From: Candidatus Nitrosopumilus sp.
GTDB lineage: Archaea > Thermoproteota > Nitrososphaeria > Nitrososphaerales > Nitrosopumilaceae
DNA: 38,058 bases
Assembly (NCBI GenBank): GCA_021268355.1
Contig: JAJETY010000013.1
Coordinates: 1 to 38,058 of the forward strand
Direction of reading: 5' to 3'
Shown: positions 1 through 38,058 of the stretch, in pieces
Layout of the letters: each line of letters begins with the position of its first letter
Position numbering within the stretch: position 1 is the first letter of the stretch
Position numbers and translations under genes: made by a program
Notes under the pieces: model-generated
Databases searched by the model: none
Seen by the model: the letters and a program-made list of their open reading frames with translations, nothing else
Told to the model about the DNA's origin: nothing

Positions 1-2
1 AG

Positions 3-149
3 CATCCAAAAGTCATCAACGCCGCATCAGATTTGATGTTTGAGATCTTTGGAGAAAAAGGAAAACATGCTAGAATTGCCTTAGGAGCTGGAAGTTTGCC
101 ATTGGATTCCATGACAGAGATTGATGCAGTTGTAGAAATTTTAGAATAA
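3..149 (+). CDS. RidA/YjgF-family protein, C-terminal fragment
   Basis: The window opens inside this gene; 48 residues and the TAA stop are visible. The readable end contains VINAASDLMFEIFGEK, then HARIALGAGSLPLD and a terminal VVEILE strand. This matches the last helix, the conserved Arg and the closing strand of the RidA/YjgF/UK114 fold. Family members are small trimeric proteins, many of which hydrolyse reactive enamine or imine intermediates. The start lies upstream of the window, so length and promoter cannot be judged. The family call is fairly safe; the substrate is unknown. Confidence 0.75.
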   Translation, partial: HPKVINAASDLMFEIFGEKGKHARIALGAGSLPLDSMTEIDAVVEILE

Positions 150-237
150 AATCAAATCAGATTAAATCCACTATACAACATTATACAAATTTACGGATTG
201 AAAATAACTAGTAAAACAATTTTAGGAGTATTCAGTA

Positions 238-1356
238 TTATTTGATTTTTTTATTTAATTCTGTAATGAATTTTTTGATTTTTGGTTTTGGAATTACTGC
301 TCCACAAGCCCTATCATGACCACCGCCTGAACCACCAAGATCAGTTGCTAACAAATTAACAATTTTACCCAAATGAACTTTGCAATTCTTTGAGCCACGA
401 ACAGACACAGCATAGATTCCATGATCTATTCTTTCTTTGTATGCAACACCAACGTCTTTACCAGATAATCCCATCACAAAGTTTACAGCACCACTGGCAC
501 CAGAATCAGTTATCTCCATATGTCCAAGATTTTTCATTGTTTTCATTCCTGCTTTGACTTTTGCAATGATTTGAGATAGTTTTTCAACTTGAATTTGTGC
601 AAATTCAAAGGTATTTGGAATATCATGAGGGAATTTAGATTCTGCCAGTTCTTCAACGAGATACAACAAATAATCAGGCTCTTTTTGATGCCCTACTATA
701 TTATACGTCAGAACTGTGGCGCTAATTAGCGCAAATTGTCGGTCATACATTTGAAGTAATTTTGAACCAATAGGCCTATCTTCCATATAATCAGTTATCG
801 CAGCACATGTTGCAACAAAAGTTGCATGTTCGTTAAGTTTTGATTTGTAAGCGTTGTAAACTTGAACAGTAGTACACTCATTAATATCATGAATCACTTT
901 AACCTTGATTTTTTCTAAAGATTTTACAACATCAGGATCAATATCATGATGATCAATATAGGTTACTGAAACTTTGTTTTTTCTCAGTGTTTTCATAATA
1001 TCAATAAACTCATCTTGAGTTTTTTTGCTTAGACCTAAATCACATATGTATAATGATTTCAATTTTTCATCACCAACAACTTGTTGTAGTGCTTCCATTT
1101 GTCCAGGATAATCAACCAGAAGAGCATCACCTCCGAATGCTTGTCGAATTAATGCAGCAGAGCTAATACCATCAGCATCTTCTTTATGTGAAATGCAAAT
1201 AACTTTGGTACGTTTTGGTTTTGTTATTTTTTTAGGGCTAGTTTTTTTAGTAATTTTTTTGGCAATTTTTTTAATTGAAGTTTTCTTTGTCGATGTAGTC
1301 TTTTTAGTTGATGATTTTTTAGTTACAGATTTCTTTGTCTTCGCAGATGCCAACAT
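238..1356 (-). CDS. DHH-family phosphoesterase with Lys-rich N-terminal tail
   Basis: DHH/DHHA1 phosphoesterase (RecJ/NrnA/GdpP superfamily), which cleaves phosphodiesters with divalent metals. Counting from the longest frame (start 1371), SHKEDADG lies at 61-68, the DHH motif at 140-142 within YIDHHD, and a Gly-rich GGGHDRACG motif near 350 marks the DHHA1 half. The core is complete. The first ~50 residues are almost only Lys, Thr and Ser, like a histone H1 tail, which suggests nucleic-acid contact. I place the start at the ATG at 1356 (372 aa) because an ATTTAAAT box lies ~26 nt upstream; the ATG at 1371 would add five residues. The natural substrate (oligoribonucleotide, DNA or cyclic dinucleotide) cannot be read from sequence. 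Confidence 0.85.
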   Translation of the reverse strand: MLASAKTKKSVTKKSSTKKTTSTKKTSIKKIAKKITKKTSPKKITKPKRTKVICISHKEDADGISSAALIRQAFGGDALLVDYPGQMEALQQVVGDEKLKSLYICDLGLSKKTQDEFIDIMKTLRKNKVSVTYIDHHDIDPDVVKSLEKIKVKVIHDINECTTVQVYNAYKSKLNEHATFVATCAAITDYMEDRPIGSKLLQMYDRQFALISATVLTYNIVGHQKEPDYLLYLVEELAESKFPHDIPNTFEFAQIQVEKLSQIIAKVKAGMKTMKNLGHMEITDSGASGAVNFVMGLSGKDVGVAYKERIDHGIYAVSVRGSKNCKVHLGKIVNLLATDLGGSGGGHDRACGAVIPKPKIKKFITELNKKIK

Positions 1357-1376
1357 GAAGAAAACCGACATACCCT

Positions 1377-1386
1377 CATTTAAATG
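1377..1386 (-). promoter_or_regulatory. TATA-like box for the DHH phosphoesterase gene
   Basis: CATTTAAATG is centred about 26 nt before the ATG at 1356. That spacing is expected for a leaderless archaeal transcript and supports this ATG over the one at 1371. Confidence 0.4.
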
Positions 1387-1398
1387 AAGAATGGAATC

Positions 1399-1590
1399 TC
1401 AAGATTTTCTAGATGGTTTTTTGAGGCTCTGATTTATCAAAGAACTTGAATCAAGATATACCTCATACAGAGATAATCCCTCCAACTGATTCTGATGATC
1501 AATTTCTTGAATTTTTTTTAATTCTTCTGTAGAGGCATTTAGAACTAAATCATCAAGTTTTTGCAGGTTTTGACGTTCTTTAGGAGTCAT
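1399..1590 (-). CDS. Small hypothetical protein (63 aa)
   Basis: ATG-started 63-residue frame beginning MTPKERQNLQKLDDLV and ending in the basic SLKKPSRKS. Composition suggests two or three amphipathic helices, with no Cys, no membrane segment and no signal peptide. I do not recognise a family. It lies just upstream of and co-directional with the DHH gene (gap ~40 nt), but that gene has its own TATA-like box, so co-transcription is uncertain. Real-gene status rests on protein-like composition and on filling the space between neighbours. Confidence 0.55.
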   Translation of the reverse strand: MTPKERQNLQKLDDLVLNASTEELKKIQEIDHQNQLEGLSLYEVYLDSSSLINQSLKKPSRKS

Positions 1591-1674
1591 TTAATTTTTG
1601 ATTAAAAATTCTCATTTATGATCAAAAGTTGGCATATTAGACTAATTACTAAATTTCATAGACACGATTTTGGG

Positions 1675-1684
1675 AAAATATAAT
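1675..1684 (+). promoter_or_regulatory. TATA-like box for citrate synthase
   Basis: AAAATATAAT is centred ~29 nt before the ATG at 1709. It supports that ATG as the start; the in-frame TTG at 1670 lies upstream of the box and would not be transcribed from it. Confidence 0.5.
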
Positions 1685-1708
1685 AGAAGAATTTTTTCTA
1701 GCCTCAAT

Positions 1709-2872
1709 ATGGAGACAAAAAATATCGGTTTAAGAGGAATTGAGGTAGCCGATACTAGAATTTCAAATATCGACGGTGAAAAAGGTAAGTTGATCTATAG
1801 AGGATTTGATATTTTAGATCTAACTAAAAATTCTACATTTGAAGAAACAGCATACTTACTACTCTACGATGACTTGCCTACCAAGTCACAATTAGATGAA
1901 TTTTCTCAGAAACTAATTGATGCAAGATACATCCCTAAACAAATGCAAAAAAACATGGGAAATTGGAGAAAGGATGCGGACCCAATGGACATGCTTCAAG
2001 CATTTGTATCAGCTTTAGCAGGATATTATGATGAAGAATTTTCAAATAAGGAAGCAAGTTATGAAAAAGCAATCAATCTAATTGCCAAAGTTCCTACAAT
2101 AATTGCTAGTTGGCAAAGAATTCGAAATGGATTACCAATTGTAGATCCTGATTCATCTCTAAGTCATGCTGCAAATTTTCTTTACATGATGTCAGGAGAA
2201 AAGCCAGATCCTGAAGTTGAAAAAATTTTTGATACATGTTTAATTTTACATGCAGATCATACTTTCAATGCATCAACATTTACTGCCAGACAAGTTGCAT
2301 CAACAAGAGCTCATATGTATTCTGCAGTAAGTGCTGCCATTGGAGCTCTTAGTGGAGAACTCCATGGAGGAGCAAATACAGAAGTCATGAAAATGTTATT
2401 GGATATCAAAGAGATTGAGAAAGTTGAGACTTGGATTAAGGAGAAGATGAGTAAAGGAGACAGAATCATGGGTATGGGTCATGCAGTTTACAAAACTTAT
2501 GATCCGAGAGCACAAGTTCTAAAAGAGTTATCAAGAAAACTTGCAGAAAAGACAAAAGAACCATGGTTTGATATGACTGAAAAAGTAGAGACTACAACAA
2601 TATCTCAAATGAAAATTCAAAAAGGCAAAGACATCTATCCAAATGTCGATTTGTATAGTGCATCAATTTACTACATGCTTAAGATCCCAGTAGATTTGAA
2701 CACTCCAATATTTGCAATTTCTAGAGTTGTAGGGTGGGCAGCCCATATTATAGAAGAAAAATTTGCAGAAGCCGCACCAAAACCAGCATTATACAGACCT
2801 AAAGCAACCTATGTTGGAAAGTACTGCGGACCAGAAGGTTGTGAATACAAAACATTAGATTTAAGAAAATAA
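1709..2872 (+). CDS. gltA: Citrate synthase
   Basis: Condenses acetyl-CoA with oxaloacetate to citrate, the entry step of the TCA reactions. The 387-residue protein has the length of the short archaeal and Gram-positive type. The catalytic triad is visible: His219 in ELHGGAN, His258 in MGMGHAVYKTYDPRA and Asp314 in YPNVDLYSASIYYML. N-terminal GIEVADTRIS and GKLIYRGFDILDL are also typical. A frame open to a TTG at 1670 would add 13 residues, but the ATG at 1709 is preferred because of the TATA-like box at 1675-1684. 2-Methylcitrate synthase is a close relative and cannot be fully excluded, but no prp genes are nearby. Confidence 0.95.
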   Translation: METKNIGLRGIEVADTRISNIDGEKGKLIYRGFDILDLTKNSTFEETAYLLLYDDLPTKSQLDEFSQKLIDARYIPKQMQKNMGNWRKDADPMDMLQAFVSALAGYYDEEFSNKEASYEKAINLIAKVPTIIASWQRIRNGLPIVDPDSSLSHAANFLYMMSGEKPDPEVEKIFDTCLILHADHTFNASTFTARQVASTRAHMYSAVSAAIGALSGELHGGANTEVMKMLLDIKEIEKVETWIKEKMSKGDRIMGMGHAVYKTYDPRAQVLKELSRKLAEKTKEPWFDMTEKVETTTISQMKIQKGKDIYPNVDLYSASIYYMLKIPVDLNTPIFAISRVVGWAAHIIEEKFAEAAPKPALYRPKATYVGKYCGPEGCEYKTLDLRK

Positions 2873-2875
2873 TTC

Positions 2876-3136
2876 TTAATTCCTTGTACTAAGCCAATCT
2901 TTTGCTTTTGAATTTACATCATGTTTGTACAACACTTCAAAAACCATATCATAAAATGTGATGCCTTTCTTCTGTGCCTGTTCATCTAACCACTTGATGC
3001 CATCAGCTAATTCAGGATCATATTCGGAGAATTCTACTAATTCATCTACCATCTTTGAAAAGAATGCGTGAGATTCAAGCATACATTGATCTTTCAATCT
3101 TTGATCATAAGTGAAGGATTCAAAATATATTGACAA
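2876..3136 (-). CDS. Hypothetical protein (86 aa)
   Basis: Soluble, acidic, helix-rich protein of unknown family, with motifs such as MVDELVEFSEYDPELADGI and a C-terminal DWLSTRN. It ends 4 nt after the citrate synthase stop, convergent with it. The longest frame starts with TTG at 3136, only 22 bp from the divergent TTG of the next gene; an ATG at 3082 (residue 19) is an alternative start. I see no catalytic motif, membrane segment or metal site. Confidence 0.6.
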   Translation of the reverse strand: MSIYFESFTYDQRLKDQCMLESHAFFSKMVDELVEFSEYDPELADGIKWLDEQAQKKGITFYDMVFEVLYKHDVNSKAKDWLSTRN

Positions 3137-3158
3137 AAAACCACTTTTTGGATGACAA

Positions 3159-3506
3159 TTGTACCATGTTTTTTACTTCACCGGAAATGATCAAAAAATA
3201 TCATGGGAAATACAAACTGCAGATTCCTCTGTTAAACAAAACAGAGAACACGTAGAAATGTACAAAAACAATGTAACTACTTTGCAATCAAAATTCATTG
3301 CATTTCATGTAGGTCTATTTTGGGCAATTGGCACATTCATTATAAAAAATGATGATAGTATTACTGTAAAATGTGATGAAAAGATAATGTATGATTGTTT
3401 TCAATCAAATAAGGAAATTGATGATGAGTTCATCAAAAAAAGAATACAATTCATAAAACAACTAATTTCCCAAAGAAAATTAAAAATGAAGTTTGAATTA
3501 ATTTGA
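3159..3506 (+). CDS. Hypothetical protein (115 aa) with one hydrophobic segment
   Basis: The frame opens just after a TGA at 3153, so the TTG at 3159 is the earliest possible start; AAAATATATTG at ~3122-3132 is a fitting TATA-like box ~32 nt before it. The middle contains a hydrophobic stretch (SKFIAFHVGLFWAIGTFII, residues ~44-62) that could be a membrane helix or a buried core. The C-terminal third is charged and helical and ends IKQLISQRKLKMKFELI. No family is recognised. The very short divergent spacer with the 2876-3136 gene implies overlapping promoters. Confidence 0.55.
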   Translation: MYHVFYFTGNDQKISWEIQTADSSVKQNREHVEMYKNNVTTLQSKFIAFHVGLFWAIGTFIIKNDDSITVKCDEKIMYDCFQSNKEIDDEFIKKRIQFIKQLISQRKLKMKFELI

Positions 3507-3536
3507 TCTAGAAAATAAAATAGGAAATATGAAAAA

Positions 3537-3758
3537 ATGTTATGTAGTGAATCTCAAATTGATAAGATTGTAGGAGCCATAAAAGAAATATTCATTCAAC
3601 TTCATTAATATCGCTCAAAATCCTATTTGAAGCGATCATGTAAAATTCGCAATGAATTTTCAGAAATAGTGAAAAAATATGTAATTTTTAAAGAAAACGA
3701 TTTCCTGAAAGAAAAAAACTCAAAAAATTTCAATTATGATTGTGAAATTGAAGATTAG
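3537..3758 (+). pseudogene. Possible broken small gene, one in-frame TAA
   Basis: This 286-bp gap holds an ATG-started frame of 23 codons (MLCSESQIDKIVGAIKEIF...) interrupted by TAA at 3606-3608. It then stays open in the same frame for 49 more codons to TAG at 3756. The joined 72-residue translation looks protein-like: amphipathic, Lys- and Glu-rich, and without low-complexity runs. It may be a decayed gene with one nonsense mutation, or chance openness in AT-rich DNA. Apart from the promoter of the next gene I see nothing else in this gap. Confidence 0.25.
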
Positions 3759-3792
3759 ATTTATTTACCATTAAGGGAGCCTCAGATCAACT

Positions 3793-4707
3793 ATGGCAAG
3801 TATAGACAAGGCAGCAATTGGATTTTCAATCGCAATTGTCGCTATCGGAGTAGCATTTGCATTTATGGGCGATGCAACTCAAAATGCCGGACCCAGTGTC
3901 TCAACTCCAACTGTAACAAGAACAGTTGAACCAGTAATGGAAGAAAAAGTTAAACCATTAATGGAAGAAAAAGTTAAACCATTAAAAGCTGGTTATGAGC
4001 GAGCCACTTCTGATCAAGACCCAGGTATTGGTCATGAATCACACCAACTAGCAGTCTTGTTAGCACCAAGTGAGAATACATATTCAGGTACACTAATCTA
4101 CGATGCATCTGAAAATATTCAACTAGTCACACTAAGAGGACCAATTGGAGCTGATGAAAAACCAGCAAAGACATGGACCCCTGATGGTGAAACAATCTTT
4201 GAACTTACATTTGTAGATCCAAAGAATGCAAAAGGTGAATGGGCATTTTCCGGTAATGCTTTAGCAGTTCATACAATGAAGACTACAAGCTTCACAGTTG
4301 ACTACAAAATCTTAGACTTGACAGAAACAGAGCCTATGGTTGTAGAACTTGAAGAAGAAGTATCAGTGATAGAGGCAGTCCCTATGGAAAAAACTCCAGT
4401 AGGACCAACAACTTACACAGTTGAAATGCCAGCAGGTACTTCAGTCCCAGGATGTGAGGAAACAAACTCATGCTATTCACCAGCTGATATCACAATTAAT
4501 GCTGGAGATACAATAGAATGGGTAAATGTTGACACAGCCGCACACACCGTAACTGGAGGAAGTCCAGCAGATGGACCATCTGGTGTCTTTGACAGCAGTT
4601 TAGTTATGGGCGGAGGTTCTTATTCATTCACATTTGACGATGCAGGAAGTCATGATTACTTCTGTATGGTTCATCCTTGGATGGTTGGTAGTGTTACAGT
4701 GAACTAG
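3793..4707 (+). CDS. Secreted or anchored cupredoxin (plastocyanin-like)
   Basis: Type-1 copper electron carrier. An N-terminal hydrophobic helix (residues ~8-25) serves as signal or anchor. A linker contains a duplicated MEEKVKPL. Residues ~70-175 form an unrecognised beta-rich domain, and residues ~205-304 form a plastocyanin-like domain. The copper ligands are visible as His251 (AAHTVTGG), Cys291, His294 and Met297 (YFCMVHPWM). Ammonia-oxidising archaea use such proteins in place of c-type cytochromes, so a role in extracytoplasmic electron transfer is likely; the partner is unknown. TTTATTTA at ~3760-3767 is a plausible promoter element. A T-rich tract follows the stop. Confidence 0.88.
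   Translation: MASIDKAAIGFSIAIVAIGVAFAFMGDATQNAGPSVSTPTVTRTVEPVMEEKVKPLMEEKVKPLKAGYERATSDQDPGIGHESHQLAVLLAPSENTYSGTLIYDASENIQLVTLRGPIGADEKPAKTWTPDGETIFELTFVDPKNAKGEWAFSGNALAVHTMKTTSFTVDYKILDLTETEPMVVELEEEVSVIEAVPMEKTPVGPTTYTVEMPAGTSVPGCEETNSCYSPADITINAGDTIEWVNVDTAAHTVTGGSPADGPSGVFDSSLVMGGGSYSFTFDDAGSHDYFCMVHPWMVGSVTVN
3937..3984 (+). repeat. Perfect 24-bp tandem duplication inside the cupredoxin gene
   Basis: Two identical 24-bp units, 3937-3960 and 3961-3984, each encode MEEKVKPL in the linker after the N-terminal helix. The identity at DNA level suggests a recent in-frame slippage that lengthened the stalk. Confidence 0.95.
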
Positions 4708-4720
4708 CGAAAACATTTCC

Positions 4721-4739
4721 TTTTTTCTTATTTTATTTG
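4721..4739 (+). terminator. T-rich termination region after the cupredoxin gene
   Basis: A run of six T followed by further T clusters begins 14 nt after the stop at 4707. Archaeal RNA polymerase commonly terminates at such U-tracts without a hairpin. The tract runs into the 3' end of the convergent uvrC. Confidence 0.4.
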
Positions 4740-6314
4740 ATTTTTTCTAATGTTTCTATTGTACGCAACTCCAAATCGATGAGTTTCGTCTCTAACGTGT
4801 TGTAGAATTTTCAAAGAAGGTTTACTCTTTGAGATAACAATAGAATCTTTTATTTTTGGCAAATAAACCTCTTCATTTTCTTTTGCCAAAGATATGCAAG
4901 GTAGTTTTAGTCCAAGAGATTCTAAAGACTTTGTAGCAGCACTTAGTTGACCCTTGCCACCGTCAATTACTACCAAGTCTGGTAATTCAGAATTCTCTTC
5001 CAGTAATCTAAAATATCGTCTTTTAATTACCTCTCCAATCATTGCAAAATCATCTCTTCCAGATACAGTTTTGATTTTGAATTTCCTGTATCCAGATTTG
5101 TTTGGCTTCCCATTTACAAATTGCGCCATTGAACCAACAGCAAAGTCTTCGCCATGATTGGATATATCAAAACATTCGATCACTTTTGGAATTTCAGTAA
5201 GGTGTAAAATTTCTTTTAGTTCTACCAGGCCAGGTTCACCACCATTTGAGTGAATTAAGTTAATATTTTTTAAAAGCAAATTCATAATATCTTTTTTCTT
5301 TCCCTTTGTAGGAATGGAAATTTTTACAGTGAAACCAGCTTGTTCTGAAAGTAAAGATTCCAAAAGTCTTTGATTTTCAGGTAGTTCACTCACAACTATG
5401 TGTTTTGGAATTTTATGTGTTGAATAGTATTGGTACAAAAAATTTGAAAAAGTATTATCACCAACTAGATCAAAAAAGAATTTGTCACTATCACGAATAA
5501 CACCATTTATCATTCTAAAATTCATAACAGTGGCTGATTGTTCCGAGATTCCAATACCAAAGTATTCTTCATCAGAATTTTCAACATATTCCATTTTTTG
5601 TTTTGTTTGAAGACTTCCTAGTCTAATCAAAGTATCACGAATGTCTTTAGCACGCTCAAATTGCTGTAATTCTGCAGCCTGATGCATCTCTTCTTCTAGT
5701 TTTTTGGTAAAAATTTTTGTCTGGTTTTTTCCTTTTAGAACTTCTTCCAACGCAGTTACATGTTTCGGGTATCTCTCCTGAGCATCTTTAAATTCACATG
5801 GGCCTTCGCAGTTTCCTAGATGATATTCAAGACAGACTTTTTTTGGCAATGTTTTACAAATTCGAATTTGAAATGCTTTACGTAGTGCACCGATTGTAAG
5901 TAATTTGGAACTGCCTTGAGTAAAAGGACCAAATGTTTTTCCTTTACCAAGAAATTTACCATCTCTAGTACGTCTTGCAACAAGTAGTCTAGGGTATTTT
6001 TCATCAGATATTCGGAGGTAAGTATATCGTTGTTGATCTTTTAATTCAATATTAAATCTAGGTCGATATTTTTTAATCATGTTTGATTCTAAAAGAAATG
6101 CTTCACTTTCATTATCAGTTAAAACAAATTCAATGTCTGAAATATTTTCAACTAATTTTTGAGTTTTGTAGTTTTGATTTTTTAAAAAATATGACTTGAC
6201 TCGTTTCTTTAGATTCTTTGCTTTACCAATATAGATAATTTTTGCATCAGAATCTTTCATCAAATAAATTCCAGGATCAGTGGGAATTGCAATTTTAGAA
6301 ATGTCAAACGTCAT
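4728..6314 (-). CDS. uvrC: Excinuclease ABC subunit C, lacking the HhH domain
   Basis: Dual-incision nuclease of nucleotide excision repair. The N-terminal GIY-YIG nuclease is clear (GIY 15-17, YIG 28-30, Arg39), followed by the Cys-containing linker (CKTLPKKVCLEYHLGNCEGPC), a UVR-type helix pair near 195-230, and the RNase H-like 5' nuclease with FDISNHGE, VVIDGGKGQL and RDETHRFGV. The protein ends about 15 residues later at 528 aa. Full-length bacterial UvrC (~600 aa) continues with tandem helix-hairpin-helix motifs that bind the DNA junction, and these are absent here. The gene overlaps the uvrA end by 11 nt and is the last gene of uvrB-uvrA-uvrC. Confidence 0.95.
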   Translation of the reverse strand: MTFDISKIAIPTDPGIYLMKDSDAKIIYIGKAKNLKKRVKSYFLKNQNYKTQKLVENISDIEFVLTDNESEAFLLESNMIKKYRPRFNIELKDQQRYTYLRISDEKYPRLLVARRTRDGKFLGKGKTFGPFTQGSSKLLTIGALRKAFQIRICKTLPKKVCLEYHLGNCEGPCEFKDAQERYPKHVTALEEVLKGKNQTKIFTKKLEEEMHQAAELQQFERAKDIRDTLIRLGSLQTKQKMEYVENSDEEYFGIGISEQSATVMNFRMINGVIRDSDKFFFDLVGDNTFSNFLYQYYSTHKIPKHIVVSELPENQRLLESLLSEQAGFTVKISIPTKGKKKDIMNLLLKNINLIHSNGGEPGLVELKEILHLTEIPKVIECFDISNHGEDFAVGSMAQFVNGKPNKSGYRKFKIKTVSGRDDFAMIGEVIKRRYFRLLEENSELPDLVVIDGGKGQLSAATKSLESLGLKLPCISLAKENEEVYLPKIKDSIVISKSKPSLKILQHVRDETHRFGVAYNRNIRKNQIK

Positions 6315-9129
6315 TTTTAACTAGTTTTTTCAGATATTTTCCAGTGTAACTACCATTAGTTTTTGAAATGTCTTTAGGAGTTCCCATAGCAACAATTCTA
6401 CCACCTTCATCACCTCCTTCAGGACCCAAATCAATTATCCAGTCAGAGTTTTTTATGACATCCATATTGTGCTCGATAACAACTACCGTGTTTCCAAGAT
6501 TTACAAGTCGATTTAGAACATCTAATAATTTCTGAACATCAGCAAAATGGAGACCAGTTGTAGGCTCATCTAGGATATACATAGTCTTTCCAGTTCCACG
6601 TTTGGACAATTCTGAGGCTAATTTTACCCTCTGAGCTTCACCTCCAGACAGAGTTGTTGAAGATTGACCTAATTTGATATACCCTAATCCAACATCAAAA
6701 ATTGTTTGTAATTTTCGTTTAATTGCAGGAATATTTTCAAAAAAGTTTAGTGCTTCATATACAGTCATATCTAAAACATCAGAAATATTTTTTCCCTTGT
6801 AAAGAACAGAAAGAGTTTCTGAGTTGTAGCGTTTCCCCTTACATTCATCACATTTTACATAGACGTCAGATAGAAATTGCATTTCAATTTGTTTTACACC
6901 GTCACCATCACATGCAAAACATCTTCCATCTGGGACATTAAATGAAAATTGTCCTGGAGCATATCCGCGTTCTTTTGATAATTCAGTGTTTGCATAAAGT
7001 TCTCTAATAGGAGTAAATGCACCAATGTATGTTGCAGGATTTGATCTTGGAGTTCTACCAATTGGAGACTGATCAATTGCTATTACTTTGTCTATATTTT
7101 CCAAACCGGTAATTTGTTTGTGGTTTCCAGGTTTTACATTAGATTTGTAAAAATGACTTTCTAAGGCTTTAAGCAAAATATCATTAACCAATGTAGATTT
7201 TCCAGAACCGGAAACTCCAGTAATGGAAACAAAAAGACCCAATGGAATTTCCACATCAATTTCTTTTAGATTATTTTCAGACGCCTTTTCTACAATAATA
7301 GAGCCATAATTGTTTCTAATTTTATCTTGCAAAATGATTAATGAGTTATCTCTGAGATAATCTCCAGTAATGGATTTTTTACCATTAAGAATTTGATTCA
7401 CTGTTCCCTCAAAAACTACATTTCCTCCATTGACGCCAGCCCCTGGACCTAAATCAATCATCCAGTCTGAATTTCGTATAACTTCTTCGTCATGTTCTAC
7501 AACTATGACAGTATTTCCTAGATTTCGTAGCTTGTTTAGCGTTTTAATGAGTCGGGCATTGTCTCTCTGATGGAGACCAATAGTTGGTTCATCTAAAACA
7601 TAAAGAACTCCGGTTAAGTTAGAACCAATTTGAGTGGCAAGTCTAATTCTTTGAGATTCACCACCAGATAATGTAGAACTTAATCTATTTAGAGTAAGGT
7701 AGTTTAATCCAACATTCATTAAGAATTCTAGTCGTTCTTTAATTTCTTTTAAAACATCTTTTGCAATATATTGTTCATTTTCGGTGAGTTTCAATGTGGA
7801 GAAGAAATCATAACAATGATCAATAGATAAATCACAAACATCCATTATTCCTTTGTCATTAATTTTGACTGCAAGAGATTCAGGTTTTAGTTTTTTTCCA
7901 TTACAAGAATTACATGGAGTGTCTCTCATGAATTGCTTTAACCACTCACGTTTTGATTCTGAATCTGTTTCCATGAAAACACGTTGAAGATTAGATAAAA
8001 CTCCTTCAAATGCATTGGTATATTGCCATGCAGAATCACCAGATTTTGAACGATAGTTAAAATCAATTAGATCATCAGTCCCGTACAAAATAATTTGAAG
8101 ATGTTTAGATTTTATTTTATTTAATGGAGTCATTAAATCAAAACCAAATTTTTTACCAACTGCTCTTAGTGCTTGCCTTCTAAATGCAGAGAACCTTCCA
8201 CTCCAAGGAACAATTGCTCCATCTAGAATAGACTTTGTTTTATCAGGAATAACTAAATCAGGATCAAATTCCATTTTAACACCTAATCCATTACAATCCT
8301 TACACAATCCAAATGGAGAATTAAATGAAAAGTTTCTTGGTTCCAATTCACCTATAGTTAATCCACAGTATGGACATGCGTTATTTTGAGAAAAGATTTT
8401 TTCATTTTTATCGGAAGATATCATCGCATCTCCTTTTGATGCCTTTATAGCAGTCTGAATTGCCTCAAATAGTCTAGATCGTTCAGATTTTTCAATAGTT
8501 ATTCTATCGACGACAATCTCAATATTGTGCCATTTTTGTCTATCAAGTGGAGGAATCTCTTCATCTAGGCTCAAAATTTCACCATTTAGTCGGATTCGGG
8601 AATATCCATCCTTCTTGATTTGTTCAAACAGTTTCTCATAGGTTCCTTTCTTACGCTGAATAATCGGAGACAAGACTAAGATTTTTTTGCCTAAAAATTC
8701 TCTCAAAATGGAATCACAGATTGTTTCAATTGATTGTGTTGAAATTTTTCTGCCACAATTTGTACAGTAGGGGATTCCAATTCTTGCATACAGCAGTCTC
8801 ATGTAATCATAGATTTCAGTCGTGGTTCCAACAGTGGATCGTGGATTTTTACTAGTGGTTTTTTGTTGAATCGATATTGCTGGAGATAATCCTTCAATTG
8901 AATCAACATCTGGTTTATCCATCATTTCTAAAAATTGACGTGCATATGCAGAAAGTGATTCTACGTATCTTCTCTGACCTTCTGCATAGATAGTATCAAA
9001 TGCCAATGTAGATTTTCCAGAACCAGATAACCCACTTATTACAACCAATTTGTTTTTTGGAATATCTATGTCAATGTTTTTTAGATTATGGTGACGAGCA
9101 CCACGAATTTTTAATTTATTTTCGGTCAT
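6304..9129 (-). CDS. uvrA: Excinuclease ABC subunit A
   Basis: Damage-recognition ATPase of nucleotide excision repair, dimeric, loading UvrB. Two ABC modules are visible: Walker [15 protein letters not shown] near residue 33 and [14 protein letters not shown] in the second half, with signatures [12 protein letters not shown] and [12 protein letters not shown]. Zinc-binding Cys pairs occur as CTNCG, CPYCG/CKDCNG and [16 protein letters not shown]. The 941-residue length is normal. The gene overlaps uvrB by 14 nt and uvrC by 11 nt, so the three are surely co-transcribed and probably translationally coupled. The family is bacterial in origin and is known in some mesophilic archaea by transfer. 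Confidence 0.97.
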
Positions 9130-11068
9130 TTTTCATTTGAATCTCCTTCTCTAGTCTTTTTATTCTATCTCGACATTCAATTGCTCGCTCAAAATCTAAA
9201 TCTTCAGAATATTTTTTCATCTGAGCTTCTAGATCAATTATATCTGTAGCAATGTCATGAGTAGATTTTAGTTTAGAGTCATCAAGTGTTGTAACTTGTT
9301 CTGGAACTGATTTGATAATGGTTTTTGGAATAATGTTATTGTCCTTATTGAATTTCTTTTGTTTCTCTCTACGTCTCTTTGTTTCATTGATTGCATTTTT
9401 CATAGATTGGGTAATTGTGTCAGCATACATTATGACATTTCCATTTTCGTTTCTTGCAGCCCTTCCAAAAGTTTGAATCAAACTGGTAAAATTTCTAAGA
9501 AATCCTTCCTTATCAGCATCCAAAATTGCAACCAAAGACACCTCAGGAATATCCAATCCTTCTCTAAGCAAGTTAATTCCAACTAGAACATCAAATTCTC
9601 CAAGTCTTAATTGCCTGATTAGTTCAGTCCTTTGCAAACCCTCAATTTCTGAGTGCATATAACGGACGCGAACTTGTTTTTTTGACAGATATTCGGCTAA
9701 ATCTTCAGCCATTCTTTTTGTCAAGGTGGTAACTAAAACACGTTGGGAATTTGCAACTTTTTTGTTTATTTCTTTAATAAGATCATCCATTTGATTTTTG
9801 GTAGATCTTATCTCTACTTGAGGATCAAGCAATCCTGTTGGTCTGACTAGTTGTTCTGCTATGTTAGAAGAAATTTTTTTTTCATAATCAGCAGGTGTTG
9901 CAGATACAAAAATTGTATTTTTAATATAGTCTTCAAACTCTTCAAATTTCAGTGGACGATTGTCATATGCACTTGGCAATCTAAAACCATATGTCACTAG
10001 TTCTTTTTTTCTAGAATGATCCCCTTTGTACATTCCATGTAATTGAGGCAGTGTAACATGTGATTCATCAATTACCAACAAATAATCATCACCAAAGAAA
10101 TCCATTAAACAGAATGCTTTTTGACCAGGTTTCCTTCCATCAAAATGTCTAGAATAATTTTCAATTCCTGAACAGTAACCTAATTCTTCAATCATTTCCA
10201 AATCATATTTTGTTCTCATCTCTAGTCTTTGTTTTTCTAATTCATTTAATTCAGGCAATCGTTTCTTTAATTCATTTTTAATTGATTGAACTGCTTTTTT
10301 TCTGACATCTTTGGCAATCAAGTAATGTTTTGCAGGAAAAATTTTCATTTGATTAATTTTTCTTTTTTCTTTTAAAGACACATGATCAAGTACGGATATC
10401 TTTTCAACCTCATCACCAAACATGGAGATTCTAACCAGTTCCTCAGAATATGCAGGAGTTATGTCTATAGTATCTCCTTTTACTCTAAAGTTTCCCGGTG
10501 CAACCTCCGTATCATTTCGCTCATAACGAGCATCTACTAGCTGTCTAATGAGTTCACTTCTTTTAATTTGATCACCTTTGTTTACCGTAATTGCCAAGTC
10601 TTCCCAGTCTTGTGGATTTCCTAGAGAGTAAATACAAGAAACAGTTGAAACAATTATTGTAGGTTCTCCTGAAAGCAACATTGCAGTTGCCTCTAGCCTT
10701 AATTTTTCAATTTTTTCGTTAACTTGAGTATCTTTTTCAATATAGGTATCTGTTTGTGGAAGATAACTCTCTGGTTGATAGTAATCATAATAAGAAACAA
10801 AATAACCAACGTTGTTCTTTGGAAAGAATTGTTTTAGTTCAGAATATAATTGGGCAGCAAGTGTTTTATTATGTGAAATAACTAGAGTGTTTTTTCCGGT
10901 TCTTGCAATTACATTAGCAACTGAAAATGTTTTTCCACTTCCAGTTACTCCAAGAAGTGTTTGGACACTCCCCTTCTTCACACCTTCCACAAGTTGTTCT
11001 ATTGCAGTTGGTTGATCTCCAGTAGGTTGAAAATCTGAATGTAATTCAAAATTTTGTAAAATTTGCAT
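9116..11068 (-). CDS. uvrB: Excinuclease ABC subunit B
   Basis: DNA-damage-verifying helicase-like subunit. Walker A lies at LLGVTGSGKTFSVAN (residue ~40). The beta-hairpin follows as SYYDYYQPESYLP. DESH at IDESHVTLP, SAT at IFVSATPADYE and motif VI at QTFGRAARN complete the helicase core. The C-terminal ~35 residues (LEAQMKKYSEDLDFERAIECRD) are the UVR domain that contacts UvrC. The length of 650 aa is typical. It is the first gene of the operon; a TATATAAT-type box lies ~29 nt before its ATG. Confidence 0.97.
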   Translation of the reverse strand: MQILQNFELHSDFQPTGDQPTAIEQLVEGVKKGSVQTLLGVTGSGKTFSVANVIARTGKNTLVISHNKTLAAQLYSELKQFFPKNNVGYFVSYYDYYQPESYLPQTDTYIEKDTQVNEKIEKLRLEATAMLLSGEPTIIVSTVSCIYSLGNPQDWEDLAITVNKGDQIKRSELIRQLVDARYERNDTEVAPGNFRVKGDTIDITPAYSEELVRISMFGDEVEKISVLDHVSLKEKRKINQMKIFPAKHYLIAKDVRKKAVQSIKNELKKRLPELNELEKQRLEMRTKYDLEMIEELGYCSGIENYSRHFDGRKPGQKAFCLMDFFGDDYLLVIDESHVTLPQLHGMYKGDHSRKKELVTYGFRLPSAYDNRPLKFEEFEDYIKNTIFVSATPADYEKKISSNIAEQLVRPTGLLDPQVEIRSTKNQMDDLIKEINKKVANSQRVLVTTLTKRMAEDLAEYLSKKQVRVRYMHSEIEGLQRTELIRQLRLGEFDVLVGINLLREGLDIPEVSLVAILDADKEGFLRNFTSLIQTFGRAARNENGNVIMYADTITQSMKNAINETKRRREKQKKFNKDNNIIPKTIIKSVPEQVTTLDDSKLKSTHDIATDIIDLEAQMKKYSEDLDFERAIECRDRIKRLEKEIQMKNDRK

Positions 11069-11093
11069 TTGCTCTCTTTGTTATCTTTTAGGA

Positions 11094-11102
11094 TATATAA
11101 TC
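11094..11102 (-). promoter_or_regulatory. TATA box of the uvrBAC operon
   Basis: On the minus strand the sequence reads AGATTATATATCC, centred ~29 nt before the uvrB ATG. This predicts a leaderless or nearly leaderless operon transcript. Confidence 0.5.
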
Positions 11103-11106
11103 TCAA

Positions 11107-11184
11107 TTAGGTTTTTTGGATTAATTTTGAGTGTTTGGGCTCTTCTAATGAAGAGAATTTTTTCTTAAAGTGTTTTTTATGCAT
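11107..11184 (-). CDS. Possible 25-aa basic peptide (low confidence)
   Basis: In the 172-bp gap before uvrB a minus-strand frame reads MHKKHFKKKFSSLEEPKHSK, continues five more residues and stops at 11107. The same frame is open upstream for about 20 more codons without an ATG, so a longer CTG-started version that overlaps the end of the 11241 gene is conceivable. No ribosome-binding site or family is evident. It may simply be AT-rich DNA that happens to be open. Confidence 0.2.
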   Translation of the reverse strand: MHKKHFKKKFSSLEEPKHSKLIQKT

Positions 11185-11240
11185 TTTTTCTAGTTTTTTG
11201 TTTGTAGTGATAGAATCAATTGAATCTAATTTTTTAAATT

Positions 11241-11870
11241 TTACCAGATTTTATCATCAATCATTTCAAGACCATTTTCTCTAATTTCAAATCCCATAAT
11301 TTTGATGGTTTCTCTTGCAGTTGGAGAGTTTCTGGCAAGAATTTTTTCAGCCAAGATTTTTCGTGATTCAGAACGAAGTTGTTGACCAATTTTGTATTTA
11401 CCTTTGATTGAATCAGATACAACTTTGATAACTGCAACTTCATCTAAAACAAGATCATCATCTTTGATTGGTTCATAGTGTCCTTCGGGCTGATATTTTT
11501 CCATCAATCCATTTAGTGCCAAGGTCTTTTCAGAGTCATCTTCAACCAAATAGGCTGTACCTTTGATTACAACACTGATGTACAGAGTATCAGCCTGCGA
11601 GGCATCAGTTGGATGCGAGAAATAGGAAGGAAGGAATTCTAGTTCCCTATCAACTTCAAAGCCGACTTTGTTATTTTTGAGAATATTTTCTATTTTTTCT
11701 CCTCGAGGATACGAATGCATGTAGATTACATCATTGACAAAGGCAAAATTCATAGGAATTATCTGTGGAAAACCATTTTCATCGATACTTGCTATACGTC
11801 CAACGTGTTCTTGATTTAGAAATTCCTTTATTTTTTCATATGATTTAATTTCAAGGCGTCCAACTAGTCT
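11241..11870 (-). CDS. Pyridoxamine 5'-phosphate oxidase-like FMN split-barrel protein
   Basis: Residues EFLNQEHVGRIASIDENGFPQIIPMNFAF and the following VIYMHSYPRGEKIENILKNNKVGFEVD pattern are typical of flavin-binding split-barrel proteins of the PNPOx-like/NimA group. Such proteins bind FMN, F420 or haem and reduce small molecules. A ~70-residue helical C-terminal extension follows. The frame is open back to a TTG at 11918, with further TTGs at 11891 and 11870. I chose 11870 (MRLVGRLEIKSY) because the only AT box, near 11901, lies ~31 nt before it. The cofactor and substrate are unknown. Confidence 0.8.
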   Translation of the reverse strand, partial: RLVGRLEIKSYEKIKEFLNQEHVGRIASIDENGFPQIIPMNFAFVNDVIYMHSYPRGEKIENILKNNKVGFEVDRELEFLPSYFSHPTDASQADTLYISVVIKGTAYLVEDDSEKTLALNGLMEKYQPEGHYEPIKDDDLVLDEVAVIKVVSDSIKGKYKIGQQLRSESRKILAEKILARNSPTARETIKIMGFEIRENGLEMIDDKIW

Positions 11871-11921
11871 CAAATCAGTTGTGATTTTCAAATTGACATA
11901 ATAAACTAAATGTAACAAAAT

Positions 11922-12152
11922 ATGTCAATAATCATGAAGGATCCATATCTTGACGAACTAAAAAATGATTTTAACAAATATTCAAATGACTTAAAAAAAT
12001 TAAAAAAGAAACTACTCAAGACAGATTCACAGCAGGATCAAGAAAAAATCATCAGTAAGATAGACAAAATCGCAAAAGAGATGGAAAAGAACCAAAAACA
12101 ATCTACAAAGGTTACAAAATCTAGAATTAAAGAAAGGAGATTAAAGAAATAA
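11922..12152 (+). CDS. Small coiled-coil protein (76 aa)
   Basis: Highly charged, Lys-rich protein (NDFNKYSNDLKKLKKKLL..., KISKIDKIAKEMEKNQKQ) predicted to form a single long coiled coil. It has no Cys, membrane helix or recognised domain. An ATG at 11934 is an alternative start. It diverges from the FMN split-barrel gene, and both probably use the AT box near 11897-11905. Nucleic-acid binding is possible from its basic C-terminus (SRIKERRLKK), but that is a guess. Confidence 0.6.
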   Translation: MSIIMKDPYLDELKNDFNKYSNDLKKLKKKLLKTDSQQDQEKIISKIDKIAKEMEKNQKQSTKVTKSRIKERRLKK

Positions 12153-12153
12153 T

Positions 12154-12243
12154 CTAATCCTCATCTTCCAATTCTTTAGCCAATTCTTTGATTTCTAAAA
12201 TCTTGCATGATAATTCGTCGCATTTTATTTGATATTCATCCAT
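12154..12243 (-). CDS. Possible 29-aa acidic small protein
   Basis: Minus-strand ATG frame of 29 codons: MDEYQIKCDELSCKILEIKE then LAKELEDED. It begins with an acidic N-terminus, has two Cys five residues apart and an amphipathic helix, and ends 1 nt after the convergent stop at 12152. Codon use and helical periodicity look genuine, but the size allows chance. The other ~115 bp up to the next gene hold only A/T-rich promoter-like sequence. Confidence 0.4.
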   Translation of the reverse strand: MDEYQIKCDELSCKILEIKELAKELEDED

Positions 12244-12359
12244 GTAAACAAATTACAAAAAATATCAAAAAAACACAAACATGCTAAAACGTGACTTTAT
12301 TCATTCAATTATTTCATTAAATAAAATCACTTAATTGAAGAGAGCTTTTAGATGTAATC

Positions 12360-12779
12360 ATGTCTGAGATTGATGAAGAGCGAGAAGATGCAACAAATCA
12401 AGTGCTGAATGTTCTAGAGGAATGGGGGGCAGAATCAAAATTTATCTGGTTTAGAGAATTGCATAGAATAACTGATGTAGATAAGGGATTACTGAGAAAC
12501 ATTCTGAATGAATTAAAGAAATCCAGAGAAATCAAAGAAATGCATGGTACAAACAACCGGATATTTTTTTGTCTGAAAAAATATTACATCAAATGTAGAG
12601 ATGTAGAATTTAGATTCAAAGGAAAGGAGATAATGCTTAGAGACGGAAGTAAAACAAAGATTATTGCAGGTTCAACAAAGGCAACAGAAAGAACTCGAAA
12701 AAGATTGGAGAAGCAGAGAAACAAACGTAGAGCAAAATCATTTACGAAATCAAAAAACAAACGACCTCACAAGTCATAA
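12360..12779 (+). CDS. Winged-helix-like protein with basic C-terminal tail (139 aa)
   Basis: Residues ~10-75 (NQVLNVLEEWGAESKFIWF..., HRITDVDKGLLRNILNELKK) have the helix-turn-helix periodicity of a winged-helix domain, followed by a beta wing with IFFCLKKYYIKC. The last ~35 residues are very rich in Arg and Lys (ERTRKRLEKQRNKRRAKSF), consistent with DNA or RNA binding. No effector domain is visible. Likely a chromatin or transcription protein; exact family unknown. It overlaps the convergent next gene by 6 nt. Confidence 0.65.
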   Translation: MSEIDEEREDATNQVLNVLEEWGAESKFIWFRELHRITDVDKGLLRNILNELKKSREIKEMHGTNNRIFFCLKKYYIKCRDVEFRFKGKEIMLRDGSKTKIIAGSTKATERTRKRLEKQRNKRRAKSFTKSKNKRPHKS

Positions 12780-13004
12780 GGAATCTTCAGCCTGTCTTCG
12801 AGCAAAATTAGATTCCGCTCGTTTTAGTTTTACAGATTCAGCAACATCCTCAGTCATATCATAAAGTTCGTGTAATTGCATCTCAGGAACAAGTTCATTT
12901 TCTTTTTCATCTTCTAATTCAAGCTCCAGATTTGCCAGGATCTCCACATTTTCTTCTAAGATATCAAGGCATTTCTTTACAGATTCAGGAAGGTCATCAT
13001 CCAT
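12774..13004 (-). CDS. Acidic hypothetical protein (76 aa)
   Basis: Strongly acidic helical protein (MDDDLPESVKKCLDILEENV, ANLELELEDEKENELVPEMQ) with a short basic C-terminus (RAESNFARRQAEDSL). It has a single Cys and no membrane segment. I recognise no family. Its stop lies inside the last codons of the 12360 gene, an arrangement common in this genome for convergent pairs. Confidence 0.6.
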   Translation of the reverse strand: MDDDLPESVKKCLDILEENVEILANLELELEDEKENELVPEMQLHELYDMTEDVAESVKLKRAESNFARRQAEDSL

Positions 13005-13062
13005 TACACATCATTGTGGGTAGTAGAGTAAATGATTTTCTGTAGAGAGTAGTGTTAAATCC

Positions 13063-14163
13063 TTACTGCTTGGCTTTTTCTCTGAGAGCAGGCATTACAT
13101 GACTTGCGAATTTATCAATAGAGCCAAAGTAATTCTTACCCCAGAATCTAATTACAAAGTGATTGACACCTGCATCCATGAATCTTTCAAATGTTGGAAT
13201 TATATCATCAGGAGTTCCAACTGCAGTAGAAGAACGTGCTACAGCTTCAGGAATCTTTGTAGCAGCCTCTCTCATCTTTACAATCCATTCCTGGTTAGAC
13301 ATTGAATATTCTGTAAAGTATTTTACGAAATCAAATCCTTCAATCTCTTTTAAGTTATGAACTCTCAAGACTTCTGGTTTGAATAGGCTGACTTTGACTG
13401 CCTCTTTCATTCTAGCCCATGATTCTTCTGCATCATCTGAAAAATATACATCAATATCCAAAGCCATTTGGAAGTTATCTTTTTCTTCCTGAGTTCTATT
13501 GTATTTGTCCATAGAGTTTTCAATTTGTTTTCTATGATCTTCAAATAATTCAGGAGTATATCCGATTGGCAACCAACCGTCTCCAAGTTTACCTGTCAAT
13601 TCTAATGTTCTCTTTCCACCTGAAGCCATGTAAGTTGGTGGACGTGGTTTTCTAATTGAAGGTGCTTGTAAACATGCGCCTTCAAGCTTGTAGTATTTAC
13701 CATCATAATCTACAGTGTTATCCGGTGTAGAGTTGTATAATGTGTGAATAACTTCAATTTGTTCTTCCCATTTTGATACTGGTTTTTCAAATGGAATACA
13801 AAATTCTTTTAGATTTTGAGCTTCACCTGCACCAATTCCTAGAATTGCTCTACCCTTTGAAACTCTATCAAGAGTAATTGCAGCTAGTGCAATGTTTGAG
13901 GGATGTCTTCTGATTGCATCAGTTACACAGGTACCAAGTTCTACATTGTTGGTTACTGCAGCAATTGCAGAAAGCATGACCCATGGATCTAAGACAGTTG
14001 CATTTTTCCATTGTGGCACATTTGTGTGGTCCATATAGAAAATTGAATCATAGCCTGTCTTGTCAGCAAGCATGCATGCAGTTAGAATTTGGTCTTCAGT
14101 GTATCCGGCTCTAGCAACATTAAGACCATTTTGAATACCAAATTTGAGTTGTTTTGAAGCCAA
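13063..14163 (-). CDS. LLM-class (F420- or FMN-dependent) oxidoreductase
   Basis: TIM-barrel enzyme of the luciferase-like monooxygenase family, closest in style to F420-dependent 5,10-methylenetetrahydromethanopterin reductase. Visible blocks are KFGIQNGLNVARAGYTEDQI at the N-terminus, GYDSIFYMDHTNVP, ELGTCVTDAIRRHPSNIALA, SKGRAILGIGAGEAQNLKEF and YMASGGKRTLELTGKLGDGW. The length of 366 aa is typical. The TTG start at 14163 is supported by a TATA-like box ~26 nt upstream. Whether it acts on a C1-pterin or another substrate cannot be decided; the nearby folate-type genes (folD, purN) argue for caution. Confidence 0.82.
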   Translation of the reverse strand: MASKQLKFGIQNGLNVARAGYTEDQILTACMLADKTGYDSIFYMDHTNVPQWKNATVLDPWVMLSAIAAVTNNVELGTCVTDAIRRHPSNIALAAITLDRVSKGRAILGIGAGEAQNLKEFCIPFEKPVSKWEEQIEVIHTLYNSTPDNTVDYDGKYYKLEGACLQAPSIRKPRPPTYMASGGKRTLELTGKLGDGWLPIGYTPELFEDHRKQIENSMDKYNRTQEEKDNFQMALDIDVYFSDDAEESWARMKEAVKVSLFKPEVLRVHNLKEIEGFDFVKYFTEYSMSNQEWIVKMREAATKIPEAVARSSTAVGTPDDIIPTFERFMDAGVNHFVIRFWGKNYFGSIDKFASHVMPALREKAKQ

Positions 14164-14183
14164 TTACAATTAGCACAGAATGA

Positions 14184-14194
14184 TTGAATAAATA
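14184..14194 (-). promoter_or_regulatory. TATA-like box for the LLM oxidoreductase
   Basis: The minus strand reads TTTATTCAATC, centred ~26 nt before the TTG at 14163. This predicts a leaderless transcript separate from the upstream alcohol dehydrogenase. Confidence 0.4.
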
Positions 14195-14264
14195 AGTTTA
14201 TTCTAGCTGCCAATTTCGCAGTTTTTGAATAAAATAGAAAAAAGGTAAAAAATTTGTGAATTTT

Positions 14265-15209
14265 TTACAAATTACCTGCTTTGATATCCTCAAGACATTT
14301 TACAACATCGTCTTTTGATATTGGGATTGGGTTTGGATCCAAGTGACCTTTATCAGTCATTACGACATCAGCAGCTTCAGAAACATCGGCTTTGAGTTCT
14401 AATTTATCAAATCCTAGTTTATCCATTGCTTCTTTGAATCTGTCATAGAAGATAGATTTGTTATGTTTGTGAGCAACTGTGGTACAGGATGAGAGGGAAT
14501 AACCATGAGGTACACCTTCATTTGAGAACACATAGGACAAAGCATGTCCAAGAGTCGTAGAACAATTACCAAAGCCCATTCCAGACAACATTGAACCATA
14601 AGGATAGTTCTCCGGTTTGTCATTCATAATTGCATCATAAAGAATCTCAAATGCTTGTTTACACAGAGTTCTAGTCAAGTCATTACCGAGTTTGCTATCA
14701 TAGCCTTCAGTAGCTTGAGCACATGCATCACAGACAGAATTTTTGATGACTTGTTCAGGAGTGCCATCCATAAAATATGAATCGACTACTGCCATGTCAG
14801 CTAAGAATCTGTCTTCACGTAACAATTTCTTTTTGCCATCAAATTTGAGAACACAATAAGTTGTCATTTCAGCTCCAGTTCCAAAGGTTGTTGGAATCAA
14901 GATTTTTTCTTTTTTCATCTCAGGAGCAGCGTATTTTACTACATCCATTGAACTTCCACCACCCAGTCCAATTAAGACAGATGGATCTTTGTCTTTGAAT
15001 TGTGAAATAACAGCATTGACATCATCAATTGATGGTTCAGGTTTTACTTGGTCATACAGCATGTAATCCTTAATTCCCATTCTTTCAATCCATTTGTCAG
15101 ATAGTTCTGGAGGAACTGTTGTGACAATTAATGCATTTTTAGGATAGTCTGTTTCGCCAAGTGCATTTTCTCCAAAGTTGATAACTTTTGGAATGCGTAC
15201 TGTTTGCAT
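14265..15209 (-). CDS. Short iron-type alcohol dehydrogenase, candidate semialdehyde reductase
   Basis: Group III metal-dependent alcohol dehydrogenase fold. The nucleotide-binding GLGGGSSMDV is at 81-90 and the PTTFGTGAE motif at 106-114. Of the usual four metal ligands, Asp161, His222 (GHALSY) and His235 (VPHG) are present, but the second position of the DAxxH motif is Gln165 (DACAQ). At 314 aa it is 60-70 residues shorter than most members (~380). A homologue in Nitrosopumilus maritimus has been reported as the malonic semialdehyde reductase of the 3-hydroxypropionate/4-hydroxybutyrate cycle; equivalence here is inferred. It shares a 52-bp divergent promoter region with glycerate kinase. 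Confidence 0.85.
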   Translation of the reverse strand: MQTVRIPKVINFGENALGETDYPKNALIVTTVPPELSDKWIERMGIKDYMLYDQVKPEPSIDDVNAVISQFKDKDPSVLIGLGGGSSMDVVKYAAPEMKKEKILIPTTFGTGAEMTTYCVLKFDGKKKLLREDRFLADMAVVDSYFMDGTPEQVIKNSVCDACAQATEGYDSKLGNDLTRTLCKQAFEILYDAIMNDKPENYPYGSMLSGMGFGNCSTTLGHALSYVFSNEGVPHGYSLSSCTTVAHKHNKSIFYDRFKEAMDKLGFDKLELKADVSEAADVVMTDKGHLDPNPIPISKDDVVKCLEDIKAGNL

Positions 15210-15228
15210 AGATCACCAGCATCATTGA

Positions 15229-15241
15229 TTATTATTATATC
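15229..15241. promoter_or_regulatory. Single AT box shared by two divergent genes
   Basis: ATTATTATTATAT sits in the middle of the 52-bp spacer. Its centre is ~25 nt from the minus-strand ATG at 15209 and ~28 nt from the plus-strand ATG at 15262. No second box fits either gene, so one element may bind TBP in both orientations. Confidence 0.45.
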
Positions 15242-15261
15242 TTGCATTATTCAGGTACAGT

Positions 15262-16539
15262 ATGATCATTCAAAATTTCAATGACTTGGCAACTACTGAC
15301 AAGAAAAAAGAATGTCTTGAGATTTTAGAATCAGGACTCATGGCCGCAAATCCAGAAAATATCATTCCAAATTATGTCACACCTGAAAAAATCAAAATTA
15401 ATGGAAAAACCATCGATATTACAAAATATTCCAACATCTACTCGGTTGCATTTGGGAAAGCAGGAGATTCAATGACAAGGGCACTAAACGCAATTATTCC
15501 AATTAAAAGTGGAATAATAGTAATTCCAAAAGGTTCAAAATCAATTATCAAAGGCAAGAAATTCAAGATTTTCAATTCCAGACATCCTGAGCCTGATCAG
15601 ACTAGTGTAAAGGCAGCAAAGGAAGTCATGAAATTTGTTCAGAATAAAAAAAGTAACGAACTGATTATTTTCCTAGTTTCTGGAGGAGGTTCATCACTTT
15701 TGGCAATGCCAAATGGAATCACTCTTGATGACAAAATCTTTGTTACAAAATTATTGCTAAAATCAGGAGCAACAATTCAAGAGTTTAATTGCGTTAGAAA
15801 ACATCTCTCAAAAATCAAAGGAGGGAAATTAATTGAAAATATGAAATGTGATGGTCTGAGTCTGATTATGTCAGATGTAGAAGGTGACGACCTTTCATCA
15901 ATAGCATCGGGCACAACATACATGGACAATACAACATTTGCGGATGCTTTAGAAATTCTAGATAAATACAAACTAAAAAGAAAAACACCAATTGAAGTTC
16001 TTCAAGTATTAGAAAAAGGATTAGAAAGTCAAAAACTAGAGACTCCAAAAAAATCTAAAATTGAAAATCAAGTGATAGCAAACAACAATGATTGTCTAAA
16101 AGCAATGGAAATTGATGCAGTAAACAAGGGTTACAAGGTAAAAACAATTCAAATTTTTGGAGATATCAAGAATGTAGTAACTGAAATTCTAGAAAATATT
16201 TCTGAAGACCAAAAAACATGTATAATTTTTGGAGGAGAACCAACAGTAAGAGTACTAGGAAAAGGTACCGGAGGAAGAAATCAGGAATTAGTTTTAAGAC
16301 TACTAAAGAATACTCAAAAGCTCAAAAAAATAGTTATTGCATCTATGGGAACCGATGGAATTGATGGTAACTCGATGTTTGCAGGAGCAATTACTGAAAA
16401 CGTTAAGGTTGACTTGGATACGATGAAGGAATTTCTAAAAAATAGTGATTCAGGAAGGTTTTTCCAAAAACAAAAAGGTAGTATCGAAACTGGTTTTACA
16501 CATACAAATCTCATGGATATAGGCATGATTTTGAAATAA
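15262..16539 (+). CDS. Glycerate 2-kinase (MOFRL/GckA family)
   Basis: Phosphorylates D-glycerate to 2-phosphoglycerate, feeding the lower glycolytic/gluconeogenic pathway. The N-terminal DUF4147 domain shows VAFGKAGDSM, NSRHPEPDQTS and IFLVSGGGSSLLAMPNG. The C-terminal MOFRL domain shows FGGEPTVRVLGKGTGGRNQEL and ASMGTDGIDGNSMFAGA. The 425-residue length fits the family. The old annotation 'hydroxypyruvate reductase' for such genes is generally a misnomer. It is divergent from the alcohol dehydrogenase; the ~46-nt gap to the next gene suggests possible co-transcription. Confidence 0.9.
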   Translation: MIIQNFNDLATTDKKKECLEILESGLMAANPENIIPNYVTPEKIKINGKTIDITKYSNIYSVAFGKAGDSMTRALNAIIPIKSGIIVIPKGSKSIIKGKKFKIFNSRHPEPDQTSVKAAKEVMKFVQNKKSNELIIFLVSGGGSSLLAMPNGITLDDKIFVTKLLLKSGATIQEFNCVRKHLSKIKGGKLIENMKCDGLSLIMSDVEGDDLSSIASGTTYMDNTTFADALEILDKYKLKRKTPIEVLQVLEKGLESQKLETPKKSKIENQVIANNNDCLKAMEIDAVNKGYKVKTIQIFGDIKNVVTEILENISEDQKTCIIFGGEPTVRVLGKGTGGRNQELVLRLLKNTQKLKKIVIASMGTDGIDGNSMFAGAITENVKVDLDTMKEFLKNSDSGRFFQKQKGSIETGFTHTNLMDIGMILK

Positions 16540-16585
16540 ACCGTCTCAAAGAACAACTGATCTTTTAATATTACATTAACGTATT

Positions 16586-16837
16586 ATGTCCAGATTCAAT
16601 TTGCTTGAAAAACAATTCAATCCAGATGCTCTTTACAATAGAATTGTCCATTTTTACATGGACAAAAAAGGATACTCGAAGGAAAAGGCAAATGAAATTG
16701 CACAATCAGTAGTACAAAAGGAAGCACAAAGAAGAATTTGTAAAAATGAAAAATGTAGACATTTTTCTCATGATCACATAAGAAATGCTGAAACTTGTCT
16801 AGTTACTGAATGTGACTGTCATAAATTTATCAAGTAA
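16586..16837 (+). CDS. Small Cys/His-rich putative zinc protein (83 aa)
   Basis: An N-terminal helical half (NRIVHFYMDKKGYSKEKANE) precedes a metal-binding-type half: CKNEKCRHFSHDHIRNAETC, then CDCHKFIK. The five Cys and several His are spaced as in small zinc ribbons. The family is not recognised. The stop overlaps the convergent nuclease gene by 8 nt. Zinc binding is an inference from residue spacing only. Confidence 0.7.
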   Translation: MSRFNLLEKQFNPDALYNRIVHFYMDKKGYSKEKANEIAQSVVQKEAQRRICKNEKCRHFSHDHIRNAETCLVTECDCHKFIK

Positions 16838-17813
16838 AATCGTCTAAAGAGTTTTCAATCAATGGTTGTGCACTTATTCCTAGTTTTTTCTTTAGATGTT
16901 CAGCAAATTCTTCAACAAACCCATGAATTGTGTAAACTTGTTCAGCACCAGATTCTTTTACCAAATTTACAAGTTCATCAAAATCACAATGATCACTCAT
17001 AGGAATGGAATAATCAGTTCTCCTTCCAAATGAGAATTTTGTCGACTGAGCCCAACCGCTAAATCCAATTGTTACTGCACCATATTTCGATTTCATGTCT
17101 TGAACGAATTTATTTTTTCCAGACATCATTGGTGCCACCATTATCCAGGGTTTTTTGTCTAAGAGTCCCATTTTTTGAGCCTCAGAGTGACCAATTCCTT
17201 CTTTCAAATCAACCCCAAATTTCTGATGAAGTGTATTCATTTGTTTTACAGAATCATGAAAGTAAAGAGGTCCCCAGTGTCCAAAGAGTTGAGTAATTGT
17301 TTGTGCCTTTCCTAACTGATACCCCATCAAAATTACAGGAATGCCTTTACCATACAGTTCTGAAATTAATTCATTTACCTGTTTTTGGATTACATCCATT
17401 TTAGGAAAAATAAACTCTGGTAAACCAAATGTGCATTCTGTAATCAGTGTCTTGCATTTGGGGACTTTGGCTCCTTGAAGAAATCCTCGGTCTCTAGTGC
17501 AAATATCTCCGGTGTAAAAGATGTCATCAAAAAGTAGTCCTTTTGCTCCAAGAATATGACCGCTATCAATTAGTGAAAAATCTTCAAATAACTCAATATG
17601 ATTTTCCATTTTAAATCCGCGAAGATTCGCAATTTCATTTGTTTCAATAGATGCTAGAATGGTTCCACCATTTTTTGAAGGAAGGTGGTCAGAGTGAGCA
17701 TGTGATACGAAATTGATACTAGATGCATCAGCAGTTTTTGGATCTAGACAAACCCGAAGATCACCAACCTCACACAGGATACCGTTTTTTGTCATCCTGA
17801 CTTTTCTAGGCAA
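16830..17813 (-). CDS. Metallo-beta-lactamase-fold nuclease (mRNA 3'-end processing type)
   Basis: The motif I metal site is NFVSHAHSDHLP; GHILGAKGLL, FYTGDICTRDRGFLQG and the late SDHCDFDEL motif follow. These are hallmarks of the CPSF73/SNM1-like 'exonuclease' branch found in archaea. No KH domain is present, so it is distinct from the long archaeal aCPSF1. At 327 aa it is a compact version. The TTG at 17813 is preferred by the AT box ~27 nt upstream; an ATG at 17795 would remove six residues. RNA or DNA as substrate remains open. Confidence 0.85.
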   Translation of the reverse strand: MPRKVRMTKNGILCEVGDLRVCLDPKTADASSINFVSHAHSDHLPSKNGGTILASIETNEIANLRGFKMENHIELFEDFSLIDSGHILGAKGLLFDDIFYTGDICTRDRGFLQGAKVPKCKTLITECTFGLPEFIFPKMDVIQKQVNELISELYGKGIPVILMGYQLGKAQTITQLFGHWGPLYFHDSVKQMNTLHQKFGVDLKEGIGHSEAQKMGLLDKKPWIMVAPMMSGKNKFVQDMKSKYGAVTIGFSGWAQSTKFSFGRRTDYSIPMSDHCDFDELVNLVKESGAEQVYTIHGFVEEFAEHLKKKLGISAQPLIENSLDDFT

Positions 17814-17834
17814 TGAAACTCAAGAAAATAAGAT

Positions 17835-17845
17835 TTGATATAAAT
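17835..17845. promoter_or_regulatory. AT box between the divergent nuclease and purN
   Basis: TTGATATAAAT lies ~27 nt before the minus-strand TTG at 17813 and ~31 nt before the plus-strand TTG at 17872. It reads TTTATATC on the other strand, so it could serve both genes. Confidence 0.45.
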
Positions 17846-17871
17846 TGCAGGTTTGATCCAGTATTGACTAG

Positions 17872-18489
17872 TTGCTAAATCTTGGAATTTTAATCTCAGG
17901 TCGCGGGAGCAACATGGAATCCATCTTAAAATCAATTAAGAAAAAAAAGATCCCAATCAATCCATCAGTTGTTATCTCAAACAAACCAGATGCAAAGGGA
18001 TTAGAAATTGCACAGAAACTGGGAATTCAAATTGAAATTGTGGAAAGTAAAGGGTTCAAAGGAACTAGGGCAGAATATGATGAAAAAATAATTACAGTTT
18101 TGACAAAACACGGAGTCACGCCTAAAAATGGACTGGTTTGTTTAGCAGGATTTATGAGAATAATCAGCCCTGAATTTGTCAAAAAATACAAGAATAGAAT
18201 AATCAACATTCATCCTGCATTATTACCAGCATTTCCAGGTCTTGATGCACAAAAACAGGCATTAGAATATGGGGCAAAATTCTCAGGTTGCACCGTACAT
18301 TTTGTTGATGCTGGAATGGACACAGGTCCCGTGATAATTCAGTCAGTAGTCAAAGTAAAAGATAACGATTCAGAGTCATCATTATCAAAGAGAATCCTAA
18401 AAGAAGAACACAGAATTTATCCAGAAGCAGTGAATCTTTTTGCAAGAAAAAAGATCAAGGTCAAGGGTCGCAGAACTATTATCAGTTAA
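17872..18489 (+). CDS. purN: Phosphoribosylglycinamide formyltransferase
   Basis: Transfers formyl from 10-formyl-tetrahydrofolate to GAR in purine synthesis. The N-terminal substrate loop is SGRGSNMES (9-17). The catalytic set is Asn112, His114 (INIHPALLPAFPG) and Asp150 (GMDTGPV). The length of 205 aa is normal. The start is TTG, supported by the TATA-like box upstream. With folD, the 5-formyl-THF cyclo-ligase and purD within 4 kb, it marks a purine/C1 cluster on both strands, and its folate-type donor implies a tetrahydrofolate or modified folate pool. Confidence 0.95.
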   Translation: MLNLGILISGRGSNMESILKSIKKKKIPINPSVVISNKPDAKGLEIAQKLGIQIEIVESKGFKGTRAEYDEKIITVLTKHGVTPKNGLVCLAGFMRIISPEFVKKYKNRIINIHPALLPAFPGLDAQKQALEYGAKFSGCTVHFVDAGMDTGPVIIQSVVKVKDNDSESSLSKRILKEEHRIYPEAVNLFARKKIKVKGRRTIIS

Positions 18490-18806
18490 GAGTCTGGCCC
18501 CCCAAAGAAATACAGAACTTTGAGTTCTTTGGAATTTCCATGAAAAAAATGTTCAACATCTTTTGCAACAAAAAATAATTTGTCTTTAGAAACTTTGTAA
18601 TCTTTATCTCTAATTTTTAAAAATCCATCTCCAGATAATACATAATACACCTCATCACTTTCATGAGGAGTTTGAGTATCTTCTTCTCCGGGTTGAAGAA
18701 CTAAAACTCCTGCAGCCAAAGAATTTCGGTTGATAAAAGTGTGAAAATAATCGCTGCCATTTTTGATTTTTTCTAGATAAGTGTTTAAATCAAATTCTAG
18801 TTTCAA
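18486..18806 (-). CDS. Small cupin-domain protein
   Basis: Single cupin barrel. Motif 1 region is LQPGEEDTQTPHESDEVYYVLSG (His and Glu ligands of the type G(X)5HXH(X)3-4E, with one His weakly conserved), and motif 2 is VAKDVEHFF. Function is unknown; such stand-alone cupins are often metal-dependent or storage-type. The longest frame begins at an ATG at 18851 and overlaps the upstream gene by 44 nt. A TTG at 18806 lies 1 nt after that gene's stop and gives a 106-aa protein, which I prefer. Probably co-transcribed with the ABM-domain gene. Confidence 0.75.
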   Translation of the reverse strand: MKLEFDLNTYLEKIKNGSDYFHTFINRNSLAAGVLVLQPGEEDTQTPHESDEVYYVLSGDGFLKIRDKDYKVSKDKLFFVAKDVEHFFHGNSKELKVLYFFGGPDS

Positions 18807-18807
18807 T

Positions 18808-19092
18808 TTATTCAGCAGCCACAGTGTATGTTTTTCTTTGTGGTGGTTCACTCATGTATGAATGTCCCTGAGGATGTAGTTTTTCATGTTCAGGACTGTT
18901 ATGCATTTGGATGAATGTCTCCTTGCTCTCATGTTCTACAACAATTCTGCAACTTCCATCAGGAGATTTTAGAAACTTTCTAGATTTGAATCCGGGGAAT
19001 TTTGCAAGAACTTTGTTTGATTCTGAAAACCAGTTTTTAAAATCCTCTTCAGCGCCATCTTTGAGTTTAATGTCGGCTATCATTACGAACAT
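18808..19092 (-). CDS. Antibiotic biosynthesis monooxygenase (ABM)-domain protein
   Basis: Dimeric alpha-beta barrel: MFVMIADIKLKDGAEEDFKN, VLAKFPGFKSRKFLKSPDG, RIVVEHESKETFIQMHNSPEH. The pattern matches ABM/YgiN-like proteins, which include haem-degrading and quinol-oxidising enzymes as well as members of unknown role. The frame is open to 19152, but the ATG pair at 19092/19083 begins the fold and has a TTTAAT-type box ~26 nt upstream. It is followed directly by the cupin gene. Confidence 0.72.
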   Translation of the reverse strand: MFVMIADIKLKDGAEEDFKNWFSESNKVLAKFPGFKSRKFLKSPDGSCRIVVEHESKETFIQMHNSPEHEKLHPQGHSYMSEPPQRKTYTVAAE

Positions 19093-19155
19093 GTTTTGAA
19101 TAGAAAAAATGACATTAAATTTCTTTTCAACGATTAAAGCATGAAATTCCAAGAA

Positions 19156-19164
19156 TTAAATATC
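19156..19164 (+). promoter_or_regulatory. TATA-like box for folD
   Basis: TTAAATATC is centred ~24 nt before the folD ATG at 19184, which predicts a leaderless folD-cyclo-ligase transcript. Confidence 0.45.
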
Positions 19165-19183
19165 TACAAATCAAAAACTATCC

Positions 19184-20047
19184 ATGACAGGTACTAAGAT
19201 TGACGGCAAAATTATTGCACAATCAGTCAAAGACAGGGTAAAAAAGGCCGTTGTAGAGTTGAATACTCAAGGTATCAAACCATGCCTAGCAACAGTACTT
19301 GTAGGCGACAATCCAGCCTCAGCCACGTATGTTAGAAACAAGCACAAAGCATGTGAAGAGGTAGGAATTACAACTAAAGATCACAAGCTTGATGCAAACA
19401 CAAGTCAAGTTCAACTTAATGAGATTATTGAGAATTTGAATAATGATAATTCAGTTCATGGAATACTTGTTCAGCTTCCACTTCCAGAGCAACTAGATGA
19501 GTTTACCACCACATCTAGAATTTCACCACTCAAAGATGTTGATGGTCTAACACCACATAATGCAGGATTATTAGCTATGAAAAAAGCAGCACTCGTTGCT
19601 TGTACTCCATCAGGGGTAATGGAGATGTTTGATTTCCATGGAATTGAATTAGAGGGGAAAAATGTGGTGTTGATTAACAGAAGTAATCTGGTAGGAAAAC
19701 CACTTTATCATTTGCTGTTAGACAAAAATGCCACTGTGATCACATGCCATTCTAAAACCAAGAATTTGGAAGAGTTGTGTAAATCAGCAGATATTGTAAT
19801 AACAGCAGTCGGTGACAGAAATAAGTTCACATTAACTTCAGATATGATTAAAGATGGTGCAATTGTTATTGATGTAGCAATATCCCGATTCAAAGAAAAA
19901 CTAGTTGGTGATGCAGATTATGAAGATGTTATTCAAAAGGCATCTTTTGCAACACCTGTCCCAGGAGGAGTTGGTCCAATGACAGTTGCAATGCTTTTAA
20001 AAAATACCATCACTGCAGCATCACTGAGTAGTCAAATTGGAAAATAA
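19184..20047 (+). CDS. folD: Methylene-THF dehydrogenase/cyclohydrolase
   Basis: Bifunctional enzyme interconverting 5,10-methylene- and 10-formyl-tetrahydrofolate. The active-site stretch is ASATYVRNKHKACEEVGI (Tyr49 and Lys53). The signature HGILVQLPLPEQL, the NADP-site INRSNLVGKPL and the closing TPVPGGVGPMTVAMLLKNT are all present in 287 aa. Its last 11 nt overlap the start of the cyclo-ligase gene, so the two are coupled. It supplies the formyl donor for PurN. Confidence 0.96.
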   Translation: MTGTKIDGKIIAQSVKDRVKKAVVELNTQGIKPCLATVLVGDNPASATYVRNKHKACEEVGITTKDHKLDANTSQVQLNEIIENLNNDNSVHGILVQLPLPEQLDEFTTTSRISPLKDVDGLTPHNAGLLAMKKAALVACTPSGVMEMFDFHGIELEGKNVVLINRSNLVGKPLYHLLLDKNATVITCHSKTKNLEELCKSADIVITAVGDRNKFTLTSDMIKDGAIVIDVAISRFKEKLVGDADYEDVIQKASFATPVPGGVGPMTVAMLLKNTITAASLSSQIGK

Positions 20048-20600
20048 TCCTGAAAAAAAATCACTTCGAAATCTTCTTTTAGAAAAAAGAGACGCAACTT
20101 CATTTGATTTAATGAAAATAGCTAGTGGAAAAATTAGTAAGAGATTGAAAAAAATATCATCATTCAAGGATGCACAAAAAATTGGAATTTATTACCCAAT
20201 TGGAAGTGAGATCCTAACTCAAGATATTATTCAAGAATTACTTAGTGAAGGAAAACAAGTGTTCTTGCCCAGAATTACAGAACAAAATATTGATTTTAAG
20301 AAAATAAGTAATTTTTCAAGCCTAGAGAACGGTAGTTTTGACATAATGGAGCCAAAAATAGAGTGTGAAACAGATAACAATCTAGATGTCATTCTCGTCC
20401 CAACTATAGGGATCACTCCTAAAGGAGTTAGATTGGGGTACGGTCATGGGTTCTATGACAGGTTTCTAGCAAATCACAAAACAGTAACAATTTCTTTGAC
20501 TCTAGAAAAACAAGTTGTAAAAAATATTCCAAAATTAGAACATGATATGTTAATTGATTGGATTGTCACTGAAGATAGAATTATTGAGACTCAAAGATAG
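20037..20600 (+). CDS. 5-Formyltetrahydrofolate cyclo-ligase
   Basis: ATP-dependent conversion of 5-formyl-THF to 5,10-methenyl-THF, returning a dead-end folate to the pool. Visible blocks are LRNLLLEKRDATS at the N-terminus, IGIYYPIGSEI and VPTIGITPKGVRLGYGHGFYDRFL with the conserved GYGxGxYDR motif. The length of 187 aa is normal. It starts with TTG inside the folD end. Its 3' end overlaps the convergent purD by 10 nt. Confidence 0.93.
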   Translation: MENNPEKKSLRNLLLEKRDATSFDLMKIASGKISKRLKKISSFKDAQKIGIYYPIGSEILTQDIIQELLSEGKQVFLPRITEQNIDFKKISNFSSLENGSFDIMEPKIECETDNNLDVILVPTIGITPKGVRLGYGHGFYDRFLANHKTVTISLTLEKQVVKNIPKLEHDMLIDWIVTEDRIIETQR

Positions 20601-21853
20601 GCCATTCCTTTCTTTCCGATATCTTTTCTGCAGAATTTATGAGGCCAAGAAATCTTTTCAGATGCAGCATATGCATTTGAAATCGCAGATTCCAATGTAT
20701 CGCCTAGTGCTGTAACCCCAAGTACTCTTCCCCCATTGGAAAGAATTTTTCCATCAGTTTGTTTTGTGCCTGCATGAAATACAAAGGCATTGGAAGGTAT
20801 TGAATCAAAACCAACGATCTCTTCATTTTTTGGATAAGATTCTGGATATCCCTCAGATGCCAAAACAACGCAAACAGAATATTGGTCCTTCCAAGAAATT
20901 TCAGGCATTGAAGATAATTCACCATTTGCACTTGCTACAAAATAATCATACAAATCAAAATCCATTCTCATAGTAATGGGCTGGCATTCTGGATCACCCA
21001 TTCTAACATTATATTCTAAAACATATGGTTCATTGTCTTTTAGCATTATTCCGGCATAAAGAAAACCCTTGAATGTAATTCCCTCTTTTTTCATAGACTC
21101 TATAGTTTTATTGATAATTTTTTCTTGAATTTTTTTTGCCAAATCTTTATCAATTATTGGTGTTGGGGAATAGGCACCCATTCCTCCAGTATTGGGACCT
21201 TTATCATCATCAAAAATTCTCTTATGATCTTGGCTAGAGGCCATGGGGATTGCAATGTTACCATCTGAAAGAGCTATGTAAGAGGCCTCAATTCCATCAA
21301 TCCTCTCTTCTATGATGATTCTGTTTCCTGCATCACCAAACGTCTTTTCTGTCAAAATTGTTTGTATTGCAGATATTGCATCATCATAACCGTTGCAGAC
21401 AATCACGCCTTTTCCTGCGGCCAATCCATCTGCTTTTACTACAACATCATAGTCTAAACCCTTTACATAATCTTGAGCTTTTTGGGCATCATCGAAGATC
21501 TCAAATCGAGCTGTAGGAATATTATTTCGCTTCATGAAGTTTTTTGCCCAGATTTTACTTGATTCTAATTGTGCTGCATCCTTTGAGGGTCCAAAAATTT
21601 TAAGATTTTTTTCTTTAAACTTATCAACAATTCCTGCAGCTAATGGTGCTTCAGGTCCAACTACAGTAAAACAATTATTTTTTTGAGCAAAATCTGCCAG
21701 TCCATCTAAATCATCAACATCAATGGATACATTGTTTTTTGTACCTCCATTTCCAGGAGCAGTAAATACAGTGTCAACTTTGGAGCTTTGAGATAATTTC
21801 CATGACAATGCATGTTCCCTTCCCCCAGAACCAATTACCAATACATTGACCAA
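20591..21853 (-). CDS. purD: Phosphoribosylamine-glycine ligase
   Basis: ATP-grasp enzyme making GAR, the substrate of PurN. The N-terminal VLVIGSGGREHALSWKL, the ATP-grasp VVKADGLAAGKGVIV, the central DHKRIFDDDKGPNTGGMGAYS and the metal-binding YNVRMGDPECQP are clear. The frame is open to a TTG at 21874, but an ATTATATAAT box overlaps that point. The TTG at 21853 (MVNVLVIGSGG) lies ~26 nt from it and matches the family N-terminus, giving 420 aa. Confidence 0.95.
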   Translation of the reverse strand: MVNVLVIGSGGREHALSWKLSQSSKVDTVFTAPGNGGTKNNVSIDVDDLDGLADFAQKNNCFTVVGPEAPLAAGIVDKFKEKNLKIFGPSKDAAQLESSKIWAKNFMKRNNIPTARFEIFDDAQKAQDYVKGLDYDVVVKADGLAAGKGVIVCNGYDDAISAIQTILTEKTFGDAGNRIIIEERIDGIEASYIALSDGNIAIPMASSQDHKRIFDDDKGPNTGGMGAYSPTPIIDKDLAKKIQEKIINKTIESMKKEGITFKGFLYAGIMLKDNEPYVLEYNVRMGDPECQPITMRMDFDLYDYFVASANGELSSMPEISWKDQYSVCVVLASEGYPESYPKNEEIVGFDSIPSNAFVFHAGTKQTDGKILSNGGRVLGVTALGDTLESAISNAYAASEKISWPHKFCRKDIGKKGMAYL

Positions 21854-21874
21854 CAGAAAATATTTTTTGCTCAA

Positions 21875-21883
21875 TTATATAAT
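21875..21883 (-). promoter_or_regulatory. TATA box for purD
   Basis: The minus strand reads GGATTATATAATTG, centred ~26 nt before the TTG at 21853. It decides the purD start. Confidence 0.5.
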
Positions 21884-21908
21884 CCAAGTCTCGGAAAACC
21901 AATTTAGC

Positions 21909-21916
21909 TTTATAAT
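21909..21916 (+). promoter_or_regulatory. TATA box for ileS
   Basis: TTTATAAT is centred ~28 nt before the ileS ATG at 21940, again predicting a leaderless mRNA. Unlike two other divergent pairs here, purD and ileS each have their own box. Confidence 0.5.
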
Positions 21917-21939
21917 GCCACAGATCTACCAAAAGCCAG

Positions 21940-24900
21940 ATGGAATTATCTTCAAAATTTGATGCAAAGGCAATAGAGTCAGAAATTAAAGAATATGTAA
22001 AATCAATTGATATAGAAAAACAGATTTTTGCATCAGATAAACCTGAAAAGATAAGATTCATTGAAGGTCCTCCAACAATGAACGGAATTCCTCATGCAGG
22101 ACACCTCAGAGGAAGAGTCATCAAAGATTTGTGGTACAGATACAATACACTCCAGGGGAAAAAAATTGAATTCAATGGAGGATGGGACACTCAAGGACTC
22201 CCAGTCGAACTACAAGTAGAAAAAGAGCTCGGAGTTACTGGAGGAAAAACAGAAGCAATCAAGCAATTTGGTATTGAGAGAATTGTGTCTGAATGTAAAA
22301 AAGTTGTTGAAAAATACAACAAGACGTGGGTAGAAGTAGATGGACTACTTGGAATGTCATTTAATCATGATAAGGCATACTGGACGTTTCGAGATGAGTT
22401 TATTGAAAGAGAATGGCAAGTCCTAAAAAAAGCAAATGAGAATGGAATTTTAGAAGAGGATTTTACAGTTATCGCATATTGTCCTAGCTGTCAAACATCT
22501 CTTAGTCATGCAGAAGTTAATCAGGGGTATGAGGAAGTAAAAGACCCATCACTATACTACAAAGTAAAGCTAGTTGATGAAGATGCATTTTTGATAGTAT
22601 GGACTACAATGCCATTTACATTAGTTACAGATGCAATGGTAGGATTACAACCTGAAGAAGATTACGCATATGTGAAAGTAGAGAATGAGGTGTGGGTTGT
22701 TGGAAAAACAAGATTAGAAGAGTTTATGGCAGAAGTAAAAATTGAAGATTATAAAATTGAAAAAACTGTCAAGGGTTTAGAATTTGAAGGGAAAAAATAC
22801 ATCCATCCATTATTAGATTTAATTCCTGAATTAAAAGAGTGTTCAAATGCAGAAAACTTCCATGTAGCAGTATCAGAATCATTTGTTGATGCCAGTACAG
22901 GTAGTGGACTAGTCCATCTTTCTCCTGCAAATGGTGAAGAAGATATCAAAATTGCAAACAAAAGAAAAGTCAAAATTTTCAGCCCAATTGATGATGAAGT
23001 AAAATTCACATCTCATGCAGGAAAATATCAAGGGATGTTTGTAAGAGATGCAGACAGAACAGTTGTTGAAGATCTAAAAGAACACAACGCACTGGTAAAA
23101 ATTGGAAAAATCAAACACAAGTATCCTCTTTGTTGGAGATCTCACCATCCAATTGTTTGGCTTGCTCGTAAAGGTTGGTTTTACAAATTGGACAGACTAG
23201 ACAACAAAGCAATTGAGGCTGCTGAAAGTGTAGAGTATTATTTTGAACAACCAAAAAATAGATTCCTTGGAATTATCAAAGAAAGACATCCTTGGTGTAT
23301 TTCAAGGGAGAGAATTTGGGGATGTCCATTACCAGTTTGGACATGCGAGGAATGTAGTGAGAGAAACTGGTTTTTTTCGAGAAAGGAGATTGTTGAATCA
23401 GCAGAAAATCTTCCAGATGGTCCAGACTTTGAGCTACACAGACCATGGATTGACAACATTACAATAAAGTGTAAAAAATGCGGAAGTACGAAAACAAAGA
23501 GAGAGGAATATGTCCTAGATACTTGGCACAATAGTGGTTCTGCACCATATTCATCACTTACTGATGAAGAGTATTCAAATGAAATTCCTGCACCATTCTT
23601 TACTGAAGGAATTGATCAGACCAGAGGTTGGGCTTACACTCTATTAATTGAAAATGTGATCCTAAACAACGGACCAACCCCCCCATACAAGTCATTTTTG
23701 TTCCAAGGACACGTACTAGATGAAAAAGGAGGAAAAATGAGCAAAAGCAAGGGAAATGTTTTGGAAGGAATTCAGTTGCTAGAAAAATATCCTGCAGATT
23801 TGATCAGATTCTATTTCATGTGGAAGGCAAGTCCAATTGAACCACTTAGTTTTAGCACAGAAGAATTAATGTCTAGACCATATCAAGTAATCAACACTTT
23901 ATTCAATTTGCATTTGTATTTTAAACAAAATAGTCAGTATGACAATTTTGAAAAATCAAACACTGTAGAATGGGCAAAACAAGGGAATTTGTTGACATCG
24001 CCAGACATTTGGCTTTTATCAAAACTTCAAAAATTAATTATGAAAATTACAGATAGGAATAATTCATGCAAGTTTCATGAAGGGGCAAAAGCGATTGATG
24101 ATTTCATCATAAACAATCTAAGCCAAATTTACATTCCCATTACAAGAGGAGAGTTATGGGATGAAGATGAGGATAAAAAACAAAGAAGACTTGCAATTTA
24201 TGCAGTTTTAGGAGAGGTTCTCAAAACACTAGATATTTTGATTCATCCATTTTGCCCATTTACAAGTGAGTATCTGTATCAAACAGTGTTCGATGGAAAG
24301 AAAAGCATTCTTCTGGACAAATGGCCAGAATCCCAAGAGTCACTAATCAATGAAGAGATTGAAGAATCATTTGACATTATGAAAGATGTAGTGTCTGTCT
24401 CATCAGCTGCAAGAATGAAAGGTAAGTTGAAAAGAAGGTGGCCACTTAATGAGGCAAAAATCTGTTTAAAGAAAGGACTAAAATCAAAATTAGAATCACT
24501 CTCAGAACTTTTGCAGTCACAACTAAATGTAGAAAAATTCACAATTATTGAAAACGAAAAAGAATCAGGATTGGAACAAATTTTAGAGTTAAAACAATTA
24601 GGATTGCCTGCAAAACCAATAATTGATTTGGAGCGAAAAAGAATTGGTCCAAAAGCAAAACAACACATGGGAAAACTAGTTTCCAAGTTTTCTGAAACAA
24701 ATCCCGAAGACATTATTTCGTCATTGCAAAAATATTCAAAATTTGATTTTGATATTGATGGAGAAATCATCTCACTTGATAGTGAAGATTTCGTTGTAGA
24801 TTTTGATGCAGAAGAAAATTTTGCAGTATCAAAAAGAGATGATTACATAGTTTTCATATCCACTTTAAGAAACAAAGAGATGATGGCAAAGGGATTGATC

Positions 24901-25137
24901 AAAGATGTGGCAAGAAGATTACAAACATTGAGAAAAGAGAGAGGGTACAACCCTACGGATGTTTTAGGAGTTGCATCAATTTTAGATCTAGATGAAGAAT
25001 CATTAGAAATGATCAAAGAGAAATCCGAAGACCTTGCGTTCCTGGTCAGAGTAAAACAAGTAAACTTTACAGAATCATGTAAAGAATACAAAGATGATGA
25101 TATCGACGGTCAGAAGATTAGAATCTCCGTAGAGTGA
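21940..25137 (+). CDS. ileS: Isoleucyl-tRNA synthetase
   Basis: Class I synthetase charging tRNA-Ile. The HIGH-type motif is PPTMNGIPHAGH (His52-His55) and the KMSKS loop is at 599-603 (GKMSKSKGN). The editing domain between them contains WTTMPFTLVTDAMVG. Cys pairs (CPSCQ, CEECSERNW, CKKCG) are zinc-site candidates. The 1065-residue length and C-terminal extension fit the archaeal/eukaryotic-like type. Phe- and Trp-containing DTWHNSGSAPYSSL is the usual Rossmann-fold marker. No anomalies are seen. Confidence 0.97.
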   Translation: MELSSKFDAKAIESEIKEYVKSIDIEKQIFASDKPEKIRFIEGPPTMNGIPHAGHLRGRVIKDLWYRYNTLQGKKIEFNGGWDTQGLPVELQVEKELGVTGGKTEAIKQFGIERIVSECKKVVEKYNKTWVEVDGLLGMSFNHDKAYWTFRDEFIEREWQVLKKANENGILEEDFTVIAYCPSCQTSLSHAEVNQGYEEVKDPSLYYKVKLVDEDAFLIVWTTMPFTLVTDAMVGLQPEEDYAYVKVENEVWVVGKTRLEEFMAEVKIEDYKIEKTVKGLEFEGKKYIHPLLDLIPELKECSNAENFHVAVSESFVDASTGSGLVHLSPANGEEDIKIANKRKVKIFSPIDDEVKFTSHAGKYQGMFVRDADRTVVEDLKEHNALVKIGKIKHKYPLCWRSHHPIVWLARKGWFYKLDRLDNKAIEAAESVEYYFEQPKNRFLGIIKERHPWCISRERIWGCPLPVWTCEECSERNWFFSRKEIVESAENLPDGPDFELHRPWIDNITIKCKKCGSTKTKREEYVLDTWHNSGSAPYSSLTDEEYSNEIPAPFFTEGIDQTRGWAYTLLIENVILNNGPTPPYKSFLFQGHVLDEKGGKMSKSKGNVLEGIQLLEKYPADLIRFYFMWKASPIEPLSFSTEELMSRPYQVINTLFNLHLYFKQNSQYDNFEKSNTVEWAKQGNLLTSPDIWLLSKLQKLIMKITDRNNSCKFHEGAKAIDDFIINNLSQIYIPITRGELWDEDEDKKQRRLAIYAVLGEVLKTLDILIHPFCPFTSEYLYQTVFDGKKSILLDKWPESQESLINEEIEESFDIMKDVVSVSSAARMKGKLKRRWPLNEAKICLKKGLKSKLESLSELLQSQLNVEKFTIIENEKESGLEQILELKQLGLPAKPIIDLERKRIGPKAKQHMGKLVSKFSETNPEDIISSLQKYSKFDFDIDGEIISLDSEDFVVDFDAEENFAVSKRDDYIVFISTLRNKEMMAKGLIKDVARRLQTLRKERGYNPTDVLGVASILDLDEESLEMIKEKSEDLAFLVRVKQVNFTESCKEYKDDDIDGQKIRISVE

Positions 25138-25200
25138 TTTTTTAAAATTTGATTGCAGTGCAAACTCACTTTTTATTAGTAAAAATTCAAAAATAATTCA

Positions 25201-25275
25201 TATTCCAGAAGAGGTTGGCCATTAGGTCCCCAACCATATTCTCCCACCTCTTCTGAGAAATTTTATTTTATATTC
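25201..25275 (+). ncRNA. Candidate structured RNA or hairpin terminator after ileS
   Basis: A perfect 10-bp inverted repeat, CAGAAGAGGT (25206-25215) and ACCTCTTCTG (25246-25255), encloses a 30-nt loop. The loop carries an alternative pairing GGTTGG (25213-25218) with CCAACC (25230-25235). It is much richer in GC than the surrounding spacer. TTTTTATTAG at ~25170-25179 would start a transcript near 25201, and T-rich sequence from 25261 could end it. It may be a small RNA of ~70 nt or a 3' structure of the ileS mRNA. No match to a known RNA family is recognised. Confidence 0.35.
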
Positions 25276-25291
25276 AAATTTTATGAATAGC

Positions 25292-25298
25292 TTTTTAT
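25292..25298 (+). promoter_or_regulatory. TATA-like box for the Dps-like gene
   Basis: TTTTTAT is centred ~27 nt before the ATG at 25322, fitting a leaderless start at GTG 25316 or ATG 25322. Confidence 0.4.
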
Positions 25299-25321
25299 CA
25301 TAACCATAAAGTACTGTGACA

Positions 25322-25906
25322 ATGTCAGATTCAAAACCACATCATGTTGTAGGCGTAGAATTTCTCAAGCAGAACGGTCTGGACGTTGATGAGTTAATCG
25401 AAGAACTCAAGAAAAACGCAGCCGTCGAATTTGTGGCATATTATTACTTCACAAATCTCCGCTCATTCTGTACTGGAATGGAAGGCGAGGGGATCAAGGG
25501 AGTAATTGAGGATGCCAGACTTGAAGATTTGAGTCACTTTGAATCATGTATAGACAGAATCTTCCAACTGGGAGGAGAATTTCCAAAAGACATTGCTGAC
25601 TTTTGTAAATCTGCTGGTGCTGATTTCTTGCAATCAGACAAGAGCACAACTCTACATGAGATTTTAGAGAAATGTCTCAAAGCAGAACAAGGAGCAATTA
25701 TCAATTGGAACAAGGTCTGTAAAATGACTCATGGAAAAGATCCTATGACATATGATATTGCACAAAGCATTCTTGCTGAAGAAATTGAGCACGAATCATG
25801 GTTCTTAGAATTACTTGACGGTAGACCATCAGGACATATGAGAAGAAGATATTCTGGTGAAAGACCACACACAAGTAAACATTCTAGATCTCTTGATAGT
25901 CTCTAA
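25322..25906 (+). CDS. Ferritin-like Dps-like (DPSL) protein
   Basis: Four-helix ferritin fold. Candidate di-iron ligands are Glu36, the LEDLSH region with Glu68/Asp69 and His72, Glu122, and Glu154-His157 in AEEIEHESW. Six Cys occur at 50, 76, 95, 118 and 133 plus nearby positions readable in SFCTGMEGE and EKCLKAEQGA; buried Cys near the metal site are a mark of archaeal DPSL proteins, which detoxify peroxide while storing iron. The C-terminal ~25 residues are basic (HMRRRYSGERPHTSKHSRS), as in Dps tails that bind DNA. A GTG at 25316 would add two residues. Oxidative-stress defence is the likely role. Confidence 0.8.
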   Translation: MSDSKPHHVVGVEFLKQNGLDVDELIEELKKNAAVEFVAYYYFTNLRSFCTGMEGEGIKGVIEDARLEDLSHFESCIDRIFQLGGEFPKDIADFCKSAGADFLQSDKSTTLHEILEKCLKAEQGAIINWNKVCKMTHGKDPMTYDIAQSILAEEIEHESWFLELLDGRPSGHMRRRYSGERPHTSKHSRSLDSL

Positions 25907-26009
25907 TTCTTTTTCTTTATTTCTTATTTCTAACTAGCTTTGAATAAAGACAAATAGTAAAAATACATTGTTTTATCAGGGTTAAATAGAAAAATCACGT
26001 ATTGATAAT

Positions 26010-26339
26010 ATGGTAAAACAGATTAGTCTTGATGCATGGCAGATTCAGCATTTAGAAGAATTACTTGAAAAAGGTTCAAAAATTGTAGAGAAGACCAATC
26101 GACCAATTGTACTTTACAGACAAACCCTTGAGGAAGAAGACGAATCATATGAAGAGATTGTATGTACACTTACCAAAGGATATGTAATTGAGCAAATGGT
26201 AACATCAGGAGGAGTTCTAGTCCCAAGTTTTCACCAACAGTTTGTTTTTACCATAGAAGAGTACCCTCAGGAATTACTGAGGAAAAGTAAAGATCGCTTT
26301 TTAGAAATGATAGATTTTCTTGATGAACAATTAAGATAA
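26010..26339 (+). CDS. Hypothetical protein (109 aa)
   Basis: Soluble mixed alpha/beta protein (MVKQISLDAWQIQHLEELLE, then strands in GYVIEQMVTSGGVLVPSF, then RFLEMIDFLDEQLR). It has one Cys and no membrane helix or catalytic motif. I do not recognise the family. It lies between the ferritin-like gene and sucC and has about 100 bp of A/T-rich sequence upstream. Confidence 0.6.
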   Translation: MVKQISLDAWQIQHLEELLEKGSKIVEKTNRPIVLYRQTLEEEDESYEEIVCTLTKGYVIEQMVTSGGVLVPSFHQQFVFTIEEYPQELLRKSKDRFLEMIDFLDEQLR

Positions 26340-26347
26340 CATCATAA

Positions 26348-26356
26348 TTAATAAAG
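26348..26356 (+). promoter_or_regulatory. TATA-like box for sucC-sucD-rpl40e
   Basis: TTAATAAAG is centred ~28 nt before the sucC ATG at 26380, directly after the preceding stop, so the three-gene unit has its own promoter. Confidence 0.45.
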
Positions 26357-26379
26357 ACCATAAAATTGACGATTTTTGC

Positions 26380-27486
26380 ATGCAATTACTAGAATTTCAG
26401 GCTAAAGAGCTATTTCGAGAGTATGGAATTAATCTTCTAGACAGTATTTCATCAACAAATATCGAAGAAGGTAGAAAGCATGCTAAAGAGTTAGGATATC
26501 CATTTGTAATCAAAATCCAAGTACCAGTAGGAGGTAGAGGCAAGGCTGGAGGTATCCAAAAATGCCAAAATGATGATGAATTTGAGATAAAATACCCACA
26601 AGTAATGGATTTGACAATAAAGGGTGAAAAAGCAAGAGCCATTCTTCTTGAAAAGATGGCAGATATCAAAAAAGAGTTGTATCTTTCAATATTTTTGAAC
26701 CGTTCAAAGAGATGCTACACAATTATTGCATCTGCTGAAGGTGGAGTTGAGATTGAATCAGTAAAGAACCAAATTATCAAAGAGATAGGATTAGGAGAAG
26801 TATCAGACGAGGTGGCACAAGAAGTTGCAAAAGAAATGGGATTAGAAGGAAAGCACGCAGAAGGAGTGATAGACACTCTGAAGAAATTATCAAAACTTAC
26901 AATCGAAAAAGAGGCAGAGTTGGTAGAGATCAATCCATTAGCAATTATGCAAGATGATACAATTATGGCATTAGATGGAAAATTTGTTACAGATGATAAC
27001 AGTAACTTTAGACATCCAGAATTAGAAAAATATCAAGAAAAATCAGCAATTGAAGAACAAGCTGAGAAGAGCGGATTTTCATTAGTAGAATTGGATGGAG
27101 ATATTGCTGTTGTAGGAAATGGTGCAGGATTGGTAATGTCAACTCTGGACATGTTATCTGACAATGGGGGAAAGCCAGCATGTTTCTTAGATGTTGGAGG
27201 AGGTGCCACAACTGAATCAGTCTATGAAGCATTGACTTTGATAAGTAAGTTAGACAGAGTGAAAGGTATTCTAGTAAATCTGTATGGAGGAATTGTGAAA
27301 ACTACAGTTGTAGCTGAAGCATTTCTAAAGGCATACGAAGACAATGTAATTGATTTGCCAGTATTTTCAAGATTAAAGGGAACAGAGTCAGAGAAAGCAA
27401 CAGAGATGTTGCAAGGTTCTAGAACCAAAATTTTTAGCACTGTTGAGGAGGCAATTAATGCAGCAGTGATGGGGGTAAAGAAATGA
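26380..27486 (+). CDS. sucC: Succinyl-CoA synthetase beta subunit
   Basis: ATP-grasp subunit of ADP-forming succinate-CoA ligase. The N-terminal LLEFQAKELFREYGI, the ATP-grasp KIQVPVGGRGKAGGI, VEINPLAI and CFLDVGGGATTESVYEAL are diagnostic. The length of 368 aa is normal. It overlaps sucD by 4 nt (ATGA), so the subunits are made in a coupled way. In this lineage the enzyme serves the TCA reactions and links to succinyl-CoA of the carbon-fixation cycle. Confidence 0.95.
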   Translation: MQLLEFQAKELFREYGINLLDSISSTNIEEGRKHAKELGYPFVIKIQVPVGGRGKAGGIQKCQNDDEFEIKYPQVMDLTIKGEKARAILLEKMADIKKELYLSIFLNRSKRCYTIIASAEGGVEIESVKNQIIKEIGLGEVSDEVAQEVAKEMGLEGKHAEGVIDTLKKLSKLTIEKEAELVEINPLAIMQDDTIMALDGKFVTDDNSNFRHPELEKYQEKSAIEEQAEKSGFSLVELDGDIAVVGNGAGLVMSTLDMLSDNGGKPACFLDVGGGATTESVYEALTLISKLDRVKGILVNLYGGIVKTTVVAEAFLKAYEDNVIDLPVFSRLKGTESEKATEMLQGSRTKIFSTVEEAINAAVMGVKK

Positions 27487-28400
27487 CAGATATCTTTGCA
27501 TTACTAAAAGGAAATCCAGAGGATCCTGATTTCGAAAAGAAAGGAGTAATTGTACAAGGAATTACTGGGGCATATGGTTCACTTCATGCAAGAAATATGA
27601 TTGCATATGGAACAAATGTTGTAGCAGGGGTAACTCCAGGAAAAGGAGGTCAAAAATTTGAAGATAAAGTTCCAATTTACAATACAATGAAAGAAGCAGT
27701 TGATGCAACAAATGCAAAAATTTCAATTGTTTTTGTACCAGCAAAATTTTTCCTAGGCGCTGCTAAGGATGCACTAGAAGCAGGAATCAAACTTCTGGTT
27801 GCAATTCCAGAACATGTTCCAGTCAGAGACACAATGGAAGCTTTGGAGCTAGCAAAACAAAAGGATGCGGTAATCATTGGCCCAAACACACCAGGAATCA
27901 TGATCCCAGAATTAATTAAAATTGGAATAATGCCACCAATGCCTTTCAAGGCGGGAAAGATTGCAGTATTATCAAAAAGTGGAACTTTACTTTATGAGAT
28001 TTCAGATGCACTTACCAATTCAGGATTCGGTCAATCAATCACCATTGGTATTGGAGGAGATCCAGTAAATGGTACAAGACTAATCGATGCTTTTGAAATG
28101 GTCAAAGATATTCCAGATTTGGAAGGAATGGTCGTAGTAGGTGAAATAGGAGGAGACTCTGAAGAGATGTTAGCTCAAAGAATTATTGATTCAGGATTTA
28201 ACAAACCAACTGTTGCATATATTGCAGGAAGAGCTGCTCCAAAAGAGAAGAGAATGGGACATGCAGGTGCAATTGTGATGGGAACATACGGTTCAGCAGA
28301 ATCCAAAGTGTCAATGTTTAACAAGGCAAACATTCCAGTAGCAAAAAGACCAGCAGAGGTACCTGTTTTATTAGCTGGAAAGATGGAAAAATCCGATTAG
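27483..28400 (+). CDS. sucD: Succinyl-CoA synthetase alpha subunit
   Basis: CoA-binding subunit carrying the phospho-histidine, His260 in RMGHAGAIVMGTYGSAESK. The N-terminal VQGITGAYGSLHARNMIAYG binds CoA; VVAGVTPGKGGQ, IGPNTPGIM and LSKSGTLLYE follow the family order. The length of 305 aa is slightly above the usual ~290. Followed after 31 nt by the eL40 gene, which has its own Shine-Dalgarno site. Confidence 0.95.
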   Translation: MTDIFALLKGNPEDPDFEKKGVIVQGITGAYGSLHARNMIAYGTNVVAGVTPGKGGQKFEDKVPIYNTMKEAVDATNAKISIVFVPAKFFLGAAKDALEAGIKLLVAIPEHVPVRDTMEALELAKQKDAVIIGPNTPGIMIPELIKIGIMPPMPFKAGKIAVLSKSGTLLYEISDALTNSGFGQSITIGIGGDPVNGTRLIDAFEMVKDIPDLEGMVVVGEIGGDSEEMLAQRIIDSGFNKPTVAYIAGRAAPKEKRMGHAGAIVMGTYGSAESKVSMFNKANIPVAKRPAEVPVLLAGKMEKSD

Positions 28401-28431
28401 ATTAAAAGAGAGAGATTTAGGAGAGAAACAA

Positions 28432-28599
28432 ATGCCAATCACAGACCCAGAAAAGAAACGAATTGCACAACAGGCAAGACTTGTCATGAGAATTTGTTTT
28501 AATTGTGGTTGCAGAAATGACATTGATGCAACTAGATGTAGAAAATGTCGAAATCCATACTTGAGATTAAAGAATAGAAATCTCGGCGTAAAGAAATAG
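28432..28599 (+). CDS. rpl40e: 50S ribosomal protein eL40
   Basis: A 55-residue protein with a zinc finger: ICFNCGCRNDIDATRCRKCR carries C-x2-C and C-x2-C pairs, followed by basic NPYLRLKNRNLGVKK. This is the standard archaeal eL40; in eukaryotes it is fused to ubiquitin. A strong Shine-Dalgarno AGGAGAG sits 5-8 nt before the ATG, as expected for an internal gene of an operon (sucC-sucD-rpl40e). It is short enough to be missed by ORF cut-offs of 60 aa. Confidence 0.93.
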   Translation: MPITDPEKKRIAQQARLVMRICFNCGCRNDIDATRCRKCRNPYLRLKNRNLGVKK

Positions 28600-28601
28600 A
28601 A

Positions 28602-28850
28602 TTAAAAATTCATCAATCTTTGCCTATAATCAACAATTGCAGATTTTATATTAGAATTGTATCTCATTACAAAAGATTTTGCCATCTCAGGTTCATCTAA
28701 TTCTTCCAGTGAAATTTGCAGATCATCAGGTAATTGCTCATTCATCTGATAGAGAATTTTTGCAGCATCAACATATTGTCCAAGATTTTCAGCATAATCA
28801 AAGGCCAATTGCATCCGGTCTATTAACGCATCAAATTCTTGTAATGACAT
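28602..28850 (-). CDS. Hypothetical helical protein (82 aa)
   Basis: Begins MSLQEFDALIDRMQLAFDYA and is all-helical, with two heptad-like segments and a basic end (SAIVDYRQRLMNF). No Cys, membrane helix or known domain. The frame is open upstream to 28904, but the ATG at 28850 is the natural start. Its stop is 2 nt from the convergent eL40 stop. Confidence 0.6.
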   Translation of the reverse strand: MSLQEFDALIDRMQLAFDYAENLGQYVDAAKILYQMNEQLPDDLQISLEELDEPEMAKSFVMRYNSNIKSAIVDYRQRLMNF

Positions 28851-28944
28851 AGTGAAATTTTGAAGAATCAGTACTAAAGACCTAGGTAATAACAAAATAT
28901 CCAAAATCTAAAGACAAAAAAGCTTGTAGTTTTTTAATTTTATT

Positions 28945-29039
28945 GGACCGGTCGTCTAGTTTGGTTTGGATGACGCACTCACACTGCGTAAGAGATCAAT
29001 TCTCCGCAAAGGTCGTGGGTTCAAATCCCATCCGGTCCA
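28945..29039 (+). tRNA. tRNA-Val (anticodon CAC) with a 20-nt intron
   Basis: Acceptor stem GGACCGG/CCGGTCC pairs perfectly (28945-28951 with 29032-29038), and A29039 is the discriminator; CCA is not encoded. The D arm has GTCT/GGAT with G-G in the loop. The anticodon stem ACGCA/TGCGT encloses CTCACAC, giving anticodon CAC at 28980-28982, which reads GTG (Val). The T arm is GTGGG/CCCAT with loop TTCAAAT. The piece between anticodon stem and T stem is 25 nt instead of 5; removing 28991-29010 leaves a normal AGGTC variable loop and a 75-nt mature tRNA. Confidence 0.92.
28991..29010 (+). other. Non-canonical tRNA intron (between positions 44 and 45)
   Basis: A relaxed bulge-helix-bulge can be drawn: exon TGCG (28985-28988) pairs with intron CGCA (29005-29008); the first bulge is TAA; an inner hairpin GAGA/TCTC closes a TCAAT loop; the second bulge is AAG. 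Cutting after the second base of each bulge removes exactly these 20 nt and rebuilds the variable loop. Splicing is inferred from this fold, not observed. Confidence 0.8.
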
Positions 29040-29073
29040 CCTACTTAAAATTAGACAACATATCACAAAAATC

Positions 29074-29205
29074 ATGAAAGCCAGATTTCCCGGAAAATGT
29101 GTAGAATGTGGAGAGGCAATCAAAGCAGGAAAAGAGATTCTAAAAAACTCCAAAGAACAGTGGGTTCATGCTTCTTGTTCGGATTTAGAAGATGAATTAC
29201 CATAG
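29074..29205 (+). CDS. Small zinc-finger-like protein (43 aa)
   Basis: Starts MKARFPGKCVECGEAIKAGK and contains C-x2-C, then H-x2-C in QWVHASCSDLEDELP: a treble-clef-like CCHC arrangement as in small PARP/LIM-type fingers. The longer open frame starting at 28966 lies inside the tRNA and is not credible; the ATG at 29074 is. Function unknown; possibly a metal-binding or nucleic-acid-binding accessory protein. Confidence 0.65.
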   Translation: MKARFPGKCVECGEAIKAGKEILKNSKEQWVHASCSDLEDELP

Positions 29206-29254
29206 TATGAATTTGTAATAAATTTTTTAAATAACTTTGGCAGAAACAACTCAA

Positions 29255-29674
29255 ATGAAAACAAAGTCAAGTATCTTTCTTGCAGTTATTGCATCACTTA
29301 CAGTTCTGATGTTTCCATCAGAAATAATTGCAGAAACTACAGAAACTACAACCATCACTCCAATCAATGAGGAGATAAGTCTTCAAAAAACAGTTACCTC
29401 AATGATTGTTCCTGAAGATAATTCTTTACCTTGGGGATTTGTAACTGGCAGTCCTTCAGAATATGTTGAGAGGCATCCAGTAATCATTCAGTTCTTTGAT
29501 GAGGCTGATGACTTGGTACATGTTGCCCAAGTAGATGTCAAAGGAGATGGTTCATACGAATACAAGTTTAGAGTAACTAGTATTGATGAAAATGGAAATA
29601 TGGAAAAAGCCTTTGAAGGCGAGTATACTGTCATCATATACAGAGTCATCCCAAACACAAATCAACTAGTCTAA
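29255..29674 (+). CDS. Secreted protein with thaumarchaeal Ig-like domain
   Basis: Cleavable signal peptide: MKTKSSIFLAVIASLTVLMF, then cut after FPSEIIA. The mature ~110 residues contain VERHPVIIQFFDEADDLVHV and QVDVKGDGSYEYKFRV, a beta-sandwich repeat I associate with surface proteins of this archaeal group. There is no C-terminal anchor (PEFG-type) here, so it is probably released or held by other surface proteins. The frame is open to a TTG at 29237, but the ATG at 29255 gives the proper signal peptide. Confidence 0.72.
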   Translation: MKTKSSIFLAVIASLTVLMFPSEIIAETTETTTITPINEEISLQKTVTSMIVPEDNSLPWGFVTGSPSEYVERHPVIIQFFDEADDLVHVAQVDVKGDGSYEYKFRVTSIDENGNMEKAFEGEYTVIIYRVIPNTNQLV

Positions 29675-29698
29675 ACACTCTTTATTTTTCACAGAATT

Positions 29699-29707
29699 CA
29701 TATACTA
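29699..29707 (+). promoter_or_regulatory. TATA-like box for ppa
   Basis: CATATACTA is centred ~28 nt before the pyrophosphatase ATG at 29731. Confidence 0.4.
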
Positions 29708-29730
29708 ATCAAGGAAATGTTAGCTAGAAA

Positions 29731-30270
29731 ATGAGCAAAAATTTTTGGCACGATATAGAATCAGGTGAGGATATTCCTGAAATAATCAACGTAGTAGTTG
29801 AGATACCCAAAGGTTCTATGAACAAATACGAATACGATAAAAAACATAACATGATAAAACTCGACAGGGTTTTATTTTCACCATTTCACTATCCAGGAGA
29901 TTATGGACTAGTTCCTCAAACACTTTCTGAAGACGGTGATCCATTGGATGCTCTGGTTCTGGTTACCAATCCAACATATCCAGGCATACTTATTGAAGCA
30001 AGACCAATAGGATTACTACAGATGAAAGACAATGGGGATTTAGATGACAAAATTATTTGTGTTTCCACAAATGATCCTAGATATCTACACACAGTAGATA
30101 TTTCAGACATTGAAGATCATTATCGCTCTGAGATTGCACACTTTTTCCAAGTATACAAAGACTTGGAAGGAAAGAAAGTTGAGATATTAGGATGGCAATC
30201 GGCAAAAGAAGCAAAGGGCATAATTGTTGAATCAATTAAAAGATACAAGAATACTTTGAAGAAATTTTAA
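29731..30270 (+). CDS. ppa: Inorganic pyrophosphatase (family I)
   Basis: Hydrolyses pyrophosphate in the cytoplasm, driving biosynthetic reactions. Visible motifs are EIPKGSMNKYEYDKK, the FHYPGDYGLVPQT block, the metal-binding signature DGDPLDALVL and DPRYLHTVDISDI, ending with a C-terminal YKDLEGKKVEILGW. The length of 179 aa is standard for hexameric soluble enzymes. Its end overlaps the next convergent gene by 4 nt. Confidence 0.96.
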   Translation: MSKNFWHDIESGEDIPEIINVVVEIPKGSMNKYEYDKKHNMIKLDRVLFSPFHYPGDYGLVPQTLSEDGDPLDALVLVTNPTYPGILIEARPIGLLQMKDNGDLDDKIICVSTNDPRYLHTVDISDIEDHYRSEIAHFFQVYKDLEGKKVEILGWQSAKEAKGIIVESIKRYKNTLKKF

Positions 30271-30452
30271 TTTTCATCAACAAGTAAAGTCATATCTAAT
30301 TCATCTATCTGAGCTTGAATTGCTTTTCTCAAGGTTTCATCATGTATGTCACAGAATTTGAAATAGTTATCTGCAGTTTGAAAGCATCCACAGATCCATC
30401 GGGTTTTCTTTTCCCCCTCTACTGTCCATTTTGAGTATTTTTGTTCGCTCAT
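30267..30452 (-). CDS. Small Cys-containing protein (61 aa)
   Basis: MSEQKYSKWTVEGEKKTRWI precedes a CGC and FKFCDIHDE; C-x-C and C-x2-H could form a zinc site. The rest is an acidic helix (QAQIDELDMTLLVDEN). No family recognised. It is one of several short Cys/His proteins in this window. Confidence 0.6.
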   Translation of the reverse strand: MSEQKYSKWTVEGEKKTRWICGCFQTADNYFKFCDIHDETLRKAIQAQIDELDMTLLVDEN

Positions 30453-30509
30453 ACAATATCTAATATTATTGATCTAAAAAATGTGTCTTGTAGAAAAAGG
30501 AAAAAGTGT

Positions 30510-30767
30510 TTAAGGACAGCCTTCCATTTTTTGGATAAAGTAGCCGTTTTCCTTAATTGCCTGTTCAACAGGCTCTGGTGCACCTTGTGAGTGACAGAAT
30601 TGACATTCATTTTGTGTCATAGTTGCGTCACCTTCACCAATAGAGGATAACCATTCTTTGCCATATGCAATGGCTTTTTCATGATCTTTTTCACCAGTAA
30701 TTACATCAAAGTGCATGGTGTGACCATCTGCTGCTTTGACATAAGTGTCGTATACGTGAATTTCCAT
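30510..30767 (-). CDS. DUF2024-family protein
   Basis: MEIHVYDTYVKAADGHTMHF at the N-terminus, the GKEWLSSIGEG centre and CQFCHSQGAPEPVEQAIKEN match DUF2024, small proteins of unknown function, here with a C-x2-C-H metal-type motif. The frame is open to an ATG at 30779, but the ATG at 30767 matches the usual N-terminus and gives 85 aa. It is separate from hsp20 by ~50 nt of A/T-rich DNA. Confidence 0.72.
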   Translation of the reverse strand: MEIHVYDTYVKAADGHTMHFDVITGEKDHEKAIAYGKEWLSSIGEGDATMTQNECQFCHSQGAPEPVEQAIKENGYFIQKMEGCP

Positions 30768-30816
30768 AAATTTAATCAAAAAAAGGCATATTTAATTCAA
30801 AATGAATTTTTGATTC

Positions 30817-31197
30817 CTACTTGATCTTAACTGTGCGTCCCATTGATTTTTTCGGAATTTTGATTTCTAACCTTCCCTTGGAAAACTTCGCAATGGTCTT
30901 TTTTGTATCAATCTTACCTGGAAGGGATACTGATTTTTTAAAATACTCAAACTTTGAAATTTTTCCCAGTTTTTCTTCAGAATATTTTTCTTTTAGTTTT
31001 GCCTCCACATTTATCGTGCTTCCATCAAAAGTTACTTTGATGTCTTTTTTATTTACCATTGGTAGATCGAATTCAAGCAGCCAGTAATTATCAAATTCCT
31101 TGAAATGCGATAGGGGGGACAGTATTCGATGCTCAATGTCATCAATCAGAGAACTAATTGATGGGAAAACAGTTCTAATTTCAAAATCTTCTTTCAT
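30817..31197 (-). CDS. Hsp20/alpha-crystallin small heat-shock protein
   Basis: Alpha-crystallin domain: WLLEFDLPMVNKKDIKV, then NVEAKLKEKYSEE, FKKSVSLPGKIDTKK and the C-terminal FSKGRLEIKIPKK. The N-terminal arm is ~40 residues and there is no obvious terminal I-x-I beyond TVKIK. An ATP-independent holdase. It begins 4 nt after the PAC2 stop, so the two are co-transcribed, linking holdase and proteasome-assembly functions. Confidence 0.85.
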   Translation of the reverse strand: MKEDFEIRTVFPSISSLIDDIEHRILSPLSHFKEFDNYWLLEFDLPMVNKKDIKVTFDGSTINVEAKLKEKYSEEKLGKISKFEYFKKSVSLPGKIDTKKTIAKFSKGRLEIKIPKKSMGRTVKIK

Positions 31198-31201
31198 TTA
31201 A

Positions 31202-31924
31202 TCACCTGTATATGTGAGGGGTCCTCTCCTGCCTTTCTTGTTGTTGTTGCAATGTACGAATTGTTTCCTCCATTAGATTTCTGTGTTGAATACGTAGTTT
31301 GTCGATTTTATTTTTTATATCTAGAATGTCAACTTTGACATTCAAAACTTTTGCCAATGTTTCTATTGCTATAATGGATGCTTCAGGATCTGGAAAAAAT
31401 GGATGACATTCAGCATACAATACCAATGCAGGAATCTTTGTTTTTCTAAAAACTGAAATTATTGCAGCATCTGTCCCAAAAATTGAACCATCCAAGAATT
31501 TTGAAATCTGATTTTTGTATAATGTGTTTTCCAATATTGGATGAGTGGTCAAACCAAAAATCTTTGATGCATTTTTTTCTTTATTTGTTGTTTCCATCCC
31601 GCTAACTATGATTATTTTTTTTACTGTGTTTTTTTTACAAAATTCATGTATCGCCAGAGCAAAATTTTCTGCCATGTATTGATTAAATGGAACATCAGAA
31701 ATAATCACAAAAATATTTTTTTTATTGTATACTCTAATCGGGGCAAGAATCTCCCCATTTTCTACAAATAGTGTTGAGGGCAAATCAGGAACTTCAATTT
31801 CTCCAATTTGTCTCATTTTTAGAGAATGGATCAGATATGAAATTGTAAAAGTTCCAACTAGCCCGTTACTTGGAAATCCCACAAGTAATGTGTTTTCATT
31901 AGTATCTAGTTTTAAGCTCTTCAA
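31202..31924 (-). CDS. PAC2-family proteasome assembly chaperone-like protein
   Basis: The N-terminal LLVGFPSNGLVGTFTISYLI, IGEIEVPDLPSTLFVENG, PVPFNQY-type segment (SDVPFNQYMAENFA) and ALVLYAECHPFFPDPEAS are PAC2 features. A ~40-residue coiled coil follows (IKNKIDKLRIQHRNLMEETI). The last three residues are Ile-Tyr-Arg, a hydrophobic-Tyr-X (HbYX) tail like that of PbaB, which docks into pockets on the 20S alpha ring. Role as a proteasome assembly or activating factor is inferred. Upstream gene of hsp20. Confidence 0.82.
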   Translation of the reverse strand: MKSLKLDTNENTLLVGFPSNGLVGTFTISYLIHSLKMRQIGEIEVPDLPSTLFVENGEILAPIRVYNKKNIFVIISDVPFNQYMAENFALAIHEFCKKNTVKKIIIVSGMETTNKEKNASKIFGLTTHPILENTLYKNQISKFLDGSIFGTDAAIISVFRKTKIPALVLYAECHPFFPDPEASIIAIETLAKVLNVKVDILDIKNKIDKLRIQHRNLMEETIRTLQQQQERQERTPHIYR

Positions 31925-31968
31925 GATTCCCCTCTAAGAATGATTTTGATGTAAATCTATCCATTAAA

Positions 31969-32394
31969 TCACTTTGCAATTAGCACCGGTTTTTTTGATT
32001 TATGTAGTACATAATTAGATGTACTTCCTAAGAACATCTCTTTTGCTGCACCCATACCTCTTGAACCAATAACTATTAGATCAAAATTATTTTTATCAGC
32101 AATCTCTACAATTCTTTTTCCTTCATCCCCATATGAAACTCTGTCATAAAACAAAATTCCTTTCTTTGCTGCAATTAGTTTTGCTTTTTTCATGATTTTC
32201 TGTGCATGTTCTAGGAGAATTTTTTCTACGGGTGTAATAGGATCGTTAGTTCTAGGTTTTGTTATTCCGAGTATGTAAATTCCAGTAATTGTGGCATGAC
32301 TTTGTCTTGCCATGTGAATTGCCATATCCAATCCTCTAAAAGAATTTGAAGATCCGTCTAAAGGAACTAAAATCTTTGTAATTTTGTCTACCAC
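31969..32394 (-). CDS. Universal stress protein (UspA family)
   Basis: Single Usp domain of 141 aa: KILVPLDGSSNSFRGLDMAI at the N-terminus and the ATP-binding loop GSRGMGAAKEMFLGSTSNYV near the C-terminus (G-x2-G-x9-G-S). ATP binding is therefore likely. The start is a GTG at 32394 with an A/T-rich box ~25 nt upstream. Divergent from the CBS-domain gene; 115 bp between them. Confidence 0.9.
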   Translation of the reverse strand: MVDKITKILVPLDGSSNSFRGLDMAIHMARQSHATITGIYILGITKPRTNDPITPVEKILLEHAQKIMKKAKLIAAKKGILFYDRVSYGDEGKRIVEIADKNNFDLIVIGSRGMGAAKEMFLGSTSNYVLHKSKKPVLIAK

Positions 32395-32509
32395 GTAATG
32401 GTTTTAGATATTTTTAATTTAAAAATATTTTATGATTATCTTTTATGATTTTCACTTTTGATATTCTAAGAGAGTGGTAAATAATCAAATTACTAAATAA
32501 AACTGTAAA

Positions 32510-32971
32510 ATGACTGATCCCAAAAATATGACTATTGCAGATGTAATGACCAAATCAGTGGTCTCTGTGGATTCTTCCATGAATGTCCAAGAAACAGCAA
32601 AAATGATGGAAGATGCAAAAGTGGGTGCAGTCATAGTCATGGAGAACAATACACCCGTAGGAATAATCACAGACAGAGATTTTACCGCCAAAATTGTTGC
32701 TCATGTTTACCCAATAACAGCACCTGTCAAACAGATAATGTCTTCTCCAATATTTTCAGTCAGTTCTGATGAATCAATAAGATCTGCTGCAGATTTAATG
32801 CATGAAAGAGGAATTAGAAAATTGCCGGTAATTGACAATGATAAAGTAGTTGGAATTATCACGGCATCAGATATCGTGAACTTGCTTGCAGTCTCAACAG
32901 AAGATGACATTAAAGACATTTACTTTCATTCAGTTGCAAAGATTTTTACGAATTATAGCCCATATAATTAA
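32510..32971 (+). CDS. Tandem CBS-domain protein
   Basis: Two CBS motifs: MTIADVMTKSVVSVDSSMNV with GAVIVMENNTPVGIITDRDF, and VKQIMSSPIFSVSSDESI with IRKLPVIDNDKVVGIITASD. Such Bateman modules bind adenylates or SAM and sense energy state. No effector domain is attached (153 aa), so it must act through a partner. The next gene follows 5 nt later, suggesting an operon. Confidence 0.9.
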   Translation: MTDPKNMTIADVMTKSVVSVDSSMNVQETAKMMEDAKVGAVIVMENNTPVGIITDRDFTAKIVAHVYPITAPVKQIMSSPIFSVSSDESIRSAADLMHERGIRKLPVIDNDKVVGIITASDIVNLLAVSTEDDIKDIYFHSVAKIFTNYSPYN

Positions 32972-32976
32972 TAGAA

Positions 32977-33198
32977 ATGGTATTACCTATTGTCGTATTA
33001 GTTGCAATTCCCATATTTCTTGGAATTTCTTATGTGATGCCATTTGATCAACCGGAAGTTGTTGAAGAACCTGCAATCCCAGAATATTCTGGAGCAACTT
33101 TTCTTTATGTATTATTGATGGGCATATGGGTTCTTTTTTTGTTAAGAATTATTATCTTGATGAAGAAGGGATCTTACAAGATAACTCAGAGGTATTGA
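32977..33198 (+). CDS. Small two-helix membrane protein (73 aa)
   Basis: Helix 1 is LPIVVLVAIPIFLGISYVM and helix 2 is FLYVLLMGIWVLFLLRIIIL, joined by an acidic loop with several Pro (PEVVEEPAIPEYSG), and ending in a basic tail. Unknown family. It starts 5 nt after the CBS gene, and 1 nt separates it from the next small gene. Confidence 0.7.
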   Translation: MVLPIVVLVAIPIFLGISYVMPFDQPEVVEEPAIPEYSGATFLYVLLMGIWVLFLLRIIILMKKGSYKITQRY

Positions 33199-33199
33199 A

Positions 33200-33310
33200 A
33201 TGAATACAGCACCCTATTGGAACAAAAAAGTTTGTTCTGATTGCAAACGAATGAAATGTCAAAAAGGATGTAATTGTGATTGCCATCAATTAAGAGACAG
33301 AATAGATTGA
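33200..33310 (+). CDS. Small Cys-rich protein (36 aa)
   Basis: ATG-started frame MNTAPYWNKKVCSDCKRMKC, then QKGCNCDCHQLRDRID. Six Cys and one His in 18 residues (C-x2-C-x4-C-x3-C-x-C-x-CH) make it a probable zinc- or metal-binding peptide. It lies 1 nt after the preceding stop and so probably belongs to the CBS-membrane-protein transcript. Its short length explains why it would be omitted from most annotations. Confidence 0.6.
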   Translation: MNTAPYWNKKVCSDCKRMKCQKGCNCDCHQLRDRID

Positions 33311-33342
33311 GATTCTTATAGATGGTTCAACCTTGTTGAATC

Positions 33343-33726
33343 ATGAAACACATAGTCAATGTTCATTTTGCTTCAACAAAAATTATTTTAGAATTAGATA
33401 ATTCACATGCTCCAAAAACTGTAAATGAGTTTGTAGAAAAATTACCATTCACAGTACAACTTAATGTATGGGGTGAGGAGATCTATTCTGAAGAATCACC
33501 AATTGACCAACCCGAAGAAAATGCAAAATCACCTGTACAACTAAATGACGTAGCTTACTGGCCTACAGGAAAAGCGATTTGTCTTTTTTATGGACCGACT
33601 CCTATCGGAAAACCAGGAGAAATCACCCCAGCATCCCCAGTGAATATTTTAGGCAAAATTATAACCCCAGACAAATCTGTTCTTGTTAAAGCTGATGGAG
33701 TAAAGGCCACATTCAGTAGAGATTGA
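33343..33726 (+). CDS. Cyclophilin-like fold protein (archaeal type)
   Basis: The motifs NEFVEKLPFTVQLNVWGEEIY, DVAYWPTGKAICLFYGPTP and ASPVNILGKI match the cyclophilin-like family (TM1367/DUF369 type). Despite the fold, prolyl isomerase activity is not established for the group. The length of 127 aa is typical. Its stop directly abuts the convergent JAMM gene. Confidence 0.78.
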   Translation: MKHIVNVHFASTKIILELDNSHAPKTVNEFVEKLPFTVQLNVWGEEIYSEESPIDQPEENAKSPVQLNDVAYWPTGKAICLFYGPTPIGKPGEITPASPVNILGKIITPDKSVLVKADGVKATFSRD

Positions 33727-34119
33727 TTATTTTTCTTCAATTTGAATTTCTTTAATCTCAGATTCCAAAACATATGCTTTCAAATCCTTGTTTACACCCG
33801 AGTAAATTATCCACACATAGGGATTATTTTCCATGAATTTTCTATCAGTAGATGAGGGTACTGCTTGGGAATTTGGATGAGAATGAAAAATTCCAATCAC
33901 ATCAATGCCCAATTCTTTTTGTTTTTCATGCATTTCCAAGGTTTGTTCTGGTGAGAGGGTAAATTCAATTGGAGAATTTTCAATATTTTCTGTTATCCAA
34001 ATCTCTTTTACGGTATTACCATCACCATACAAAATTGCGCATGATTCATTTGGTTTTTCGTTTTCAGCGAGTTCTGTTAGAATTTTTTTATGTGAATTTG
34101 ATAAGATGATTTTCTGCAA
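33727..34119 (-). CDS. JAMM/MPN-family metallopeptidase (M67)
   Basis: The zinc-protease motif is complete: Glu25 (NESCAIL), then His79-Ser-His81 and Asp92 in HSHPNSQAVPSSTD, i.e. H-x-H-x10-D, numbered from a TTG at 34119. This TTG (MQKIILSNSHKK) lies 2 nt after the cupredoxin stop; the ATG at 34152 would overlap that gene by 31 nt and add a Cys-rich CCCRI stretch. Archaeal JAMM enzymes remove ubiquitin-like SAMP modifiers or process related small proteins; no Ubl gene is in the window. 130 aa, compact type. Confidence 0.85.
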   Translation of the reverse strand: MQKIILSNSHKKILTELAENEKPNESCAILYGDGNTVKEIWITENIENSPIEFTLSPEQTLEMHEKQKELGIDVIGIFHSHPNSQAVPSSTDRKFMENNPYVWIIYSGVNKDLKAYVLESEIKEIQIEEK

Positions 34120-34121
34120 AT

Positions 34122-35216
34122 CTATTCTACAACAACAGTGCCAACCATCCATGGATGGAATGTACAGTAATAATCATAACTTCCAGTTTCTGTAAATGTA
34201 AATTCAAAACTATCTCCTGCCATCATCATTTCAGAATCAAATAATCCTGTTGCATCTGCAGGTGGCATACCAGAAGTAACTGTATGTACTGTGGTATCTG
34301 CATTATCCCATAGAATAGTATCTCCAACAGATATTGTAACTACCTCCGGATCATAATAGATTTGACCATCTTCTGGAATTGCTGCGCCTTCAGGCATTAC
34401 AACTTTGATTGGTTCCTTTGCACCTTCAACAGTTAATGTTGCGACCATCCATGGGTGTACAATACAAAAGTATTCGTATTCTCCAATTTCTAAATTAGTT
34501 GTATCAAATCTAAATGATTCACCAGATGCTAACAATCCAGTATCAAAGGTTTCTCCAAAGTCTGCAGAACTAGTTGCAGTGTGAGCTACTACATCAACAT
34601 TAACCCATTCAACAACTGTTCCTTGTTGAACAACTGCTGCATCTGGTGCATAATCTGGATTTCCTTCTTGTGCAGAACCTTCAAGAATTTCAATTGTAAA
34701 TACTGGACCTGTTGGTGCAACTTCACCATCTTCAGGTTCTTCAACTGCAACTTCTTGTGGAATCATGTATGTGTCTGGTCCTACCAATCCAAATGCAATC
34801 CATGCAATGATTCCTGTAGCTGATGCTAGTGCAACAATCGAACCAACCGGTTTCAATATCTTTGGATGTTTCATAGCAAGATATGCTATAATGATTGAAG
34901 GAAATGCAATACCCATCAAAATTCCTGCCATTGTAACTGTGTATGCCGAAGTATTCATCGTAAATGCAAACGCTCCAAATGCAAGTGAAATTGAAGCTAT
35001 AACTAAAACAGTAGCCTTTGCTCTGTTACTGGTGGAAACCCCTCCATCTAAGATGCCTGCTGCTAAGAAAATCAGTCCTACAAACATAGTAAGTCCAGTT
35101 AATGCATGCATTCCATCAATGAATGTGTGCGCAATCTCAGCATAAGATATTACGACTCCTGCCAAACCTATGGCTGTAAGTCCCATTCCTGGCATCATGA
35201 GGTCCCAATTACTCAT
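34122..35216 (-). CDS. Membrane-anchored double cupredoxin (blue copper) protein
   Basis: Five predicted membrane helices (residues ~7-28, 37-57, 67-88, 91-115 and 121-145) precede two plastocyanin-like domains. Domain 1 ligands are His212, Cys251, His254 and Met257 (YFCIVHPWM); domain 2 ligands are His311, Cys351, His354 and Met357 (YYCTFHPWM). Each is a complete type-1 site. The topology places two copper sites outside the membrane, suited to electron transfer near a quinol-oxidising or terminal-oxidase complex of ammonia oxidisers; the partner is not shown. A GATACTTATTCC box lies ~29 nt upstream. Confidence 0.9.
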   Translation of the reverse strand: MSNWDLMMPGMGLTAIGLAGVVISYAEIAHTFIDGMHALTGLTMFVGLIFLAAGILDGGVSTSNRAKATVLVIASISLAFGAFAFTMNTSAYTVTMAGILMGIAFPSIIIAYLAMKHPKILKPVGSIVALASATGIIAWIAFGLVGPDTYMIPQEVAVEEPEDGEVAPTGPVFTIEILEGSAQEGNPDYAPDAAVVQQGTVVEWVNVDVVAHTATSSADFGETFDTGLLASGESFRFDTTNLEIGEYEYFCIVHPWMVATLTVEGAKEPIKVVMPEGAAIPEDGQIYYDPEVVTISVGDTILWDNADTTVHTVTSGMPPADATGLFDSEMMMAGDSFEFTFTETGSYDYYCTFHPWMVGTVVVE

Positions 35217-35308
35217 TTAAAGTAGCTGGTAGGACTGAGATACTTATTCCTTTTGAAATGGCATGGATCAATAGACGAAGAAATTAAATGGCTTTGGGCT
35301 AGGATAGA

Positions 35309-36202
35309 GTGAGATTGGGATTTAATGAAATAATGGAGATATCCAAACCAAGGATAGTAGTTCTTCTAGTAATTACCGCAGTTACTTCCATGTATGCTGC
35401 AAGCAAATTGGTTCCAGGTGCTCCCGAACTTGATTATTTATCATATTTACACATCATCATAGCTGGTGCACTGGCGTCAGCAGGATCTAGTGCACTTAAC
35501 CACTATTACGACAAAGATATTGATCCAAAAATGGAGAGAACAAGTAAAAGACCCATTCCATCAGGGAGAATGGCTGCATCCCATGTTTTGATTTATGGTT
35601 TAGCTGTTAGTTGTATTTCGGTAATCTATGGATTTTTTGCTCTAAATCCAGTTTCAGCATTCTTTATCGCAGTTGGCATTTTCTCTTACGTCATAATCTA
35701 CACTGTTTGGTTGAAACGTCTAAACACTTCAAACATTGTGATTGGTGGTATTGCTGGTAGTGCAGCTGCTTGGGCTGGTTGGGCGGCAGCTACTGGAAGT
35801 ATGGATTTGTTAGGATTCTTAGTTGGATTTCTCGTATTTGTTTGGACACCATCACACTTTTGGTGTCTTGCAATGAAAATAAAAGACGAATATGCACAAG
35901 CAGAAGTTCCAATGTTGCCTGTTGTAATTGGAATGCAAAAAACTTCAAAGTACATTTTAGGAAACACGATAATTCTGCTCCCTTATTCTTTGATTCTTTC
36001 TTTCATTCCAGACGGAATGGGTGTAGTATATACAATAATTGCAGCTGTGTCTGGTGGATTGATGTTAGCATATCACTACAAGCTTACAAAGACTCCTACA
36101 TCCGAATTTGCTTGGAAAGCATACAAAGTAACAGCTCCTTATCTAACAATAATTTTTGTTGCAGTTGCATTAGATGCTGCTTTCCATATTCCTTTATTCT
36201 AG
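35309..36202 (+). CDS. ctaB: Protohaem IX farnesyltransferase (haem O synthase)
   Basis: Polytopic UbiA-type prenyltransferase making haem O for haem-copper oxidases. SALNHYYDKDIDPKMERTSK holds the Asp-rich substrate motif, KRPIPSGRM the haem O synthase signature, and KIKDEYAQAEVPMLPVVIG the second Asp loop. At 297 aa with ~8 hydrophobic helices it is full-length. The start is GTG at 35309, with AATTAAAT ~24 nt upstream. It neighbours the divergent membrane cupredoxin, in keeping with a shared role in the respiratory chain. Confidence 0.94.
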   Translation: MRLGFNEIMEISKPRIVVLLVITAVTSMYAASKLVPGAPELDYLSYLHIIIAGALASAGSSALNHYYDKDIDPKMERTSKRPIPSGRMAASHVLIYGLAVSCISVIYGFFALNPVSAFFIAVGIFSYVIIYTVWLKRLNTSNIVIGGIAGSAAAWAGWAAATGSMDLLGFLVGFLVFVWTPSHFWCLAMKIKDEYAQAEVPMLPVVIGMQKTSKYILGNTIILLPYSLILSFIPDGMGVVYTIIAAVSGGLMLAYHYKLTKTPTSEFAWKAYKVTAPYLTIIFVAVALDAAFHIPLF

Positions 36203-36205
36203 GAA

Positions 36206-36502
36206 TTATTTTTCAAAACCAGGAAAACTTGCTTCATAATCTTTTTCCATCATTTCCTTGTTTTGTTCTTCGACTTCGTCAACCTCAATTTTTTCTACAA
36301 AAACCTCGATTCTACGCTCGTCTTTTGTAATCCAAGAAACTTTGATGAGTCCTAATATCTCCAAATCCAAAAGAATTTTGTTGAATTTAGCATCAGGCAG
36401 ATTAAATCCATCTTTTGTTAGACTTTTGTAAAGCTCAACATCAGTTAGGGAGCCTGCATCTTTGATTTTGTCAAATACTGTGTTTCTGATTGGAATGGTC
36501 AT
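36206..36502 (-). CDS. Small winged-helix protein (98 aa)
   Basis: MTIPIRNTVFDKIKDAGSLT, then helices with the wing ILGLIKVSWITKDERRIEVF, form a winged-helix-like fold, followed by a strongly acidic tail (EKIEVDEVEEQNKEMM). It begins 2 nt after the Cdc48 stop, so it is very likely co-transcribed with it. Possibly a Cdc48 adaptor or a transcription protein; the sequence does not decide. No Cys or membrane segment. Confidence 0.65.
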   Translation of the reverse strand: MTIPIRNTVFDKIKDAGSLTDVELYKSLTKDGFNLPDAKFNKILLDLEILGLIKVSWITKDERRIEVFVEKIEVDEVEEQNKEMMEKDYEASFPGFEK

Positions 36503-36504
36503 TT

Positions 36505-38058
36505 TTATCCGTAGAATGTTTTATCTCCTGTCTTTGGCACCACGTTAGATATACTTTCCTTAACTGATTTGTACCACTGATCAACTTCTTTAGTAATTGA
36601 AGGTCTAACTTGTTTCAAACTATTTGCAAAGTCCTGACTGGAAATTTTTGTAGCATTGTTTTGCATTGCTTGGACTGCAGCTTCTCTACATAATGCAGCT
36701 AAATCAGCACCAGTATAGTTTTGAGTTGCGACTGCAATTTCTTGTAATTTGACATCACTTGTAAGTGGCATCTTCTTTGTTAGAATTTTGATAATTTCCA
36801 ATCTTCCTTTCTCATCAGGTGGTGCCACATATAGTACTAGGTCAAGTCTTCCAGTTCTCAACAATGAATTATCAATCACATCAGGTCTGTTTGTAATTCC
36901 AATGACAACTACACGTGAAGAAATTCCTTCTTCAATTTCGGTTAGTAATTGACTAAGAATATTTTCTCCAACTCCTCCTTCACCAGATTTATTTCTGGCA
37001 AGTGAATCCAACTCATCCAAAATAACTACACATGGAGATGATGCTTTTGCTTTTCTGAAAATCTCCCTAACAGCTTTCTCAGATTCTCCAACCCATTTTG
37101 AAAGAATTTCTGGACCCCTTACAAGAATCATGTTTGCTCCTGTCTCAGTTGCAAGAGCGCGTCCAAGCAGAGTCTTTCCACATCCAGGTGGACCATAAAT
37201 TAATGCACCTTTTGGTGGTTTTATTCCCATTTTTGTAAATTTAGTAGGCTCATTCATTGCTAAAATCAAATTATCAGTAAGTGATTTTTTGATATCATCC
37301 AATCCACCTACATCTTTCCACCAAACTTTTGGTCGCTCTACATAGAATTCCCTCATTGCAGTGGGGACAACCTCATGCATTGCATCGTAAAAATCAATTA
37401 GTTTGATCTTCATTGATTGCAGGACTTCAGATGGAATCTTTTCGGTTTCAAGATCTATTTCTGGCAAATATCTTCTAATTGATTTCATTGCAGACTCTCT
37501 GCAAAGTGATTTGATATCTGCACCAGTATATCCGTGCAACTCTGATGCCAAGTCTTTTAGATTGATATCCTCATCAATTGGCATACCTCTCGTGTGAATT
37601 TGTAAAATCTCAATTCGTCCATCTTCATTTGGTACTGAAATCTCAAACTCTCTGTCAAATCTTCCAGGTCTTCTAAGTGCCGGATCAACACTATCAGGTC
37701 TGTTTGTTGCACCAAGGACTATCACATTACCTCTATCATTTAGACCGTCCATCAATGCCAAAAGTTGAGCTACAACTCTCTTTTCAACATCACCATACGC
37801 CTCTTCTCTTTTTGGTGCAATTGCATCAATTTCATCAATGAAAATTATGCTTGGAGAATTATCTTTTGCTTCTTTGAAGATATCTCTTAGCTTTGCTTCT
37901 GTTTCTCCATAGTATTTGTTCATAATTTCCGGACCATTAATTGGAAACATGTTAGCTTCTGATTCACTTGCCATAACTTTAGCAAGTAATGTCTTACCAC
38001 ATCCGGGTGGACCATAAAGCAAAATTCCACTATGTGGTTCTATTCCCAATCTAGCAAA
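36505..38058 (-). CDS. Cdc48/VCP-type double AAA+ ATPase, C-terminal 517 residues
   Basis: Unfoldase partner of the proteasome. The window end cuts the gene before its N domain. D1 shows Walker [16 protein letters not shown] and Walker [16 protein letters not shown]2 shows [17 protein letters not shown] and [13 protein letters not shown], with the Arg-finger regions GRFDREFE and GRLDLVLY. The last residues are GDKTFYG: Phe-Tyr-Gly fits the HbYX docking motif that archaeal Cdc48 uses on the 20S core. It is transcribed with the 36206 gene after it. Confidence 0.95.

Follow-up and report, generated by a model that had tools for sequence, protein, structure and literature searches.

A predicted bulge-helix-bulge intron in the variable loop of tRNA-Val(CAC) from Nitrosopumilus and its relatives

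Results

The interrupted tRNA-Val(CAC) gene

The sequence at 28945–29039 of the window, the 38,058 nt stretch analysed here from a genome of Nitrosopumilus, a marine archaeon that oxidises ammonia, is almost certainly a tRNA-Val(CAC) gene with a bulge-helix-bulge (BHB) intron at position 44/45 (28991–29010), cut by the EndA splicing endonuclease and joined by the RtcB ligase. We infer that the precursor is transcribed, cleaved and ligated.

Table 1. Features of the interrupted tRNA-Val(CAC) gene, in window coordinates.
Feature	Position	Strand	Basis or remark
tRNA-Val(CAC) gene, interrupted	28945–29039	+	direct reading, ARAGORN, Rfam
5' exon, tRNA positions 1–44	28945–28990	+	anticodon CAC at 28980–28982
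Central BHB helix, 5' strand TGCG	28985–28988	+	pairs with 29005–29008; compensatory changes in relatives
5' bulge TAA	28989–28991	+	predicted cut after 28990; TAA or TAT in 81/81 distinct inserts
Intron, 20 nt, between tRNA positions 44 and 45	28991–29010	+	BHB geometry and covariation, 81 distinct inserts
Intron hairpin GAGA-TCAAT-TCTC	28992–29004	+	3 bp or more in each of 81 distinct inserts, many compensatory changes
Central BHB helix, 3' strand CGCA, within the intron	29005–29008	+	pairing and homologue comparison
3' bulge AAG	29009–29011	+	predicted cut after 29010; A(A/G/T/C)G in 81/81 distinct inserts
3' exon, tRNA positions 45–73	29011–29039	+	direct reading, Rfam

The acceptor stem (GGACCGG/CCGGTCC), the anticodon stem (ACGCA/TGCGT, with loop CTCACAC) and the T stem (GTGGG/CCCAT, with loop TTCAAAT) can be read directly from the sequence. 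Every stem is intact and 25 nt (28990–29014) lie between the anticodon and T stems, as a preliminary description of this DNA had reported. ARAGORN calls tRNA-Val(cac) at this place, unspliced and class II-like. The Rfam model RF00005 spans the gene entirely, treating the extra bases as an insertion, and its score of 49.7 bits exceeds the gathering cut-off of 29 bits. Assignment to class II was considered and rejected, since in that class the variable stem is packed directly between the anticodon and T stems, and here a fixed 10 nt tail of the CGCANNGGTC type follows the hairpin.

The genome (1.34 Mb in 73 contigs, with 39 Rfam tRNA matches) has a single Val-CAC gene, and its Val-TAC and Val-GAC genes are without an intron. 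The gene upstream (27483–28400) has 90–96% identity to genes of Nitrosopumilus and Marine Group I.

The BHB motif

The core of the BHB is strict, with a 4 bp central helix, bulges of 3 nt on both strands and a 4 bp stem within the intron (28992–28995/29001–29004). Its elements lie where the preliminary description had placed them. The TGCG strand of the central helix has a second role in the mature tRNA, where it belongs to the 3' side of the anticodon stem. Its CGCA partner in the intron is a repeat of the 5' anticodon-stem strand (28974–28977). The motif had been called relaxed, which does not hold for this core; weakness or poor conservation is confined to the outer exon–exon helix. In the predicted fold of the window precursor this outer helix consists of 2 bp (28983–28984/29012–29013) and a further 6 bp (28977–28982/29015–29020), with the 6 bp part broken by T-stem variants of relatives, such as ATGGG and GAGGG, and not kept in all genera. 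An outer helix belongs to the strict form of the BHB; relaxed forms may be without one.

In archaeal introns the bulges have been determined experimentally to be cut between residues 2 and 3 (PMC4307357). The same cuts are predicted here, and would leave a variable loop of 5 nt, AGGTC.

In the precursor the TGCG strand would pair with CGCA of the insert rather than with the 5' anticodon strand, generating the BHB. The endonuclease, most likely an (alpha-beta)2 EndA, would then cut both 3 nt bulges between residues 2 and 3, releasing 28991–29010, and ligation of A44 to G45 by RtcB would give a class I tRNA-Val of 75 nt with the variable loop AGGUC.

Conservation in the Nitrosopumilaceae

Searches with the 95 nt gene matched 91 of the 95 genomes of the genus, in most of them along its full length. 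Among the Nitrosopumilaceae as a whole, 243 of 250 genomes gave a match. Some of these matches are short, weak ones to other tRNAs. From the genus and family searches, together with named genome records, 81 distinct inserts were gathered. The intron is present in 20 of the 22 Nitrosopumilaceae genera sampled. A search with a relaxed pattern returned mostly chance matches and one unrelated interrupted tRNA, and recovered the homologue in g22.

The inserts are 16–25 nt long, apart from one version of 48 nt. This longest intron (L277; G115:C253:4885-5007) has the same BHB, and its gene was missed by ARAGORN.

Bulges of 3 nt are found on both strands in every insert. All four pairs of the central helix are formed in 80 of the 81, the remaining one having an A-C mismatch. 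The first central pair is T-A in 70 inserts, A-T in 6, G-T in 2, and G-C, T-G and A-C in one each, and these changes track the anticodon stem. The inner stem has 3–6 bp in all 81, with G-C, A-T, C-G and T-A interchanging at pairs 1–4. The preliminary description held that homologues with inserts lacking BHB potential would speak against splicing; none of the 81 is of this kind, since each has both bulges and at least three inner pairs.

Inner pairs 1–3 are paired in 81/81 inserts, compared with a mean of 46 and a maximum of 55 when the 3' arms are permuted among the sequences, a permutation that takes no account of shared ancestry. Shuffling the 20 nt insert produced a strict BHB with a 5 nt variable loop in 92 of 100,000 cases. 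The BHB is beyond chance expectation on the strength of these two results. Common descent alone is insufficient to account for the inner-stem pairing, because there are many pair types and the changes extend across many genera.

The mature tRNA sequence is strongly conserved in the alignment, with the tRNA stems intact in 20 genera. The restored variable loop is AGGTC in 79 of the 81 versions and AGGCC in the other two. With AAG, AGG, ATG and ACG as 3' bulges, only a cut between residues 2 and 3 retains AGGYC, and this fixes the cut register; in the AGG, ATG and ACG homologues a cut one base upstream would spoil the constancy of the loop. The predicted register is well supported by this comparison, which also upholds the intron, its boundaries, its position at 44/45, the BHB and the restored 5 nt loop as they had been proposed for the window.

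Folding of the precursor

Under constrained folding, the BHB fold of the window precursor (-35.2 kcal/mol) and its cloverleaf (-34.6 kcal/mol) are practically equal, in energies that leave out modifications and tertiary contacts. The two folds are mutually exclusive because the TGCG strand is common to both. The BHB energy is at or below that of the cloverleaf in 70 of 79 distinct Val(CAC) genes. For the spliced 75 nt tRNA, the fold of lowest predicted energy is the cloverleaf (-30.3 kcal/mol).

Splicing machinery

Two EndA paralogues, of 178 and 199 aa, and a single RtcB ligase gene are found in the genome. The 178 aa EndA is closest to crenarchaeal subunits with known structures, and its His and Lys contexts are those of a catalytic subunit, while the 199 aa EndA is without the catalytic His context. 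KPK in the former aligns with KPR of Aeropyrum pernix EndA, at the loop position of K44 and R46; in catalytic EndA a loop with Lys44 and Arg or Lys46 has been linked to relaxed substrate recognition (PMC12397907). At the gene level the pair has the features of a broad-specificity (alpha-beta)2 endonuclease, with putative catalytic and structural paralogues and a Lys44/Lys46-type loop. It is most likely that the two paralogues form an enzyme of this type. The same alpha2-beta2 set-up has been reported for Thaumarchaeota (PMC4090602), and is recognised here from gene sequences alone.

Presence, absence and history of the locus

Outside the family, further families of the same order and class have Val(CAC) genes that lack an intron and have a 5 nt variable loop. 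Within the family, such genes are found in g14, g18 and most of g15. In g15, intron-bearing genes (L133, L134 and L135) and intronless ones (L137 and L140) adjoin the same gene at the same distance. This neighbour encodes about 450 aa, with 84–91% identity. Similarly, the intron-bearing gene of g22 (L269) has a neighbour in common with the intronless genes L124 and L222 of g14. These shared neighbours show that the same locus occurs with and without the insert. The intron would appear to have been gained early in the Nitrosopumilaceae and later lost or replaced.

Eight genomes that are at least 91% complete (G064, G067, G091, G107, G130, G138, G139 and G193) have detected Val-GAC and/or Val-TAC genes and no detected Val-CAC gene. 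The gene may lie in an assembly gap, carry a highly divergent intron or be truly lost.

Discussion

Alternative explanations

The insert could instead be retained as a long variable arm, making this an odd class II-like tRNA-Val. The unspliced ARAGORN output has this form, and the insert hairpin is stable and compatible with the cloverleaf (-34.6 kcal/mol). Such an arm would need neither the CGCA strand nor the 3 nt bulges, yet both are held constant, in covariation with the anticodon stem, while the insert ranges from 16 to 48 nt. It would also leave about 10 nt unpaired before the T stem, and orthologues at the same locus have an ordinary 5 nt loop. Retention of the insert is therefore very improbable. 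Equally improbable is that the gene is a pseudogene in decay or the result of an artefactual insertion, with GUG codons read by another gene. A Val-TAC tRNA could in principle read GUG through wobble and might serve these codons, and a few relatives of high completeness have no detected Val-CAC gene. Against this, the stems are intact in 20 genera and the mature sequence is strongly conserved, compensatory changes maintain the BHB, and the gene is the only Val-CAC gene of its genome.

Within the reading of the insert as a spliced intron, its persistence in about 20 genera could reflect a function and not mere tolerance, for example a folding switch in which BHB and cloverleaf, being isoenergetic, alternate and so time modification of the anticodon arm. 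A function of any such kind is nevertheless improbable.

Comparison with known introns

Introns in the variable arm of two A. pernix tRNA-Lys have been confirmed experimentally from cDNA, one of them without the outer helix (PMC4307357). Like the Val(CAC) intron, these interrupt class I tRNAs in the variable arm and have a BHB-like motif; in tRNA-Lys(CUU) an outer flanking helix is absent (PMC4307357). They differ in belonging to another tRNA of another archaeal lineage and in their cDNA confirmation, the Val(CAC) intron being known from comparison of sequences. In Caldiarchaeum subterraneum, tRNA-Thr(GGU) has a predicted BHB-type intron at 45/46, also in the variable loop and one position away from that of Val(CAC), although in a different tRNA of which some copies add an intron at 24/25 (PMC3293823). 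tRNAscan-SE 2.0 includes a clade-specific BHB covariance model trained on noncanonical introns of Thaumarchaeota, with 107 counted; these are of the same lineage and the same kind of feature (PMC8450103).

In light of these cases, the earlier suggestion that the position of the intron deserves special notice is weak. The Val(CAC) intron is real but ordinary: it is conserved as a trait of the family, and its kind is well known in archaea. In the literature searched, no publication naming it in Nitrosopumilus was found, and it is quite possibly already in GtRNAdb.

Its interest is comparative, since it offers a clean case of a minimal variable-loop intron that some members of one family keep and others have lost or replaced at the same locus. 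The set of introns should be useful in work on intron gain and loss and as a calibration set for the prediction of BHB motifs in ammonia-oxidising archaea. It is also a caution that bacterial-style tRNA callers give such genes as unspliced tRNAs of 95 nt.

Other unusual tRNA genes

Trp, Leu-TAA, Glu-TTC and Arg-CCT are among the expected tRNAs missing from the Rfam hits of the window's genome (E≤0.001), perhaps through larger or multiple introns or through assembly gaps. A Val(CAC)-like 3' half was found at L119 (G268:C1:372146-372172), where neither the D arm nor the anticodon stem forms normally on the 5' side; the anticodon is perhaps preceded by an intron. A tRNA-Val(CAC) gene from a different family of the same order (L123 / L279; G279:C5) carries a 13 nt insert, AGGTAACGCTGAA, at about 43/44. 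This insert does not match the conserved BHB. It could pair as CAGC/GCTG with a loop, of the bulge-helix-loop type, and is possibly an independent intron. An elongator-type tRNA-Met(CAT) of the window's genome (L031; C44:16583-16696, minus strand) has a 39 nt insert, apparently within the 5' strand of the anticodon stem (about 30/31), which would be a further noncanonical intron of this genome.
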